Of a stretch of DNA of 64,000 bases, positions 1 through 64,000 are shown one piece after another (within the stretch, counting starts at the first letter, position 1; every line of letters begins with the position of its first letter). The stretch lies in contig NZ_JAPENY010000003.1 of assembly GCF_026341825.1 (NCBI RefSeq), positions 992,001 to 1,056,000 on the forward strand. Reading direction: 5' to 3'. Origin of the DNA: Streptomyces sp. NBC_00620 (lineage in GTDB: Bacteria; Actinomycetota; Actinomycetes; Streptomycetales; Streptomycetaceae). The notes beneath the pieces are model-generated. The model was given only the letters and a program-made list of their open reading frames with translations, ran no database searches and was not told the origin of the DNA. Position numbers and translations under genes: made by a program.

Positions 1-1133
1 GCCACCAGGGATTCCTCGTGGTCGACCGGCTCGTACGGGGCGTCGCCAGCGGCGGGCTGCGGATGCGGGCGGGCTGCACGCTGGACGAGGTCGCGGGGCT
101 CGCCCGGGGGATGACCATGAAAGAAGCCCTGCACTACAACCCCGAGGGCCGCTACATCCCGCTCGGCGGCGCCAAGGGCGGCATCGACTGCGATCCCCAG
201 GACCCGGCGGCGTACGGCCTTCTGGTGCGCTACCTGCGCGCCATGCGCCCGTACATCGAGAGCTTCTGGACCACGGGCGAGGATCTCGGCCTCACCCAGG
301 ACCTGGTCGACCGGGCCGCCGAGGAGGCGGGGCTCGTCTCGTCCATCCAGGCCGTGTACCCGCTGCTCGACGACGAGGTGGCGGCCAGACGGCGGCTCGC
401 GGACGCCTTCGCGGTCGAGGTGGACGGGATCGGGCTCGACGAGCTGGTCGGCGGCTGCGGTGTCGCCGAGTCGGTGCTCGCGGCTCTGGACCGCGCCGGG
501 ATGCCGTACGCGGGAACGCGCTTCGCCGTGCAGGGACTTGGCACCATGGGAGGGGCCACGGCACGCTTCCTCACGCGCGCGGGACTCACGCTGGTGGCCG
601 TCGCCGACATCAAGGGCACGATCGCCAACCCTGAGGGCCTCGACGTCGACGCGCTGCTCGCGGCACGGGACGCGTACGGGACGGTCGACCGTTCGGCGCT
701 GCGCCCGGCCGACCGTGAACTGCCGGGCGACGCCTGGCTGTCCGTCGACGCGGAGGTGCTGGTGCCCGCGGCGGTCTCGTACGCGATCGACACCGCGAAC
801 CAGCGCCGGATCACCGCCCGTTGGGTCGTCGAGGCGGCCAACATGCCGGTTCTGGCGGAGGCGGAGGAACTGCTCGCGGCGCGCGGGGTCATCGTGCTGC
901 CGGACGTCGTGGTCAACTCCGGGACGAACGCCTGGTGGTGGTGGACGCTGTTCGGCGACATCGGCGCGGACGCGGACGAGGCGTTCGCGTACACACGGCG
1001 CTCCATGCGCGCCCTCATCGACCGGACGCTGGCCCGCGCGGAGGCCGACGGGATCACACCGCGGGCCGCCGCGCACGCCATCGTCGCCGACCGGCTGCCG
1101 GTGATCGCGGAGCGGTTCGGCTGGTACGCATGA
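1..1133 (+). CDS. Glu/Leu/Phe/Val dehydrogenase, 5'-truncated by the window
   Basis: This is an NAD(P)-dependent amino-acid dehydrogenase of the Glu/Leu/Phe/Val family, which oxidatively deaminates an amino acid to its 2-oxo acid. The frame is open from base 3 and the first visible codons read HQGFLVVDRLVRG, a typical internal stretch, so the true start lies upstream and the GTG at 18 is not the start. The substrate-site Lys is in GGAKGG near base 170. The Rossmann glycine motif GLGTMGG lies near base 540, and the C-terminal VVNSGTNAWWWW segment lies near 910-945. The stop is TGA at 1131. The specific substrate cannot be read from what is visible. Confidence 0.88.
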   Translation, partial: HQGFLVVDRLVRGVASGGLRMRAGCTLDEVAGLARGMTMKEALHYNPEGRYIPLGGAKGGIDCDPQDPAAYGLLVRYLRAMRPYIESFWTTGEDLGLTQDLVDRAAEEAGLVSSIQAVYPLLDDEVAARRRLADAFAVEVDGIGLDELVGGCGVAESVLAALDRAGMPYAGTRFAVQGLGTMGGATARFLTRAGLTLVAVADIKGTIANPEGLDVDALLAARDAYGTVDRSALRPADRELPGDAWLSVDAEVLVPAAVSYAIDTANQRRITARWVVEAANMPVLAEAEELLAARGVIVLPDVVVNSGTNAWWWWTLFGDIGADADEAFAYTRRSMRALIDRTLARAEADGITPRAAAHAIVADRLPVIAERFGWYA

Positions 1134-1179
1134 CGGCGGGACCACCGGCACGACCAGCGCGAACCATGGAGACCCGGCT

Positions 1180-1209
1180 CCGACACCACGTCTGGCGAGG
1201 GATTAGGGT
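1180..1209 (+). promoter_or_regulatory. Candidate promoter of the TetR gene (leaderless)
   Basis: CCGACA at 1180-1185, an 18-base spacer, then TAGGGT at 1204-1209. The GTG start follows 6 bases after the -10 hexamer and no Shine-Dalgarno sequence precedes it. That spacing fits a leaderless mRNA. Inference from hexamers only. Confidence 0.4.
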
Positions 1210-1215
1210 TGCCGC

Positions 1216-1836
1216 GTGGCGAGAGTGCGTTTGAACGTGGCGGAGCGGCGTGAGGAGTTGCTGCGCGCCGCCGTCGAACAGATCGAGGCGCGTGGTGTGG
1301 CGGCGGTACGGATCGCCGATGTTGCCTCGGCACTCGGAGTGAGCAACGCGCTGGTGCTGTACCACTTCTCGACCAAGGAGAAGCTGGTCGCCGAGGCGTT
1401 CGCATACGCGGCCGAGGACGATCTGGCCCATCTGCGCAAGTTGCTCGGCCGTCGTACGTCGGCGCTGCGACGGCTGCGGGCCGCGGTGCGCTGGTACGCG
1501 CCGACCGGGCAGGCCAAGGGCTGGCGGCTGTGGATCGAGGGCTGGGCGGCCGCACTGCGCGAGCCCGCGCTGCGGGAGGTCACGTGCTACCTCGACAAGC
1601 AGTGGAAGGCCGCGATCATCGAGGTGATCGCGGAGGGAGTGGCCGCGGGTGAGTTCCGCTGCCCGGATCCCACCGGCACGGCCCTGCGGCTCACGGCGCT
1701 GCTCGACGGTCTCGCCGTCCAGATGACCTCGTACGCGGGTGCCGTTTCGCGAGCGCGGACCCACGAGTGGGTGGACGAGGCACTGGCACGCGAACTGGGC
1801 CTCGACCGCGAGGCGTTGACGGCGGCGGTGCGCTGA
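1216..1836 (+). CDS. TetR/AcrR family transcriptional regulator
   Basis: A 206-residue one-component repressor. The N-terminal helix-turn-helix is clear: residues 12-60 include GVAAVRIADVASALGVSNALVLYHFSTKEKL cut into its usual helices, with the YHFxxKEKL signature. The remaining 140 residues are the helical ligand and dimer domain, similar in layout to BetI-like regulators. The GTG at 1216 is chosen because the HTH begins at the expected distance and a -10 hexamer sits just upstream. It lies 82 bases after the amino-acid dehydrogenase on the same strand but probably has its own promoter. The ligand and target genes are not visible. Confidence 0.88.
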   Translation: MARVRLNVAERREELLRAAVEQIEARGVAAVRIADVASALGVSNALVLYHFSTKEKLVAEAFAYAAEDDLAHLRKLLGRRTSALRRLRAAVRWYAPTGQAKGWRLWIEGWAAALREPALREVTCYLDKQWKAAIIEVIAEGVAAGEFRCPDPTGTALRLTALLDGLAVQMTSYAGAVSRARTHEWVDEALARELGLDREALTAAVR

Positions 1837-1859
1837 GGCACGCGCTTCTCCGGAACGTC

Positions 1860-1906
1860 GAGGGGTGGTTGGTGGTGCCGGGTCCCGGCACCACCAACCA
1901 CCCCTC
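1860..1906. terminator. Perfect 23-bp palindromic bidirectional terminator
   Basis: The arms at 1860-1882 and 1884-1906 are exact reverse complements around a single central base. The element sits between the convergent TetR gene (+) and SGNH hydrolase gene (-), so it can stop transcription from both sides. No T-run follows, as is usual for Streptomyces terminators. Confidence 0.85.
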
Positions 1907-1939
1907 ACTCAGCCGTCGAGCCCGGCATCGCGCCCCGGT

Positions 1940-2758
1940 TCAGGCCACCGCGTCGATCCACGTCTTGATCTCGTCCGGCGAGAGCGTCCCCTTGGCCGCC
2001 ACATGATCCCCGGAGGACTCGCCGCGCAGGCGCCGCCCGATCCACGGGACCAGGTACTCACGCGCCCAGTGGATGTTGTCGCGCCTGGCCTCGAGCGTGC
2101 CGCGCGGCGGAAGGGGCGGCCACGGCTGGTCCGGGTCGGCCGGTACTTCGAGGCCGAGGACCTGGCCGGCCCGGAGCGCGACGCGGGTGTGGCCCTCGGG
2201 TGACAGGTGCAGACGGTCGCCGTCCCAGGCGCGGCGGTCCTGAATCGTCTTCAGGGACCACAGGTCGAGGACATGGCAGCCGTACCGGTCGGCGACGGCC
2301 CGTATGTGCCCGTTGTACGTGGCGATCTTGCCGCGCATGTGCTTCAGCACGGGCACGCCACGGGTGTCGAAGCCGGTCGTCACCATGACGGTGCCGACAT
2401 GTGAGGTGAGATCGGCGACCGCGCGCTCGAAACGCTCCGCGACCTCGTCGGGGTCGACGCCGGGCCGGATGATGTCGTTGCCGCCCGCACAGAAGGAGAC
2501 CAGGTCGGGCGCGAGCTCCTTCGCCCGCGAGAGCTGGTCCTCGACGATCTGGTCGAGCAGTTTGCCGCGCACGGCGAGATTGGTGTAGTTGAAGTCGCCC
2601 TCGGGCTGCCGGTCCGCGAGAAGTACCGCGAACCGGTCGGCCCAGCCGACAAAGGCCCCGTCAGGCCCGGGGTCGCCGACGCCCTCGGTGAAGCTGTCCC
2701 CCACCGCCACGTACGACCCGATCACTGATCTGTTGACACTCTTCGAATCGTCTGCCAC
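1940..2758 (-). CDS. SGNH/GDSL-type hydrolase
   Basis: A 272-residue esterase or lipase of the SGNH superfamily. Block I is GDSFTEGVGD near residue 20, carrying the nucleophilic Ser. Block III is GGNDII, with the oxyanion Asn, near residue 93. Block V is DRLHLSPEGH near residue 185, carrying the catalytic Asp and His. No signal peptide or membrane segment is seen, so a cytoplasmic enzyme is likely. The GTG start gives a short leader before block I. The Shine-Dalgarno sequence is weak and a slightly later start is possible. It is transcribed away from the DUF6250 gene's 3' side and ends at the strong palindromic terminator. The natural substrate cannot be told. Confidence 0.88.
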   Translation of the reverse strand: MADDSKSVNRSVIGSYVAVGDSFTEGVGDPGPDGAFVGWADRFAVLLADRQPEGDFNYTNLAVRGKLLDQIVEDQLSRAKELAPDLVSFCAGGNDIIRPGVDPDEVAERFERAVADLTSHVGTVMVTTGFDTRGVPVLKHMRGKIATYNGHIRAVADRYGCHVLDLWSLKTIQDRRAWDGDRLHLSPEGHTRVALRAGQVLGLEVPADPDQPWPPLPPRGTLEARRDNIHWAREYLVPWIGRRLRGESSGDHVAAKGTLSPDEIKTWIDAVA

Positions 2759-2869
2759 ATCGGCCCATGATTCACCTTCGGGTGTGAGCTACGCGACCGT
2801 AGGAAGGGGTTGACGTGTGGTGAGATAAGCCACTCATAAAGTCTGGGTCAAGCTCGGAATAAGGGCCTG

Positions 2870-3589
2870 TCAGGGGCGGTTGAACAGCCGCCATACCTGG
2901 AAGTCCGTGATCCTGAAGTGGCTCCAGGTGGTGCGGAACGCGAAGTGCCCACTCGTGTACGGCTCCGGGTCGCTGTAGTCGAAGACCAGCCGCCCGTTGT
3001 TCCACCACTGGACGGTGGAGCCGTCCGACACGATCCGCACCCGGTTCGGTTCGTTCGCCGTGAGCAGCGGCTCCGTGTAGTCGTGGATCAGTGGACGCAC
3101 GCCGGCCTCGCCGACGTAACGGCGCAGCCTCGTCGTCGTGTTCGTGTTGGCGCCGTATCCGACGTAGTACGTCTTCAAGTAGTCGTACTCCGCGAGCGCG
3201 CCGCCCCGAGGCGTGGCGAAGAGGTCCGCCGGGGAGCGGACGTCGACGGCGTTCCAGAAGTTGTTCAGGTCGGACACCCGGTCGTTGACACCGCCCGCGG
3301 AGACCGGCGTCGCGGTGTACTCGATGACGTACGGCCCTTCGAGCTTCCGTCTGAACCAGACCGTCGCGCCGGCCGGCACGTCGATGTCCAGGACACCGCG
3401 CGAGGCCGTGACCGTGCCGCCGTTCTCCAGCTCGGCGGCCCAATGACCGAGTCCGTGCCGGAAGCTGTCGTGGGCGAGGAGCCGGCCCCGACGGTAGCGC
3501 GGCGAGGCGCTCGCGGCGGTGGCCGGGACGAGCGCCGCGAGGGCGGCACCGGCGGCCAGGGCTCCGAAGGTTCTACGAGTGGTCGTCAC
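2870..3589 (-). CDS. Tat-exported DUF6250 family protein
   Basis: I start this at the GTG at 3589 because a GGAGG lies 11 bases upstream and the protein then opens with a twin-arginine signal (TRRTFG, hydrophobic Ala-rich stretch, cleavage near ASA). The longer open frame to 3685 has no such support. The roughly 210-residue mature part has the landmarks I associate with DUF6250: TVWFRRKLEGP, NDRVSDLNNFW, YYVGYGANTNTTTRLRRY and a terminal SHFRITDFQVWRL. The family is probably a secreted beta-sandwich acting on or binding polysaccharide, but its activity is not established. A LacI-type operator candidate lies upstream (3616-3627), suggesting sugar-controlled expression. Confidence 0.78.
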   Translation of the reverse strand: MTTTRRTFGALAAGAALAALVPATAASASPRYRRGRLLAHDSFRHGLGHWAAELENGGTVTASRGVLDIDVPAGATVWFRRKLEGPYVIEYTATPVSAGGVNDRVSDLNNFWNAVDVRSPADLFATPRGGALAEYDYLKTYYVGYGANTNTTTRLRRYVGEAGVRPLIHDYTEPLLTANEPNRVRIVSDGSTVQWWNNGRLVFDYSDPEPYTSGHFAFRTTWSHFRITDFQVWRLFNRP

Positions 3590-3615
3590 GGGAAAGCGGA
3601 CCTCCGCGCGGAGTA

Positions 3616-3627
3616 GAAAGCGCTTAC
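3616..3627. promoter_or_regulatory. Candidate LacI-family operator
   Basis: GAAAGCGCTTAC carries the perfect core AAGCGCTT and matches its own reverse complement at 10 of 12 positions. It lies 27 bases upstream of the DUF6250 start. A CG-centred core of this kind is typical of LacI-family sugar repressors. No LacI gene is in the window. Confidence 0.45.
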
Positions 3628-3743
3628 GGAGATCACTGTGCGGCCACCGCGGCACGTCTGTCGACACCTCGTCCGGGCTGTCCACAAGACCGCAATGTGC
3701 CGCTCATGAATCCGAAGGAACGCGGTCCGTCGGCCACGAAACA

Positions 3744-3784
3744 CCGAAGGCCGGACCCCGGGGATCGTGGGGTCCGGCCTTCGG
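3744..3784 (-). terminator. Hairpin terminator after the M23 peptidase gene
   Basis: Sixteen-base arms at 3744-3759 and 3769-3784 pair perfectly around a 9-base loop. The hairpin starts 17 bases beyond the stop of the LysM-M23 gene, which reads toward it. Confidence 0.85.
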
Positions 3785-3800
3785 AGGTAAGGGAGAGGCG

Positions 3801-4724
3801 TCAGCCGACGGTGACACCGTGCGCGCGCAGGTACGCGACCGGGTCCACGTCCGAGCCGTAGTCCGGCGTCGTGCGGATCTCGAAGTGCAGGTGCGGTCCG
3901 GTGACATTGCCGGTCGCGCCGGAGAGGCCGATCTGCTGCCCCTCGGTCACGGTCTGGCCCGCCGAGACGGAGAGGGAGGACATGTGGGCGTACTGCGAGT
4001 ACTGGCCGTCGGTGTGCTGGATGACGACCTGGTTGCCGTACGCGCCGCCCCAGCCCGCCGAGACGACGGTGCCCGCGGCGATGGACTTGATGGTGGTGCC
4101 GGTCGGGACCACGAAGTCCACGCCGGTGTGGTAGCCGCTGGACCACATGCTGCCCGCGGTCTTGTAGGCGGTGCCGACGGTGGCACCCTCGACCGGCAGG
4201 GTGTAGCCGGAGCTGCTGGCGGTGTCGGTCGCCGGGGTCGTGGTCTCGGCGGCCGTCTTGGTGGACGACTCGGAAGACTTGGACGACTGGGTGGACGACT
4301 TCGACTTGGCGGACGACTCAGTGGTGCCGCTCGACGCGGCCTTCTTGCCGATCGTCAGCTTCAGGCCGGGGTGGATCAGAGCCGGGTCCTCGCCGACAGC
4401 CTTGCGGTTGTCCGAGTACAGCTTCTTCCAGCCGCCGCTGACACTCTGGTCGGTGGCGATCTTCGAAAGAGAGTCGCCCGCCTTTACCGCGTAGGTCTTC
4501 GTCGCGGTCTTCTTGGCGGCGGCCGGAGCAGAAGTGGCGGCCTTTTCCTGAGCCGTCGCGGCCTTTTCCTGAGTCGAGGAAACCGTGGCCGTCGGAGTCG
4601 CTGCATGGGCACCGGTGGCCCCCATCAGCGGCAGCGCGAGCGCGGCGCCACCCGTTCCGGCAACGGCGATCGAGCGCGTGAAACGCTGGGACTTGGGACG
4701 GCGGTGCTTACCCTTCGCGGGCAT
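3801..4724 (-). CDS. Secreted LysM-M23 peptidoglycan endopeptidase
   Basis: A 307-residue exported cell-wall hydrolase. Residues 1-41 are a signal peptide (basic start, Ala/Gly-rich core, cleavage after AHA). A LysM domain spans about 77-125 (TYAVKAGDSLSKIA to LTIGKK). A Ser/Thr/Lys linker follows, then an M23 zinc metallopeptidase domain (about 180-300) with the ligands in GYHTGVDF and GPHLHFEI. The protein would bind peptidoglycan through LysM and cut cross-bridges or stem peptides. The ATG is backed by GAGAGGAA six bases upstream. The leader holds a c-di-AMP riboswitch, so expression should fall when c-di-AMP is high, as for other Streptomyces wall hydrolases. It ends at a strong hairpin. 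Confidence 0.92.
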   Translation of the reverse strand: MPAKGKHRRPKSQRFTRSIAVAGTGGAALALPLMGATGAHAATPTATVSSTQEKAATAQEKAATSAPAAAKKTATKTYAVKAGDSLSKIATDQSVSGGWKKLYSDNRKAVGEDPALIHPGLKLTIGKKAASSGTTESSAKSKSSTQSSKSSESSTKTAAETTTPATDTASSSGYTLPVEGATVGTAYKTAGSMWSSGYHTGVDFVVPTGTTIKSIAAGTVVSAGWGGAYGNQVVIQHTDGQYSQYAHMSSLSVSAGQTVTEGQQIGLSGATGNVTGPHLHFEIRTTPDYGSDVDPVAYLRAHGVTVG

Positions 4725-4740
4725 GACGAATTCCTCTCCG

Positions 4741-4868
4741 GCGCCTGCGAGGTGAGCTGTCGGGTGCGGGCTGGAGATGCCCGGCCGCGCTGCTGCGCGG
4801 CTATACCCCTAGCCGTTCCGGAGACCGGAACAGGCGTCTTACCTGTGGGTCCCCCGCTCCTGCCACAT
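4741..4868 (-). ncRNA. c-di-AMP (ydaO/yuaA-type) riboswitch
   Basis: Read on the minus strand, the leader starts with GCGGGGGACCCACAGG and ends with CCCGACAGCTCACCTCGCAGG. These are the conserved 5' and 3' strands of the ydaO motif. Between them lie hairpins, including CCGCGCAGCAGCGCGG, and the segment CAGGCG near 4742-4747 pairs with CGCCTG near 4831-4836 to close the structure. It sits 16 bases before the M23 peptidase start, the usual place for control of Streptomyces wall-hydrolase genes. Recognition is by memory of the motif. A covariance-model scan would settle the exact ends. Confidence 0.88.
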
Positions 4869-4927
4869 ACGGGTGAGTGCGGATTCCGGGCGGCGGCAGG
4901 ATTGGGCGTCCGTCCGGATTGAGGGCG

Positions 4928-4957
4928 AACGTAAGCGAAATGAGAGCGCGTCGACAA
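4928..4957 (-). promoter_or_regulatory. Candidate promoter for the riboswitch-M23 transcript
   Basis: On the minus strand TTGTCG (4957-4952), an 18-base spacer and TACGTT (4933-4928). Transcription would start near 4921, about 50 bases before the riboswitch. Weak hexamers; inference. Confidence 0.35.
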
Positions 4958-5185
4958 CCATGTGGACTTTCTGTGGGCGTGACCCCCTTGATCCATGCCG
5001 GAATTCCCGTCACCCTCTGTGGACCGATGACCTTTCCGGCCTCTCAAATAGCCCGGGAATTCGGGCAGGTTGACAAAAAGGCGTCGCAACACATCGTCAC
5101 GAATATGACGCTGCTCACGCACGTCGACCCACGGCACCTTATTCCAGGGCCAGTTGTAATGAAGCAGCTAATTCGGACAGAACAG
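4958..5185. other. Non-coding upstream region, lower GC
   Basis: This stretch between the alpha-galactosidase 3' end and the riboswitch promoter is less GC-rich than its surroundings. I see no gene in it. A TTGACA occurs at 5070 on the plus strand but has no matching -10 at proper distance and no gene downstream. Confidence 0.5.
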
Positions 5186-7255
5186 TCACATGCGACGCAG
5201 GCGGATAACCGTCGCATCGAGATCCCCGCGCAGCCCCGCCCTCACCCCGTGATGCAGCAGTACCGCACCTCTGTGCATTTCGCCCGTTTCGCGGCACTCG
5301 TACGCTTGTGTCGGGTCGAGTCCGCGTAGCCGGAGCCGCGCGACCGGCTCACCGTGACGCTGGGCCTGGAGCCAGGCGAGGACGACGACCTCGTCGCCAT
5401 GGACGTACTGCACCGCGCTCAGCCCACCCTCCGGGGGCCGCAGCCGGTAGAGGTCACCGCGCTGCACGACGGGCCGGATCTCCTTGTACAGCTCCACCCA
5501 GTCCCGCGCTTCGGCGAGCTCCTGCTCACTCCACTCACTCAGGTCGCCGCCGACGCCGAGTACCCCGGCCATCGCGCTCACGAACCGGAAGCGCAGCGAG
5601 CTGACCCGCCCGTTGAGCTGCGTGTTCGGGCTGTCCGTGACCCAGGCGGCCATGATCCGGGCCGGGTGGATCTGGCTGAAGCCGTCCTGGATGGCGAGCC
5701 GGTCGAGCGGGTCGGTGTTGTCGGAGGTCCACACCTGGTCCGTACGGGCCATGACACCCAGGTCGATACGGCCGCCACCGCCCGAGCAGGACTCGAACGC
5801 GACACCGGGGTGCGCGGCCCGCAGCCGGTCCAGAAGGCCGTACAGGGCCTCCACGTGCGCCACCCACAGCTTCTGCGGATAGCGCTCGCCCGGCCAACCC
5901 GCATCCGTGAAACAGCGATTGAAGTCCCACTTCACGTAGTCGATGGGGGCGCTGGAGAGCAGTCCGTCGAGCTGCTCCCACAGGTACTCCTGGACGTCCG
6001 GGCGCGCGAGATTCAGTACGAGCTGATTGCGGTACTCCGTCCTGGTTCGCCCCTGCTGGAACTGCACCCAGTCGGGGTGCGCGCGGTACAGCTCGCTGTC
6101 CGGATTGACCATTTCCGGCTCGACCCAGATGCCGAACCGCATACCCAGCGCGTGTACGTCCTCGGCGAGCGGCTTCAGGCCGGCCGGGAAGCGGTCCGGG
6201 TTGGGCGTCCAGTCGCCGAGCCCCGCGCGGTCGCTGGTGCGCGCCCCGAACCAGCCGTCGTCGACCACGAACAGCTCGACACCCATGGCCGCGGCCCGCC
6301 GCGCGAGCTTGCGCTGCTGGTCCTCCGAGATGCCGAAGTCGGTGGCCTCCCAGGAGTTGTAGAGCACGGGCCGGTCCTGGTCCACGTCCGGGATGACGTA
6401 CATGCGCTGGTACGCGTGCCAGGCGCGGCTCGCCCCGCCGAAGCCGCCGTCGCTCCAGAGGCCCGCGAAGACGGGCGTGGTGAACGACTCCCCCGGCTCC
6501 AGGCGCAGCAGCCCCGAGTCGTCGTACCCGGCGCCGCCGGTGATCTGCACGCGCGCGTCGGGGAGTTGGGCCACGGAGATCCGCCACGAGCCCGACCAGC
6601 CGAGCGCGCACCCGTACACCTCGCCGCTCTCCTCGGTCGCCTCGCTGTCGAGCGCGACCCACGGCAGGTGCTGGTGCCCGGTGTGCCCGCGTCGGCTGCC
6701 GATGACCTTCTCGCCGTAGGTGAGGTGCGATCGTACGAGCCGGGACTCGGCCGCCCACCGCCCGTGCAGCTGGGACAGCCGCCAGCCGTCACGCTCGGGC
6801 AGCGTCCAGGTCGCGGAGTCGGCGCGCAGCAGCTCCAGAGCGGGCCCCTCGTTGACAAGGCTCACCCGGCGCTCGACGACATCGCCGCGCATCCGGTAGT
6901 GGAGGGTGATGCCGAGCCCGGAGTCGGAGAAGCGCAGCCGCAGCTCGTCCCCGTCCGCCTCGTACTCCTCGAAGCGCCACTCGGTCCCGCGCCGCTCGTC
7001 CGTCCGCACGGACAGGGCGGGGCGTGCGAAGCGGGGGCCGCCCTCGACGGGGTACTCCTCGCGCCCGTCGAGCGGGGACTCGAACGGCCAGTACTGGGGT
7101 GCCGGCAGGGCGGCCAGCGCCTCGGCGTCGGCGAGCGTGATGCGCGGGCCCCAGTGGAGATGCAGTAGCTCGTCGAGTTCGGTGAGCCGCAGTGCATAGC
7201 TGCTCGTCGGCCCCGAAAGAAGCCAGGTACGACCGTCCGCGCCGATCTCCGTCAT
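5186..7255 (-). CDS. Alpha-galactosidase, GH36
   Basis: A 689-residue glycoside hydrolase family 36 enzyme that releases alpha-linked galactose from melibiose, raffinose or galactomannan side chains. It has an N-terminal beta-sandwich (1-280), a (beta/alpha)8 barrel (about 280-600) and a C-terminal beta domain. The barrel carries NSWEATDFGI, FVVDDGWFG, GIWVEPEMVNPDS, and the nucleophile Asp444 in YVKWDFNR. ESCSGGGGRID and the acid/base Asp512 in SDNTDPLDR follow. The 68-residue spacing between the two Asp matches GH36. No signal peptide is present, so it should act on imported sugars in the cytoplasm. ATG at 7255 follows GGGGGATTG. It is divergent from the phosphatase gene, and no sugar transporter adjoins it. 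Confidence 0.93.
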   Translation of the reverse strand: MTEIGADGRTWLLSGPTSSYALRLTELDELLHLHWGPRITLADAEALAALPAPQYWPFESPLDGREEYPVEGGPRFARPALSVRTDERRGTEWRFEEYEADGDELRLRFSDSGLGITLHYRMRGDVVERRVSLVNEGPALELLRADSATWTLPERDGWRLSQLHGRWAAESRLVRSHLTYGEKVIGSRRGHTGHQHLPWVALDSEATEESGEVYGCALGWSGSWRISVAQLPDARVQITGGAGYDDSGLLRLEPGESFTTPVFAGLWSDGGFGGASRAWHAYQRMYVIPDVDQDRPVLYNSWEATDFGISEDQQRKLARRAAAMGVELFVVDDGWFGARTSDRAGLGDWTPNPDRFPAGLKPLAEDVHALGMRFGIWVEPEMVNPDSELYRAHPDWVQFQQGRTRTEYRNQLVLNLARPDVQEYLWEQLDGLLSSAPIDYVKWDFNRCFTDAGWPGERYPQKLWVAHVEALYGLLDRLRAAHPGVAFESCSGGGGRIDLGVMARTDQVWTSDNTDPLDRLAIQDGFSQIHPARIMAAWVTDSPNTQLNGRVSSLRFRFVSAMAGVLGVGGDLSEWSEQELAEARDWVELYKEIRPVVQRGDLYRLRPPEGGLSAVQYVHGDEVVVLAWLQAQRHGEPVARLRLRGLDPTQAYECRETGEMHRGAVLLHHGVRAGLRGDLDATVIRLRRM

Positions 7256-7407
7256 CAATCCCCCACAGATACGAACAGGTGCGATCAGGTACCAACATCA
7301 TCACGCGCTCCGTGCCCTGGAGGCAACGCCTCCGCACCTGCGAAGACGGCGCCTGTGGACAACTCATTGCCCCAGGTACCCATGTCGTATCGTCGATAGC
7401 GCAACGT

Positions 7408-7440
7408 CCGTCGGCGGGCGACGCCGAGCAGCGCCGACGG
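7408..7440 (+). promoter_or_regulatory. Leader hairpin upstream of the tyrosine phosphatase gene
   Basis: Nine-base arms CCGTCGGCG (7408-7416) and CGCCGACGG (7432-7440) pair perfectly around a 15-base loop, 19 bases before the GTG start. A separate TATCG-T-CGATA palindrome at 7388-7398 lies just before it. Role unknown. Confidence 0.4.
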
Positions 7441-7459
7441 TTTATTGGGAGGAGTTCCC

Positions 7460-8257
7460 GTGACGCAGCAGATCCCGTCGACCGAGCCCGAACTGGCCGC
7501 AGTGCGCAACTTCCGCGATGTGGGCGGTCTGCCCACCGTGGACGGCCGACGGGTGCGGTACGGGGTGCTGTTCCGCAGCGGCCACCTCGCGCACGCCACC
7601 GATGAGGACGCCGCGTTCCTCGCCTCCCTCGGCCTGCACACGGTCTTCGACTTCCGCAATGCCTCGGACCAGAAGCTGGAGGGTCCGGACGTCGAGCTGC
7701 CGGGCGTGCGGAACGTGAATCTTCCGCTGACCGACCCGGCCGACGGCGCCGAGTTCTGGAAGATGGTCCGCGACGGCGATCTCGACCAGCTGCGCGCGCT
7801 CCTCGCGGACGGCAAGGGGGCGAACCGAATGATCAACTCCTACCGCGCCATCGTGAAGCAGCGCACCGCGGAGCATTCCCAGGTGCTGCACTCCCTGGCC
7901 GAGGACAGCGTGCCCGCCCTGATGCACTGCGCCGCGGGCAAGGACCGCGCGGGCCTCTCCATAGCCATCACGCTCCTCGCCGTCGGCGTCGAGCGTGATG
8001 CCATCGTGGCCGACTACCTGGAATCGAACGCCGCGCACCGGCGCTACAAGGTCCACCGCAGCAGCGCCTCCGCCTCGGCGTACTCCCCGGAGGTCATGGA
8101 GCTGCTCAGCCCGCTGTTCGATGCGCGCGCCGAATACCTGACGGCGGCCTTCGAGACGATCGAGGAGGCCTGGGGCGGAGTCGACGCCTATCTGGAGCAG
8201 GCGCTGCGGATCACCCCGGAGCTGCGGGACCGCCTGCGCGAGCGGCTCCTCGACTGA
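7460..8257 (+). CDS. Tyrosine-protein phosphatase (Y_phosphatase3 type)
   Basis: A 265-residue cysteine phosphatase of the PF13350 type, the family that includes mycobacterial PtpB-like proteins. The family landmarks are NFRDVGGLPT near residue 19, the LFRSGHLA segment near 40, FDFRNASD near 64, and the P-loop HCAAGKDRAG near 157, with nucleophilic Cys and invariant Arg. The likely substrates are phosphotyrosine proteins or phosphoinositides; the sequence does not separate them. The GTG at 7460 is preferred over the TTG at 7445 because GGGAGGAG precedes it at proper spacing. It is monocistronic and faces the DUF6126 gene convergently. Confidence 0.87.
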   Translation: MTQQIPSTEPELAAVRNFRDVGGLPTVDGRRVRYGVLFRSGHLAHATDEDAAFLASLGLHTVFDFRNASDQKLEGPDVELPGVRNVNLPLTDPADGAEFWKMVRDGDLDQLRALLADGKGANRMINSYRAIVKQRTAEHSQVLHSLAEDSVPALMHCAAGKDRAGLSIAITLLAVGVERDAIVADYLESNAAHRRYKVHRSSASASAYSPEVMELLSPLFDARAEYLTAAFETIEEAWGGVDAYLEQALRITPELRDRLRERLLD

Positions 8258-8288
8258 CGAAGGCCTCCTGGTCCCCTCCGAGCGGCCC

Positions 8289-8441
8289 CTACTGGTTCTG
8301 CGCGCCCAGCGTGAACAGCAGGTACACGAAGGCCGCGAAGAGGTGGCCGACGGCCACGTAGATGATCAGCCGCACCCACAGAGCGCGGGGGAGCCTGTCG
8401 TCCATGTCACGGCGAGGGCCGGATTCCGTCGGTTCGGTCAT
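8289..8441 (-). CDS. DUF6126 family small membrane protein
   Basis: A 50-residue protein starting at ATG 8441, with GGGAGAG just upstream. A charged, acidic N-terminal third precedes a single hydrophobic helix (ALWVRLIIYVAVGHLFA) and a short tail ending GAQNQ. The WVRLxxYxxxGHLFAAFxYLLF pattern is what I recall as DUF6126, found next to XRE-cupin regulators in Streptomyces. The start overlaps the regulator's stop (ATGA), so the two are translationally coupled. Function is unknown. A membrane partner or sensor for the regulator's pathway is inference only. Confidence 0.78.
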   Translation of the reverse strand: MTEPTESGPRRDMDDRLPRALWVRLIIYVAVGHLFAAFVYLLFTLGAQNQ

Positions 8442-9082
8442 GGTGTCTCTCCCAGGGTGGGGTGCCCCGTCACCGGGCCGAGGCACAGCGCGGCGGTGGG
8501 GCTCTGCAGCAGGGTGTGTACGAAGAGGAGCTCGGCGCCGTCCCGATCGGCGGCGGCGATGCGGTGCGGGGTGAGCGAGTCGAAGTGCGCGCTGTCTCCC
8601 GGCGCGAGCACCTGCGCGGTGTCACCGAGGCGCAGCCGCAGCCGCCCCCTCAGGACATGGAGCCACTCCTCGCCGGGGTGGACCCGCACGATGTCGCCCT
8701 GCGAGCCGTACGGGACATGCACCCGCAGGGCCTGCATCCCGCGCCCGGAGGCGCCGGCCTGCCAGTAGGTCCAGCCGCCCGCCGCTGTCGGCTCCATGTC
8801 GGCGGCACGCACCACGGCGTCCCGCTCTGCGACCGTCTCGCCGAGCAGCTCCGAGACGGTCGTACCGTAGATACGAGCGAGCGCGAGCAGCATCGGCAGT
8901 GAGGGCTGGCGCTGCCCGGTCTCCAGGCGCGAGAGGTGGGCGGGCGAGAGCCCGGCGGCGCGGGCCGCGGCCTCCAGGGTCAGTGAGGCACGGCGGCGCA
9001 GCTCACGCAGCTGGGGTGCGACGACATGGAGGTCGTCGGCGGCCCTCTGCGGGGAAGGGTTCGAACCCTCGGCGGTGCTCAT
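8438..9082 (-). CDS. XRE-type HTH regulator with C-terminal cupin
   Basis: A 214-residue regulator. An XRE/Cro helix-turn-helix spans about residues 25-80 (LRELRRRASLTLEAAARAAGLSPAHLSRLE, then QPSLPMLLALARIY). A cupin domain spans about 115-200 ([37 protein letters not shown]) and is the probable small-ligand or metal sensor. Two operator-like sites spaced 20 bases lie just upstream (9103-9137), suggesting autoregulation. It is the first gene of a two-gene unit with the DUF6126 protein. Its position at the 3' side of the hopanoid operon matches the S. coelicolor order as I remember it. The GGAGG is only one base before this ATG, so the start could be slightly different. Confidence 0.85.
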   Translation of the reverse strand: MSTAEGSNPSPQRAADDLHVVAPQLRELRRRASLTLEAAARAAGLSPAHLSRLETGQRQPSLPMLLALARIYGTTVSELLGETVAERDAVVRAADMEPTAAGGWTYWQAGASGRGMQALRVHVPYGSQGDIVRVHPGEEWLHVLRGRLRLRLGDTAQVLAPGDSAHFDSLTPHRIAAADRDGAELLFVHTLLQSPTAALCLGPVTGHPTLGETP

Positions 9083-9102
9083 GCCTCCATTGAGCCCGAA
9101 CC

Positions 9103-9137
9103 TTACCTCTGGGGCAAATTTCTTACCTCAGAGGCAA
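9103..9137. promoter_or_regulatory. Double operator of the XRE-cupin gene
   Basis: Two copies of TTACCTC-N-GRGGCAA lie at 9103-9117 and 9123-9137. Each is an inverted repeat (one and two mismatches), and their centres (9110, 9130) are exactly 20 bases apart, so they face the same side of the helix. They lie 21-55 bases before the regulator start, as expected for autorepression. Confidence 0.6.
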
Positions 9138-9146
9138 AAACCCGAC

Positions 9147-9248
9147 GGTTCGCCATCGCCCGCTCTTTCCGGTGCGCCACCGCCTGCTCTGTCAGCGGTC
9201 CGCCACCGCCCGCTCTCTCAGCGGTTCGCCACCGCCTGCTTCACCAGC
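9147..9248. repeat. Four tandem copies of a 24-26-bp unit at the hpnO 3' end
   Basis: Units at 9147-9170, 9171-9196, 9197-9222 and 9223-9248 share GGTNCGCCANCGCCYGCTCT-like sequence. The fourth lies wholly inside the hpnO coding end (codons for the terminal QAVANR) and the stop falls in the third. The array therefore looks expanded outward from the gene into the spacer. Confidence 0.75.
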
Positions 9249-10618
9249 GTCTTCCCGAAGTCCCACATCAGTCCGCCGCCGCCGTGCGCGTCGTCCATCA
9301 CGGCCGTGAAGGCATCCACAAAGCGGTCCACGTCCCGCTCGTCGACGACCAACGGCGGGATCAGCTTGATCACCTCCAGGTGATCGCCGGAGACCTGGGT
9401 GAGGATGCGGTGCCGTTGCAGCAGCGGTACGACCACCATCTGCGCGAACAGACCCTTGCGCGCGGCCTGCAGCATCGTCCAGCGGCTGCGCAGCTTCAGG
9501 GACTTGGGCCGCCCGAACTCGATGCCGATCATCAACCCCCGGCCGCGTACGTCGCTCAGCAGCTCGTACTTGTCCACGAGCGCCGCGAGCCGGGACTTCA
9601 ACTGCTCTCCCGTGGCCCGGGCGTTGGCCACGATCTGCTCGTTCTCCATGACCGAGAGCACCGCGAGCCCCGCCGCCATGGCCTGTGCGTTCGACCCGAA
9701 GCTCGCCGAGTGCACGAGGACCCGGTCGATGGACGAGTAGACCTTCTTGAAGATCCAGTCCTTGCCCAGCGTGGCACCGACCGGCACATAGCCGCCGGAC
9801 AGCGCCTTGGCCACGCACACCAGGTCCGGCTCCACACCCTCCTCGTGCTGATAGGCGTAGAAGTCCCCGGTCCGCCCAAGACCCGTCTGCACCTCGTCGA
9901 CGATGAGCAGCGCCTTGTGCTTGTGCAGCAACTCCTGGGCGGCGCGCAGATATCCGGGCGGTGTCTCGTGCACCCCCTTGCCCTGGATGGGTTCGACGAT
10001 GAGGGCGGCGACGTCACCCTTCTTCAACTCCCCTGCCAGGGCGTCGAGATCACCGAGCGGGACGGCCGTGTCGGGCAGCAGCGGTGCGAAGCCGTCCCGG
10101 AAACCGTCCTCGCCGTTCACGGACAGCGACCCGGTGGTCAGCCCGTGGAAGGCGTGCGAGCAGTACAGGATCCGCGGTTTCCCGGTCGAGTACCGGGCGA
10201 ATTTCAGCGCGGTCTCGACGGCCTCCGTACCGCTGTTGCCGAAGAACACCCGGTCCAGGTGCGGGCTGTGGACGAGCAACCGCTCCGCGAGAAGTCCGGG
10301 CAGCGGCTGACAGTCGAAGCGGGTGAGGTCGGCGAGCGAGGCGTCGAGAACGTCGTGCAGCGCCTTGCGGACCACGGGGTGATGTCGGCCAAGGCCCATC
10401 ACCCCGAACCCGGCGAGCATGTCCAGGTAGTCCTCCCCGTCCGCGTCCCAGAAGTGCGCGCCCTCGGCCCGCTCGTACACCTTGTCGAAGCCGATGGTGT
10501 GCAGCATGCGCGGGAGCTGGTGGTTCAGGTACTTGGTGTGCAGCTCGTAGCGCTCGGCCCCGCGTTCGGCGAGCAGCGCGCCGAGGTCGAACTCCTGCTT
10601 CCCGGAAGGCGTGGTCAT
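9218..10618 (-). CDS. hpnO: Class III aminotransferase, HpnO-like (aminohopanoid formation)
   Basis: A 466-residue PLP enzyme of the ornithine/acetylornithine aminotransferase class. It has [17 protein letters not shown] (phosphate-binding region), [13 protein letters not shown] (Asp that pairs with the pyridine nitrogen), and the Schiff-base Lys271 in [14 protein letters not shown]. In hopanoid operons this enzyme is taken to install the amino group of aminobacteriohopanetriol. That role is inferred from location and family. The ATG overlaps the dxs stop (ATGA) and a GGAGAAACAGGA sits upstream, so it is coupled to dxs as the last gene of the operon. The 3' end is part of a tandem repeat. Confidence 0.85.
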
Positions 10619-12510
10619 TCCTGTTTCTCCTTGGACAGCTCGTCCTTGACTGCCAGACCGGCGCTGATCCGACCGGCGATCTCCACGGGCGTGAGACCTA
10701 TGTCGGCCAGCACCTCACCACGTTTGGCGTGCGCGAGGAACTGCTCCGGAATGCCGAACCGCCGTACGGGTACGTCGACTTCGGCGTCCCCCAGCGCCAG
10801 CGCGACCGCCGCGCCGACCCCGGCCGCCCGGCTGTTGTCCTCGACGACGGCCACCAGGCGGTGCTCGGCGGCGAGCCCCGGCAGCGAGGGATCGACCGGC
10901 TTGACCCAGCGCGGGTCGACGACGGTGCACCCGATTCCGCGGGCTTCGAGCAGTTCGGCGGCCTGGAGGCAGACCGGTGCCATGACTCCGATGGCCACCA
11001 GGAGCACCGAGGGCCGCTCCCCCCTGTGCAGGACGTCCATCCCGCCCACATGGTCGACCGCCGGAATCGCCGGCCCCACCGACTCCTTCGGGAAGCGGAT
11101 CATCGTCGGCGCGTCGTCGACGGCGACCGCCTCCCGCAGCTGCGCCCGCAGCTGGTCGGCGTCGCGCGGCGCGGCGATCCTGAGCCCCGGCACGACCTGG
11201 AGGATCGACATGTCCCACATGCCGTTGTGCGAGGCGCCGTCGACACCCGTGACTCCGGCCCTGTCCAGCACGAAGGTCACGCCGCACCGGTGCAGTGCCA
11301 CATCCATCAGGAGCTGATCGAAGGCCCGGTTGAGGAAGGTCGCGTAGACGGCGACGACGGGATGCAGTCCGCCGGTGGCAAGGCCCGCCGCGGACACCGT
11401 GGCGTGCTGCTCGGCGATGCCGACGTCCCACACCCGATCGGGGAACTTCTCGGCGAACTTGGCGAGCCCCACCGGATGCAGCATGGCCGCCGTGATCGCC
11501 ACGACGTCCTCCCGCTCCGCCCCGATCCTGACGATCTCGTCGCCGAACACCGAGGTCCAGGAAGGCCCGTTGGAGGGCGCGAGGGGCTCGCAGGTGAGCG
11601 GGTCCATCACGCCGACGGTATGGAAGTGGTCCTCCTCGTGTGCGAGCGCGGGCTCGTAGCCGCGCCCCTTCTCCGTCAGGCAGTGGATGAGAACCGGCCC
11701 GTGGAACCGTTTCGCCCGTCGCAGCGCGGACTCCACCGCCCCCACGTCGTGCCCGTCGATCGGCCCGACGTACTTGAGCCCCAGATCCTCGAACATGCCC
11801 TGCGGGGCGAAAGCGTCCTTGAACCCCTTCTTCGCGCCGTGCAGCGACTCGTAGACGGTGTTCCCGATGACCGGCGTGCGCAGGAGTACGTCCTTGCCCC
11901 AGGCGAGGATCTGCTCGTAACTGTCCGTCGTACGCAGGGTCGCCAGGTGATTGGCGAGACCGCCGATGGTCGGCGAGTACGAGCGCTCGTTGTCGTTGAC
12001 GACGATGATCAGCGGCCGGTCCTTGGCGGCGGCGATGTTGTTCAGCGCCTCCCACGCCATGCCGCCGGTCAGCGCGCCGTCGCCGATGACCGCGACGACG
12101 TGGCCCTTCTCGCCCTGCACCTGGCGGGCCTTGGCGAGGCCGTCCGCCCAGCCGAGCGCCGTGGAGGCATGGCTGTTCTCGATGATGTCGTGCTCGGACT
12201 CCTCACGCGACGGGTAGCCGGACAGGCCGCCCTTGCCGCGCAGTTTGGAGAAGTCCTGACGTCCTGTCAGCAGCTTGTGTACGTAGCTCTGATGGCCGGT
12301 GTCCCACAGGATGCGGTCGACGGGCGACTCGAAGGCCCGGTGGAGTGCGATGGAGAGTTCCACCACCCCCAGATTGGGCCCGAGGTGACCGCCGGTCCTT
12401 GCGACCGCGTGCACCAGGAACTCCCGGATCTCATCGGCCAGTTCACCGACCTCCGCCTCGGACAGCGCCTTCAGGTCGCGTGGTCCCCGGATGCTCTCCA
12501 GAATCGTCAC
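10615..12510 (-). CDS. dxs: 1-deoxy-D-xylulose-5-phosphate synthase
   Basis: A 631-residue thiamine-diphosphate enzyme that condenses pyruvate with glyceraldehyde 3-phosphate, the first step of the MEP isoprenoid pathway. The family landmarks are [18 protein letters not shown] near residue 40, [16 protein letters not shown] near 70, and the cofactor motif GDGALTGG at 143-150 followed by [28 protein letters not shown] follows in the pyrimidine-binding domain. Starting with GTG at 12510, seven bases after GAGAGGGGG, gives the usual family length. It sits between ispG and hpnO in the hopanoid operon and would raise isoprenoid supply together with hopanoid synthesis. A second housekeeping dxs elsewhere in the genome is likely. 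Confidence 0.95.
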
Positions 12511-12538
12511 GCTCGGGCCCCCTCTCGGTCCGTGCTGA

Positions 12539-13696
<1,158 letters not shown>

Positions 13697-13700
13697 GACG

Positions 13701-14723
13701 TCACCCGCGGCTTTCCGTGAAGGTCTCACGGGAGGCGCGCAGCGACTCCTTGAGGGAACTCATGGTGGCGAGCACGGCGGTCGGCTCGTAACCGCAGTGC
13801 GCCATGCAGTTCGCGCACCGGTCGTCCTTGCCGCGGCCGTACGCGTCCCAGTCGGTCTCCTCCAGGAGCTGCTTGTACGTCTGCACGTACCCGTCGCTCA
13901 TCAGATAGCAGGGCTTCTGCCAGCCGAAGAGCGAGTAGCTCGGGATCGCCCAGGCCGTGCACGGGAAGTCGACCTTGCCTTCCAGGAAGTCCAGGAAGAG
14001 CGGGCTGTGGTTGAGCCGCCAGCGGCGCCGGTTGCCGCCCGCGAAGGCCTTCTTGAACAGCTCGCGGGTCTGCTGGACGCCGAGGAAGTGCTCCTGGTCG
14101 GGAGCCTTCTCGTAGGCGTAGGCGGGCGAGAGCATCATCTCGTCGACCTTCAGGTCGTCGTTGAGGAAGTTGAGGACCTCGATGATGGTCTGCGGGGTGT
14201 CGGTGTTGAAGAACGTCGAGTTGGTGGTGACCCGGAAGCCGCGCCGCTTGGCCTCCTTGATGGCCTCGACCGCCTCGTCGAAGACGCCTTCCTTTGCGAC
14301 GGACTCGTCGTGCCGCTCACGCAGCCCGTCGATGTGCACGGCCCACGCGAAGTACGGCGAGGGCTTGAACTTGTCCATCTTCTTGCGCAGCAGCATCGCG
14401 TTGGTGCAGAGGAAGACGAACTTCTTCTTGGCCACCAACTGCCGCACGATCTCGTCGATCTGAGGGTGCATCAGCGGCTCGCCGCCAGCGATGGAGACCA
14501 TCGGCGCACCGGATTCGAGCACCGCGCCCACGGCCTGGGCCACGGGCATCCGCTGCTTCAGCACCCCGGCGGGGTGCTGGATCTTCCCGCAGCCCTCGCA
14601 CGCGAGGTTGCATGCGAAGAGGGGTTCCAGCTCGACGATCAGCGCGAACTTGTCCCGCTTCCTGAGCTTCTGTTCAAACAGGTATGCAGCGACCTTCATG
14701 GACTGCCGAAGCGGCATGGCCAT
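13701..14723 (-). CDS. hpnH: Adenosyl-hopene transferase HpnH (radical SAM)
   Basis: A 340-residue B12-independent radical SAM enzyme that joins adenosine to hopene/diploptene to give adenosylhopane, the first side-chain step. The [4Fe-4S] ligands are Cys38, Cys42 and Cys45 in [12 protein letters not shown], followed by the SAM-binding [14 protein letters not shown]-terminal Cys-rich stretch ([25 protein letters not shown]) fits the family. ATG at 14723 has an ideal GGAGGTGA five bases ahead. The longer frame to 14762 lacks that. It follows hpnG by five bases and precedes ispG by four. Confidence 0.95.
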
Positions 14724-14728
14724 CTGGC

Positions 14729-15370
14729 TCACCTCCGAGGGAGCAGCAAAGAACGGTGCCATTCAAAAAAAGCGGGAAGGACGGCACGAAGAACACGGAA
14801 AGCTGATATTCCACCGCGCACCGTCCCGATTCGGACGAGTTCATGTTCTGGAGCGTCCACGACCACCCGTACGGCCGCAACCGGGCGCGCGCCCGTGCGC
14901 ACGGCGCTGTGGAGCGTGGACGCCGATTCCATGTCGACCGCGATCGCGCCGGTCGCGAGCAGACCCGACCGCTCGTGACCGCGGACGACGTGATCGGAGC
15001 CGATGAGCGGCCCCGTGTGGACGGTGCGCCCGGGCAGGGCACGCACCAGTTCCTTGACCAGCAGCTCGGTACCCACGCACGGCGTGATGCCGCGCGGGTC
15101 CCGGGTTTCTTCGGCGACGACCAGGTCCCCGGGGTGCATGCCCGGGGCGAGCCCCGCGCAGAATCCCGTGGCCAGGACCGCCGCCTCGCGCAGCGCCGGG
15201 TCCGCGAGGATCCGCGTCACCGAGCGCTCGGCGGCCTTGGGGCCCATGCCCGTACGCAGCACGGTGACGGGCCCGTCGGCACCGCCTCGGTCGCCGCTGC
15301 GCAGGGCGAGGTGCTCGATGCCGAGCGCGCAGGCGATGAGGAGCGGGGCCGGCGCAGGCTTGCTGTCCAT
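14729..15370 (-). CDS. hpnG: Hopanoid phosphorylase/nucleosidase HpnG
   Basis: A 213-residue member of the purine nucleoside phosphorylase/nucleosidase superfamily. In hopanoid synthesis it removes adenine from adenosylhopane to give ribosylhopane. Visible features are the N-terminal LLIACALGIEHLALR, TGFCAGLAPGMHPGDLVVAEE, and the substrate-site VDMESASTLHSA with the catalytic region DAPEHELVRIG. The ATG shares one base with the shc stop (TGATG), so translation is coupled to the cyclase. It ends five bases before hpnH. Confidence 0.9.
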   Translation of the reverse strand: MDSKPAPAPLLIACALGIEHLALRSGDRGGADGPVTVLRTGMGPKAAERSVTRILADPALREAAVLATGFCAGLAPGMHPGDLVVAEETRDPRGITPCVGTELLVKELVRALPGRTVHTGPLIGSDHVVRGHERSGLLATGAIAVDMESASTLHSAVRTGARPVAAVRVVVDAPEHELVRIGTVRGGISAFRVLRAVLPAFFEWHRSLLLPRR

Positions 15371-17373
15371 CAGCCCCCCTTGGCCTCGGCTAGCGGCTCG
15401 CCGTGGATGTACCGGCCGAGCGCGGTGAGCGGGAAGACCTGGCGGTAGAGGTGGTAGTTGATCGAGAAGTCCCACGGGAACCCGGTGCCGGTGAAGTACG
15501 GCTCGTCCCAGGAGCCGTCCGCCAGCTGGGTCTCCGCGAGCCAGGCGACCCCGCGCTCGGTGGCCTTGGAGTCCCGCTCCCCCGCCGCGAGCAGCGCGAG
15601 CAGCGCCCACCCGGTCTGGGAGGCCGTCGAGGCACCACGACCGCTCCACTCGGCGACGTCGTGATAGGAACGCAGGTCCTCGCCCCAGCCGCCGTCCTCG
15701 TTCTGCACGGTCTCCAGCCAGGCCACGGCCCGGCGGATCGCCGGATGTGAACCGGGCAGTCCCGCGGCGACAAGCGCGGGCACCACCGACCCTGTTCCGT
15801 ATACGTAGTTGACTCCCCAGCGCCCGAACCAGGAGCCGTTCGCCTCCTGTTCCGCGAGCAGCCACTCGATGCCCCGGCGGGTGCGCGGGTCGTGCGAGAG
15901 CCCCTCGTAGGCGAGCATCTCCACCACGTGCGCGGTGACGTCGGCGGACGGAGGGTCGATGACCTCGCCGAAGTCGCAGAACGGCAGCCGGTTGGGGAAG
16001 GCGCTGGTGTTGTCGACGTCGAAGGCGCCCCAGGCACCGTTCTTCGACTGCATGCCGAGGTTCCAGCGCACTCCACGTCCGATGGCGTTCTCCAGGCGCT
16101 CCGGGTCGTGGTGCTTGACCCGGCGCAGCGCGAGGACGACCTCGGCGGTGTCGTCGATGTCGGGGTAGTTGTCGTTGTGGAACTCGAACGCCCAGCCCCC
16201 GGGCTGGAGTCGGGGCCGCTTCACCGACCAGTCACCGGGCCGGACGATCTCCTCCCCCAGCATCCAGTCCGCCGCTTTCACGAGCTGCGGATGGTCGGCG
16301 GGAACGCCCGCGTCGGCGAGCGCGATCGTGGCGAGACAGGTGTCCCACACCGGCGACTGACAGGCCTCGATCATCCGGGCGCCGTCCTCCCGCCAGATGG
16401 CGAAACGGTCCAGCGACTCCAACCCGGCACGCATCACCGGGTGTTCGAGGTCGTACCCGAGCAGATGAAGCGCGATCACCGAGTACACGGCGGGCGGCTG
16501 GATGCCTCCCCAGCAGCCGTCGTTCTCCTGCCGCTCGATGATCCAGCGCCCCGCGGTGTTCATCGCGGCCCTGCGCAGGCGACGCGACGCCACCTTGCGG
16601 TACTGGTGCAGAACCTTGTCGAGTCGCTCGAACACGCCGTCCCAACTCGCCACCGGGGCAAGCGGCTTGACCGGGTTGGGATTGCGGGCGTCGATGTGCA
16701 GCTCGTCGAGCGCGAACGGCGCGGGCCGCACCGGACGCTTCGCCGAGACGATGGTGAGCGGCACGATCGTCTGCCGCGCCCAGCACCCGAAGTCGTAGAT
16801 GTTGAGCGGCATCCACTTCGGGAAGTAGATGAGCTCCGGCGGGAGTTCGGGCAGGTCGTCCCACTTCCACCAGCCGAACAGGGCGAGCCAGATCCGGGTG
16901 AAGACACGGGCCGAGGCGATGCCGCCCCGCTCGCGGATCCACGCGGACGCCTTCGCCATGTGCGGCTCGTCCGGGCTGTCGCCGGCCAGTCGCAGGGCGA
17001 CGTACGCCTCGATGGTGGTGGAGAGTTCGCCGGGTCCGCCGTAGAACGTGGCCCAGGTGCCGTCCTCGCGCTGCTCGCCCCGGATGAAGAGTCCGGCGGC
17101 GCGTGTGGTCGTCTCGTCGCGGATACCCAGGAACTGACGGAGAAGCAGGTCCTCGGCGTCCATCGTGACGTTCGTCTCGAGGTCGCCCTTCCACCAGCCC
17201 TGGGCGTCCTGCCGCGAGAGCAGGAAATCTGTGGCGCGCTCTATCGCGCGCGTGGCGGCGTCTCGAGTCTCGACTGTCCCGGCCGCCCCGGGAGTTGTCG
17301 TTTCTGCGGTTTCGCGGGCCGAGGCAGTGCGGGGCGGCAGGGCCCCGGTACTTCCGTCGGTCGTCGCTGTCAT
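15370..17373 (-). CDS. shc: Squalene-hopene cyclase
   Basis: A 667-residue membrane-associated triterpene cyclase that converts squalene to hopene/diplopterol. The protonating motif DIDDTA is at residues 405-410. Several QW repeats (such as QDAQGWW, QENDGCWGG, QSKNGAWGAF, QNEDGGWGE, QLADGSWDE) mark the alpha-barrels. The length is close to the usual 630-680. I choose ATG 17373 because AAGGGGAA precedes it; an in-frame ATG at 17397 is possible. A 111-base gap with a hairpin separates it from the upstream prenyl synthase, the largest gap inside the operon. The stop overlaps the hpnG start. Confidence 0.96.
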   Translation of the reverse strand: MTATTDGSTGALPPRTASARETAETTTPGAAGTVETRDAATRAIERATDFLLSRQDAQGWWKGDLETNVTMDAEDLLLRQFLGIRDETTTRAAGLFIRGEQREDGTWATFYGGPGELSTTIEAYVALRLAGDSPDEPHMAKASAWIRERGGIASARVFTRIWLALFGWWKWDDLPELPPELIYFPKWMPLNIYDFGCWARQTIVPLTIVSAKRPVRPAPFALDELHIDARNPNPVKPLAPVASWDGVFERLDKVLHQYRKVASRRLRRAAMNTAGRWIIERQENDGCWGGIQPPAVYSVIALHLLGYDLEHPVMRAGLESLDRFAIWREDGARMIEACQSPVWDTCLATIALADAGVPADHPQLVKAADWMLGEEIVRPGDWSVKRPRLQPGGWAFEFHNDNYPDIDDTAEVVLALRRVKHHDPERLENAIGRGVRWNLGMQSKNGAWGAFDVDNTSAFPNRLPFCDFGEVIDPPSADVTAHVVEMLAYEGLSHDPRTRRGIEWLLAEQEANGSWFGRWGVNYVYGTGSVVPALVAAGLPGSHPAIRRAVAWLETVQNEDGGWGEDLRSYHDVAEWSGRGASTASQTGWALLALLAAGERDSKATERGVAWLAETQLADGSWDEPYFTGTGFPWDFSINYHLYRQVFPLTALGRYIHGEPLAEAKGG

Positions 17374-17419
17374 GGCTTCCCCTTCGTGCAGTGGCATGTC
17401 TCTGCTGTGGGTCCGCCGT

Positions 17420-17451
17420 CGGCCGGTGCGCGTTTCCCGCGGCACCGGCCG
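17420..17451 (-). promoter_or_regulatory. Intra-operon hairpin between the prenyl synthase gene and shc
   Basis: Ten-base arms CGGCCGGTGC (17420-17429) and GCACCGGCCG (17442-17451) pair perfectly around a 12-base loop, in the only sizeable gap of the operon before shc. It could attenuate read-through or stabilise the mRNA end. Confidence 0.45.
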
Positions 17452-17484
17452 GCGACTACGCGAGGTTTATTCGACCGATACTGA

Positions 17485-18612
17485 TCATCTCTTCCGTACG
17501 ACGACGAAGTCGGCGAGCTCCACGAACTGGGCCCGTACCTGTTCCGGCATATGGATCGCGTCGAGGGCCTCGACGGCGATCGCGTGCTGGCGACGCGCCT
17601 CCTGGGCGGTCCAGTCGCGGCCGCCGGCCTCCTCGATGAGCGCGGCGCGCGCGGCGAACTCCTCCTCGGAGAAGTTCTCGAAGTCACTGGCCTTGGCGTC
17701 GGCGGCGAGCAGTTCGCCCAGGCGCTCGGATGCGGGCCCGCCCGCGGCGAGCGCGGCCACCACCGGCAGGGACTTCTTGCGCTGGCGCAGATCGCTCCAA
17801 GTCTGCTTTCCGGTGGCCTCCGGGTCGCCCCAGATGCCGAGGAGGTCGTCGACGGCCTGGAAGGCGAGGCCGAGGTGGTAGCCGTACTTCTCGAGGGTGT
17901 CGGCGGTGTGGTCGTCGGCGCCGCCGAGCACCGCGCCGATGGAGCAGGCGCAGGCGAGCAGCGCGCCCGTCTTGTTGCCCTCCATCTCCAAGCACTCCTC
18001 GACGGTGACCCGCTCGCGGTGCTCGTAGGAGATGTCCTGGGCCTGGCCGTCGATGAGGGCGCGGGTGGCGGTGGTCAGGCGCCGGGTGGCGCGGCCCGCC
18101 TCCACCGTGCCGAGCTCCAGCAGGAGTTCGTTGGCCAGCGCGAACAGGGCGTCGCCGACGAGGATCGCCTGGGCGGGGCCGTGCACCTTCCATACGGTGT
18201 CGCGGTGGCGGCGCTGCTCGTCACCGTCCATCAGGTCGTCGTGCAACAACGAGAAGTTGTGCACCAGTTCGACGGCGACCGCACCCGGCACGCCCACCTC
18301 GGGGGCGGCACCGGCGGCCTGCGCGGACAGCACGGCGAGCGCGGGGCGTACGGCCTTGCCGCCGTCACCGTCCGCGGGGTTCCCCTCGGCGTCGATCCAG
18401 CCGAAATGGTAGGCGGCGACAGTGTCCATGGGAGGCGCCAGGCGGTCGACGGCCGCCCGCAGCACCGGTGTGGCCAGGGTCCGGCCGCGCTCCAGGAGCG
18501 CGGTCACGTCCACCGCGTCGGCAGCCGTTTCGGCCGGGGGCACAGTGGGCACAGTCTCTCCTCTTTTTGCGGTACCGGGGGTGCGGGGGTCCGCCGCGCG
18601 CTGATCGAGCAT
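17485..18612 (-). CDS. Polyprenyl (farnesyl/geranylgeranyl-type) diphosphate synthase
   Basis: A 375-residue all-trans prenyl diphosphate synthase. The first Asp-rich motif is LLHDDLMDGDEQRR and the second is FQAVDDLLGIWGD. The GGKAVRPAL region binds IPP. In this operon it should supply farnesyl diphosphate for squalene synthesis by HpnC/D/E, although chain length cannot be read reliably by eye. ATG at 18612 shares a base with the hpnE stop (TGATG). The much longer open frame upstream lies inside hpnE and is not coding. The first 55 residues are low-complexity compared with the core. Confidence 0.92.
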   Translation of the reverse strand: MLDQRAADPRTPGTAKRGETVPTVPPAETAADAVDVTALLERGRTLATPVLRAAVDRLAPPMDTVAAYHFGWIDAEGNPADGDGGKAVRPALAVLSAQAAGAAPEVGVPGAVAVELVHNFSLLHDDLMDGDEQRRHRDTVWKVHGPAQAILVGDALFALANELLLELGTVEAGRATRRLTTATRALIDGQAQDISYEHRERVTVEECLEMEGNKTGALLACACSIGAVLGGADDHTADTLEKYGYHLGLAFQAVDDLLGIWGDPEATGKQTWSDLRQRKKSLPVVAALAAGGPASERLGELLAADAKASDFENFSEEEFAARAALIEEAGGRDWTAQEARRQHAIAVEALDAIHMPEQVRAQFVELADFVVVRKR

Positions 18613-20027
18613 CAGGCCGCCTCCTCGACTTCGAAGAGGTGATCGCGAGGCCGGCCCAGGGCGCCCAGCGCGGCTCCCGCCGCACTGACACCACTGCGGA
18701 CCGCACTCTCCATGGTCGCGGGCCACCCTGTGGCGGTCCACGCTCCGGCCAAGTACAGACCGGGAGCTTTGGTGCGAGCGCCGGGCCGCAGCCGCCCGAC
18801 GCCTGGGGTGGGGGCGAACGTCGCCGTACGCTCCCGGGTCACGAAGAAATCCTTCACTTCCGCGCCGCGCGCGCCGGGCAACAGCCGCTCCAGCTCCGGC
18901 AGATAGCGCTCGCGCAGTACGGACACGGGCTCGTCGATCTCGTCCTGCGCGGCCGACTGGGAGAGGGCCAGGTACTGCCCCTCCCGGAGCCCGGAGGCCT
19001 CGGTGCGGTCGAAGACCCACTGCACCGGGGAGCCGAGCGCCGCGAAGAACGGCCGGGTGAGCACCGTGCGGTCGTAGATGACATGGACGTTGAGGATCGG
19101 CGCCGTGCCGATCTCAAGGAGCCGTTCGGGGGCGTCGAGCGCGCCCTCGGGCAGCAGATCGTGGGCCTCGCGATGCGGTACGGCGAGGACGACCGTGTCG
19201 GCGTCGAGCGTCTCGCCGGGAACCTGAACGCTCCAGCGGCCGTTCTCGTTCTGGGAGATGGAGGTGACGCGTGTACGGACTTCGGTGCGGACGCCCGCGG
19301 TGTCGAGCGCCTTGCGAGCCAGAGTGTCGTGCAGTTCGCCCAGCGGGACGCGCGCCCAGCCGATGTCGGCCGCGCCCGGGTCGGACAGCAGACCGGTCTT
19401 GAACACCATCGCGGCGAGCCCGAGCGACGAGTCGCCGGCCACCGCGTTGAGGGTGGCGACCCCCACCAGGTCCCACAGTGCCTCGACGGCACGCTCGGAC
19501 TGACCGTGCGCGGTCAGCCAGCTGCCGAAGTTCTGCGCGTCGAGCGCCGGATCGGCGAGGTCGAGCCCCTTGAGCGCCAAGGCGGCACGCCCGACTTTGG
19601 CGCGCTCGGCGAGCGAGAGATGGGGATAGGTCGCGAGGCTTTTCGCCAGATGCAGCGGCACGGGCAGCGCGGTGCGGCCGATTCTGCCGAGCCGCCGCCC
19701 AGGTTTCGCCTCGGCGTCGAGAACGGGCACGTCGAGACGATCCTGCAGTGGCGCGAGCGAGGCTCCGTCGACGCGGTCGAGGAACCACCGGTAGGCGGTG
19801 CAGCAGCGCAGATACACGTGCTGTCCGTTGTCCACGGTGAGATCGCCGCGCTGGAAGGAGAAGGCGAGCCCGCCGAGCCTCGGCCGGCCTTCGAGGAGCG
19901 TCACACGCACCCCGGCGTCGGCGAGCGCCAGCGCGGCGGTGATGCCGGCGAGCCCTCCGCCGACCACCACGGCGGTTGCCGTGTCCGGGCGGGCCGTGGT
20001 GTCCACGGGCCGCGTGACCTCGCTCAT
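18612..20027 (-). CDS. hpnE: Hydroxysqualene dehydroxylase HpnE (FAD-dependent)
   Basis: A 471-residue flavoprotein of the amine-oxidase/phytoene-desaturase type that reduces hydroxysqualene to squalene. The FAD dinucleotide fold is AVVVGGGLAGITAALALADAGVRVTLLEGRPRLGG near residues 19-52. The C-terminal FAD segment is GLYLAGAWTATGWPATMESAVRSG. It starts at ATG 20027 with GGAGGGTGC upstream. The start is overlapped by the stop of the DUF6380 gene (ATGA). The longer open frame to 20126 covers that small gene and is rejected. Membrane association is likely by analogy with the family. Confidence 0.93.
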   Translation of the reverse strand: MSEVTRPVDTTARPDTATAVVVGGGLAGITAALALADAGVRVTLLEGRPRLGGLAFSFQRGDLTVDNGQHVYLRCCTAYRWFLDRVDGASLAPLQDRLDVPVLDAEAKPGRRLGRIGRTALPVPLHLAKSLATYPHLSLAERAKVGRAALALKGLDLADPALDAQNFGSWLTAHGQSERAVEALWDLVGVATLNAVAGDSSLGLAAMVFKTGLLSDPGAADIGWARVPLGELHDTLARKALDTAGVRTEVRTRVTSISQNENGRWSVQVPGETLDADTVVLAVPHREAHDLLPEGALDAPERLLEIGTAPILNVHVIYDRTVLTRPFFAALGSPVQWVFDRTEASGLREGQYLALSQSAAQDEIDEPVSVLRERYLPELERLLPGARGAEVKDFFVTRERTATFAPTPGVGRLRPGARTKAPGLYLAGAWTATGWPATMESAVRSGVSAAGAALGALGRPRDHLFEVEEAA

Positions 20028-20164
20028 CGTGCACCCTCCCCCTCGGCCGTGCCGCGGTGTTCGAGCGGTGTGCGGCAGGCCATTGCAGTCAGGGACGCCC
20101 CGCGGCTCCGGAGGGTTGCGTGCCACTTTTCGCCGTTGGAATCACCTTGGCCCAAATTGTCCAT
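20024..20164 (-). CDS. DUF6380 family small protein within the hopanoid operon
   Basis: A 46-residue ORF filling exactly the gap between hpnD and hpnE. Its ATG overlaps the hpnD stop (TGATG), with CAGGAGG just upstream, and its TGA overlaps the hpnE ATG (ATGA). The sequence begins MDNLGQGDSNGEKWHATLR, continues SRGASLTAMACR and ends EGEGAR. That pattern matches what I remember as the Streptomyces DUF6380 family (MDNPVQGD, GEKRxATLR, AASLT, GEGAR). It is polar, with no membrane helix. Function is unknown. The double overlap says it is translated with the squalene enzymes. Confidence 0.72.
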   Translation of the reverse strand: MDNLGQGDSNGEKWHATLRSRGASLTAMACRTPLEHRGTAEGEGAR

Positions 20165-21114
20165 CAGGTACGCCTCCTGACGGTCCGGCGGGACACATGC
20201 CGGGCGTCCAGGCCGGAGAGGCCGCGCACGGCGACGTACGCCTTCTCACGTCCGGGCAGCGAGACACGGCCGCGCAGCACGGCCTCCGGCTCGCGCTCGA
20301 TGCGGTCGAGGAGGCGGCGGTAGATGCCGGCCATCGCCGCGACGCACGCGCCGCTGCGCCGGTCCAGCATCGGCAGCAGCCGGTAGCCCTCGGCGAAGAG
20401 AGCGCGGGCCCGGCGCACTTCGAAGTGCACGAGGCCCGCGAAGTCGGAGCCGGGCGGTGGTGTCGGCCCGTTGAACCCGGCCGAGCAGCCGAACTTGGCG
20501 AGGTCGTCGGCGGGCAGATAGGTACGTCCGCCCTCGGCGTCCTCACGTACGTCCCGCAGGATGTTGGTGAGTTGGAGCGCGAGCCCGAGTGTGTCGGCAT
20601 ACTCCGGCGCACGCTCAGCTCCGCGCGCCCCCGGCTCCGTACCGAACACGCCGAGCGAGAGCCGCCCGATCGCCCCGGCCACACACCGGCAGTACACCTT
20701 CAGGTCGTCCCAGGTCTCGTACGTCTCTCCGCGTACGTCCATGAGGACGCCGTCGATGAGTTCGTCGAGGCCTTCGAGGGGTACCGGAAAATACTCGGCG
20801 GTGTGGCTGAGGGCGACCGCGACCGGGTCGGTGTCGTCCTCCTCCACGGAACCCTCGCGGACCCGGGCAAGCAGTGCCCGGGTGTCCTCGAGACGGGACG
20901 CCTTCACGTCCGTTGCGAGCGTGCCGTCGCCGATGTCGTCGACACGACGCGAGAACGCGTACAGCGCCGACATCGCGCGGCGCTTGGACGTCGGCAGAAG
21001 TCTGATGCCGTACGCGAAATTACGGGCCTGCTGACTGGTTACTGCTTCGCAGTAGCTGTAAGCGGCGAGTACCGGTGCGGGCACGTGTTGTTCAGACTCC
21101 ACGGTCCGGATCAC
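20164..21114 (-). CDS. hpnD: Presqualene diphosphate synthase HpnD
   Basis: A 316-residue trans-isoprenyl diphosphate synthase of the squalene/phytoene synthase family. It joins two farnesyl diphosphates to presqualene diphosphate. The first Asp motif is SRRVDDIGD near residue 56. The second is LTNILRDVREDAEGGRTYLP. VDDIGDG and the YCRCVAGAIG helix are family hallmarks. The GTG start overlaps the hpnC stop (GTGA) with GAGGA five bases before, so it is coupled to hpnC. The adjacent paralogue HpnC and HpnE complete the three-enzyme route to squalene. Confidence 0.92.
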   Translation of the reverse strand: MIRTVESEQHVPAPVLAAYSYCEAVTSQQARNFAYGIRLLPTSKRRAMSALYAFSRRVDDIGDGTLATDVKASRLEDTRALLARVREGSVEEDDTDPVAVALSHTAEYFPVPLEGLDELIDGVLMDVRGETYETWDDLKVYCRCVAGAIGRLSLGVFGTEPGARGAERAPEYADTLGLALQLTNILRDVREDAEGGRTYLPADDLAKFGCSAGFNGPTPPPGSDFAGLVHFEVRRARALFAEGYRLLPMLDRRSGACVAAMAGIYRRLLDRIEREPEAVLRGRVSLPGREKAYVAVRGLSGLDARHVSRRTVRRRT

Positions 21115-22013
21115 CCCTTTCCTCGCAGAGTCACTCCCACCTCGCGCAGCAGCTGGAGCTTGCCGTGCTTGGGCGGGCCTGGAAGTACGTCGTATTCGGC
21201 GGCGGCAATCGCACGGATTGCCGCCCTTCCCCCCGCAACGAACCCCGCGAGCAGCAGCTTCAGTCTGCCGTGGACGCTACCCACGAGGGGGGTGCCTTCA
21301 TTCAGGAGGTTCCGGGCGCGTTCTGCTTCGTATGCAACCAGTGCGCGCACCGATGCGCCTGCCGTGGCCGGGGCCAGATCCGCCTCTTGGACATGAAAGC
21401 GCTTCATGTCCTCGGCGGGCAGATAGATACGGTCGCGGCCGAGATCCTCGGCCACGTCCTGGAGGTGTTCGACGATCTGCAGTGCCGTGCACACCGCGTC
21501 GGAGCGACGGACGCGCTCCGGGGTCTCGGTGCCCGTGACGGCCAGCACGAGGCGGCCGACGGGGTTGGCGGACAGCTCGCAGTAGGCGACCAGGTCGTCG
21601 TAGGTCTCGTACCGCTTGACCAGCTGGTCCTGGCGGTTGGCCGCGATCAGGCCGAGAAAGGGCTCGGGGGTGAGGCGGGCGCGGCGGACCGTGGGCTGGA
21701 GGCGGCGCAGCAACGGGTGGCGCGGGGTCGAGCCGAACACCCGGTGGAGGTCGGTCTCGAAGGCGTCGAGGAGGACGACGCGGTCCTCGGCCTCCGTGGG
21801 CGACACGCCGAGGAGGCGGGCGTCCGCGCCCCCGGGGGCCAGGTCGCCGTCACCGATGTCGTCGACGAGGCGGGCGAAGCCGTACACGGCCATCAGATCG
21901 TCACGCCAGGCCTTGGGCAGAAAGAAGGGCGCCACCGGGAAGTTCTCGTCCGCGGCCTTGTCGAGGGTGCCGCGCTCCGGGTCTCCGGTACGCGCCGTCC
22001 CGGCTTCGGTCAC
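21111..22013 (-). CDS. hpnC: Hydroxysqualene synthase HpnC
   Basis: A 300-residue squalene/phytoene synthase homologue that converts presqualene diphosphate to hydroxysqualene. Visible motifs are ARLVDDIGDGDL, YETYDDLVAYCELSANPVGRLVL, and VEHLQDVAEDLGRDRIYLPAEDM. It starts at GTG 22013, whose first bases overlap the stop of a 21-codon upstream ORF (GTGA). The longer GTG frame to 22043 would run through that ORF. It ends overlapping hpnD. It is the first large gene of the operon, and a palindrome and a possible -10 lie about 160-210 bases upstream. Confidence 0.91.
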   Translation of the reverse strand: MTEAGTARTGDPERGTLDKAADENFPVAPFFLPKAWRDDLMAVYGFARLVDDIGDGDLAPGGADARLLGVSPTEAEDRVVLLDAFETDLHRVFGSTPRHPLLRRLQPTVRRARLTPEPFLGLIAANRQDQLVKRYETYDDLVAYCELSANPVGRLVLAVTGTETPERVRRSDAVCTALQIVEHLQDVAEDLGRDRIYLPAEDMKRFHVQEADLAPATAGASVRALVAYEAERARNLLNEGTPLVGSVHGRLKLLLAGFVAGGRAAIRAIAAAEYDVLPGPPKHGKLQLLREVGVTLRGKG

Positions 22014-22075
22014 CGCTCGCCGCCCGGCGCGGGGACGGCACACGCATCGCGGAGCTGGAGAGTTTCCGTAGCCAT
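22010..22075 (-). CDS. 21-codon leader ORF coupled to hpnC
   Basis: ATG 22075 follows GGGAGA at about 10 bases. The frame encodes MATETLQLRDACAVPAPGG plus two residues and ends with TGA overlapping the hpnC GTG (GTGA). It is too short to assign a function. It could be a translational coupling leader or a true microprotein. Coding potential is suggested by the fit with the overlap pattern of every later gene in the operon, but conservation has not been tested. Confidence 0.5.
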   Translation of the reverse strand: MATETLQLRDACAVPAPGGER

Positions 22076-22173
22076 TGCCGTCACATCTCCCGTTCTACAC
22101 TGCTGACCCAATAGTGCCCATTTCGGACACGCCGCCCGGACGTCCGCGCGGCGCTGCCGTGCCGGGTGCGCGC

Positions 22174-22227
22174 ATTATCGCCCTACTTGCCGCGAATCAG
22201 CACCGGTACAGCTTACGTTGTACAACG
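22174..22227. promoter_or_regulatory. Hopanoid operon upstream region: 12-bp palindrome and -10 candidate
   Basis: The 295 bases between hpnC and the exporter terminator hold no larger gene. CGTTGTACAACG at 22216-22227 is a perfect 12-base palindrome, a likely regulator site. On the minus strand GATAAT (22179-22174) is a good -10 hexamer, but its -35 is poor. The region is less GC-rich than the genes. Confidence 0.4.
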
Positions 22228-22325
22228 CGGCACAGTCCGTCGGGGTGTCCTGCACATCACAACAACACACCGATTGGCGTCAAGATTCCTAAGGCCGCCA
22301 GGAGTTGGCGTTTCCTTTGCAGACG

Positions 22326-22359
22326 CAGGGCCCCGCCGAAGAGTTCCGGCGGGGCCCTG
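22326..22359 (-). terminator. Terminator after the TagH-like gene
   Basis: Thirteen-base arms CAGGGCCCCGCCG (22326-22338) and CGGCGGGGCCCTG (22347-22359) pair perfectly around an 8-base loop, 12 bases beyond the exporter ATPase stop. Confidence 0.88.
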
Positions 22360-22370
22360 GGCGAAACGGG

Positions 22371-23150
22371 CTACTTGCCCGTGAACTTCTCGTACTCCTT
22401 GAGGACCTCTTCGGTCGGGCCGTCCATCCGCAGCTCACCGCGCTCCAGCCAGAGCACGCGGTCGCAGGTGTCGCGGATCGACTTGTTGTTGTGGCTGACC
22501 AGAAAAACCGTGCCGGCGCTCTTGCGCAGCTCGCGGATGCGCTCCTCGGAGCGCTTCTGGAACTTGCGGTCGCCGGTGGCGAGGGCCTCGTCGATCATCA
22601 GGACATCATGGTCCTTGGCGGCCGCGATGGAGAAGCGCAGGCGGGCCGCCATGCCGGACGAGTAGGTGCGCATGGGGAGGGTGATGAAGTCACCCTTCTC
22701 GTTGATGCCCGAGAAGTCGACGATCTCCTCGTACCGCTCCTTGATCTGCTCGCGGGTCATGCCCATCGCGAGCCCGCCCAGAATGACGTTCCGCTCGCCC
22801 GTCAGATCGTTCATGAGGGCGGCGTTGACGCCGAGCAGGGAGGGCTGGCCGTCGGTGTAGACCTTGCCCTTCTCCGCGGGCAGCAGCCCGGCGATGGCGC
22901 GCAGGAGGGTCGACTTGCCGGAGCCGTTCGAGCCGATCAGGCCGACGGCCTCGCCCCGGTAGGCGGTGAAGGAGACGCCCCGGACGGCGTGCACCTTGCG
23001 TACGCCGCGCTCCTCGCCGCGTCTGAGGATGCGGCTGAGGGCGGAGGTGGCACTGCCCTTGCCCGTCTTGGCGCCGTTCACGCGGTAGACGATGTGCAGC
23101 TCGTCCGCGATGACGGTGGGGATGTGGGAGTCCTTGCTCGGCTCAGCCAC
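22371..23150 (-). CDS. TagH-like polysaccharide/teichoic-acid ABC exporter ATPase
   Basis: A 259-residue ABC ATPase of the O-antigen/teichoic-acid export class. Walker A is GLIGSNGSGKSTLL near residue 75. The signature helix is the variant YSSGMAARLRFS, typical of TagH/Wzt rather than LSGGQ. Walker B is DVLMIDEALATGD, with the class-specific ALATGD. The H-loop His is in VSHNNKSI. The protein stops right after the ATPase core, so no carbohydrate-binding tail is present. It overlaps the permease gene by eight bases and ends the cluster at a strong terminator. The exported substrate is presumably the product of the genes upstream. Confidence 0.9.
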   Translation of the reverse strand: MAEPSKDSHIPTVIADELHIVYRVNGAKTGKGSATSALSRILRRGEERGVRKVHAVRGVSFTAYRGEAVGLIGSNGSGKSTLLRAIAGLLPAEKGKVYTDGQPSLLGVNAALMNDLTGERNVILGGLAMGMTREQIKERYEEIVDFSGINEKGDFITLPMRTYSSGMAARLRFSIAAAKDHDVLMIDEALATGDRKFQKRSEERIRELRKSAGTVFLVSHNNKSIRDTCDRVLWLERGELRMDGPTEEVLKEYEKFTGK

Positions 23151-24072
23151 GGCCGTACCTCTCTTCCGCCTTCCAGAAGTAGACGAACCCGCCGAGCGCG
23201 ACGAGTACGGCCCAGCCGCCCGCGACCGCCCAGACGTGCGGGGGCAGGTTCTCGGAGCCGTAGGAGTCGATGAGGGCGAAGCGCATCAGGTCCATGTAGA
23301 TCGCGGCCGGGTTCCACTGCAGGACGTCGGCGATCCACTGCGGCTTGTCGGCGAGCATCACAGGGATGGAGTACATGACACCGGACGCGTACATCCACGT
23401 ACGCATCACGAACGGCATGAGCTGCGCCAGGTCCGGGGTCTTGGAACCCAGCCGCGCCATGATCAGCGCGAGGCCGATGTTGAAGAGGAACTGCAGCGCG
23501 AGGACCGGGAAGATCAGCAGCCACGACGGGCTCGGGTAGCTGCCGAAGCCGATCGCCACGGCGAACAGCACGATCATCGAGAACAGCAGCTGCTGGAGCT
23601 GCTGCAGCGAGAACGAGATGGGCAGCGCGGCGCGCGGGAAGTGCAGCGCCCTGACAAGCCCGAGGTTCCCGGAGATCGCCCGGACTCCCGACATCACCGA
23701 GCTCTGGGTGAAGGTGAAGGTGAAGACACCCGTCACCAGGAACGGGATGTACACGTCGATCGACATGCCGCGGTCGGCCTGCAGGATCAACCCGAAGATC
23801 AGGAAGTACACGAACGCGTTGAGCAGCGGCGTCACGACCTGCCACAGCTGGCCGAGCTTGGCCTGGCTGTACTGCGCGGTCAGCCGCGCCTGCGAGAAGG
23901 CGAGGATGAAGTGCCGTCTGCCCCACAGCTGACGCACGTATTCGGCGAGCCCGGGACGGGCACCGCTGACCGCGAGCCCGTACTTGGCGGCCACCTCGGC
24001 CGCGGAGAGCCCGTCATCGGGCGACGGTCGTTCGCTCACCGCGACTCCGCCGTCATGCGTTGTCTCACTCAC
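23143..24072 (-). CDS. TagG-like ABC exporter permease
   Basis: A 309-residue ABC-2 type permease. A roughly 60-residue cytoplasmic N-terminus (with VAAKYGLAVSGARPGLAEYVRQLW cut across its amphipathic start) precedes about six hydrophobic segments. These include QVVTPLLNAFVYFLIFGLIL, LFSMIVLFAVAIGFG and LLIFPVLALQFLFNIGLAL. The family-wide LGQLWQVVTPL motif is present. With the TagH-like ATPase it would flip a lipid-linked glycan or polyol-phosphate product across the membrane. It starts at GTG 24072, 100 bases after the glycosyltransferase, so it may have its own promoter besides operon read-through. Confidence 0.9.
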   Translation of the reverse strand: MSETTHDGGVAVSERPSPDDGLSAAEVAAKYGLAVSGARPGLAEYVRQLWGRRHFILAFSQARLTAQYSQAKLGQLWQVVTPLLNAFVYFLIFGLILQADRGMSIDVYIPFLVTGVFTFTFTQSSVMSGVRAISGNLGLVRALHFPRAALPISFSLQQLQQLLFSMIVLFAVAIGFGSYPSPSWLLIFPVLALQFLFNIGLALIMARLGSKTPDLAQLMPFVMRTWMYASGVMYSIPVMLADKPQWIADVLQWNPAAIYMDLMRFALIDSYGSENLPPHVWAVAGGWAVLVALGGFVYFWKAEERYGRG

Positions 24073-24172
24073 AAGTGGAAACTTTCGTCTTCAAGATGCG
24101 CACAGCCTGGTCGGGCATAGGCATGAGCCAGGGACCGGGGTACGGCCACGAATGCTCTCAGAAATGAGCTTG

Positions 24173-25093
24173 TCAGATGACAGGAGGTCGGCCCAGTCGG
24201 GTCAGCCGCCACACCGTACGCCACTTCATGGGACGCCTGGGGCCGCATGGACTGGTCCAGCCTTCCCGGAAGCCGCCGAACCAGGCCCTCAGGGCGGGCT
24301 TCGATGGACGGCGGGCCAGCGTCAGGAGCATCCAGACGCCCAGGTAGACCGGGACGAGGGGGGCCGGGAGGTTGCGGCGCGCGAGCCAGACGCGGTTGCG
24401 GGCCACCATGCGGTGGTAGACCGCGTGCCGGGAGGGAGCGGTCGTGGGGTGGTTCAGCACCATGTCGGACCGGTAGTCGATCATCCAGCCCGCGTCGAGG
24501 GCACGCCATGCCAGGTCGGTTTCCTCGTGTGCGTAGAAGAATTCGTCCGGGAGGGCTCCGACCTCGGCGAAGACCTTCGTACGTACGGCGTTGGCGCCGC
24601 CGAGGAAGGTGGTGACCCGGGAGTTGCGCATCGGGTCGGAGGCCCGCAGCCGCGGGACGTGGCGGCGCTGGGTCTCGCCCGTCTCCGGGTCGGCGATGCG
24701 GAAGCTGATGATGCCGAGCCTCGGGTCGGCCGTGAAGGCCTCACGGCACAGCTCGGCGGTGTCGTGGCGGGCGAGGAGGCCGTCGTCGTCGAGGAAGAGG
24801 AGGACGTCCACGTCGCTGCCGCCGGGGCCGAAGGCCTCTATGCCGATGTTGCGGCCGCCGGGGATGCCGAGGTTCTCGGGCAGTTCGACCGTGCGTATGC
24901 CCTCGGGGACGTCGGGCACCGGCGAGCCGTTGCCGACCACGACCACCTGGACCGCGTCGCCGTCCTGCTTGGCGACCGAGTCCAGTAGGGCTCGGAGTTC
25001 CTCGGGGCGGTTGCCCATGGTGATGATGACCGCGCCCACCTTCGCGACCGGACCCGCGTTCGTCACCGCACCCGCCTCCATCGCCGCGCTCAC
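24173..25093 (-). CDS. Glycosyltransferase family 2
   Basis: A 306-residue GT-A fold transferase. It opens with VGAVIITMGNRPEELRALLDSVAKQ, carries the metal-binding Asp cluster LLFLDDDGLL near residue 100, and has the acceptor-site FYAHEETDLAWRALDAGW near 200. The C-terminal 80 residues are basic with a hydrophobic stretch (PVYLGVWMLLTL), suggesting membrane contact. GTG 25093 overlaps the stop of the CDP-alcohol phosphotransferase (GTGA). The longer frame upstream belongs to that gene's complement of frames. The WbbL-like layout suggests sugar transfer to a lipid or polymer. Donor and acceptor are unknown. Confidence 0.88.
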   Translation of the reverse strand: MSAAMEAGAVTNAGPVAKVGAVIITMGNRPEELRALLDSVAKQDGDAVQVVVVGNGSPVPDVPEGIRTVELPENLGIPGGRNIGIEAFGPGGSDVDVLLFLDDDGLLARHDTAELCREAFTADPRLGIISFRIADPETGETQRRHVPRLRASDPMRNSRVTTFLGGANAVRTKVFAEVGALPDEFFYAHEETDLAWRALDAGWMIDYRSDMVLNHPTTAPSRHAVYHRMVARNRVWLARRNLPAPLVPVYLGVWMLLTLARRPSKPALRAWFGGFREGWTSPCGPRRPMKWRTVWRLTRLGRPPVI

Positions 25094-25872
25094 TTCAGCC
25101 TGCTCGAGGCGAGGATGGACACGAGGTGCAGCAGGGTCTGCAGGATCGCGATGCCGGCCAGGACCGCGATGCCGAGGCGGGTCCAGAAGAGGTCGCCGCC
25201 GATCAGGTCGAGGACCGCGACGAAGAGTACGAAGAGGCTGGCTTCGACGCCGCCCACCAGCCGGTGGAACTTCAGGGCCGCGGCCGCCCGGCGGGCCAGG
25301 GCGAGCCCCGAGGAGCGCGGCGTGGACGCCTCGTCCTTGGCGGCGGGCAGACCGCTGCGGGCCCGCGCCACGTCGACCAGGTCGGTCTCGGCCTTGATCA
25401 GGATCGCGCCGAGCGCGGCCAGGGTGCCCACGAAGGCCCAGAGCCACTCGGGGCCCTCGGAGCCGTCCCACAGGTCCGCGCCCCGCAGACCGAAGCCCAC
25501 GAGGAGGGCCGCCTCGGACAGGTAGTGGCCTATGCGGTCGAGGTAGACGCCGGTGATCGAGGTCTGCTTGCGCCAGCGGGCTATCTCGCCGTCGACGCAG
25601 TCGAGCAGCAGGTAGAGCTGGATCAGGATCGCGCCGAGCAGCGCGCCGGTCAGGCCAGGTATGAGGAGTGCCGCACCGGCCAGGACGCCTGCGACGACCA
25701 TCAGGTAGGTGAGCTGGTTGGGCGTGATCCTGGAGTTGACCAGGAACGGGTCCACCCGCAGCGAGATCTCTCGCATGTACAGGCGTCCCGCCCAGTGCTC
25801 ACCACTGCGCCGGTCCTTCACCCCTTCGGGGTGAACGACGGGGCGGAGTTCAGCTACTGATGGCCTTGGCAT
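25090..25872 (-). CDS. CDP-alcohol phosphatidyltransferase with His in place of the fourth Asp
   Basis: A 260-residue integral membrane enzyme that would move an alcohol-phosphate from a CDP carrier to an acceptor. The core motif is DCVDGEIARWRKQTSITG then VYLDRIGHY. Asp91, Asp94 and Asp112 fit the metal-binding pattern, but the fourth conserved acidic position, the proposed base, is His116. About six hydrophobic helices flank it (such as LMVVAGVLAGAALLI and LLGAILIQLYLLL). A basic cytoplasmic stretch at about 160-190 interrupts them. It overlaps the G1P-dehydrogenase homologue by 23 bases and the glycosyltransferase by four. The alcohol could be the product of those neighbours; this is inference. 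Confidence 0.87.
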   Translation of the reverse strand: MPRPSVAELRPVVHPEGVKDRRSGEHWAGRLYMREISLRVDPFLVNSRITPNQLTYLMVVAGVLAGAALLIPGLTGALLGAILIQLYLLLDCVDGEIARWRKQTSITGVYLDRIGHYLSEAALLVGFGLRGADLWDGSEGPEWLWAFVGTLAALGAILIKAETDLVDVARARSGLPAAKDEASTPRSSGLALARRAAAALKFHRLVGGVEASLFVLFVAVLDLIGGDLFWTRLGIAVLAGIAILQTLLHLVSILASSRLK

Positions 25873-26911
25873 AGTCGGCGTAGATGTCCTTGATCTGGTG
25901 GGTTTTCAGGTCTAGGTGTTCGAGGATCGTGTAGCGGCCGGGCCTGGTCTGCGGAGCGAACTCCACGACCTGGCAGAACTCGTCGACGGTGAAGCCGATC
26001 TCCTCCGGTGTCACCGGTAGCCCGTGCCGGTGGAGCACCTCAGCCATGTACACCGACTCCTCGTGCGCCCCGCGCAGGTACATCGCGAAGGCCGCGCCCA
26101 GGCCGCACTGCTCGCCGTGGCTCGCCGCGCGCTTGGGGAAGAGGAGGTCGAAGGCGTGGTTGATCTCGTGGCAGGCGCCGGAGGAGGGGCGTGAGTCGCC
26201 CGACACCGACATGGCCACCCCGCTGAGGACGAGGGCCTCGGCGAGCACCTGGAGGAAGGCGTTGTCGCCGATGCCGCCGGGGTGCCGCAGCACGGCCTCA
26301 CCGGCCTGGCGCGCCATCGCGGCGGCGAGGCCGTCGATCCGCTCGCCGTTGACACGATTCGCCAGTTCCCAGTCCGCGATCGCGGAGATGTTGGAGACGG
26401 CGTCGCCGATTCCGGCGCGCACGAAACGCGCGGGGGCCTCACGGATCACATCGAGGTCGATGACGACCGCGATGGGGTTCGGCACACCGTACGAGCCGCG
26501 CCCGGCGTCGTTGTCGAGCGTCGCGACCGGTGAGCACAGGCCGTCGTGCGCCAGGTTCGTGGGCACCGCGACCAGCGGGAGGCCGACGCGCGCCGCGGCG
26601 AACTTCGCACAGTCGATGATCTTGCCGCCACCCAGGCCCACGACCGCGTCGTAGTGCCCGGCCTTCATGGCGCCGGCCAGCTCGATCGCGTCGTCGAGGG
26701 TGCCGCCGCCGACCTCGTACCAGGTGGCACCGGGCAGTGCCGGGGCGATCCGGTCGCGCAACTTGGCGCCGGAGCCGCCGCTCACCGCGACGGCCAGCTT
26801 CCCCGAGTGCGAGATCCGCTCGTCGGAGAGCACCCCCGCCAGGTCGTCCAGGGCACCCGGACGGATGTCGACGACGACCGGCGAGGGGATGAGCCTCGTC
26901 AGTACTGGCAC
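25850..26911 (-). CDS. sn-Glycerol-1-phosphate dehydrogenase homologue (EgsA/AraM type)
   Basis: A 353-residue Fe-ADH-fold enzyme that most resembles archaeal G1P dehydrogenase and B. subtilis AraM, which reduce DHAP to sn-glycerol-1-phosphate. The signature blocks are all present. They are the cofactor loop VGLGGGKIIDCAK, the substrate loop VPTNLAHDGLCSPVA, AGIGDAVSNISAIADWELA with metal ligand Asp170, SGDSRPSSGACHEINHAFD with His248, and ASHGEQCGLG with His265. A plain alcohol dehydrogenase would not usually keep the NLAHDG and SRPSSG blocks. It overlaps both neighbours and so belongs to the exporter cluster. Activity and the exact polyol phosphate are untested. Confidence 0.82.
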   Translation of the reverse strand: MPVLTRLIPSPVVVDIRPGALDDLAGVLSDERISHSGKLAVAVSGGSGAKLRDRIAPALPGATWYEVGGGTLDDAIELAGAMKAGHYDAVVGLGGGKIIDCAKFAAARVGLPLVAVPTNLAHDGLCSPVATLDNDAGRGSYGVPNPIAVVIDLDVIREAPARFVRAGIGDAVSNISAIADWELANRVNGERIDGLAAAMARQAGEAVLRHPGGIGDNAFLQVLAEALVLSGVAMSVSGDSRPSSGACHEINHAFDLLFPKRAASHGEQCGLGAAFAMYLRGAHEESVYMAEVLHRHGLPVTPEEIGFTVDEFCQVVEFAPQTRPGRYTILEHLDLKTHQIKDIYADYAKAISS

Positions 26912-27651
26912 GCGATCTCACGTCCCTTGGCAAGGTCTTCGTGGTTGTCGATCTCGACCCACGGGACCTCGCCGATCGGCGCGACGTCGATCTGGAAGCC
27001 GCGGTCGACGAGCTCCTGGTAGCCGTGCTCGTAGAACTGCTGCGGGTCGGTCTCCCACACCGTCTTCAGCGCGTCGGCCAGCTCGTCGGCGGCCGCGCCC
27101 TCGATGAGGGTGACACCGATGTACTCGCCGGTGGCCTCGGCGGGCTCCATGAGCTTGGTGATCTTCCGGACGCCCTTCTCGGGGTCCACGACGACCTTCA
27201 TCTCCTCGTCGGCGAGCTTCTTCACCGTGTCGAGGGCGAGGATGATCTTCTTGCCGTCGCCGCGGGCGGCCAGCAGCGTCTTCTCGACGGAGACCGGGTG
27301 CACGGTGTCGCCGTTGGCGAGGATCACACCGTCCCTGAGGGCGTCACGTCCACACCACAGGGAGTAGGCGTTGTTCCACTCCTCGGCCTTGTCGTTGTCG
27401 ATGAGGGTGAGCTTGAGGCCGTACTTCTCCTCGAGGGCCGCCTGGCGCTCGTACACGGCTTCCTTGCGGTAGCCGACGATGATGCCGACCTCGGTCAGAC
27501 CGATCTCCGCGAAGTTGCCGAGGGTCAGGTCCAGAACCGTGATGCTGTCCTCCGCACCCGCGGGGCCCACCGGCACCAGAGCCTTGGGAAGGCTGTCGGT
27601 GTAGGGGCGCAGACGCCGGCCGGCGCCGGCCGCCAGCACGAGGCCGATCAT
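26899..27651 (-). CDS. Sugar/alcohol-phosphate nucleotidyltransferase
   Basis: A 250-residue NTP transferase with the N-terminal signature LVLAAGAGRRLRPYTDSLPKAL and a catalytic Asp in GVILANGDTV. The NAYSLWCGRDAL segment near residue 90 is like that of inositol-phosphate and phosphocholine cytidylyltransferases (LicC/IPCT group). Such enzymes make CDP-alcohols, the donors for CDP-alcohol phosphotransferases on both sides of it. Its ATG overlaps the DUF5941-fused gene's stop (ATGA), and its 3' end overlaps the G1P-dehydrogenase homologue by 13 bases. The nucleotide base and the phosphorylated alcohol cannot be read from sequence. Confidence 0.86.
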   Translation of the reverse strand: MIGLVLAAGAGRRLRPYTDSLPKALVPVGPAGAEDSITVLDLTLGNFAEIGLTEVGIIVGYRKEAVYERQAALEEKYGLKLTLIDNDKAEEWNNAYSLWCGRDALRDGVILANGDTVHPVSVEKTLLAARGDGKKIILALDTVKKLADEEMKVVVDPEKGVRKITKLMEPAEATGEYIGVTLIEGAAADELADALKTVWETDPQQFYEHGYQELVDRGFQIDVAPIGEVPWVEIDNHEDLAKGREIACQY

Positions 27652-29573
27652 GCGGGTTCTCCTTCATCGTGTACGGCGGGCGCCCCGGAGGACACCCAGA
27701 AGCGGATGCTCTCGACGAGCACCAGCAGTGCCACGGCCACGGCGAGAGCCGTGAGCGCGACCTTGAACTGCGCGGCGGTGAGCAGCGCGGCCAGCACGAC
27801 GACCAGCAGCGTCCTGCCTTCGTGCCCGCCGATCGCCCGCACCAGCCAGTGCGGCGGCGCGCCGGCGTTGCCGCGAATGCGGTACACCGTGTCGTAGTGA
27901 TGGTAGGCGACAGCGGCCACCAGGCCGAAAGCTGCGGGAAGTGCTCCGTTCACCTCCGCTTCAGCTGCGAGGACGAGAACGGTGCCGTATTCGGCCGCGC
28001 GGTAGATCGGCGGGACCAGCCAGTCCAGGGGGCCCTTGAGCGGCCTGGCAAGGGCCACGGGCGACAGCAGTACGTAGATCACGGCGCCCAGGACGGGCCA
28101 CCAGCTGCCGTACGGGGCAAGCGCGGCGCCGAGCACGACGAGGGCCCCGGCGACGAAGGCGACGTACGCCGGACCGAGGCTTGCGACCCCGCGGGTGAAG
28201 CGGGTCAGCAGCTCGGCGAGGGGCCCTGAGTCCGTGAGGTCGGCGAGGGCCTTGGCCGCGCGGTCGGTGCGTTGGGCCTTACGGGTGAGCGAGCGCAGTA
28301 CGCGGCCCGCCGTGGTGTACGTCGCCGCGAAGGCGCAGCCGATGAGCAGCGCGTACAGGGTGATGCGCGGTGTCGTCAGCGCGGTGAGTACGGCGATCAT
28401 CGCCCAGCGTTCACCGATGGGCAGCACGATCATGCGGCGCACCCAGACCGTCCAGCCGACGCTGTCGAGCTTGTCCGAGAGAGCGGCGGTGGGGCTGGTG
28501 TTGGCGGTGGCGTCGTGGTTCGCCTCGTTGAAGGAGAAGTCGACGACGTGGCGGCAGGTCTGCAGGATCATCGCGCCGAGGGCGAGTGCCCATACGTCGT
28601 CGCCGCCGCGGGCCGCTCCGAGGGCGAGGCCCGCGTAGTAGGCGTACTCCTTGGCTCGGTCGAAGGTCGCGTCGAGCCAGGCGCCGAGCGTGGAGTACTG
28701 GAGGGAGTAGCGGGCGATCTGGCCGTCCACGCAGTCCAGGACGAAGGAGAAGAGGAGCAGCAGGCCGGCGGCGACGAAGCCGGCGCGGGTGCCGGTGGCG
28801 GCGCAGCCCGCGGCTATCAGGGCGGTGAGGAGTGAGGCGGTCGTCACCTGGTTCGGGGTGAGGCCTCGGCGTGCGCACCAGCGGGCTATGTAGCGTGAGT
28901 ACGGGCTGATGAAGTGGGTGGTGAAGAAGCCGTCGCGGGCCTTCACGGCGCTGCGCAGACGTACGGCCTCGTCGTCCACGGCGGAGACGGCCTGCCGGAT
29001 CTCGTTGCGCTGCTGCGGGTCGGCCGGGACGGCTGCGACGAGCGTGCCGAGCTCGGGGCGGTGCACGTCCACGCCGTCCGCGTCGAGGGCCGTGACGATG
29101 CGGTCGGCGACGTTCTCCGTGGCTATGGCGACGCCGCCCGCGGCGGATGTCTCGTGGGCCATCGCCCTGATCAGCGCACGGCGTGCGGCGGGCTGCACCG
29201 AGACGGCGCCGGGCACCGCGGCGACGGGGAACCGGGGGTCCGTGAGGCCGAGGCGCAGCGCGTGCACGTGTCCCACGAAGCGGGCGTCGACGACGGCGAC
29301 CCGCTGGTCGGCCGGCACGGCGGCCAGAAGTGTCCCGGTGTCACCCGCGTCGGAGGCGAGCCGCACGTCGAAGCCGAGCGACCGGAGGTCGCCCTCGATC
29401 GACGATCCGGGAACCGGCTGGCCGGTGAGGATGGCGGTCGACAGCGAACTCACTCCCTGGGTGGCCGGCACGGCCTGCCGCACCGGGGCTGTAGGTGATG
29501 GGGCACCCGGCGGCCTGGACCGGGCGACATGTCGGCAGAGGCTATCGGATGAATGGAAGCGGGCGTTCACCAC
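27648..29573 (-). CDS. CDP-alcohol phosphotransferase fused to DUF5941
   Basis: A 641-residue multidomain membrane protein. Residues about 45-200 look like a degenerate nucleotidyltransferase-like domain without the usual AAGxGxR loop. The CDP-alcohol phosphotransferase core (about 215-400) has an intact motif: Asp280, Asp283, Asp301, Asp305 in DCVDGQIARYSLQYSTLG and AWLDATFD. The C-terminal roughly 170 residues are hydrophobic and match what I recall as DUF5941. The layout recalls bifunctional IPCT/DIPPS proteins that make di-myo-inositol phosphate. It is the first gene of the exporter cluster. The start is uncertain: the tandem GTG at 29573 has no clear Shine-Dalgarno sequence, and the conserved part begins near STAILTG, so the GTG at 29453 is possible. 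Confidence 0.8.
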   Translation of the reverse strand: MVNARFHSSDSLCRHVARSRPPGAPSPTAPVRQAVPATQGVSSLSTAILTGQPVPGSSIEGDLRSLGFDVRLASDAGDTGTLLAAVPADQRVAVVDARFVGHVHALRLGLTDPRFPVAAVPGAVSVQPAARRALIRAMAHETSAAGGVAIATENVADRIVTALDADGVDVHRPELGTLVAAVPADPQQRNEIRQAVSAVDDEAVRLRSAVKARDGFFTTHFISPYSRYIARWCARRGLTPNQVTTASLLTALIAAGCAATGTRAGFVAAGLLLLFSFVLDCVDGQIARYSLQYSTLGAWLDATFDRAKEYAYYAGLALGAARGGDDVWALALGAMILQTCRHVVDFSFNEANHDATANTSPTAALSDKLDSVGWTVWVRRMIVLPIGERWAMIAVLTALTTPRITLYALLIGCAFAATYTTAGRVLRSLTRKAQRTDRAAKALADLTDSGPLAELLTRFTRGVASLGPAYVAFVAGALVVLGAALAPYGSWWPVLGAVIYVLLSPVALARPLKGPLDWLVPPIYRAAEYGTVLVLAAEAEVNGALPAAFGLVAAVAYHHYDTVYRIRGNAGAPPHWLVRAIGGHEGRTLLVVVLAALLTAAQFKVALTALAVAVALLVLVESIRFWVSSGAPAVHDEGEPA

Positions 29574-29761
29574 CCGTTCACGGCCCGATCAACCAGATCT
29601 GCCTAGCCGCCTCCGCCGCGATCATCATCAGGGATCCAAGGGCCGCGCCACAAACCGTGCCGCCATTTCTTACCATTTACGACATCGGGGGCGGGCCCTC
29701 ACGCCCCGGCCGCACCGGCGCCGAGCTGCCGGAACGGCGGACCGGCATAGGGTTGGCGCCC

Positions 29762-30742
29762 ATGACATGGCTGATCACAGGCGGGGCCGGATACATCGGC
29801 GCACACGTGGCGCGGGCAATGGCCGGGGCCGGGGAGCGCGTCGTCGCCCTCGACGACCTCTCGGCGGGCGTTCCGGGCCGGCTCCCGGAGAGCGTCCCGC
29901 TGGTGCGGGGCTCGTCGCTGGACGGGGACCTGGTGAGGAAGGTCATCGCCGAGTACGACGTGACGGGTGTGGTGCATCTCGCCGCGCGCAAGCAGGTCGG
30001 CGAGTCCGTGGACCGGCCGGCGTACTACTACCAGGAGAACGTGGGCGGTCTCGCGACACTCCTGGAGGCGGTCGCCGAAGCGGGCGTGAAGCGCTTCCTC
30101 TTCTCCTCGTCGGCGGCCGTCTACGGCAACCCGGATGTGGACCTCATCACGGAGGACACCCCCTGCGCCCCGATGAGCCCGTACGGCGAGACGAAGCTCA
30201 CCGGGGAGTGGCTGGTGCGGGCGGCGGGCCGGGCGCACGGCATCGCGACGGTGTGCCTGCGCTACTTCAACGTGGCCGGCGCGGGCGCACCCGAGCTGGC
30301 CGACACCGGCGTGTTCAACGTCATCCCGATGGTCTTCGACCGCCTCACCCGCGGCGAGGCCCCCCGGATCTTCGGTGCCGACTATCCGACACCGGACGGC
30401 ACCTGCGTACGCGACTACATCCACGTCGCCGATCTCGCCGAGGCCCATCTGACGGCGGCCCGGCGGCTCACCGAGGGGGCTGCGGGCGACCTGACGGTCA
30501 ACATCGGCCGTGGGGAGGGTGTTTCGGTCCGCGAACTCATCACGGCCATCGCGGAGGTGAGCGGCGACAGCACACCCGCGGTCGTCGGGCCGCGCCGTCC
30601 CGGTGACGCACCGCGCGCGGTCGCCTCGGCCGAGCTTGCCGCGCGGGAGCTGGGCTGGAGCGCGCGGCGCGGGGTACGCGAAATGGTCGAGTCGGCATGG
30701 CAGGGGTGGCAGCTGCACCACTCCAGGACACCAGCCGTGTGA
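29762..30742 (+). CDS. galE: UDP-glucose 4-epimerase family protein
   Basis: A 326-residue extended short-chain dehydrogenase. The NAD motif GGAGYIGAHVA starts at residue 7. FSSSAAVYG holds the catalytic Ser region, and the YxxxK pair is in SPYGETKLTGEW. CLRYFNVAGA and VRDYIHVADLAEAH are GalE signatures. It interconverts UDP-glucose and UDP-galactose or related sugars. ATG at 29762 fits a leaderless start: TAGGGT lies at 29748-29753 and no Shine-Dalgarno sequence is seen. It is divergent from the exporter cluster and could supply sugar nucleotide for the GT2 enzyme there, which is inference. The frame upstream of the ATG is not coding. Confidence 0.92.
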   Translation: MTWLITGGAGYIGAHVARAMAGAGERVVALDDLSAGVPGRLPESVPLVRGSSLDGDLVRKVIAEYDVTGVVHLAARKQVGESVDRPAYYYQENVGGLATLLEAVAEAGVKRFLFSSSAAVYGNPDVDLITEDTPCAPMSPYGETKLTGEWLVRAAGRAHGIATVCLRYFNVAGAGAPELADTGVFNVIPMVFDRLTRGEAPRIFGADYPTPDGTCVRDYIHVADLAEAHLTAARRLTEGAAGDLTVNIGRGEGVSVRELITAIAEVSGDSTPAVVGPRRPGDAPRAVASAELAARELGWSARRGVREMVESAWQGWQLHHSRTPAV

Positions 30743-30751
30743 TCTTGTGGG

Positions 30752-30788
30752 TGCTCTGACCTGCGAATCGTTTCCGCAGGTCAGAGCA
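30752..30788 (+). terminator. Terminator after galE
   Basis: Fourteen-base arms TGCTCTGACCTGCG (30752-30765) and CGCAGGTCAGAGCA (30775-30788) pair perfectly around a 9-base loop, 10 bases past the galE stop. Confidence 0.88.
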
Positions 30789-30876
30789 TATGACAACGGT
30801 GTTCAGTGCCGCGTTGCCCGATACCCCCCGCCCGTAGTTCACTGTGATTCCGGGCAGAGCGAAGGAGGCGGCTTCC

Positions 30877-31815
30877 ATGGGGGCTGGGCACGATCACGGG
30901 CATGCGCATGGTGCTCCCACCACGGGTACGGCGGCAGCGGCGTACCGCGGGAGGCTGCGCATCGCGCTGTCGATCACGCTCACCGTCATGGTGGTCGAGA
31001 TCGTGGGCGGTGTCCTCGCCGATTCGCTCGCGCTCATCGCGGACGCGGCCCATATGGCGACGGACGCGCTGGGCCTCGGCATGGCACTGCTCGCGATCCA
31101 CTTCGCCAACCTCCCGCCCAGCGAGAACCGCACCTTCGGGTACGCGCGGGCCGAGATCCTCGCCGCCCTCGCCAACTGCCTGCTGCTGCTCGGCGTCGGC
31201 GGCTACGTCCTGTACGAGGCGATCCAACGCTTCATGACGCCCGCCGACACCCACGGCGGTCTGACCGTTGTGTTCGCTCTGATCGGCCTGGTCGCGAACA
31301 TGATCTCGCTCACGCTGCTGATGCGCGGGCAGAAGGACAGCCTGAACGTGCGGGGCGCGTTCCTGGAAGTGGTGGCCGACGCGCTGGGTTCGGTGGCGGT
31401 GCTGATCGCCGCGGTGGTCATCCTGACCACGGGCTGGCAGGCCGCCGACCCGATCGCCTCGATCGTCATCAGCCTCATGATCGTCCCGCGCACCTGGAAG
31501 CTGCTCCAGGAGACCCTCAACGTGCTCCTGGAGGCGGCTCCGAAGGGCGTCGACATGGCGGAGGTGCGCGCGCACATACTGGCGCTGCCCGGCGTCGAGG
31601 ACATCCACGACCTGCACGCCTGGACCATCACCTCCGGTATGCCGGTCCTCTCCGTGCACGTGGTCGTCAGCTCGGACGTCCTGAACGCCATCGGCCACGA
31701 GAAGATGCTCCACGAACTCCAGGTCTGCCTCGGCGACCACTTCGACGTCGAACACTGCACGTTCCAGCTGGAGCCGAGCGGACACGCGGAGCACGAGGCG
31801 AAGCTCTGTCACTGA
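30877..31815 (+). CDS. CDF-family zinc/divalent cation exporter
   Basis: A 312-residue cation diffusion facilitator that exports Zn(II) or similar ions by proton antiport. A His-rich N-terminus (GHDHGHAHG) precedes six membrane helices and a cytoplasmic C-terminal domain (about 215-300) with the CDF fold (VEDIHDLHAWTITSGM, LSVHVVV). The helix-2 metal site is AHMATD (His59, Asp63). The helix-5 site reads FLEVVADALG, with Glu164 where zinc CDFs usually have His, and Asp168. ATG 30877 follows GAAGGAGG at good spacing. The earlier ATC/GTG frame is not needed. It is monocistronic, between galE and idi. Confidence 0.92.
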   Translation: MGAGHDHGHAHGAPTTGTAAAAYRGRLRIALSITLTVMVVEIVGGVLADSLALIADAAHMATDALGLGMALLAIHFANLPPSENRTFGYARAEILAALANCLLLLGVGGYVLYEAIQRFMTPADTHGGLTVVFALIGLVANMISLTLLMRGQKDSLNVRGAFLEVVADALGSVAVLIAAVVILTTGWQAADPIASIVISLMIVPRTWKLLQETLNVLLEAAPKGVDMAEVRAHILALPGVEDIHDLHAWTITSGMPVLSVHVVVSSDVLNAIGHEKMLHELQVCLGDHFDVEHCTFQLEPSGHAEHEAKLCH

Positions 31816-32128
31816 CCCGGCTCCGTGGACCCGGAGGGGACGGACCGGCCGCTGTACGCGCGGTACGGCAGTCCGCCCGCTTCGGAGTACGGCATCCGGC
31901 CCGGATTTCGCCTGCCGCCCGAACACCCGATGGCCCCTGTCCCGGACGGTTCCTCGTCCGTGGCACCGGGCACGAACAGGTATCCGGCGCTTTCGGTGCG
32001 TGACGTACGCCGCCCCGCGCGTCCCGGTCCGAGCTCCCGGAGCGGGACATGCGGGGAGCAGCGAAGTGCCGGGAGTGCCGGTTTCGTACGGCAGACTTGG
32101 GGCTCGAAGACCGATGCGAAGGATGGGT
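31816..32128. other. Non-coding spacer between the CDF gene and idi
   Basis: I see no convincing gene in these 313 bases. The open frame beginning at 31825 has no Shine-Dalgarno sequence, runs into idi in another frame and looks random in composition. The idi promoter should lie here, but I could not pick hexamers with confidence. Confidence 0.5.
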
Positions 32129-32722
32129 ATGCCGATCACACCTGCCACCGCGACGCACAGTTCGTCGAACGGCACCGTTGAAGCGATCTTGCTGGAACTG
32201 GTCGACGAGGACGGCAACACGATCGGTACGGCGGAGAAGCTCGCCGCGCACCAGGCGCCCGGGCAGTTGCACCGAGCGTTCTCGGTGTTCCTCTTCGACG
32301 AGCGCGGGCGGATGCTGCTCCAGCAGCGCGCCCTCGGCAAGTACCACTCCCCCGGCGTCTGGTCCAACACCTGCTGCGGCCACCCCTACCCCGGCGAGGC
32401 GCCCTTCGCGGCGGCGGCCCGGCGGACGTACGAGGAGCTCGGGGTCTCCCCCTCGCTGCTCGCCGAGGCCGGCACGGTCCGGTACAACCACCCGGACCCG
32501 GACTCGGGCCTGGTGGAGCAGGAGTACAACCACCTCTTCGTCGGGATGGTGCAGTCGCCGCTGCACCCCGACCCGGAGGAGGTCGAGGCGACCGCGTTCG
32601 TGACCGCCGACGAGCTGGCGGAGCGGCACGCGAAGGAGACCTTCTCGTCGTGGTTCATGACGGTCCTGGACGCGGCCCGTCCGGCGGTCAGGGAGCTGAC
32701 AGGACCGTCCGCCGACTGGTGA
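32129..32722 (+). CDS. idi: Isopentenyl-diphosphate delta-isomerase, type 1
   Basis: A 197-residue Nudix-fold metal enzyme that interconverts IPP and DMAPP. The catalytic Cys is in WSNTCCGHPYPGE and the catalytic Glu in EYNHLFVG. The Nudix-like helix is ARRTYEELG. ATG at 32129 follows GAAGGA at five bases. The longer frame from 32000 has no such signal. It is a single gene near the hopanoid operon, whose prenyl synthase uses both isomers. With ispG and dxs in that operon, it balances the C5 pool. The order idi then CDF transporter matches the S. coelicolor layout as I recall it. Confidence 0.95.
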   Translation: MPITPATATHSSSNGTVEAILLELVDEDGNTIGTAEKLAAHQAPGQLHRAFSVFLFDERGRMLLQQRALGKYHSPGVWSNTCCGHPYPGEAPFAAAARRTYEELGVSPSLLAEAGTVRYNHPDPDSGLVEQEYNHLFVGMVQSPLHPDPEEVEATAFVTADELAERHAKETFSSWFMTVLDAARPAVRELTGPSADW

Positions 32723-32737
32723 GATCGGCCCGCTGAG

Positions 32738-33280
32738 CTAGACCACGCTGGGGGTGAGCGGCAGGGCGGCCCAGATCACCTTGCCGCCGCCCGAGGTGTG
32801 CTCGACGTCGCACACTCCGCCCGATTCCCTGGTGACCTCCCGCACGAGCAGCAGGCCCCGGCCACCGGTCTGCCCGTGGTCCGCTTCAAGGGCGGTCGGG
32901 CGGTAGGGGTGGTTGTCCTCCACGGAGACCCGCACCCACTCGGCGCCGACGGCGACCTCCACGGCCAGCACCGGTGAGAGGAGCGCCGCGTGCCGGACCG
33001 CGTTGGTGACGAGTTCGGAAACGATCAGAAGGAGACCCTGGACGAGCTCGTCCGAGACGGGCACTCCTTGGCGGACCAGCAGGTCCCGCACGGCGTGCCG
33101 CGCCTGCGGTACCGAGGCGTCGACGGCGGGAGCGGTGAACCGCCACACTCCCTCGTACGGCAACGGGCCCGGCGGTCTCCCGTCGGGAGGGATCTCCCCG
33201 CCGACTTCAGGGCTCGGGTCGGACCCCCGCCCGAGGTTCTCCATCGTCCGGTCGCCACCCTTGCGCTCGATTGTCACCAC
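32738..33280 (-). CDS. RsbW-like ATP-binding (HATPase_c) regulatory protein
   Basis: A 180-residue histidine-kinase-type ATPase domain of the anti-sigma/SpoIIAB family common in Streptomyces. The N-box is VSELVTNAVRHA and the nucleotide lid region is GQTGGRGLLLVREVT. The WRFTAPAVDASVPQARHAVRD start of the fold is typical. It may bind and phosphorylate an anti-sigma-factor antagonist or partner, but no sigma or STAS gene lies next to it. Either the GTG at 33280 or the ATG at 33244 could be the start; neither has a strong ribosome site. It is convergent with idi and divergent from the crotonase gene. Confidence 0.85.
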   Translation of the reverse strand: MVTIERKGGDRTMENLGRGSDPSPEVGGEIPPDGRPPGPLPYEGVWRFTAPAVDASVPQARHAVRDLLVRQGVPVSDELVQGLLLIVSELVTNAVRHAALLSPVLAVEVAVGAEWVRVSVEDNHPYRPTALEADHGQTGGRGLLLVREVTRESGGVCDVEHTSGGGKVIWAALPLTPSVV

Positions 33281-33491
33281 CCAATGAGTGTTGGTACTGG
33301 GCCCGTCCGCACCGGAGTACTGAACAGAAGTCAGCGACTATCGACAGCTTCTGATCGTCGTCGTATGACACGGTCACTTGTGGGACTGATCCTGTACCGG
33401 TTGTGCCGACTTCGGAAACTATTCGGGTTGTACGGGTTTGACGCCGGGCTCGCCCTGTCCGTCCCGTGCGGAGTGGCCACCTCCGTGTGGA

Positions 33492-33497
33492 TAGCAT
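33492..33497 (+). promoter_or_regulatory. -10 hexamer for a leaderless crotonase mRNA
   Basis: TAGCAT ends seven bases before the ATG at 33505 and there is no Shine-Dalgarno sequence. The -35 region is poor. Confidence 0.4.
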
Positions 33498-33504
33498 CCG
33501 GCAC

Positions 33505-34260
33505 ATGGAGCCGCAGCTGCCGCACAGCGTCACGGACGGGGTCGCCGCCGTCGTCATCAACCATCCGGCCAAGCGCAATGCCATGACGGCCGGCATGTGG
33601 CGGGCGTTGCCGCCCTTGCTCGACGAGTTGACCGATGACGCCGATGTACACGCGCTGGTGCTCACCGGTGAGGGCGACACGTTCTGCGCCGGGGCCGACA
33701 TCTCGACGCTGCGGGGCTCGCCGGACGAGGCACAGGGCCTGGCCGTGCTCGCCGAGGAGGCGCTCGCGGCCTTCCCGAAGCCGACGCTCGCGGCGATCCG
33801 CGGGTACTGCGTGGGCGGCGGGTCACAGCTCGCGGCAGCCTGCGATCTGCGGTTCGCGGAGGAGGGGGCGCTGTTCGGGGTGACTCCGGCGAAGCTGGGG
33901 ATCGTCTATCCGTCCTCCTCCACCCGGCGGTTGGTGTCGCTGGTGGGTCCGGCCACCGCGAAGTACCTGCTGTTCTCGGGCGAGTTGATCGACGCGGAGC
34001 GGGCCCTGCGTACCGGCCTCGTCGACGAGGTGCTGCCCGGGGGCGAACTCGACAAGCGCGTCGGGGAGTTCACGCGCGTACTGGCCGGGCGCTCGCTGCT
34101 GACACAGGCGGCGGCCAAGGAGTTCGCGAACGGGCGGACGGACCGGGACGCGTACTGGGCGGAGCGGGCGCGGGGCAGCGGCGACACCGCGGAGGGGGTC
34201 GCCGCCTTCCTGGAGCGCCGGCCGCCGCGCTTCACATGGAGTGTGTCTACGTCAGGGTGA
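33505..34260 (+). CDS. Enoyl-CoA hydratase/isomerase-like protein lacking both hydratase Glu residues
   Basis: A 251-residue crotonase-fold protein. The CoA/oxyanion-hole segments FCAGADISTL and YCVGGGSQLA are intact, so acyl-CoA binding is likely. The two Glu that activate water in true hydratases (GGGCELA and FGQPEI in the rat enzyme) are Gln108 (GGGSQLA) and Pro128 (FGVTPAKLG). The protein is therefore unlikely to hydrate enoyl-CoA by the standard route. Isomerase, thioesterase or lyase activity is possible. The ATG at 33505 has a -10 hexamer seven bases before it. Its end overlaps the convergent DJ-1 gene by 14 bases. Confidence 0.87.
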   Translation: MEPQLPHSVTDGVAAVVINHPAKRNAMTAGMWRALPPLLDELTDDADVHALVLTGEGDTFCAGADISTLRGSPDEAQGLAVLAEEALAAFPKPTLAAIRGYCVGGGSQLAAACDLRFAEEGALFGVTPAKLGIVYPSSSTRRLVSLVGPATAKYLLFSGELIDAERALRTGLVDEVLPGGELDKRVGEFTRVLAGRSLLTQAAAKEFANGRTDRDAYWAERARGSGDTAEGVAAFLERRPPRFTWSVSTSG

Positions 34261-34882
34261 AGCGGCTGTTGGCGCGGAACTCCTCGACGAGGTGCGCGGG
34301 CGCCTTCTGGGGGGATCCCGCGTCATAGGGCGGCTGGGGGTCGTACTCGGTCAACAGCTGTACGGCCTGGGCGTGTTCGTCGCCCGCGATCCGGCCGAGC
34401 AGGGTGAGGCCCATGTCGATGCCGGCCGAGACACCGGCCGCGGTCACGTACTTGCCGTCGAACACGACCCGCTCCCCCGTCGGCTCGGCACCGAACTGCT
34501 TGAGGAAGTCGAGCGCCAGCCAGTGCGAGGTGGCGCGGCGGCCATCGAGGAGCCCGGCGGCGGCGAGGAGCAGTGAGCCCGTGCACACCGATGTCGTCCA
34601 GGTGCTCGTGGCGTCGACGGCCCGCATCCAGTCCAGGAGGGCCCGGTTCTCCATCTGCGGGGTCTGGCCCGGGCCGCCGGGGACCACGACGATGTCGGGG
34701 TGCTCCACCTCGGCCAGAGTCTTGTCCGCGGTGAGCGCCAGGTTGCCCGTGTCGGTGCGGACGGGACCGGTCTGCTCGGCGACGAAGACGACCTCCGCGC
34801 CGGGCAGCCGGCCGAGGGTTTCGTACGGACCCACCGCGTCCAGGGCGGTGAAGCGGTCGAACAGGACGATGGCGATCTGCAT
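34247..34882 (-). CDS. DJ-1/PfpI family protein, isonitrile hydratase-like
   Basis: A 211-residue class I glutamine-amidotransferase-like protein. The nucleophile elbow is TSVCTGSLLLAAAGLLDGRRATSHW, close to isocyanide hydratases, with VVVPGGPGQ before it. The N-terminal IAIVLFDRFTALDAVGPYE contains the acidic partner residue region. Substrate could be an isonitrile or a reactive aldehyde; family alone does not decide. It lies 10 bases after the GlxA-type regulator on the same strand, so the two are an operon. A regulator with its own DJ-1 domain preceding a free DJ-1 enzyme is a recurrent pairing. Confidence 0.87.
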   Translation of the reverse strand: MQIAIVLFDRFTALDAVGPYETLGRLPGAEVVFVAEQTGPVRTDTGNLALTADKTLAEVEHPDIVVVPGGPGQTPQMENRALLDWMRAVDATSTWTTSVCTGSLLLAAAGLLDGRRATSHWLALDFLKQFGAEPTGERVVFDGKYVTAAGVSAGIDMGLTLLGRIAGDEHAQAVQLLTEYDPQPPYDAGSPQKAPAHLVEEFRANSRFTLT

Positions 34883-34892
34883 GAGGTTCTCC

Positions 34893-35846
34893 TCAGCGGG
34901 TGGATGCCGGGCTGAACCGGCGTCGGTACTCGGCCGGTGCCGAGCCGAGGGTTTTGACGAAGGCGCGGCGCATCGCCTCAGGGGTGCGGTAGCCGCAGGT
35001 GCGGGAGATCTCCTCGATGCCGTCGGCGGTGTCCTCCATCAGGCGCCGGGCGTGTTCGAGGCGGACCCGTTCGACGTACCGGCCCGGCGTCATGCCGGTC
35101 TCGGCCTGGAAGGCGCGGGCGAAGTGGCGGGGCGAGAGCCGGGCGCGGGTGGCGAGGGACTCGACGCTCAGGTCGGCGTCGGGGTGTTCGGTGATCCACT
35201 GCTGGACTTCGCGCAGGGGTTCGCGCTGGGCCGTCTGGGCGGCGAGCTGGGCGCTGAACTGGGCCTGGTTGCCCGGACGCCGCAGGAAGACGACCAGGTA
35301 ACGCGCCACCATGAGTGCGGCGTCCCGTCCCAGGTCCTCCTCGACGAGGGCTAGGGCCAGGTCGATGCCCGAGGTGACGCCCGCCGAGGTGGAGACCTGG
35401 CCGTCGCGTACGTAGATGGGGTCCGGGTCGACGTCGATCGCCGGGTGGTCGCGGGCGAGCTTGTCGCAGTACGCCCAGTGGGTGGTGGCGCGGCGGCCGT
35501 CCAGGAGACCCGCCGCGGCGAGCGGGATGGCTCCGGTGCAGACGGAGACGAGCCGCTCGGCGCGCGGCCCGTGCTCGCACAGCCAGTCGGTCAGGCGGGG
35601 GTCGAGGTGCCGGGTGCCCGCGCCGCCGGGGACGAGCAGGGTGTGCGGGGCGGGTGCGTCGGCGAGCGCGTGGTCCGGGACGAGGGTGAGGCCGCTGGAG
35701 GTGCGCACCGGGGCGCCGTCCAGGGAGGCGGTGAGGATGCGGTACGACCCGGCGCGGCCGCCCTCGGCGCCCGCGAACACCTCCACGGGGCCCGTGACGT
35801 CGAGGCTCTGTACGTTGTCGAAGAGGACGACCAGGACGGTTCGCAT
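34893..35846 (-). CDS. GlxA-family AraC regulator with DJ-1/PfpI sensor domain
   Basis: A 317-residue transcription factor. Residues 1-180 form a DJ-1/PfpI domain (VLVVLFDNVQSLDVTGPVEVF, LLVPGGAG, VSVCTGAIPLAAAGLL), probably a ligand sensor. Residues about 215-310 form a double AraC helix-turn-helix (LSVESLATRARLSPRHFARAFQ, MTPGRYVERVRLEHARRLM, GYRTPEAMRRAFVKTLGSAPAEYRRRF). ATG at 35846 is taken because the fold starts there; the open frame to 36152 runs into the divergent gene. It should control the downstream DJ-1 gene and itself. Confidence 0.9.
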   Translation of the reverse strand: MRTVLVVLFDNVQSLDVTGPVEVFAGAEGGRAGSYRILTASLDGAPVRTSSGLTLVPDHALADAPAPHTLLVPGGAGTRHLDPRLTDWLCEHGPRAERLVSVCTGAIPLAAAGLLDGRRATTHWAYCDKLARDHPAIDVDPDPIYVRDGQVSTSAGVTSGIDLALALVEEDLGRDAALMVARYLVVFLRRPGNQAQFSAQLAAQTAQREPLREVQQWITEHPDADLSVESLATRARLSPRHFARAFQAETGMTPGRYVERVRLEHARRLMEDTADGIEEISRTCGYRTPEAMRRAFVKTLGSAPAEYRRRFSPASTR

Positions 35847-35943
35847 GTCCTCGATTGTTGGCGGGCACTGCGATGTCCGCAATGACGAGTACCCCTCCTT
35901 TCCTGCCATGTGCGTGCCCTTGGGTCCCCCGGGATTCCCCCCG

Positions 35944-35963
35944 TACCAACCAGTCGGTAACGT
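35944..35963 (+). promoter_or_regulatory. TetR-type operator overlapping a leaderless promoter
   Basis: TACCAACCAGTCGGTA (35944-35959) is an imperfect palindrome (six of eight pairs) of the ACCnACnnGTnGGT kind used by TetR proteins. It overlaps TAACGT (35958-35963), a -10 hexamer seven bases before the ATG of the SCO6745-family gene. The controlling TetR is not adjacent. Confidence 0.45.
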
Positions 35964-35970
35964 GCGGGGC

Positions 35971-36837
35971 ATGACGACACCTCTGCCGGAGCGCGCCGGG
36001 CGGCGCTGCCACAACGTCCTCAATTCGATCGCGGCGACGCTGTACTTCTCACCCGACCTGGGCCGGGAACTGGCCGCTGTCGGGATCGAGGACAGCAACG
36101 GCGCGTACTTCGCGACGCGGGCGGCGGCCATGGGCGCGGTGGGCCCGGGCACGGTGACGGCGACGTTCTACAACTTCCGCCACGAGCTGATCGCTGAGCA
36201 CGTGCCCGCGGTGTGGCAGGTGGCCTCCCCTGAGGCCGTGCTCGCGGCACGCACGCGTGCCGTCGACGCGACGCTGCGGCGGCTGCTCGGCGAGGACGTC
36301 ATCGCCTCCAAGGAGCTGGCCGAGGCGGCGGACCTCGCGCTGCGGGCGGCCGAGGCCTGCGGCAGGTCCGCGCGCCCCCTGTACGCGGCCCACGCGGACC
36401 TGCCCGTCCCCGACGCGCCGCACCTCGCGCTCTACCACGCGGCCACCCTGCTGCGTGAGCACCGCGGCGACGGTCACCTCGCGGTGCTGCTCGACGCGGA
36501 ACTCGACCCGGTCGAGGCCCTGGTGAGCCACACCGCCACCGGCAGGGGCATGACCCCGAAGTGGGCGCTCGGCACGCGCGGCTGGTCGCGCGGGGACTGG
36601 GAGGCGGCGGTCACACGGCTGCGGGAGCGCGGACTGCTCGACGCGGAGGGCGAGTTGACCGACGCCGGTACCGCCCTGCGCAAGGACATCGAGGCACGCA
36701 CGGACCGCCTGGACCGTGCGCCGTACGAGCATCTCGGCGCCGCGGGCGTGGAACGGCTCACCGAGCTGGCGAAGGAACTGCTGATGACGGCGTTCGCCGC
36801 CGGTGCGTTCCCGGAGGGCATGATCGGCAAGGGGTGA
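35971..36837 (+). CDS. SCO6745 family protein
   Basis: A 288-residue helical protein of the actinobacterial SCO6745 family, recognised from its opening [22 protein letters not shown] and the [23 protein letters not shown] core. The C-terminal 80 residues look like a winged helix ([24 protein letters not shown]), resembling SalK/MarR-like DNA-binding domains. No enzymatic motif is evident. Function is unknown; a regulatory or ligand-binding role is suggested by the winged-helix end only. It starts at ATG 35971 right after a -10 hexamer that overlaps a TetR-like palindrome. It is divergent from the GlxA gene. Confidence 0.8.
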
Positions 36838-36958
36838 GCCGCCGGCACCGCTCCGTTTCCGGGGCGGTCCCCGCGCCCCGTGCCGCCCTGATCCACCGTT
36901 GTCGGTGTCACCTGCCACAATTGCCGCGCAACCTCAGTGGAGAAGGCGGTACGGGATC

Positions 36959-39337
36959 GTGACGACACCCCTCGTAGGGTCCATCGAAGGCAGGATCGCC
37001 GAGGAACTCGGCGTACGGGAGCGGCAGGTCAAGGCCGCCGTCGACTTGCTCGACGGCGGATCGACGGTGCCCTTCATCGCCCGCTACCGCAAGGAAGCGA
37101 CCGAGATGCTCGACGATGCGCAGCTGCGCACCCTCGATGAGCGGCTGCGCTATCTGCGGGAGCTGGAGGAACGGCGCACCGCGATCCTCGAGTCGGTGCG
37201 CGAGCAGGGCAAGCTCACGGAGGAGCTCGAGGCGCAGATCCGGGGCGCCGACACGAAGGCGCGTCTCGAGGACATCTATCTGCCGTTCAAGCCGAAGCGG
37301 CGCACGAAGGCGCAGATCGCGCGCGAGGCAGGCCTGGAGCCGCTGGCCGAGGGCCTGCTCGGCGATCCTTCGGTCGATCCGCTCGCCGCGGCCGCGGCCT
37401 TCGTCGACTCCGACAAGGGCGTCGCCGATCCGCAGGCCGCGCTCGACGGTGCCCGGTCGATCCTCACCGAGCGGTTCTCCGAGGACGCCGACCTGATCGG
37501 CGAGCTCCGTGAGCGCATGTGGGTGCGCGGACGGCTCGTCGCCAAGGTGCGGGACGGCAAGGAGGAGGCGGGCGCGAAGTTCTCCGACTACTTCGACTTC
37601 GCGGAGCCCTTCAAGGCGCTGCCCTCGCACCGTGTCCTGGCCATGCTGCGCGGCGAGAAGGAGGACGTCCTCGACCTCGTCCTGGAGCCCGAGGAGCCTG
37701 CCGAGCAGCCAGGACCGTCCTCGTACGAGGGGATCGTCGCCCACCGTTTCCAGATCGCCGACCGTGGCCGTCCCGGCGACAAGTGGCTCAAGGACACGGT
37801 CCGCTGGGCCTGGCGGACCCGCCTTCTGGTGCACCTCGGCATCGACCTGCGCCTGCGGTTGCGTACGGCCGCCGAGGACGAGGCGGTCAACGTGTTCGCG
37901 TCGAACCTGCGGGACCTGCTGCTGGCCGCCCCGGCGGGCACACGCGCGACGCTGGGCCTCGACCCCGGGTTCCGCACGGGCGTGAAGGTCGCCGTGGTCG
38001 ACGCGACCGGCAAGGTCCTCGCCACGGACGTCATCTACCCACACGTCCCCGCCAACAAGTGGGACGAGGCCATCGCCAAGCTCGCACGGCTCGCCAAGGA
38101 GCACACGGTCGAGCTGATCGCGATCGGCAACGGCACGGCGTCCCGCGAGACGGACAAGCTCGCCGGTGAACTCATCACCAAGCACCCGGAGTTGAACCTC
38201 ACCAAGGTGATGGTCTCCGAGGCCGGGGCGTCCGTGTACTCGGCGTCCGCGTTCGCCTCGCAGGAGCTGCCCGACATGGACGTGTCGCTGCGCGGCGCCG
38301 TGTCCATCGCCCGCCGGCTCCAGGACCCGCTGGCCGAGCTGGTGAAGATCGACCCGAAGTCCATCGGGGTCGGGCAGTACCAGCACGACCTGTCCGAGGT
38401 GAAGCTGTCCCGGTCCCTTGACGCGGTAGTCGAGGACTGTGTGAACGGCGTGGGTGTGGACGTGAACACCGCGTCGGCGCCGCTCCTCTCCCGCGTCTCC
38501 GGCATCACCTCCGGACTCGCCGAGAACATCGTGTCCCACCGTGACGCGAACGGGCCTTTCCGGTCCCGTACCTCCCTCAAGAACGTGGCCCGGCTCGGAC
38601 CGAAGGCGTACGAGCAGTGCGCGGGCTTCCTGCGGATCCGCGGCGGGGACGATCCGCTGGACGCGTCCAGCGTGCACCCCGAGGCGTACCCCGTGGTGCG
38701 GCGCATGGTGAAGACGGCGGGGAACGAAGTCGCTTCCCTGATCGGCAACTCCGGGGTGCTGCGGTCGCTCAAGCCCGTCGACTTCGTGGACGAGAAGTTC
38801 GGTCTGCCGACCGTGACGGACATCCTGAAGGAGCTGGAGAAGCCCGGGCGTGACCCCCGGCCCGCCTTCAAGACGGCGACCTTCAAGGACGGCGTCGAGA
38901 AGCTGTCCGACCTCGTGTCCGGGATGGTGCTTGAGGGGGTCGTCACGAATGTCGCCGCGTTCGGGGCGTTCGTGGATGTGGGCGTCCACCAGGACGGGCT
39001 TGTGCACGTGTCCGCGATGTCCAAGACCTTCGTCAAGGATCCGCGGGATGTGGTGAAGCCTGGCGACATCGTCAAGGTGAAGGTGCTTGAGGTCGATATT
39101 CCGCGGAAGCGGATTTCGTTGACGCTGCGGTTGGATGACGAGGCGGTGGCTGCGGAGGCTCAGGGTGAGCGGCCTCAGCGTGGGGGGCGGCCGCCTCAGC
39201 AGCGGCAGCAGCAGGCGCGTCAGGGGCAGGGCCGTTCCGGCGGGGGGTCTCGGCAGGCGGCGCCGCCTGCCAACAGTGCGATGGCGGATGCTTTGCGGCG
39301 GGCGGGGTTGACGGATCCCAAGCGGGGGCGGGGCTGA
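36959..39337 (+). CDS. tex: RNA-binding transcriptional accessory protein Tex
   Basis: A 792-residue conserved nucleic-acid-binding protein. It has the N-terminal Tex helical region ([42 protein letters not shown]), a YqgF-like RNase H fold ([37 protein letters not shown]), helix-hairpin-helix motifs ([34 protein letters not shown]) and an S1 domain ([34 protein letters not shown]). A Gln/Arg/Gly-rich tail of about 60 residues follows, longer than usual. GTG at 36959 gives the normal N-terminus. The last roughly 130 codons use many T-ending codons, unlike the rest. It faces a repeat-filled spacer. Confidence 0.95.
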
Positions 39338-39367
39338 CGTTTCTGTGGCGCCGGGGCTGGGGTGGAG

Positions 39368-39472
39368 GGTTTTTCGCCCCCTCCGCCCCTACCCGTCCCG
39401 TTTCCGGGGGCTGCCGCCCCCAGACCCCCGCTTTCGGCCTGAACGGCCTCGTCCTCAAACGCCGGACGGGCT
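39368..39472 (+). repeat. Dispersed intergenic repeat, copy A
   Basis: About 105 bases beginning TTTTTCGCCCCCTCCGCCCC and ending CAAACGCCGGACGGGCT. It contains the hairpin GGGGGC-TGCC-GCCCCC. A copy about 95 percent identical by eye lies at 56706-56809. It starts 30 bases after tex and may act as its terminator. Confidence 0.85.
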
Positions 39473-39527
39473 AAAAGATCCTCCCCGGCCGGGGCGAAAG
39501 ATTTCAGCGGCGGCCGGGGAAATCTTC

Positions 39528-39611
39528 AGCCCCTCCAGCGTTTGAGGAGCGGGGGTTTGGGGGCGGAGCCCCCAAGCGACGGGAATGGGCAGGGGCGGAG
39601 GGGGCGAAAAA
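39528..39611 (-). repeat. Dispersed intergenic repeat, copy B (inverted)
   Basis: On the minus strand this reads TTTTTCGCCCCCTCCGCCCC, then a TTGGGGGC-TCC-GCCCCCAA hairpin, then CCTCAAACGCTGGAGGGGCT. It is the same element as copy A, more diverged and pointing the other way. It lies just past the ABC-F gene stop, so the two copies form a large inverted repeat between convergent genes. Confidence 0.8.
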
Positions 39612-39623
39612 CCCCACCCGCCG

Positions 39624-41264
39624 CTAGCGCTCGGTCACCTTGCCGGCCGCGACTTCCAGCCTTCGGGTCGTGTGGACCGCGTCCAGCATTCGGCGGTCGT
39701 GGGTGACCAGCAGGAGTGTGCCCTCGTACGAGTCGAGGGCCGATTCCAACTGCTCGATCGCCTGTAGGTCGAGGTGGTTCGTCGGTTCGTCCAGGACCAG
39801 GAGGTTGACGCCTCGGCCCTGGAGGAGGGCGAGGGCGGAGCGGGTGCGTTCGCCCGGGGAGAGGGTGGCTGCCGGGCGTAGGACGTGGTGGGACTTGAGG
39901 CCGAACTTGGCCAGGAGGGTGCGGACTTCGGCGGGCTCGGTGTCGGGGACGGCCGCGCAGAACGCGTCGAGCAGCGACTCGGTGCCGAGGAAGAGCTTGC
40001 GGGCCTGGTCGACCTCACCGACGACGACACCGGGGCCGAGGGAGGCATGGCCGGCGTCCAGCGGGACGCGGCCGAGCAGGGCACCCAGGAGCGTCGACTT
40101 GCCCGCACCGTTCGCGCCGGTGACCGCGACCCGGTCCGCCCAGTCGATCTGCAGCGTCACCGGGCCGAAGGCGAAGTCACCGCGACGCACCTCCGCGTCA
40201 CGCAGCGTGGCGACGACCGCGCCGGATCGCGGTGCCGCCGCGATCTCCATGCGCAGCTCCCACTCCTTGCGCGGCTCCTCGACGACATCGAGCCGTTCGA
40301 TCATGCGCTGGGTCTGCCGCGCCTTCGAGGCCTGCTTCTCGCTGGCCTCGCTGCGGAACTTGCGGCCGATCTTGTCGTTGTCGTTGCTCGCCTTGCGCCG
40401 GGCGTTCTTCACGCCCTTGTCCATCCAGGAGCGCTGCATCTGGGCTCGGCCTTCGAGCGCCGACCGCTTGTCGGCGTACTCGTCGAAGTCCTCGCGGGCG
40501 TGCCGTCGCGCGGTGTCGCGCTCTTCCAGGTATGCCTCGTAACCGCCGCCGTACAGCGTGATCTGCTGTTGCACCAGGTCGAGTTCGAGCACCTTGGTGA
40601 CCGTCCGGGTCAGGAACTCGCGGTCGTGGCTGACGACGACCGTGCCCGCGCGCAGACCGCTCACGAATCGCTCGAGCCTCTCCAGGCCGTCCAGGTCCAG
40701 GTCGTTCGTCGGCTCGTCGAGGAGGAACACGTCGTAGCGGGAGAGCAGGAGCGAGGCGAGTCCGGCGCGGGCCGCCTGGCCGCCGGACAGGGAGGTCATC
40801 AGCTGGTCGAGGCCGACGCCGAGCCCGAGGGAGTCGGTGACCTCCTCGGCGCGCTCGTCGAGGTCTGCGCCGCCGAGGTCGAGCCAGCGCTCCAGACTGG
40901 TCCCGTACGCGTCGTCCGAGCCGGGCGCGCCGTCGACGAGCGCCTGCGTGGCCTCGTCCATCACACGCTGCGCCTCGGCCACACCCGTGCGGCGCGCGAG
41001 GAAGTCCCGTACGGTCTCGCCCTCCCGCCGCTCCGGTTCCTGCGGCAGGTGCCCGACGGTGGCGGACGGCGGGGAAAGCCGCAGCTCGCCCTGTTCGGGG
41101 GTGAGGAGACCGGCGAGCAGTCGGAGCAGCGTGGACTTGCCCGCGCCGTTGGCACCGACCAGCCCGATCACGTCGCCGGGCGCGACGACCAGGTCGAGCC
41201 CGGCGAAGAGGGAGCGGTCGCCATGTCCGGCGGCGAGATTCTTGGCGACGAGGGTGGCAGTCAT
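39624..41264 (-). CDS. ABC-F family ATPase
   Basis: A 546-residue soluble ABC-F protein with two ATPase domains and no membrane segment. Walker A motifs are GLVGANGAGKSTLL and AVTGANGAGKSTLL. Signatures are TSLSGGQAARAGLAS and TLSPGERTRSALALLQ. Walker B segments are FLLDEPTNDLDLDGL and LVLDEPTNHLDLQ. The linker (about 235-320) is charged and helical (EEYADKRSALEGRAQMQRS-like), as in ribosome-acting ABC-F proteins. It may tune translation or protect the ribosome from an antibiotic; subfamily cannot be told by eye. ATG 41264 lacks a good ribosome site, but TAGGAT lies ten bases before it. Confidence 0.9.
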   Translation of the reverse strand: MTATLVAKNLAAGHGDRSLFAGLDLVVAPGDVIGLVGANGAGKSTLLRLLAGLLTPEQGELRLSPPSATVGHLPQEPERREGETVRDFLARRTGVAEAQRVMDEATQALVDGAPGSDDAYGTSLERWLDLGGADLDERAEEVTDSLGLGVGLDQLMTSLSGGQAARAGLASLLLSRYDVFLLDEPTNDLDLDGLERLERFVSGLRAGTVVVSHDREFLTRTVTKVLELDLVQQQITLYGGGYEAYLEERDTARRHAREDFDEYADKRSALEGRAQMQRSWMDKGVKNARRKASNDNDKIGRKFRSEASEKQASKARQTQRMIERLDVVEEPRKEWELRMEIAAAPRSGAVVATLRDAEVRRGDFAFGPVTLQIDWADRVAVTGANGAGKSTLLGALLGRVPLDAGHASLGPGVVVGEVDQARKLFLGTESLLDAFCAAVPDTEPAEVRTLLAKFGLKSHHVLRPAATLSPGERTRSALALLQGRGVNLLVLDEPTNHLDLQAIEQLESALDSYEGTLLLVTHDRRMLDAVHTTRRLEVAAGKVTER

Positions 41265-41325
41265 CAGGAGGCCGATCCTAACGGCCCGGCCGCCCTCCCC
41301 TCGCCCCGGTTTTCCGTGCGCACAG

Positions 41326-42345
41326 TCAGTGGGCCATCGGCTCCACCAGCACACTCCCCGAGGTCCGCGCCACGATGAAGGACTCTCCCCGCACGGCCCT
41401 GGCATCCAGCGCGAGCCGGTGCCGGCCCGTCTCCAGGACTCCGTCGAAGACCTCCTGCGCGTGGGTGCGGTACAGGCGGTCGAGGCGGTACGCCGTCAGC
41501 TGGACGCGGCAGGTCGAGGTGACCTCGATGCCCGCCTCGCCGTCGGCGGCGACCAGGCGCGTGAGCCGGCGCAGCTCGCGCGGGCTGCGGTCCAGGGCGT
41601 GTTCTATCTGGGCGACGAGGAGCGGAATGATCGGGGCGAGGCCTTCGACGTACGCCACCTCGACGTTCGCATGTTCGAAGGAGCGGCGTACGGCGGCACG
41701 TTCCTCCTCTCCGACGGCCCGTCCGAAGGCCACCGCGCCGTATGTACGGAGTTCGTCGGCCGGGACGTTCGTGGCGTCCCGTGTGATGTCGGCGCCGATG
41801 CCGATGGTGCGCAGGGCGGCGGCGAGCTTGGCGAGGACGGCGACGCGCGCGCCGATGAGGAGGACGCGGCGGCGGGGTCCTGCGTCGCCGTTCAGCAGGG
41901 AGTTCAGGGCGCTGCGGTACTCGGCGCCGTGGAAGCGGAACGGCCCTATCCCGTGGTAGCCGTTGAGCTCCAGATCGGGCCGCTCGTCGGTCTGCCAGGC
42001 GAAGTCGCGCCACACATAGTCGTCGCCCGCCTTCTCGATGACGGCGGTGACGGCACCGCATTCGAGGCCCTCGCACTCAGGGCAGCCGTAGATGACGTAC
42101 CGGCCGCCGGTGAGCGGAGCGTCGGCCTCCAGCAGGAGGCTGCGCACCTGCGCGGTGAAGATGGCGGGTGGTACGTCGGAGGCGAGCGGGGACACCGCGT
42201 CGAGGTCGGAGAGGTGGAAAAGCAGCGGGCGTCCGTCGACGATGAAGTCGACGAAGTCCCGGTGCACTTGGTAGTCACCGTTGGCGAGGACTCCACCGGC
42301 ACGCATCGCCGGTGCCAGGCCGAAGGTCGCGTACTCGGCAGACAT
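41326..42345 (-). CDS. Uncharacterised protein with Cys-rich N-half and Rossmann-like C-half
   Basis: A 339-residue protein I cannot assign to a characterised family. Residues 1-150 include a conserved-looking YGCPECEGLECGAVTAVIEK segment with possible metal Cys ligands, then YVWRDFAWQTDE. Residues about 160-250 (RRVLLIGARVAVLAKLAAALRTIGI, YGAVAFGRAVGEEERAAVRRSF) resemble a Rossmann-type nucleotide-binding half. The C-terminal 90 residues resemble a small oxidoreductase tail (VQLTAYRLDRLYRTHAQEVFDG, RGESFIVARTSGSVLVEPMAH). ATG 42345 is chosen because the conserved part starts there. It is divergent from the amino-acid oxidase gene. Confidence 0.7.
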   Translation of the reverse strand: MSAEYATFGLAPAMRAGGVLANGDYQVHRDFVDFIVDGRPLLFHLSDLDAVSPLASDVPPAIFTAQVRSLLLEADAPLTGGRYVIYGCPECEGLECGAVTAVIEKAGDDYVWRDFAWQTDERPDLELNGYHGIGPFRFHGAEYRSALNSLLNGDAGPRRRVLLIGARVAVLAKLAAALRTIGIGADITRDATNVPADELRTYGAVAFGRAVGEEERAAVRRSFEHANVEVAYVEGLAPIIPLLVAQIEHALDRSPRELRRLTRLVAADGEAGIEVTSTCRVQLTAYRLDRLYRTHAQEVFDGVLETGRHRLALDARAVRGESFIVARTSGSVLVEPMAH

Positions 42346-42399
42346 GGTGTGAGTATCCCCAGAGTGGGAGTGATCTGAGCACGGCATGACATATTCCGC

Positions 42400-42405
42400 T
42401 ACCGT
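42400..42405 (+). promoter_or_regulatory. -10 hexamer for a leaderless oxidase mRNA
   Basis: TACCGT ends six bases before the GTG at 42412. No Shine-Dalgarno sequence is present. The -35 (TGAGCA at 18-base spacing) is weak. Confidence 0.38.
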
Positions 42406-42411
42406 CCCCGC

Positions 42412-43404
42412 GTGGGGATCGATCCGAGCGGCGATGTGATCGTGGTGGGCGGCGGTGTCATCGGGCTGACGACGGCCGTGGTGCTGGCGGAGAGCGGCAG
42501 ACGCGTACGGGTGTGGACGCGGGAGCCCGCCGAGCGGACCACCTCGGCGGTTGCGGGTGCGCTGTGGTGGCCGCACCTCATCCGGCCCAAGGCACTTGCC
42601 CGCCACTGGGCTCTTCAATCACTCTCCGTGTACGAGGAGTTGGCGGCGCGGCCCGAGGAGACGGGCGTACGCATGGTCGAGGGCGTACTGGGCGAGTCAC
42701 GGCTGGACGAGCAGGGTCCATGGGCCGCCGCCCGGGTGCCTGGGCTGCGGGCCTCGACGGCCGAGGAGTACCCGGGGACCGGGCTGTGGGCCCGGCTGCC
42801 GCTGCTGGACATGCCGGTGCATCTGCGGTGGCTGCGTGAGCGGTTCCTGCGGGCGAGCGAAGCGAGATGGGGGTCCCCCCGGACGAAGTCTGGGGGAGGG
42901 GCGGTCGAGGTTCGCCTGGTGACCGACCTCGCGGACGTGGCGGCGCCCGTCGTCGTCAACTGCACGGGGCTCGGCGCCCGCGAGCTCGTCCCGGATCCGG
43001 CCGTACGGCCCGTGCGCGGGCAGCTCGTGATCGTGGAGAACCCCGGTGTCACCACCTGGCTCGCCTCGACCGATTCGGACACCGGGAACAGCACCTACTT
43101 CTTCCCGCACGGGGACCGGCTGGTCCTTGGCGGTACGGCGGATGAGGACAACTGGTCGCTGACGCCCGATCCGGCGGTGGCCGCCGAGATCGTCAAACGG
43201 TGTGCGGCGCTGCGCCCCGAGATCGCCGGGGCTCGTGTGCTCGGCCACCGGGTGGGGCTGCGGCCGGTGCGTGACACGGTCCGGCTGGAGCGTGAACCGC
43301 TGCCGGACGGCCGGGTGTTGGTGCACAACTACGGTCACGGCGGTGCGGGCGTCACGGTGGCGTGGGGGTGCGCGCGGGAGACGGCGGCGCTCGCCTCCCG
43401 CTGA
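42412..43404 (+). CDS. FAD-dependent D-amino-acid oxidase-like oxidoreductase
   Basis: A 330-residue DAO-fold flavoenzyme. The FAD motif is VIVVGGGVIGLTTAVVLAESGRRVRVWTRE. Other DAO landmarks are AGALWWPHLI near residue 48, VVNCTGLGARELVPD, VRPVRGQLVIVENPG, and the C-terminal RVGLRPVRDTVRLERE and HNYGHGGAGVTVAWGCA. The predicted reaction is oxidative deamination of a D-amino acid or glycine-like substrate. Residues about 148-163 come from a palindromic Streptomyces repeat inserted in frame (42855-42899). This adds a Ser/Arg/Gly-rich loop where relatives are shorter. The frame stays open, so the gene is probably functional. Confidence 0.88.
   Translation: MGIDPSGDVIVVGGGVIGLTTAVVLAESGRRVRVWTREPAERTTSAVAGALWWPHLIRPKALARHWALQSLSVYEELAARPEETGVRMVEGVLGESRLDEQGPWAAARVPGLRASTAEEYPGTGLWARLPLLDMPVHLRWLRERFLRASEARWGSPRTKSGGGAVEVRLVTDLADVAAPVVVNCTGLGARELVPDPAVRPVRGQLVIVENPGVTTWLASTDSDTGNSTYFFPHGDRLVLGGTADEDNWSLTPDPAVAAEIVKRCAALRPEIAGARVLGHRVGLRPVRDTVRLEREPLPDGRVLVHNYGHGGAGVTVAWGCARETAALASR
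42855..42899 (+). repeat. Palindromic Streptomyces repeat inserted in frame in the oxidase gene
   Basis: GAGCGAAGCGAGATGGGGG, then TCCCCCCGGACGAAGTC and TGGGGGAGG. I recognise this as a short repeat that is frequent between Streptomyces genes. It contains inverted G/C blocks (GGGGGTCCCCCC). Its length keeps the reading frame open. Confidence 0.75.
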
Positions 43405-43464
43405 CGGTCGACTGCGATCACACCCGATGTCGCCGATCGCGGCGCCGCCGAAGAGCAGACCTGG

Positions 43465-45138
43465 TCACCCGTGGTCGTGACCGATCGGATCCCCCTCCGT
43501 GTCCGTACCGGGCCCCGGACCGATACTGATCTCGAACTCGCCGTCGTACTGCTTGTGGCCCTCGATCACGGCGAGTTCGATGGCCTCTGAGGCCATCTCC
43601 CCCCGCACCATGAGCGGGTCCTTGCGCAGGTCACGCATGAGCGCGACGCACATGCCGATCATGACGAGGACGAATGGGGCGGCGGCGAGGATCGTGAGGT
43701 TCTGGAGGCCGGTGAGCGCGTCGCCCTCGCTGCCGACGAGCAGCATGATGGCGGCGACGGCACCGGTCAGGACACCCCAGAACACCACGACGAACCGGCC
43801 GGGTTCGAGCGCGCCCTTCTGGGAGAGCGTGCCCATCACGATGGACGCGGCGTCTGCTCCGGAGACGAAGAAGATGCCGACCAGGATCATCACGAGGAGG
43901 CTGGTGGCGGTGGCGACGGGGAACTCGGCGAGCACACCGAAGAGTTGGCCCTCGGGTGTCGACTCCCCCGCGAGCTGTCCGCTCTCCTTCAGCTTCATCG
44001 CCGTACCGCCGAAGACCGCGAACCAGACCAGACTGACGGTGCTGGGGACGAGGATCACGCCGCCGACGAACTGCCGGATGGTGCGGCCGCGGCTGATGCG
44101 GGCGATGAACATGCCGACGAACGGCGTCCAGGAGATCCACCACGCCCAGTAGAAGACGGTCCAACTGCCCAGCCAGGCCGCGACGCCCTCGCCGCCGCTG
44201 GCCTCGGTGCGTCCGGCGAGCTGGGGCAGGTCACCGAGGTAGGCGAAGATCGAGGTGGGCAGCAGGTCGAGGACGATGATGGTCGGGCCCGCGATGAACA
44301 CGAAGACCGCGAGGATCAGGGCCAGCACCATGTTGATGTTGGACAGCCACTGGATGCCCTTCTCGACGCCGGAGACGGCCGAGGCGACGAACGCCACCGT
44401 CAGCACGGCGATGATCGCGACGAGCAGACCGTCGCTCACCTTGTCCATCCAGTCCAGCTCGGTGAATCCGGATCCGATCTGGAGCGCGCCCAGGCCGAGG
44501 GAGGCGGCGGAGCCGAAGACGGTGGCGACGATCGCGAGGATGTCGATCACCCGGCCCGCGGCGCCGTTCGCGTGCCGCTCGCCGATGAGTGGGGTGAAGA
44601 CCGCGCTGATCGTCTGGCGCCGGCGTTTGCGGAAGGTGCTGTAGGCGATGCCGAGGCCGACCACCGCGTAGATCGCCCAGGGGTGCAGTGTCCAGTGGAA
44701 GAGGGTCGTGGCCATCGCCGTCTCCATGCGCTCGCCGGAGTCGGCGGGGGTGGTGCCCGGCGGGGGCGTCGTGTAGTGCGACAGCGGCTCGCTCACGCCG
44801 TAGAACATCAGGCCGATTCCCATGACTGCGCTGAACATCATCGCGACCCACGACACCGTGCGGAACTCGGGTTCCTCGCCCTCGGCGCCCAGGTGGATCC
44901 TTCCGTAGCGGCTGATCGCGAGCCAGAGGGCGAAGACCACGAAGCAGGAGGCGGCCAGCATGAAGGCCCAACCGCCGTTGTGGATCAGCCCGTTGAGCAT
45001 CCTGGTCGAGGCGCTCTCCAGCGAGTCCGTGGCGACCGAGCCCCAGATCACGAACGCCAGGGTGAGCACGGCGGTGACGCCGAACACCACGCGATCGGTC
45101 CGCCCGCCGTGGGCCGTCTCGTCTTCTTGCCCCGTCAT
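43465..45138 (-). CDS. BCCT-family betaine/choline/carnitine transporter
   Basis: A 557-residue secondary transporter with twelve predicted membrane helices. The family signature in helix 8 is WWISWTPFVGMFIARISRGRTIRQFV. Also seen are GIGLMFYGVSEPLSHY near residue 100 and FHWTLHPWAIYAVVGLGIAY near 150. It imports a quaternary ammonium solute, probably driven by Na+ or H+, for osmoprotection. The N-terminal 20 and C-terminal 40 residues are charged cytoplasmic tails that may sense osmotic strength. ATG 45138 has GAAAGGCG upstream. A hairpin that terminates the upstream peptidase operon lies just before it. Confidence 0.93.
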   Translation of the reverse strand: MTGQEDETAHGGRTDRVVFGVTAVLTLAFVIWGSVATDSLESASTRMLNGLIHNGGWAFMLAASCFVVFALWLAISRYGRIHLGAEGEEPEFRTVSWVAMMFSAVMGIGLMFYGVSEPLSHYTTPPPGTTPADSGERMETAMATTLFHWTLHPWAIYAVVGLGIAYSTFRKRRRQTISAVFTPLIGERHANGAAGRVIDILAIVATVFGSAASLGLGALQIGSGFTELDWMDKVSDGLLVAIIAVLTVAFVASAVSGVEKGIQWLSNINMVLALILAVFVFIAGPTIIVLDLLPTSIFAYLGDLPQLAGRTEASGGEGVAAWLGSWTVFYWAWWISWTPFVGMFIARISRGRTIRQFVGGVILVPSTVSLVWFAVFGGTAMKLKESGQLAGESTPEGQLFGVLAEFPVATATSLLVMILVGIFFVSGADAASIVMGTLSQKGALEPGRFVVVFWGVLTGAVAAIMLLVGSEGDALTGLQNLTILAAAPFVLVMIGMCVALMRDLRKDPLMVRGEMASEAIELAVIEGHKQYDGEFEISIGPGPGTDTEGDPIGHDHG

Positions 45139-45156
45139 GGGCAGCGCCTTTCGCGG

Positions 45157-45192
45157 TAGGGCGTATGGATGCTATTGCACCCATACGCCCTA
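45157..45192 (-). terminator. Terminator of the Xaa-Pro peptidase/M14 operon
   Basis: Arms 45157-45172 and 45177-45192 form a 16-bp stem with a 4-base loop. The single mismatch is A:C on plus-strand RNA but G:U on minus-strand RNA, so the stem is complete only in the minus direction. It lies 26 bases past the M14 stop. Confidence 0.75.
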
Positions 45193-45218
45193 TCACAGGC
45201 ACGGCCGTTCTCCGCGTC

Positions 45219-46502
45219 TCAGCAGTCGGTGTCGGGCTCCCCGGCCGTGAGGTGGTACGGAGCGCGCTCGTCGAGGAGCAGCGGGACGAGTGCGCGCAGG
45301 GACTGCCGAAGGGGTACGAGTACGCCGTCGGCCTCCTGCCGTACGCGGACGCCGTGGAGGGCGAGTTCGTCGCTCAGGTCCGTGTACTGGTCCGCCGTGA
45401 GCCGGTATCCGCAGGGCGGGTCCTGGATCACCTCGGCGGGTTCGGCCGGGTCGTTGTCCGCGCCGCCGAGGTAGACCGGGCCGGCGTCCAGATATCCCGC
45501 GAGCCGGGCGGCCGAGGTGGCTGCCTCGACCTGCTGCCGGCGCTCACCCGTGAAAGTGAACAGGCCCCCGAGCGCGGCCAGTTGGGAGTCGACTCGGCGA
45601 CGGTTGTTCAGGGCCGGGTCGGCCTGTTCGGCATCCGTGAGGGGGTCGACGCGGCTCTCGATGAGGAGTCCCGCGGAGTGTTTGACGCCCGACATGTTCC
45701 GCAGGATGCGTTCCTGGCCGTCCCCCGCCACCTGCTGGATCGGATCGCCGGTCACGGGGTCGGTCCAGATGCCGTAAGTGCCCGTCGAGTACCCCTCCTC
45801 CTGGGCGGCGGGGCGGACGTAGTCCAGCGACAGGGTGTGCGCCTCGTCGTGCACGGCCGTGTCCGTGTTGAGGTTGCGCGGCCAGAGGTCGAAGAGGTCC
45901 TTGTCGTAGTACGGGGGCGTGGCGCCGTACTCGTGCAGGTCGTAGACGACGTCGGGTTCGCGGTCGCGGACGACCGCTGCCATCGCGCGGGCCTCGGCGG
46001 TCTGGAGCGCGAGGTGGTCGCGATTGACGTCGAGACCGTCACTGTTGCCGCGGGTGTCGGCGGCGCGGCCGTCAGGGTTGGCGGTGGGCACCACCAGCAG
46101 GGTGGTTCTCTGCAGGAAGCGCTGGGTGCTCTGGTCGTTCGCGTACGCCAGGTCGCGGATCGTGGTGAGACAGGCCTCGCGCCCGGACGGCTCGTCGCCG
46201 TGCTGGCTGCACACCAGGAGCACGGTGGTGGCCGCTCGTTGGGCGCCCACGCGGACCAGTTGCAGCGGGCGGCCCTGTTTGGTCGTGCCGATCCGGGCCA
46301 CCGAGACGCGGTCGCTCGCCCGGTCGACGGCCGCCAGGAAGTCCTGCTCCTCGGGCTGGCTGGTCCAGCGGGCGCCGTCGGTCTGCTCGAAGCCGGTGCG
46401 CGGCGGGGTCTCCGCCGCGTACGCCGGTGCGGTCAGCAGGGGCGCGGCCAGGGCCGTGGCGGTGACCGCCACGGCCAGGGCGCTGATACGTAAGCCGGTC
46501 AA
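45219..46502 (-). CDS. Secreted M14 zinc carboxypeptidase
   Basis: A 427-residue exported metallocarboxypeptidase. Residues 1-29 are a signal peptide ([21 protein letters not shown]). The zinc ligands include [13 protein letters not shown] (His and Glu) near residue 100, and [19 protein letters not shown] carries the distal His. NPDGR and DVNRDH mark the substrate-binding Asn/Arg region. It starts at TTG 46502, which overlaps the upstream peptidase stop (TTGA) and has GGGAGA six bases before it. It is thus coupled to the Xaa-Pro peptidase. Together the two degrade extracellular proline-rich peptides. Confidence 0.88.
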
Positions 46503-48460
46503 CTGGTCTCTCCCGGGACTCGGAGGGCGGTGCTCGGGTCGCGTACGCCGTCGAGGACGGAGCCGCTCGGAGCCGCGACGGAACCCGACGTGGCCTTGGC
46601 GAAGGCCTTGGCGCCGCCGACCAGCGGGACCTTGGCCGAGGTACGGGCCAGGTCGAGCGTCAGGGTCGGCGTGCTCGACGGCGGGTCGATGAGGTCCTTG
46701 TCGGTACCCGCGACGATCAGGGCGAGCCGGTGGCCCTTGGGGACGACGTGGTCGGTGAAGGCGAGGTCGAGGGTGATCGTGTACGCCTTGCCGGGGGTGA
46801 GCGGGACGCCCTTCTTCGCCGAGGCATAGTTGCCGAGGTCGGCCCAGCCGCGGCTGAAGACCGTGTAGTCGACGTCCGCGTTCTTCGACTGCGTCACCTT
46901 GAAGCAGGAGCTGTCGCCGGTCGTGCTCGGGCCCCAGCAGGTGCGGTCGGTGAGGGTGCTGATGCCCTCACCGGAGGCGGCGTAGTCGCGGATGGTGTCC
47001 GGGCCGAGGTCGACAAGTACAGCGGTGAGATGGGCCGTTGAGGTCGTCGGGGTGGCGGTGACCGTCACCTTCGACGAGCCGGACAGACGCAGGTCCTTCG
47101 TCAGCGGCTGGGTGACGAACCCGGCCTTCTCGGGGGTCGGCTGGTCGATGTAGGCGGCCCAGTCGGTCTCGCTCAGCTGCGGGTTGTCGGTGAAGGTCTC
47201 GGTTCCGGAGCCCTTGGTCAGCCCGAGGGTGCCGACGCCTGCCGCGGAGCCCGTGGCCGGGCGGAGGGTGGTCGTGTCGGTGGCGCGCGGCGGCCAGACG
47301 CTGGAGGTCACCCACTGGTCGGGGTGGCGCTCGATGTCGGCCATGGGCTCGTCGTCGATGCCGTTGTCGTAGCCGAGGAGTTCGTGGTCGAACCAGCGGT
47401 GCAGGGTGTCGACCCACTCGGCGCGGCGGAAGTCGAAGGGGTCGACGTGGCCGGTCTGCGAGATCCAGATCTTGCGGTCGACGCCGTTCTCGGCGAGGGC
47501 GTCCCACCACGGGCCGACGTGCTGGGTGCGGACGTTGAGGTCCTGAGCGCCGTGGATCAGGAAGACGCTGGCCTTGACCTTGCTCGCGTCCTTCACGTAG
47601 TCGCGCTCGGTCCAGAACGGGGTCCAGTCACCGGTGCGCGGCGCCCCGTCGACGATCTTCTGCTGGACGGCGGCGCACTTGGTGCGGGCGTCGGGGCTGT
47701 CGACGTAGTCGGACAGCCAGTCCGGGCCGGAGTCGTAGAGCGGGGCGCCCTCGCTGAAGTAGTAGTCGTACCAGGAGGAGATGGCGCTGATCGGCACGAT
47801 GGTTTCCAGGCCCTTGACGCCTGTGGCGGCAACGCCGTTGGCGATGGTGCCGTCCCAGCTCTTGCCGATCATGCCGGTCTTGCCGTTGGTCCAGGTGGCC
47901 TTGGACGTGGCGGTCCCGGTGCGGGTGGTGTACGCCTTGGCCCGGCCGTTGAGCCAGTCGACGACGGCCTTCGCGGACTGGATGTCGGAGCGGCCTCCCA
48001 CGTCCACGCAGCCGTCGGAGCGGTTGGTGCCGGCCAGGTCGACGCCGACGAAGGCGTAGCCGCGGGGCACGAAGTAGTTGTCGTAGAACAGCGGCATCTG
48101 GACGACATTGCCGTTCGCGTCGTACGTCTTCTTCTGGCTCTCGTTGCCGCGTCCGCAGCACGAGTAGTAGGGACTGGCGTCCATGATCACGGGTATCTTG
48201 CGGCCCTGCGCGGCGAGTTCGCGGGGCCGGACGATGTCGACGGCGACGCGGTCGGCCTTCCCGTCGCTGTCGCCGTCGAGGCCGGTGTCCACCCACACGG
48301 ATTCGCGGATCGCGTTGTCGTACGAGTAGATCGGGGTGCTCTCCCGCGGGGCACTGTGTGCAGCGACCGGGGTGAGCAGGGTTGCCATCAGGGCGGCCGT
48401 GGCCGCCGTCGCGAGCGTTCTCCAGGTCGTGAAGCGCATACGGCGCGCACGTATCGGCAT
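46499..48460 (-). CDS. Secreted Xaa-Pro dipeptidyl-peptidase (S15 type)
   Basis: A 653-residue exported serine peptidase of the CocE/X-Pro family. Residues 1-37 form a signal peptide ([22 protein letters not shown]). The alpha/beta-hydrolase core has the nucleophile in [15 protein letters not shown], the acid region near [14 protein letters not shown] and the catalytic His in [14 protein letters not shown]. The C-terminal jelly-roll (from about 430) is typical of the S15 family. It removes Xaa-Pro dipeptides from peptide N-termini. ATG 48460 is used; ATG 48439 is an alternative. It is divergent from the M1 peptidase gene and overlaps the M14 gene. Confidence 0.93.
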
Positions 48461-48642
48461 GCGCGGAAGGTACCCCGGTCAACTCCCGTGCAAAAGAGGG
48501 TCCGTGAAAGGTCCCTGGGGCGGGATTGCTCATGACGGCCGAATGGCGATCGTGTGACAGGGGTGGCCGTGGACATGACCGGGGCCACAGGGTCTGAATA
48601 GGCTCCGAACAGACTTCACGGCCCTACGACTTGGAGCTTGAC

Positions 48643-50154
48643 GTGCACCGCAGACTCATCGCCCCGGGCGCTCTCGCGGCCTCCTTCCTGCTGGCGATCC
48701 CAGCATCGGCGGCCAGCTACTCCCCCGGAGCGCCGGGCATCGGCGACCCCTACTACCCGGCCTACGGCAACGGTGGATACGACGTCTCGCACTACGATCT
48801 GCGGCTCCAGTACCAGCCGCAGACGGATGAGTTGGAGGGTACGGCGACCCTCCTGGCGACCACCAAGCAGGATCTCTCCCGCTTCAATCTGGACTTTCTG
48901 CTCGATGTGAGCGAGGTGCGGGTGAACGGCGTGAAGGCGTCGTTCGCCACGTCCGGCGAGCACGAGCTGGAGATCACCCCGAAGACGCCGCTGGCCAAGG
49001 GCAAGACCGTGACCATCGTGGTGCGTTACAGCGGTGTGCCGTCGTCGAAGACGGCGTACGGCTTCACCAGCTGGCACCGCACGCCGGACGGCGGCGTCGG
49101 CGCGAACGAGCCCGAGGCGGCGTGGTGGTGGTTCCCGAGCAACGACCACCCGCTCGACAAGGCGACGTACGACGTGTCCGTGGCCGTTCCCGACGGCACC
49201 CAGGCCATCTCCAACGGCACGCTCCAGTCGACCAGTTCACGGCTCGGCTGGACGCGCTACAACTGGCGGTCCAACAAGCCGCAGGCCACGTATCTCGCGA
49301 CGCTCGCGGTGGGCAAGTTCGACATCACGACCGGGACGACCGAGAGCGGTATCCCGGTCATCAACGCGTACAGCAAGGACCTGGGCGACAACGCCGGGGC
49401 GGCGCGGGCGAGCATCGAGCGCACCGGTGAGGTCGCCGACTTCCTCACGGAGTACTTCGGTCCTTACCCCTTCAACGCGCTCGGCGGGTACGTCCCCAAC
49501 ACCACCACCGGGTACGCGCTGGAGACGCAGACGCGGCCGTTCTACAGCCCGCGCCAGTTCGCGAACGGCTCGAACGTGTCGGTCGTCGTCCATGAGCTCG
49601 CCCACCAGTGGTACGGGGACGAGGTGTCCGTCGCCGGGTGGAAGGACATCTGGATCAACGAGGGCTTCGCCCGGTACGCGCAGTGGCTGTGGTCGGAGCA
49701 CGAGGGTGAGGGGACGGCGCAGGAGCTCGCGGACTACGTGTACGCGTCGCACCCGGCGGACGACGCCTTCTGGACGGTCGCGCCCGGGGATCCGGGTCCG
49801 GAGAACCAGTTCGACATCGCGGTCTACGACCGAGGGGCACTCGCCATTCAGGCGCTGCGCAACGAGATCGGGGACGACGCGTTCTTCGCCATCCTGAAGG
49901 GGTGGCCGAGCGAGCACGCGTACGGGAACGCGTCGGTCGGCGACTTCCAGAAGTACGCGGAGGACGTGTCCGGCCAGTCGCTCGGCTCGCTCTTCGACAC
50001 CTGGCTGTTCCAGCCGTCGAAGCCGGGGGCGCCTGCGGCGCAGGGCGCGTCGATCCCTCGGGCCGCGGGGACGGACGGGGCTGCTTCGGGGACTCCTTCT
50101 CAGCCGAAGTCCTGGAAGAAGATCGCCGCGACCGACTCGGTGCACGATCACTGA
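48643..50154 (+). CDS. Secreted M1-family metallopeptidase
   Basis: A 503-residue exported zinc peptidase. Residues 1-25 are a signal peptide (LIAPGALAASFLLAIPASAA). The N-terminal beta domain spans about 40-225. The catalytic domain has HELAH at 317-321 and Glu340 as third ligand (HEXXH-X18-E). The usual GAMEN exopeptidase motif is replaced by GYALETQTRP, a variant I recall from actinobacterial secreted M1 proteins. Aminopeptidase specificity is therefore less sure. GTG 48643 is preferred because GGAG lies six bases ahead. The C-terminal 50 residues are Ala/Gly/Ser-rich. It overlaps the PfkB gene end by seven bases. Confidence 0.92.
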   Translation: MHRRLIAPGALAASFLLAIPASAASYSPGAPGIGDPYYPAYGNGGYDVSHYDLRLQYQPQTDELEGTATLLATTKQDLSRFNLDFLLDVSEVRVNGVKASFATSGEHELEITPKTPLAKGKTVTIVVRYSGVPSSKTAYGFTSWHRTPDGGVGANEPEAAWWWFPSNDHPLDKATYDVSVAVPDGTQAISNGTLQSTSSRLGWTRYNWRSNKPQATYLATLAVGKFDITTGTTESGIPVINAYSKDLGDNAGAARASIERTGEVADFLTEYFGPYPFNALGGYVPNTTTGYALETQTRPFYSPRQFANGSNVSVVVHELAHQWYGDEVSVAGWKDIWINEGFARYAQWLWSEHEGEGTAQELADYVYASHPADDAFWTVAPGDPGPENQFDIAVYDRGALAIQALRNEIGDDAFFAILKGWPSEHAYGNASVGDFQKYAEDVSGQSLGSLFDTWLFQPSKPGAPAAQGASIPRAAGTDGAASGTPSQPKSWKKIAATDSVHDH

Positions 50155-51089
50155 GGTGTGACGTGAGGCGGGTGGGCGCCATCGGCTTCCAACTCCTTGA
50201 CGCGGGTCAGGAGTTCGTCGCGGCTGATGGCGTCCGCCCGCGTCGACGGCACGGTGCAGGCGTGGGCGCCGGCCACCGCGCCGTACAGGGCGCAACGCCT
50301 GGGCGGCTCGCCGGCCAGCCATCCGAGGAGGAAGGCGGAGGCGAAGGCGTCGCCCGCGCCGTTGGAGTCCACCACCGGGGCGGGGGGTGTGACCGCCGGG
50401 ATGTGGGTCACCTCGTTGTCCGCCAGCAGGTACGCGCCGTCGGCTCCCGCCATGGCGACGACCACCTCGGCCCGGCCCCGCTCGACGATCTGCCGCATCG
50501 TCCGCTCCGGGTCGGGCAGCGCGGTGGTGGATACGAACACGACGTCGGCGGCGTAGGCGAAGGGCTCGTGGTAGGGATTCTCGCCGTCCCAGTTGTGCAG
50601 GTCGGTCGAGAGGGTCACCCCGGCCTCCCGCAGCGCGGGGAGCGTGAAGGCGCACGGGTAGGTGATGACGACATGGGCGTGACGGCTGGCCCCGGCCAGC
50701 GCCCGGACCGTCTCCTCCGGGAGCCGGTCGGTCTCCCGCGAGCGGCTCTCGTCGTACAGCGACAGTCGCCGTCCTTCGGGGTCCACGAGATTGACCGCGC
50801 GCTTGGTGCCGCCGGGCTGGTGGACCTCGGTGAGCGGGATGCCCCGGTCGCGGTGCAGCGCGCGGATCAGCTCGCCCTCGTGGTCGTCGCCGATCATGTC
50901 GAGGTGGTGCGTGCGCAGGCCCAGGCTGTGCACGCCGAGGGCGACGAAGTCCCCGCTCTGGCCGGCGCGGGTCTCGATGCCGGGCCGGATCATGTAGCTG
51001 TCGGCGTACGGGAGCGGGAGTTCGGGGACGTACACGATCGTGTCCACGCCCGCGCCTCCCAGGACGAGGACGTCGATCTCGGTACTCAT
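50148..51089 (-). CDS. PfkB-family carbohydrate/nucleoside kinase
   Basis: A 313-residue ribokinase-type sugar kinase. N-terminal VLVLGGAGVDTIVYVPELP and the AGQSGDFVALGVHSLGL lid start the fold. The catalytic signature is VDSNGAGDAFASAFLLGWLAG near residue 250, with the catalytic Asp and anion hole. DLHNWDGENPYHEPF is near the middle. The phosphorylated sugar is unknown. ATG 51089 follows AGAGGAA. An exact inverted repeat 55-85 bases upstream (51144-51174) is a likely operator. It faces the M1 peptidase gene convergently. Confidence 0.9.
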   Translation of the reverse strand: MSTEIDVLVLGGAGVDTIVYVPELPLPYADSYMIRPGIETRAGQSGDFVALGVHSLGLRTHHLDMIGDDHEGELIRALHRDRGIPLTEVHQPGGTKRAVNLVDPEGRRLSLYDESRSRETDRLPEETVRALAGASRHAHVVITYPCAFTLPALREAGVTLSTDLHNWDGENPYHEPFAYAADVVFVSTTALPDPERTMRQIVERGRAEVVVAMAGADGAYLLADNEVTHIPAVTPPAPVVDSNGAGDAFASAFLLGWLAGEPPRRCALYGAVAGAHACTVPSTRADAISRDELLTRVKELEADGAHPPHVTPQ

Positions 51090-51143
51090 GGGGTTCCTCT
51101 CGGCTCTGAGCAGGTGAGTCAAGCAGGGTCCGCCAGGCCCGGC

Positions 51144-51174
51144 AATGACTTGCAGAATCTTTCCGCAAGTCATT
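51144..51174. promoter_or_regulatory. Inverted-repeat operator upstream of the PfkB gene
   Basis: AATGACTTGC (51144-51153) and GCAAGTCATT (51165-51174) are exact reverse complements separated by 11 bases, about 55 bases before the kinase start. The ACTTGC...GCAAGT layout is like operators of sugar regulators. Confidence 0.55.
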
Positions 51175-51204
51175 TCTGTTGCTCTGCATGGCCGTTGGCG
51201 GTTC

Positions 51205-51306
51205 TCAGTCCCCGTGGTCGTACACCGTCACAGCGATCCCCGGCTTCACCAGCCGCTCCATGACGAGCTGCTCCACACCCAGCAGTCCGAGGGCGGCGTC
51301 AATGGC
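51205..51306 (-). pseudogene. Possible 33-codon gene remnant
   Basis: In the gap between the kinase and MerR genes a short frame ends LLGVEQLVMERLVKPGIAV then TVYDHGD and a stop. Composition and codon bias look like a protein C-terminus, but a stop (TAG at 51309-51307) lies just upstream and no start is present. I do not recognise the parent family. Apart from this, the operator and the MerR promoter, the 332-base gap holds nothing obvious. Confidence 0.35.
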
Positions 51307-51350
51307 CTACTGACAGTGACTGTCGACCGGGCGGACAGCGGGGCGCGGCT

Positions 51351-51380
51351 TTCACAACACTGGTGAGACAGCAATACTGT
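51351..51380 (+). promoter_or_regulatory. Promoter and MerR-type site of the MerR gene
   Basis: TTCACA (51351-51356), an 18-base spacer and TACTGT (51375-51380). The palindrome ACAG-N5-CTGT (51368-51380) covers the -10 region, as expected for an autoregulating MerR protein. A second palindrome, GACAG-TGA-CTGTC, lies at 51312-51324. Confidence 0.5.
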
Positions 51381-51421
51381 TGCACCTGGCCGCTGTACAA
51401 CCCGGAGAGGCAGGATCCGCC

Positions 51422-52120
51422 ATGACCACGGACACCGAGGAGCCGGCGCTCACGGTCGATGAGCTGGCCGCGCGTGCGGGGGTCACGGTCCGTACGGTCC
51501 GTTTTTACAGCACCAAGGGGCTGCTGCCGCCGCCGGTGATCGGTCCTCGGCGCGTGGGGCACTACAGCCAGGAGCATCTGGCCCGGCTCGCGCTCATCGA
51601 GGAGTTGCAGCGCCAGGGCATGACGCTGGCCGCGATCGAGCGTCATCTCCAGCAGCTGCCGGCCGGCCTGAGCGCCCACGACCTCGCCATCCACCGTGCC
51701 GTGGTGGCCTCCTGGGCGCCCGACGCGGCGGAGGACGTGACGCGCGAGGAGTTGGAGCGGCGGGCAGGGCGCTCACTGGGCGAGGAGGAGCTGGACCGGC
51801 TCGCCGCGATGAGCGTCATCACTCGGACCGCGGACTCGTTCCGCGTGGACCCGGGGTTGCTGCGGCTCGGCGTACAGCTCCTCGACGTACCCATCGCGCA
51901 CGAGACGATCCTCGCGGCCCGGACCGTACTCCTTGAGCACTCGCGCGCGGCGGCCCACGAGCTGTCCGCGCTGCTGCGTGACGCGGTGGGCAAGCGCGAG
52001 TCCGTGGCGGCGGTGAAGTCACTGTCGGCGCACATGCAGCCACTGGTGGTGCAGGCGCTGCTGACCACGTTCCAGCGCTCGCTGAAGGAAGAGCTCCGGG
52101 AGTGGCTCAAGGAGTCCTGA
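51422..52120 (+). CDS. MerR family transcriptional regulator
   Basis: A 232-residue regulator. The MerR winged helix-turn-helix is LTVDELAARAGVTVRTVRFYSTKGLLPPPVIGPRRVGHYSQEHLARLALIEELQRQGMTLAAIE, spanning about residues 10-75 and quoted here by its sub-blocks LAARAGVTVRTVRFY and VGHYSQEHLARL. The C-terminal 150 residues are an uncharacterised helical domain, longer than metal-sensing MerR proteins and without Cys ligands, so an organic effector is more likely. ATG 51422 follows GGCAGGA. It is convergent with the short-chain dehydrogenase gene. Confidence 0.9.
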   Translation: MTTDTEEPALTVDELAARAGVTVRTVRFYSTKGLLPPPVIGPRRVGHYSQEHLARLALIEELQRQGMTLAAIERHLQQLPAGLSAHDLAIHRAVVASWAPDAAEDVTREELERRAGRSLGEEELDRLAAMSVITRTADSFRVDPGLLRLGVQLLDVPIAHETILAARTVLLEHSRAAAHELSALLRDAVGKRESVAAVKSLSAHMQPLVVQALLTTFQRSLKEELREWLKES

Positions 52121-52141
52121 GCCACCCGGCTCCGCAAGCAA

Positions 52142-52867
52142 CTACAAGTAGGCGGAACCGCCCGCCACATTGAGGGTCTGGCCGGTCAGGAAGCCGCTGC
52201 CCTCGTCGACGACGTACAGCAGGGTCGAGACGAGATCGGACGGCTCCTGGGTCCTGGGGACGGCCTGCTGGGCGCGGACGTGCTCGAAGCCGCCGTCCGC
52301 GCCGACGGTCCGCTCGGCGGTGGCGGTGCGGACCATGCTCGGCGCGATCGCGTTGACGGTGATCCCGCAGGGCCCGAGCGCGGAGGCCAGCGAGCGCGTG
52401 AAGCCGATCAGGCCCGCCTTCGAGGAGACGTACGCGACCATCGTCGGGGGCGCGGTCAGCACGGCCGCCGACACGATGTTCACGATCCGGCCCCAGCCCG
52501 CCTCCTTCAGATACGGCAGCACGGCGCGGGACAGCAGGAACGGCGCCTCCAGATTGACTCGCATGACCCGACGCCACTCCTCGGGCGTGGTGTCCTCGAA
52601 GTCCAACTCCGGGTACACGCCAGCGTTGTTGACGAGGACGTGCAGTGTCCCGAACCGGTCGATGACACGCTCCAGCGCGTCCCTGATCTGCTCCTCGTCG
52701 GTGACGTCGGCGATCAACTCCACGTAGTCCAGTACCCGTTTGGCCGTCTCGGGCTGCGGAACGAGATCGATCCCCGCGACTCGATAGCCACGCCCGGCGA
52801 GCGCGACGGCGAACTCCTGCCCGAGGCCCTGTGCCGCTCCGGTCACCAGGGCGGTACGTGTCTCCAT
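52142..52867 (-). CDS. Short-chain dehydrogenase/reductase (SDR)
   Basis: A 241-residue classical SDR. The cofactor motif is ALVTGAAQGLGQEFA near residue 6. The structural NNAG is in VLVNNAGVY. The catalytic Tyr and Lys are in AYVSSKAGLIGF near residue 143, with the Ser in NIVSAAV. The C-terminal GSGFLTGQTLNVAGGSAYL is typical. The acidic residue after the first strand (GIDLVPQ) suggests NAD+ preference. The substrate is unknown. ATG at 52867 is chosen to start the fold directly. It is divergent from the sugar ABC importer and may act on the imported sugar or its product, which is inference. Confidence 0.9.
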   Translation of the reverse strand: METRTALVTGAAQGLGQEFAVALAGRGYRVAGIDLVPQPETAKRVLDYVELIADVTDEEQIRDALERVIDRFGTLHVLVNNAGVYPELDFEDTTPEEWRRVMRVNLEAPFLLSRAVLPYLKEAGWGRIVNIVSAAVLTAPPTMVAYVSSKAGLIGFTRSLASALGPCGITVNAIAPSMVRTATAERTVGADGGFEHVRAQQAVPRTQEPSDLVSTLLYVVDEGSGFLTGQTLNVAGGSAYL

Positions 52868-53008
52868 GGGGCGAGTGTGATGAACCGTCAGTCGGTCGGC
52901 AAGAGCGCATTCCACTCGCCGGAACGGCCCTGTTGCCGCGGGCGTTTGAGAGGCCCAGTCTGCGGGGCGAACGCCCAGCCAGCGTCAGCCGTACGGGAGC
53001 CGTGCCCG

Positions 53009-54067
53009 ATGACCGAGACCGAGCGTGCCGTGGACGACGCCGAGCGCGCCCGTGAACAGGGCGGCGACGAGCGGCGGTTGAGGCTGCCGTCCGGCTGGCC
53101 CCGGCCGCACTGGTCCCGAGTCCGGAGACTGGTCCCGGACGAGCTGGGCGTGCTGGTCGTCCTCGGGCTGCTGATCGCCGGGATCGGTATCCCGTACCCG
53201 GACTTCCTCGACACCGACAACCTGCTCACCACCGCCCACAACTCCGTCTACATCTCGCTGATGGCGTGCGGAATGGTGTTCGCGCTCGCCATGCGCGAGG
53301 TCGATCTGTCGGTGGGCGGCACCTACGCGATGTGCCTGGTCGTCGGGGCGCTGCTGATACGGGACGGCACGGCACCGTGGCTGGCGGTCCCCGCGATCCT
53401 GCTCACCGGGACCCTGCTCGGTGTCTTCAACGCGCTGGTCACGACGCTGCTCGCGCTGCCCTCGTTCATCGTGACGCTGGGCACGCTGATGCTGTTCCGG
53501 GGCGTGGGGCTCGCGCTCGCCGACGGCAAGCAGATCACCGATCTCCCGCTGAACGACTCATTCTTCACGCTCGCGGGCGGCGACGCGGGCGGGGTGCCGT
53601 TCGCCCTGTGGGTGCTGGTCGCGGTGGTCGTGGTGCTGACGGTCGTACTGACCCGGACGCGCTTCGGCGCCCGGGTACGGGCGATCGGATCCAACCCGGA
53701 CGCCGCCGAGTTCAGCGGTATCCCCGTCGTCCGCACCCGTGTCCAGGCGCTCGCCCTGTCGGGGCTGACCACGGCCTGCGCGGCGTCGCTCGCGCTCGCG
53801 TTCTACGGCGCCGGTGACCCGACTCTGGGCCAGGGCTACGAGTTGCAGGCCATCGCCGCCTGCATCATCGGCGGCACTCCGCTCGCGGGAGGGCGCGGAT
53901 CGGTGGTCGGGGCGGTGGCCGGAGCGATGATCCTGTCGGTCGTCGCCTCGGGGCTCGTGTTCTTCGAAGTACCCATCAACTGGACGTCGTTCGCGACCGG
54001 CGGAGTGATTCTCGTCGCCGTGGCGGCGGACAGCGCGCTGCGCCGCAGCGGACGGCGACGCCGATGA
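53009..54067 (+). CDS. Ribose/xylose-type ABC transporter permease
   Basis: A 352-residue inner-membrane permease of the BPD_transp_2 class that serves ribose, xylose or autoinducer-2-type importers. About eight to ten hydrophobic helices are seen (LGVLVVLGLLIAGIGI, FALWVLVAVVVVLTVVL, SVVGAVAGAMILSVVASGLVFF). The coupling-helix region is RAIGSNPDAAEFSGI, a strong class signature, and LPSFIVTLGTLMLFRGVG is another. ATG 53009 has GGGAG nine bases upstream. The long open frame before it is antisense to the SDR gene. It is followed at once by the binding-protein gene. The first 40 residues are a charged cytoplasmic extension. Confidence 0.9.
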   Translation: MTETERAVDDAERAREQGGDERRLRLPSGWPRPHWSRVRRLVPDELGVLVVLGLLIAGIGIPYPDFLDTDNLLTTAHNSVYISLMACGMVFALAMREVDLSVGGTYAMCLVVGALLIRDGTAPWLAVPAILLTGTLLGVFNALVTTLLALPSFIVTLGTLMLFRGVGLALADGKQITDLPLNDSFFTLAGGDAGGVPFALWVLVAVVVVLTVVLTRTRFGARVRAIGSNPDAAEFSGIPVVRTRVQALALSGLTTACAASLALAFYGAGDPTLGQGYELQAIAACIIGGTPLAGGRGSVVGAVAGAMILSVVASGLVFFEVPINWTSFATGGVILVAVAADSALRRSGRRRR

Positions 54068-54074
54068 AGGCCGC

Positions 54075-54134
54075 CGGTCACAAGGACCAAGCACCGTCGG
54101 ATGTGGACCGGTCACAAGGACCGTCTGATGTGGA
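54075..54134 (+). repeat. Direct repeat at the permease/binding-protein junction
   Basis: CGGTCACAAGGACC...GATGTGGA occurs at 54075-54107 and again at 54109-54134, the first copy with seven extra bases (CCAAGCA). The second copy ends in the GGAGG of the next gene, so the ribosome-site region appears duplicated. Confidence 0.7.
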
Positions 54135-54141
54135 GGCCGTG

Positions 54142-55215
54142 ATGCACCCCCGATTGCGTACGTTGTTCGCCGTGCCCGCCGCGCTTGCTCTCCTCGCTGC
54201 CGCCGCCGGCTGCGGCGACGGGAACGGCTCGGGCTCAGGCTCGGGCGGAAAGCTGAACATGGGCATCGCGGTCGCCAACATCAGCCTGAACTTCGCCCAT
54301 GAGATGGTCCTCGGCGCCGAGAGCGCGGCGGACCACGCGGGGAAGATCGACTTCAAGGCGGTCGGTCCGCCCAACACCGACGGGCCCGCCGAGGTGCAGC
54401 TCTTCCAGAACCTCACCGCACGCGCCAAGGACGGCATCGTCCTGGAGAACCTCGACCCGCCGATCTTCACCCGGCCCGCCGCGCGCGCCGTCGACCAGGG
54501 CATCCCGATCGTCGCCCTGGACACCTCGCCGACCGACGGAAGCAAGGTGAACTTCTATGTGGGCAACGACAATTACGCACTCGGCGAGCTCATGGCGACG
54601 GAGGCGCTGAAGCGGCTCGGCGGCGACCCGAAGGGCGAGATCGTCATCGGCGTGCCCAACCCGGGGACGCCAGTGCTCGACAACCGGGCCAAGGGCATCT
54701 CCGACACCTTCGCGAAGGAGGCCCCGAACGTGAAGGTCCTGGGCCCCTTCCAGACGTACAGCGACCCCGGGCAGAACTACAGCTCCTGGTCGGCGCAGGT
54801 GAACGCGCACCCCGACGCGCTCGCCTTCCTGGGCGTCGGTGACGCCGACAGCTACAACCTCGCGAAGATCAAGAAGGCCGAGCAGGGCACCTGGCTCACG
54901 GCGGGCTTCGACGTCGACCCGAAGACCCTCGACGCGGTCAAGGACGGCTCGAACTTCGTCACCATCGACCCGCAGCACTTCCTCAAGGGCTATCTGTCGA
55001 CCGCGATGCTGATCGAGGCGGTGCGCGAGAACGACGGCAAGCTGCTCGACGGCTGGTTCCTGTCCCCCGGCGGGGTCGTGGACAAGACCAACATCGACGA
55101 CATCATCGCGCGGCAGAAGACCCCAGAGGCGGCGTACGACTGGTACAAACCGACGATCGACAAGCTGCTCGGCGACCAGGAGGCCCAGCTCAAGCCCCTG
55201 AAGGACGCGCGCTGA
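54142..55215 (+). CDS. Sugar ABC transporter substrate-binding lipoprotein
   Basis: A 357-residue periplasmic-binding-type lipoprotein of the ribose-binding (Peripla_BP_4) class. It starts with RLRTLFAVPAALALLAAAAGCGDG, a lipoprotein signal with lipobox LAAAAGC, then a Gly/Ser linker. Two lobes follow (MGIAVANISLNFAHEMVLGAES, AKDGIVLENLDPPIF, IPIVALDTSPTDG, and in the second lobe IVIGVPNPGTPVLDNRAKGI and WLTAGFDVDPKTLDAV). ATG 54142 is five bases after GGAGG. The earlier ATG at 54064 overlaps the permease stop but would put 26 polar residues before the signal. Ligand is unknown. Confidence 0.91.
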   Translation: MHPRLRTLFAVPAALALLAAAAGCGDGNGSGSGSGGKLNMGIAVANISLNFAHEMVLGAESAADHAGKIDFKAVGPPNTDGPAEVQLFQNLTARAKDGIVLENLDPPIFTRPAARAVDQGIPIVALDTSPTDGSKVNFYVGNDNYALGELMATEALKRLGGDPKGEIVIGVPNPGTPVLDNRAKGISDTFAKEAPNVKVLGPFQTYSDPGQNYSSWSAQVNAHPDALAFLGVGDADSYNLAKIKKAEQGTWLTAGFDVDPKTLDAVKDGSNFVTIDPQHFLKGYLSTAMLIEAVRENDGKLLDGWFLSPGGVVDKTNIDDIIARQKTPEAAYDWYKPTIDKLLGDQEAQLKPLKDAR

Positions 55216-55216
55216 G

Positions 55217-56704
55217 ATGAGTGAAGGCGACGACATGCTCGTGGCGCGGGACCTGGTCAAGTCCTACGGCGGGGTCAAGGCGCTGGACGGAGCGGGCATC
55301 AGGCTGCGCGGCGGCGAAGTGCACGCGCTCGTCGGCGAGAACGGCGCCGGTAAGTCGACGCTGGTGCGGATCCTGTCGGGCACGGTGGCGGCGGACGCCG
55401 GGACCGTTGACCTCGCGGAGGAGGCGCGGGCGGGTGGAATCGCCGTCGTCTCCCAGGAGTTGAGCCTCTTCCCCGACCTCACCGTCCGCGAGAACCTCTA
55501 CCCCTACCGGCCGCCCCGCCGCTTCGGCCTGCTCGACCGGCGCGCCATGGACCGCGCCGCCGGTCCGGTCCTCGCCGAGCTCGGACTCGACGTCGACCCC
55601 GGTGCGGGTCTCGGCGAACTCACCCTGGCCGACCAGCAGTTGACGGAGATCGCGCGGGCGCTGCTGCGGCGCCCCAAAGTACTGGTCCTCGACGAGCCGA
55701 CCTCCGCACTGCCCGCCGCCGCCGTCGACCGCCTCGAACAGGTGCTGCGCACCCTCACCGGGCAGGGCATCGCGGTCCTGTACGTCACCCATTTCCTGGA
55801 GGAGGTGATGCGCTTCGCGCAGCGCGTGACCGTGATGCGGGACGGGCGCGTCGCACTGGCCGGTGCGCGTCGCGAGGAGGTCGACGTGCCGGAACTGGTG
55901 ACGGCGATGCTGGGCGGACAGCCGCCTCCGCCCGTACGCCGCACGCGGGTCGTCGCCGACGGGCCGCCGCCGGTGGTGCTGTCCGAGGTGAGTGTGCCGG
56001 GGCGGCTCTCCGACGTCACCTTCACCGTGCGCGCCGGGGAGGTGGTCGGTGTGGCCGGGCTCCAAGGGGCGGGCCATCTCGACGCGTTGGAGGTGGTGTG
56101 CGGGCGTGCGTCGATCTCGGCGGGGCGTGTCGATGTGGGTGGCAAGGGGCTGCCGCGCTCTCTGCGGGACGCCGTCCGTGCGGGGGTCGCTTTCGTGCCC
56201 AGTGATCGTAAGCGGTATGGGCTGATGGCCGAGCGTACGGTCTGGGAGAACGCGACCTCGGTGAGCTGGCTGGCTCTGGGGCGTGGTGGAGTGCTCCCCT
56301 CGCAGGGTGAACTGGTCAGGCGTACCGGTGACTTGACGCAGCGGTTGCGGCTGCGTGGCGGTCCCTACGACGTCGTCGGCCGGCTGTCCGGGGGCAATCA
56401 GCAGAAGGTCGTCTTCGCCAAGTGGCTTGCCACCGAGCCGCGGGTTGTCGTTCTGGACGATCCGACGCGGGGTGTGGATGTCGGGGTGCGGGCCGAAATG
56501 CATCGCATCGTGGGTGAGTTGGCTGCGGGTGGGGCGGCGGTTCTGCTCGCGTCGACGGATTTGGCGGAGCTGACCGAGGTGTGCGATCGGGTGTTGGTGT
56601 TCGTGCGGGGGCGGGTGGTGGGTGAGGTGTACGGGGAGCGGCTCACGGAGCATGCGTTGGCTGTGGCGGTGCAGTCGGGGGTTGCGCGGTTGGCTGGGGG
56701 CTAG
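55217..56704 (+). CDS. Sugar ABC transporter ATPase, tandem type (RbsA/XylG-like)
   Basis: A 495-residue ATPase with two nucleotide-binding domains in tandem. The first is complete: Walker A ALVGENGAGKSTLV near residue 40, Walker B LVLDEPTSALP. The second keeps GRLSGGNQQKVVFAKWL and LDDPTRGVDVGVRAEM, but its Walker A is GVAGLQGAGHLDAL, without Lys. Walker B ends in Asp rather than Glu (VLDDP), so it probably does not hydrolyse ATP well. This asymmetry is common in the class. ATG 55217 is one base after the binding-protein stop. ATG 55235, after GAAGG, is an alternative. T- and G-ending codons increase toward the 3' end next to a repeat. Confidence 0.91.
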   Translation: MSEGDDMLVARDLVKSYGGVKALDGAGIRLRGGEVHALVGENGAGKSTLVRILSGTVAADAGTVDLAEEARAGGIAVVSQELSLFPDLTVRENLYPYRPPRRFGLLDRRAMDRAAGPVLAELGLDVDPGAGLGELTLADQQLTEIARALLRRPKVLVLDEPTSALPAAAVDRLEQVLRTLTGQGIAVLYVTHFLEEVMRFAQRVTVMRDGRVALAGARREEVDVPELVTAMLGGQPPPPVRRTRVVADGPPPVVLSEVSVPGRLSDVTFTVRAGEVVGVAGLQGAGHLDALEVVCGRASISAGRVDVGGKGLPRSLRDAVRAGVAFVPSDRKRYGLMAERTVWENATSVSWLALGRGGVLPSQGELVRRTGDLTQRLRLRGGPYDVVGRLSGGNQQKVVFAKWLATEPRVVVLDDPTRGVDVGVRAEMHRIVGELAAGGAAVLLASTDLAELTEVCDRVLVFVRGRVVGEVYGERLTEHALAVAVQSGVARLAGG

Positions 56705-56705
56705 G

Positions 56706-56809
56706 TTTTTCGCCCCCTCCGCCCCTACCCGTCCCTTGTTCCTGGGGGCTGCCGCCCCCAGACCCCCGCTTCGGCCTGAACGGCCTCGTCCTCAAACGCC
56801 GGACGGGCT
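56706..56809 (+). repeat. Dispersed intergenic repeat, copy C
   Basis: Nearly the same sequence as copy A at 39368-39472, including CTACCCGTCCC, the GGGGGC-TGCC-GCCCCC hairpin and GCCTGAACGGCCTCGTCC. It begins two bases after the ATPase stop and may serve as its terminator. Confidence 0.85.
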
Positions 56810-56846
56810 GAAAGATCTCCCCCGGACGGGCTAGAAGATTTCCAGC

Positions 56847-57587
56847 TCAAGCCGACAACGCTCGCGTCAGCGCCCGTGCCGCCGCGCACACCCGCGCGCT
56901 TATCCGGTCCACGTCCAAACGCCGCGTGCCCGCGGTGACGGAGATGGAGGCTATGGGGCGGGGGCCGCGGGCGCGTTCGTAGACCGGGGCGGCTACCGCG
57001 GAGATGCCGATCTCCGCTTCCTCCAGGTTGACGCCGTAGCCGCGGACTCGGGTCGCGGCGAGGTCGCGGGCGAGCTGGCCCGGCAGGGTGAGGGTGCGCG
57101 GGGTGAGGCGGGGCAGGGAGAGGTGCGGGGGTCTGGGGTCGTGGGCGAGGAAGACCTTGCCGGTGGCGGTGCAGTGGGCCGGGAGGCGGCCGCCGGCGCG
57201 CGAGACGATCGGGGTGGCGCGGCGGCCGGTGATCTTCTCCAGGAAGAGGGTGTCGGTCCCGTCGGGGACGGCGAGGTGCACGTTCTCGTGCGTCTCCTCA
57301 TGGAGGTCGCCGAGGTAGGGCAGCGCGATGTCCCTCAACTCCCGTGCGGACGGCGCTGATTGGCCGAGTACGAAGAGGTCGAGCCCGATCCGGTAGTGGC
57401 CGTCGTCGGTGCGCTCGACGAGTTCGAGCCGGACCAGCTCGCCGATCAGGCGGTGCGCGGTCGGCTTGGGCAGCCCTGTGCGGAGTGCGAGCTCGGCGAG
57501 GCTCAGCGCACCCTCGGAGTCCCCGCAGGCACGTAGCAGCGCCGCTCCGCGAGCGAGCACCGACTTGGGCGCCGTCCCGTCCGTCAT
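56847..57587 (-). CDS. IclR family transcriptional regulator
   Basis: A 246-residue regulator. The N-terminal winged helix is LSLAELALRTGLPKPTAHRLIGELVRLELVER near residues 28-60 (quoted in part: LALRTGLPKPTAHRLI). The C-terminal IclR effector domain (about 75-245) has RDIALPYLGDLHEETHENVHLAV, GRLPAHCTATGKVFLAH and the EEAEIGISAVAAPVYE segment. It ends 37 bases beyond the repeat following the importer, and is transcribed in the same direction as the decarboxylase gene behind it. Either could be its target. A leaderless start is likely (TTGTCA, 17 bases, CACCAT, then ATG six bases later). Confidence 0.9.
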   Translation of the reverse strand: MTDGTAPKSVLARGAALLRACGDSEGALSLAELALRTGLPKPTAHRLIGELVRLELVERTDDGHYRIGLDLFVLGQSAPSARELRDIALPYLGDLHEETHENVHLAVPDGTDTLFLEKITGRRATPIVSRAGGRLPAHCTATGKVFLAHDPRPPHLSLPRLTPRTLTLPGQLARDLAATRVRGYGVNLEEAEIGISAVAAPVYERARGPRPIASISVTAGTRRLDVDRISARVCAAARALTRALSA

Positions 57588-57593
57588 GGACCG

Positions 57594-57622
57594 ATGGTGG
57601 GGCGCCCAGGGGAAGTTGACAA
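57594..57622 (-). promoter_or_regulatory. Candidate promoter of the IclR gene (leaderless)
   Basis: On the minus strand TTGTCA (57622-57617), a 17-base spacer and CACCAT (57599-57594), six bases before the ATG at 57587. The -35 is good; the -10 matches only in part. Confidence 0.4.
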
Positions 57623-57650
57623 GGTGCGGGTCAGTGTTGGTCGGCCGCGC

Positions 57651-59276
57651 TCACCGAAGTGGTACGTCGATCAGCATGGGGCGGGTCAACTCGCCTGCGT
57701 CGGAGACGAGTTCGCGCAGCTGGTCCGCGCTCGCCGCCCGCACCGCGTCGATCCCGAAGAACCGTGCCGCCTGTGTGAAGTCGAGTGCGCCCAACTCGGT
57801 GCCGGGGCAGGGGCCCTGGCCGCCCATGGCCTCGTAGGTGTCCTGAAGGGTGCGGTAGGCGCCGTTGTTCAGCACCACGAACAGCACCGGTGCCGCACTG
57901 CGCGCCGCGCTCCACAGCCCCTGCAGCCCGAACAGCGCGCAGCCGTCGCCGAGTACCGCGACCACCGGCCGCTCCGGTTCGGCGAGAGCACGGCCGACAG
58001 CGGCCCCGATCCCCCAGCCGAGACCGCCGCCGACTGTGTGCGTATAGCTGCCGGGACGGTCGAGGCGCACGAGCCGCCGCAGCAACAGGCCCACGGTGAT
58101 GGCCTCTTCGACGACCACGGCGTCGGGTGGCAGGCCGCGCGCCACGGCGTGGGCGGCGGCCCAGGGCGCGAGCGGCGCCGGGGAGTACGCGGCGCGGGCT
58201 GCAGCTTCCGTACGGTTGCGCTCGGCCGTGTGCCGTTCACCCGCCCGCAGCACCCGGGCCTTCGCGGTGTGCGCGGGCACTCGCTGGGCCAGCAGCTCGG
58301 CCAGCCGGTCGAGCGAGGGCGCGAGGGCGCCGACGAGCCCGGTGTCGGCGGGGAAGTTGCGGCCGATCTCGTCCGGGTCGGAGTCGAGCTGCACGACCGT
58401 GATGCCGGGCGGCAGCGGAGGGCCCGGGCTGTAGTGGTGCGGGGTGAACGCGTGCGCACCGGCGATGAGGACGGTGTCGTACGGCTTGAGGGCCTCGCGG
58501 ATCGCCTCGTGACGCGGCGGCAGCATGCCCGCGTACAGGGCGTGTGTGGTCGGGAAGTCCAGGAAGTCGGCCATCGGCTGATGGTGGACGGGCGCGCCGC
58601 AGGCCTCGGCGGCGCGTACGAGCGCAGGGAGGGCGTTCTCCCGGCCCACGCCGTCCCCGGCGACGATCACCGGGCGGGCCGCGCCGCCGAGCAGGACGGC
58701 GGCACGGTCGAGGCCGACGGCCGCTCCGGTGCGGGGTGTCGGGGTGCGGGCCGGAACCTCGACCTCGGTGTCCTCGGTGAGCAGGTCCATGGGTACGGAG
58801 AGGAACACCGGCCCCGCGGGCGGCCGTACGGCGAGGGCGAAGGCGCGGCGCACGGCGAGTGGCAGGTCACGGGCGTGCTGGACATCGAAGGTGGCCTTCA
58901 CGGCGGGTGCGGCGAGGCCGGTCAGATCGCCCGACAGCATGGGGTCCTGCTGGAGGTGGCGCCGGTCCTGCTGTCCCGCCATCACCACCAACGGGGTGCG
59001 GGAGCGGCGGGCGTTGAGCAGTCCGATGAGACCGTTGGCGAGCCCGGCCGCTATGTGCAGGCTGACGAACGCGGGCCGGCCGGTGGCGCGGGCGTACCCG
59101 TCGGCCATGGAGACAACGGCGCCCTCGTGGATGCCGAGGACGTACTCGGGTGCGTCCTCGGCGTCCATCAGCGCGGCGAGGAAGGGCAGTTCGGTGGTGC
59201 CGGGGTTGCCGAAGACGCGGTCCACGCCCTCGCCGCGCAGGATCTCCAGCAGGGCGAGGGCGGGGCGGCGACCCAT
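57651..59276 (-). CDS. Thiamine-diphosphate enzyme, benzoylformate decarboxylase-like
   Basis: A 541-residue three-domain ThDP enzyme. The PYR domain has FGNPGTTELPFL with the activating Glu near residue 24, and GIHEGAVVSMADGYARATG. The central domain includes RPVIVAGDGVG. The PP domain has the metal and cofactor motif LGDGCALFGLQGLWSAAR, ending LNNGAYRTL (GDG-X-NN). The pattern favours the benzoylformate decarboxylase branch over acetolactate synthase. It would decarboxylate an aromatic 2-oxo acid. ATG 59276 has GGAG six bases ahead. The frame upstream is not coding. It ends 63 bases before the IclR gene. Confidence 0.88.
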   Translation of the reverse strand: MGRRPALALLEILRGEGVDRVFGNPGTTELPFLAALMDAEDAPEYVLGIHEGAVVSMADGYARATGRPAFVSLHIAAGLANGLIGLLNARRSRTPLVVMAGQQDRRHLQQDPMLSGDLTGLAAPAVKATFDVQHARDLPLAVRRAFALAVRPPAGPVFLSVPMDLLTEDTEVEVPARTPTPRTGAAVGLDRAAVLLGGAARPVIVAGDGVGRENALPALVRAAEACGAPVHHQPMADFLDFPTTHALYAGMLPPRHEAIREALKPYDTVLIAGAHAFTPHHYSPGPPLPPGITVVQLDSDPDEIGRNFPADTGLVGALAPSLDRLAELLAQRVPAHTAKARVLRAGERHTAERNRTEAAARAAYSPAPLAPWAAAHAVARGLPPDAVVVEEAITVGLLLRRLVRLDRPGSYTHTVGGGLGWGIGAAVGRALAEPERPVVAVLGDGCALFGLQGLWSAARSAAPVLFVVLNNGAYRTLQDTYEAMGGQGPCPGTELGALDFTQAARFFGIDAVRAASADQLRELVSDAGELTRPMLIDVPLR

Positions 59277-59383
59277 GGGGAACTCCTCGGCAGGGGGCGG
59301 GGACCGGTTCGCGGTCAGCGTCGGGTCCCCGAACCACCGGGAGCAAGGGCGGCATGTCACTCAGCGACACGTCATCGCCGTCG

Positions 59384-61600
59384 TCAGCGGGCGTCGGTGA
59401 ACCGCTCCCCCTTCTCCGCCTTCTCCACCAGCAGCGCCGGAGGCGTGAACCGCTCCCCGTAGCGCTCGGCGAGTTCACGCGCGCGTGCCACGAATCCCGG
59501 CAGGCCGGTACCGGCCCCGCCGCCCGTACCTGCCCCGGCGCCGCCGTCGTACCCGTTGATGTACTGCAGGACGCCGCCAGTCCAGCCCGGGAAGCCGATC
59601 CCGAAGATGGACCCGATGTTGGCGTCCGCGACGGAGGTCAGCACGCCCTCCTCCAGGAGCCGGACGGTGTCCAGCGCCTCGGAGAAGAGCATGCGCTCCT
59701 GCATGTCGCGGAAGGGGATCTCGGATCCCGGCTTCGTGAAGTGCTCGCGCAGGCCGGGCCACAGCTTGCCGCGCTTGCCGTCCGCGCCGTACTCGTAGAA
59801 GCCCGCGCCGCCGCTGCGGCCGGTGCGGCCGAACTCGTCGACCATGCGGTCGATGACCGCCTCGGCCGGGTGCGTCGTCCAGGTGCCGCCCGCCTCCTCG
59901 ACGGCCTGCTTCGACTCCTTGCGGATCTTGCGCGGGAGCGTGAGCGTCAGCTCGTCCATGAGCGAGAGGACCTTGGCCGGGTAGCCGGCCTGGGCGGCCG
60001 CCTGCTCGACGGACGCGGGCTCGATGCCCTCGCCGACCATCGCGACACCCTCGTTGATGAAGTGCCCGATGACGCGCGAGGTGAAGAAGCCGCGCGAGTC
60101 GTTGACGACGATCGGCGTCTTGTTGATCTGCCGTACGAGGTCGAAGGCGCGGGCCAGCGCCTCGTCTCCGCTCCGCTCGCCCTTGATGATCTCGACGAGC
60201 GGCATCTTGTCGACCGGCGAGAAGAAGTGCAGTCCGATGAAGTCGGTCTGCCGCTCCACGCCCTCGGCGAGCACGGTGATCGGCAGGGTCGAGGTGTTGG
60301 AGCAGAGCAGCGCGTCGGGCTCGACGATGTGCTGGATCTCCTGGAACACCTTGTGCTTGAGCGAGGTGTCCTCGAAGACGGCCTCGATCACGGCGTCGCA
60401 GCCGGCCAGGCCGTGCGGGTCCGCGGTGGGCGTGATGCGGGCCAGGAGCGCATCGGCCTTCTCCTGGCTGGTACGTCCCCGGGAGACCGCCTTCGCGCAG
60501 AGCTTCTCGGAGTAGGCCTTGCCCTTGGCCGCCGCCTCGGCCGACACGTCCTTGAGGACGACGTCGATGCCCGCGCGGGCGCACGAGTACGCGATGCCCG
60601 CGCCCATCATCCCGGCGCCGAGGACGGCGACCCTGCGGACCTTGCGCGGCTCGATGTCCTTGGGGCGGTTGGCGCCGGAGTTGACCGCCTGGAGGTCGAA
60701 GAAGAACGCCTGGATCATGTTCTTCGCGGTCTGCCCGGTGACCAGCTCGGTGAAGTAGCGGGCCTCGATGACCAGCGCGGTCTCGAAGTCGACCTGGGAG
60801 CCCTCCACGGCGGCCGCGAGGATGTTGCGCGGCGCCGGGTAGGGGGCGCCGTTCAGCTGCTTCCTCAGGTTGGCCGGGAACGCGGGCAGGTTGGCGGCGA
60901 ACTTCGGGTTCGCCGGCGTACCGCCCGGGATCCGGTAGCCCGGCTTGTCCCAGGGCTGGCTCGACTCGGGGTTGGCGTCGATGAAGGCGCGCGCCTTGGC
61001 GAGCAACTCCCCGGGGGTGGCCGCCACTTCGTGGACGAGGCCGTTCTCCAGGGCCCGCTGCGGGGAGTACTGGGTGCCCTGGAGCAGCACCTTAAGGAGC
61101 GCGTCCGCGATGCCCATCAGGCGGACGGTGCGGGTGACGCCGCCGCCCGCGGGGAGCAGACCGAGGGTGACCTCCGGGAGGCCGATCTTGGAGCCGGGGG
61201 CGTCGAGGGCGACGCGGTGGTGGGAGGCGAGGGCGATCTCGTAACCGCCGCCGAGGGCCGCGCCGTTGATGGCGGCGACGACCGGCTTGCCGAGGGTCTC
61301 GATGCGGCGCAGGGAGGACTTGATGGCCGTACCGGCGTCGAAGGCCTGCTGGGCGTCCTCCGGTCCGGCCTGGATCATCTCCTTGAGGTCGCCGCCCGCG
61401 AAGAAGGTCTTCTTGGCGGAGGTGTAGATGATCCCGCGGATGGAGTCCTTCTCGGCCTCGGCGCGTTCGGCGATCGCCGCGATCGAGGCCTTGAAGGCCT
61501 GGTTCATGGTGTTGGCGGACTGGTCGGGGTCGTCGAGGACGAGGGTGACGACGCCGGTCTCGTCCTGTTCCCAGCGGATGGTGGTGGGCTCAGTGCTCAT
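59384..61600 (-). CDS. fadB: Fatty-acid oxidation multifunctional protein (enoyl-CoA hydratase / 3-hydroxyacyl-CoA dehydrogenase)
   Basis: A 738-residue fusion for the middle steps of beta-oxidation. Residues 1-210 are a hydratase with both catalytic Glu present (Glu121 in GGGYEIALA, Glu143 in GLPEVTLG). Residues 320-510 are the NAD-binding dehydrogenase (GAGMMG at 328-333, catalytic His458 in GLHFFSPVDKMP). The C-terminal dehydrogenase domain repeats follow to about 720. A Gly/Ala/Thr-rich insert (YDGGAGAGTGGGAGTG) lies near residue 685. ATG 61600 follows CGGAG. The open frame runs on upstream to 63919 through fadA but that part is not coding. It lies 32 bases after fadA. Confidence 0.95.
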   Translation of the reverse strand: MSTEPTTIRWEQDETGVVTLVLDDPDQSANTMNQAFKASIAAIAERAEAEKDSIRGIIYTSAKKTFFAGGDLKEMIQAGPEDAQQAFDAGTAIKSSLRRIETLGKPVVAAINGAALGGGYEIALASHHRVALDAPGSKIGLPEVTLGLLPAGGGVTRTVRLMGIADALLKVLLQGTQYSPQRALENGLVHEVAATPGELLAKARAFIDANPESSQPWDKPGYRIPGGTPANPKFAANLPAFPANLRKQLNGAPYPAPRNILAAAVEGSQVDFETALVIEARYFTELVTGQTAKNMIQAFFFDLQAVNSGANRPKDIEPRKVRRVAVLGAGMMGAGIAYSCARAGIDVVLKDVSAEAAAKGKAYSEKLCAKAVSRGRTSQEKADALLARITPTADPHGLAGCDAVIEAVFEDTSLKHKVFQEIQHIVEPDALLCSNTSTLPITVLAEGVERQTDFIGLHFFSPVDKMPLVEIIKGERSGDEALARAFDLVRQINKTPIVVNDSRGFFTSRVIGHFINEGVAMVGEGIEPASVEQAAAQAGYPAKVLSLMDELTLTLPRKIRKESKQAVEEAGGTWTTHPAEAVIDRMVDEFGRTGRSGGAGFYEYGADGKRGKLWPGLREHFTKPGSEIPFRDMQERMLFSEALDTVRLLEEGVLTSVADANIGSIFGIGFPGWTGGVLQYINGYDGGAGAGTGGGAGTGLPGFVARARELAERYGERFTPPALLVEKAEKGERFTDAR

Positions 61601-61632
61601 CAGGGGATGCTCCGTTGATCCGTTGGGAGGGT

Positions 61633-62847
61633 TCAGACGCGTTCGACGATGGTCGCGATGCCCATGCCGCCGCCGACGCAGAGCGTGGCGAGGCCGTAGC
61701 GCTTGTCCTGGCGCTCGAGTTCGTCGACGAGCGTGCCGAGGATCATCGCGCCGGTGGCGCCCAGTGGGTGGCCGAGCGCGATCGCGCCGCCGTTGACGTT
61801 GACCTTGTCCAGGGACAGGCCCATGTCCCGCGCGAAGCGCAGGACGACCGCCGCGAAGGCCTCGTTGATCTCGACGAGGTCGATGTCGTCGATGGTCAGA
61901 CCGGCCTTCGCGAGCGCCTTGCGGGTCGCGGGCGCGGGCCCGGTGAGCATGATGGTGGGCTCGGAGCCGGAGACGGCCGCGGAGACGATCCGCGCGCGCG
62001 GGGTGAGGCCGTGGCGCTCGCCGACCTCCTTCGAGCCGATGGCTACGAGGGACGCGCCGTCCACGATGCCGGAGGAGTTGCCCGCGTGGTGGACGTGGTC
62101 GATCGCCTCCACCCAGTGGTACTTCTGCAGCGCCACGGCGTCGAAGCCGCCCAGGTCGCCGATGTCGGCGAACGACGGCTTCAGCCTGGCGAGCGAGTCG
62201 GCGGTGGTGCCGGGGCGCAGGTGTTCGTCGTGGTCGAGGACGACGAGCCCGCTGCGGTCCTTCACCGGGACGACGGACTTCGCGAAGCGCCCGTCCTTCC
62301 ATGCGGCGGCCGCCCGCTCCTGGGACAGCGCCGCGTACTCGTCGACATCGCGGCGTGTGAAGCCCTCGATGGTGGCGATGAGGTCGGCGCCGATGCCCTG
62401 CGGTACGAAGTTCGTGGCCAGGTTGGTCATCGGGTCGGCGAACCAGGCGCCGCCGTCCGAGGCCATCGGCACCCGCGACATCGACTCGACGCCGCCCGCG
62501 AGCACCAGGTCCTCCCAGCCCGAACGGACCTTCATCGCGGCCAGGTTGACGGCCTCCAGGCCCGAGGCGCAGAAGCGGTTCTCCTGGACGCCGGCGACCG
62601 TGTCGGGCAGTCCGGCGGCGATCGCGGCGATCCGGGCGATGTCGGAGCCCTGGTCGCCGACCGGGCCCACGACACCGAGCACGATGTCGTCGATCGCCGC
62701 GGGGTCGAGGCCGGGGAGGCGGCGCTGGACCTCGTGGATGAGCCCGACGACCAGGTCGATGGGCTTGGTGCCGTGCAGGGCGCCGTTCGCCTTGCCGCGG
62801 CCGCGCGGGGTGCGGATCGCGTCGTACACGTACGCTTCGGTGCTCAC
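61633..62847 (-). CDS. fadA: Acetyl-CoA acyltransferase (thiolase)
   Basis: A 404-residue thiolase that cleaves 3-oxoacyl-CoA in the last beta-oxidation step. The acyl-accepting nucleophile is Cys93 in [14 protein letters not shown]. The other catalytic residues are in [21 protein letters not shown] (His) and [13 protein letters not shown] (second Cys). It lies 21 bases after the acyl-CoA dehydrogenase and 32 before fadB, an operon order in line with beta-oxidation. ATG start at 62847; CCTCCTGAAAGGCTT-like sequence with GAAAGG lies upstream. Confidence 0.95.
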
Positions 62848-62868
62848 TGGTCAAGCCTTTCAGGAGGG

Positions 62869-64000
62869 TTAGCCGAGGAGGGAACGGCCGATGATCTCCT
62901 TCATGATCTCGGTGGTCCCGCCGTAGATGGTCTGGATGCGGCCGTCGGTGAAGGCCTTGGCAACGCGGTACTCGGTCATGTAGCCGTAGCCGCCGTGCAG
63001 TTGGAGACAGCGGTCCGCGACCCGCTTCTGCAGCTCGGTGGCCCACCACTTGGCCATCGAGGCGTGCACGGCGTCGAGTTCCCCGTTCGAGTGATCGACG
63101 ATGCAGCGGTCGAGGAAGGTCCGGGTGACGGCGCACTCGGTGGCCATCTCGGCTATCTCGAAGCGGATGTGCTGGAGCTTGGACAGCGGCCGTCCGAAGG
63201 CCTCGCGCTCCTTGACGTACTCGGTGGTGATCTCCAGCAGGTGTTCGGCGGCGGCGATCCCGCCGACGGCGATGGTCATCCGCTCCTGCGCGAGGTTCGT
63301 CATCAGATGGACGAAGGCGCCGTTCAGCTCGCCGAGCAGGTTCTCCTTGGGCACGGTCACGTCGTTGAAGAACAACTCGGCCGTGTCCTGGGCCTTCTGG
63401 CCGATCTTGTCGAGGTTGCGTCCGCGCTCGAAGCCCGCCATGCCGCGCTCGACGACGAGCAGGGACAGTCCCTTCGCACCGCCCTCGGGAGTCGTCTTCG
63501 CCACCACGATCACCAGGTCGGCGAGGATCCCGTTGGAGATGAAGGTCTTGGAGCCGTTGAGCAGCCAGTGGTCGCCCCGGTCCTCCGCGTGTGTCGTGAT
63601 GCCCTGGAGGTCGGATCCGGCGCCGGGTTCGGTCATGGCGATCGCCGTGATCAGCGAGCCGTCGCAGAACCCGGGCAGCCAGCGCCGCTTCTGCTCCTCG
63701 GTGGCCAGGCCCGTCAGATACGGCCCGATGATGTCGTTGTGCAGCCCGACCGCGATCCCGGCGGCTCCCGCGCGCGTGAACTCCTCGGCCAGTACGGCGC
63801 TGTAGCGGAAGTCGGCGTTGCCGCCGCCTCCGTACTCCTCGGGCACGGCGAACCCGAGGAGCCCCTGCTTCCCGGCCGCCAGCCAGGCGTCGCGCGAGAC
63901 GATGCCGTCCTTCTCCCACTGTTCGTAGGACGGCAGCACCTCCTTGGCGAGGAAGGTGCGCACCGTCTCACGGAACGCGTCGTGCTCGGGCTCGAAGATC
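62869..64000 (-). CDS. Acyl-CoA dehydrogenase, 5'-truncated by the window
   Basis: The frame is open to the window end, and the residues before the GTG at 63963 ([12 protein letters not shown]) look like a normal acyl-CoA dehydrogenase N-terminus, so the start lies outside. It is an FAD enzyme for the first step of beta-oxidation. Seen are [16 protein letters not shown] (FAD/substrate loop), the [19 protein letters not shown] segment, [18 protein letters not shown], and the C-terminal [15 protein letters not shown] and [17 protein letters not shown]. The base Glu seen in YEGT-type enzymes is Gly here, as in long-chain and isovaleryl-type dehydrogenases, where another helix supplies it. It heads the fadA-fadB operon. 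Confidence 0.93.

Follow-up and report, generated by a model that had tools for sequence, protein, structure and literature searches.

In the genome of Streptomyces sp. NBC_00620, an open reading frame (ORF) of 46 codons is fitted between the hopanoid genes hpnD and hpnE and overlaps both of them. This raises the question whether such an ORF is kept for the peptide it encodes, for a signal contained in its nucleotides, or for the mere fact that it can be translated. The locus was examined in a stretch of 64,000 nucleotides (positions 992,001 to 1,056,000 of contig NZ_JAPENY010000003.1), referred to as the window in the following, and in the corresponding junctions of other genomes.

The open reading frame between hpnD and hpnE and its distribution

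The ATG of the ORF (20164-20162) shares bases with the TGA of hpnD (20166-20164) in the form TGATG, and its own TGA (20026-20024) shares bases with the ATG of hpnE (20027-20025) in the form ATGA (Table 1). The position, both overlaps and the ribosome site had already been given in a preliminary description of the locus and were all borne out, the ORF being located on the minus strand. HpnC, HpnD, and HpnE were identified by NCBIfam equivalog matches. The genes following hpnE are, judging from the list of ORFs, presumably those of a prenyl synthase and a squalene-hopene cyclase.

Table 1. Features of the hpnC-hpnD-hpnE region discussed in the text (window positions).
Feature	Position	Strand	Evidence
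hpnC, squalene synthase, upstream in operon	21111..22043	-	TIGR03464, 329.7 bits (cut-off 250.45)
hpnD, presqualene diphosphate synthase	20164..21114	-	TIGR03465, 313 bits (cut-off 278.6)
Shine-Dalgarno AGGAGG of the bridging ORF, within the end of hpnD, 8 nt before the ATG	20173..20178	-	
Bridging ORF, 46 codons, PF19907 (DUF6380)	20024..20164	-	ORF reading, profile match
CCAAGGTGA box, 31 nt upstream of the start of the -35 box	20142..20150	-	
-35 box GCAACC of the predicted ECF-type promoter for hpnE	20114..20119	-	
-10 box CGTC, 16 nt past the -35 box	20094..20097	-	
Conserved CCTGACTG directly after the -10 box; predicted transcription start about here	20086..20093	-	
Shine-Dalgarno of hpnE, within the last ORF codons ("GEGAR" end)	20035..20039	-	
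hpnE, hydroxysqualene dehydroxylase; first gene of the predicted internal transcript	18612..20027	-	TIGR03467, 478.6 bits (cut-off 283.05)
Predicted antisense-RNA promoter inside hpnE, GGGAACCTGAACGCTCCAGCGGC-CGTTCT, same architecture, facing the sense promoter	19218..19247	+	

The ORF had also been described as below usual gene-calling cut-offs, which appears doubtful. Its translation is a full-length match to the Pfam family PF19907 (DUF6380; 75.4 bits, E 3.2e-21, positions 1-46 of 46) and lies well above the curated threshold (27 bits). In addition, sco6761 and scab_12921 stand as numbers apart from the hopanoid genes in the accessible part of PMC4551226, which suggests that the ORF is annotated in some genomes. 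No paper naming DUF6380 was found in the open-licence literature. A dispersed repeat or multi-copy element was considered and rejected, as the ORF is present as a single copy in its own genome and the reversed control of the 17-letter DNA pattern yielded 0 matches in 297 genomes.

Among 295 genomes of the same genus, HpnE was found in 289 and DUF6380 above the cut-off in 129. At all 119 DUF6380 loci examined, the ORF is flanked by hpnD and hpnE on the same strand; given these matches and flanks, the ORF is not a chance frame. The preliminary description had named DUF6380 genes without any link to hopanoid genes as an outcome that would speak against it; the link turned out to be tight. Of 150 genomes drawn from the family, 17 had the domain above the cut-off, all belonging to the genus of the window, and at E 1e-4 it was found in one of 17 genera.

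The main set consists of 131 hpnD-hpnE junctions, namely the one of the window (L001), 118 with DUF6380 above the cut-off and 12 from genomes without it; hpnD and hpnE are co-stranded in 131/131, with the restriction that these junctions share descent, that 119 of them were picked for the domain and that counts drawn from them are not independent events. A less domain-biased draw over the order contained 44 same-genus genomes with HpnE, 40 of which were analyzed. Seven of these 40, including the window's own genome, are also among the 131, and the remaining four of the 44 (G013, G056, G107, and G133) carry both the element and the bridge described below. In addition, a pattern scan of named genomes gave at least 118 stretches, and among the matches listed 80 were given as loci. 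Of these 80 listed loci, 76 contain hpnD and hpnE around the element, two end before hpnE, and two (Ruegeria and Butyrivibrio) are without hpnD and hpnE. The element pattern was found without hpnD or hpnE at L201 and L225.

Constraint on nucleotides, peptide, and frame

The peptide core ATLR....ASLT corresponds to a nearly invariant DNA element, GCAACC-N16-CGTCCCTGACTG. Allowing at most 4 mismatches in 18 letters, this element is present in 130 of the 131 junctions (86 of them exact), and the spacing between its two boxes is 16 in all 130. The sole exception is L134, where hpnE lies directly on hpnD. Of the 12 junctions whose genomes lack a Pfam match above the cut-off, 11 carry the element as well, and the same rule detected it in 15 of 16 further junctions with no or only a weak Pfam match. 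In the 112 distinct cores derived from the 115 junctions that fit the residue pattern (16 of the 131 do not fit and were omitted), the codons GCA, ACC, and GCG are each used in 112/112 cases, TCC in 108/112, and CTG and ACT in 100/112 each. In the neighboring gene parts, GCA accounts for 3.7% of the alanine codons and ACT for 1.3% of the threonine codons. Divergence was counted in 33 disjoint pairs of related genomes, taken from 117 sequences and having equal segment lengths, an hpnE identity of 0.84-0.98 and an hpnD window identity of at least 0.78. Within the boxes, 10/594 sites differ, compared to 89/297 in the stretch that separates them. A search for a regulon sharing the complete 18-letter element revealed none, the element being essentially confined to hpnE. 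The scan of 297 genomes yielded a second copy of the element in G067 and one copy in G408, which belongs to another genus.

For the peptide, the same 33 pairs gave a dN/dS (Nei-Gojobori) of 0.93 in the ORF outside the core (bootstrap 0.79-1.09) and of 0.83 (0.67-1.03) within the core, where synonymous and other sites are slowed alike; hpnD and hpnE reached 0.05 and 0.13, respectively. Binned by identity, the two outer parts of the ORF ranged from 0.66 to 1.67. AlphaFold2, supplied with 26 aligned peptides, predicted no secondary structure (mean pLDDT 58.6, pTM 0.13), although partner-dependent folding is possible for peptides this short, and the length of the ORF varies from 34 to 199 amino acids among the 121 junctions where the first start call agreed. 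A lack of protein-level conservation had been named beforehand as the outcome that would speak against a gene product, and a dN/dS of about 1 outside the core is precisely such an outcome. Judged from these comparisons, the ORF is probably not a tiny gene kept for its protein.

The reading frame itself behaves differently from the peptide. In 129 distinct spacers, stop codons occur at 8 of 6,932 codons in the frame of the ORF, compared to 132 of 6,803 and 107 of 6,804 in the other two frames; the ORF frame is uninterrupted in 121 spacers, the other two in only 10 and 47. The end of the spacer was set to the hpnE start picked by its ribosome site, and all 8 stops in the ORF frame belong to junctions where a later hpnE start was picked. 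Between the hpnD stop and the element, 19 different distances of 26 to 500 nt were observed, 18 of which share one phase (the exception, 60, is that of L104); the 16 different distances between the element and hpnE all share a single phase. A bridge, i.e., a frame running from the hpnD stop to one base into the hpnE start, with all starts in the hpnE frame taken into account, exists in 130/130 element-bearing junctions, L134 having none. The ORF stop is embedded in ATGA in 125 of these 130 and in GTGA in five, and the AGGAGG preceding the ORF is matched in 6/6 letters in 110 and in 5/6 letters in 17 of 129 distinct junctions. Bridges were also found in 75/76 named junctions, with L179 breaking it, and in 36/40 genomes of the less biased draw. 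With the frame and both docks kept to this extent, the second suggestion of the preliminary description, that the ORF might merely couple translation, gains support. At one further junction, L274, which was counted as unbridged, the frame by eye runs from the hpnD stop into the first hpnE codons. In S. griseus NRRL WC-3645 (L204) and S. viridochromogenes DSM 40736 (L197), the bridging ORF exceeds 150 codons and is in frame from hpnD to hpnE; the expanded ORF of L204 contains an internal repeat.

A predicted promoter and the competing explanations

In its sequence, the conserved core resembles a promoter of the stress type that would serve the following gene. In the portion of Tran et al. (2019; PMC6767563) that was available, AAC and TC are the key letters of sigma-E promoters, and a scoring matrix was derived from the 19 sigma-E promoters that are mapped, or taken from earlier mapping, in that paper. 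By this matrix, the element ranks 3rd of 127,938 positions in the window, is the best-scoring site in 127 of 130 loci and scores in 129 of 130 cases at least as high as the weakest of the 19 published promoters; since published promoters score 2.1-20.0 when left out, the matrix is a soft one. Read in the antisense direction, the element has a median score of -7.0 and at most 4.6. As expected for a promoter of the sigma-E type, the three letters of the -35 AAC are present in 126 (A), 127 (A), and 127 (C) of the 127 distinct elements, and C, G, T, and C of the -10 box in 127/127 each. The 16-nt spacing between GCAACC and CGTC recurs in 17 of the 19 published promoters.

The -35 AAC, the -10 CGTC and the spacing are thus shared with the sigma-E promoters of hrdD, cwg, and mreB in the available part of PMC6767563. 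The hrdD promoter is given there as GGCAACCCTCAGGCGGTACGGGC-CGTCTT and begins with GGCAACCCTC, the hpnE element reading GCAACCCTC at the same place. In contrast to the published promoters seen, the hpnE element is located inside an operon and inside an ORF, and its conserved letters run on past the -10 box, CCTGACTG being outside the sigma-E consensus. In the diverged genomes L326, L327, L329, and L333, CCTGACTG is lost and the boxes are kept; L326 reads GGCAACC..GCGTCTTC and scores 20.5. The upstream box CCAAGGTGA occurs within 2 mismatches in 68 of 130 junctions, in 65 of these 68 at a distance of 31, and uses rare codons such as CAA. In some of the genomes, it may serve as an activator site.

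SCO6761 and SCO6762 are absent from the sigma-E list in Table 1 of PMC6767563, which was obtained from vancomycin-treated cells and is cited here from the available part of the paper, and sigma-E itself may therefore be the wrong factor. In the same portion, Tran et al. make the case that promoters of this kind serve several ECF factors. Owing to this shared use and to the missing SCO6762, the claim made here is limited to an ECF-type promoter.

Against the promoter reading, the hopanoid genes of S. venezuelae go down upon ethanol shock (PMC9769785), and an enrichment of hopanoid genes was obtained for moenomycin-induced genes only (4/13, P 0.0165) and not for those induced by vancomycin or bacitracin. 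Also against it, the part of the S. griseus paper at hand locates a break within the operon at a more downstream place, ahead of the cyclase, and mentions none at hpnE. The S. coelicolor arrays in the accessible part of PMC3610822 give log2 values of 0.5, 0.4, and 0.4 for SCO6760, 0.9, 1.1, and 1.1 for SCO6762, 1, 1, and 0.9 for SCO6763 and 1.4, 0.7, and 0.5 for SCO6764; the step after SCO6760 is weakly consistent with an internal promoter. No report of an hpnE promoter or of the bridge was found in the open-licence literature.

In the 40 genomes of the less biased draw, a sense site scoring at least 10 was found in 35, compared to 0/40 on the other strand and 4/40 in hpnD control stretches; one of the 35 sites (L335) falls in hpnD, there being no spacer at this locus. 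In the four unbridged genomes (L330, L335, L336, and L337), an hpnE start precedes the end of the hpnD stop by 4 nt and the element is missing. A sample of 16 other genera of the family suggests that the link between promoter and bridge is real but looser there. Eight of these junctions (L286, L287, L288, L290, L292, L293, L298, and L299) combine a spacer site of at least 9.0 with a bridge; the two weakest sites, at L298 and L299 (9.0 and 9.8), do not exceed the highest score of the hpnD controls (9.9). At L284, L289, and L294, the hpnE start lies on the hpnD stop and neither promoter site nor bridge is present. L297 passes a lax bridge rule, but its hpnE start also lies on the hpnD stop and it probably belongs with these three. 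A bridge without promoter-like site was seen at L291 (33 codons, TTG start) and L295 (9 codons), and an unbridged spacer without such a site at L285 and L296, with a frame opening within the spacer of L285 that does end on the hpnE start. In 8 genomes from other families the element was found in none, and in 7/7 of those where hpnD was found an hpnE start again precedes the end of the hpnD stop by 4 nt. This distribution suggests that direct coupling of hpnD and hpnE came first and that the bridge may maintain it where a promoter-bearing spacer intervenes.

Three other explanations have to be weighed against these data. A functional microprotein aiding the assembly or action of HpnC, HpnD, and HpnE, as had been proposed for the ORF, would agree with its being kept between hpnD and hpnE, with its own ribosome site and with the fact that M1, ATL, and ASLT are invariant in the 26 aligned peptides. 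These invariant residues are, however, encoded by invariant and partly very rare codons, conserved up to the third position, and together with the near-neutral dN/dS in both parts of the ORF, the variable length and the missing fold this leaves the proposal very improbable. Moreover, bridging ORFs are also found in the sister genera, which gave no Pfam match in the 150-genome draw. Conservation at the nucleotide level would equally be expected of a structured cis-acting RNA, such as a riboswitch or an attenuator, that lies in the hpnD-hpnE spacer and is read as protein by Pfam. For such an RNA one might adduce that GTCAGG of the ribosome site can pair with CCTGAC of the core, both being intact in 79/130 junctions, and that a hairpin is predicted over the ORF start. 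Yet this pairing is no better than expected from independence and shows no compensation, the covariation term of RNAalifold amounts to 0.02 of -23.2 kcal/mol, two-sided changes affect 2 of 24 predicted pairs, and the spacing of the boxes is invariable. Up to E 1, Rfam searches gave no match, the two obtained at E 8.9 and 9.2 being unrelated, and we regard an RNA of this kind as improbable. The predicted hairpin may still tie entry into the ORF to ribosomes finishing hpnD. A likeness of GCAACC to the loops of SAM riboswitches was dropped after the Rfam searches; a "hopC RNA motif" does exist, belonging to the hopC of Helicobacter and unrelated to this locus.

The remaining alternative accepts the boxes as a regulatory site of another kind, i.e., a promoter for a different ECF sigma factor with a similar consensus, the site of an activator, or a promoter facing the opposite way. 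The gap for SCO6762 in the available sigma-E table, the sharing of such promoters by several ECF factors according to the portion of Tran et al. at hand, and the additional conservation of CCTGACTG and CCAAGGTGA are in favor of it. The sense scores, on the other hand, fit sigma-E promoters, and those of the antisense reading are poor throughout; we consider this alternative unlikely, if less far-fetched than a protein or a structured RNA.

The explanation we prefer, at a probability of roughly 0.75, is an internal ECF-type promoter for hpnE and the genes downstream that is located within a sequence-neutral ORF preserving translational coupling. Comparison across genomes shows constraint on the nucleotides, constant spacing and a match to published promoters, as well as neutral amino acids, a kept frame, and the absence of both element and bridge where hpnE sits on the hpnD stop; a start of RNA polymerase at this place, the sigma factor it uses and translation of the ORF are what we infer. 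With -35 GCAACC, 16 nt and -10 CGTC in the spacer between hpnD and hpnE, RNA polymerase would begin an additional transcript some 60 nt ahead of hpnE, by which hpnE, the prenyl synthase and the squalene-hopene cyclase could be raised without a concomitant rise of hpnC and hpnD. When translating the long transcript, ribosomes would enter the open frame at the hpnD stop (TGATG, with a strong Shine-Dalgarno), cross the promoter island and leave on the hpnE start (ATGA), so that hpnE would stay translationally coupled. The amino acids of the ORF would be unselected. PF19907 is not conserved as a protein at this locus, its invariant positions being the promoter boxes and the ribosome sites, and the DUF6380 profile would largely represent a promoter and two ribosome sites read as protein. 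An internal promoter combined with a tiny ORF acting in cis on the translation of the next gene recalls the axe-txe minigene with the internal promoter paxe (PMC8708949; PMC3760812, accessible parts). There, the minigene has two codons and lies in the leader made by the internal promoter, whereas the hpnD-hpnE ORF, with 34-199 codons, spans the promoter and joins two genes end to end.

Under the preferred explanation, a domain of unknown function would turn into a testable regulatory statement, namely that hpnE and the cyclase genes have a stress-type promoter of their own, and such a promoter would uncouple squalene supply from hopanoid output. The locus would also provide a clear example from nature of an ORF maintained because of its frame rather than its peptide, which might be useful wherever small proteins are called from conservation alone.

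An antisense site and further constraint within hpnE

A strong antisense RNA has been reported opposite hopC/sco6762 in S. coelicolor and S. avermitilis (PMC3765725), an antisense RNA opposite hopC/SCO6762 is listed as sRNA209 (PMC4895711), and antisense transcription of the hopene cluster falls with salt (PMC13011467), each according to the available part of the source. On the strand opposite to hpnE, a candidate promoter of the same architecture was identified (Table 1). Among 95 hpnE orthologs, this site scores at least 10 in 69 and is the best on its strand in 80. The site is marked by rare codons at synonymous positions of hpnE: where valine 268 is kept, it is encoded by GTT in 80/85 cases, at a GTT usage of 6%. 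It is likely, judged from the conserved site, that 19218-19247 is the promoter of the published antisense RNA opposite hopC/SCO6762. This RNA and the site have the locus in common (PMC3765725; PMC4895711, parts at hand), and its promoter would now be placed, the accessible portions of the three papers giving none (PMC3765725; PMC4895711; PMC13011467). According to the same portions, the published transcript runs against hpnE, whereas the element within the bridging ORF faces the opposite way, towards the antisense site. An antisense promoter or RNA as the cause of the conservation of the ORF was considered and rejected, as the antisense reading over the element scores badly and the reported RNA lies opposite hpnE, where it has a separate candidate promoter.

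Taken further, the ORF might be a "gene without a sequence", selected only as an open, in-phase and docked bridge over an ECF promoter in Streptomyces and several sister genera, which together with the facing antisense promoter would form a head-on switch. This extended proposal is tentative, and we hold it to be somewhat less probable than even. If true, a switch between sense and antisense transcription would be located at the step committing squalene to hopanoids, and some other conserved tiny "DUF" families may likewise be promoters read as protein.

Two further regions of constraint were observed within hpnE. Just downstream of the antisense site, 19248-19319 (hpnE codons 236-260) is under strong synonymous-site constraint, with R250 as CGT and T251 as ACA; this stretch could have a function within the antisense RNA. 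The highest synonymous-site constraint of hpnE is found near its 3′ end, at 18693-18743 (codons 428-444, around GWPATMESAVR), and may be due to a site preceding the next gene.
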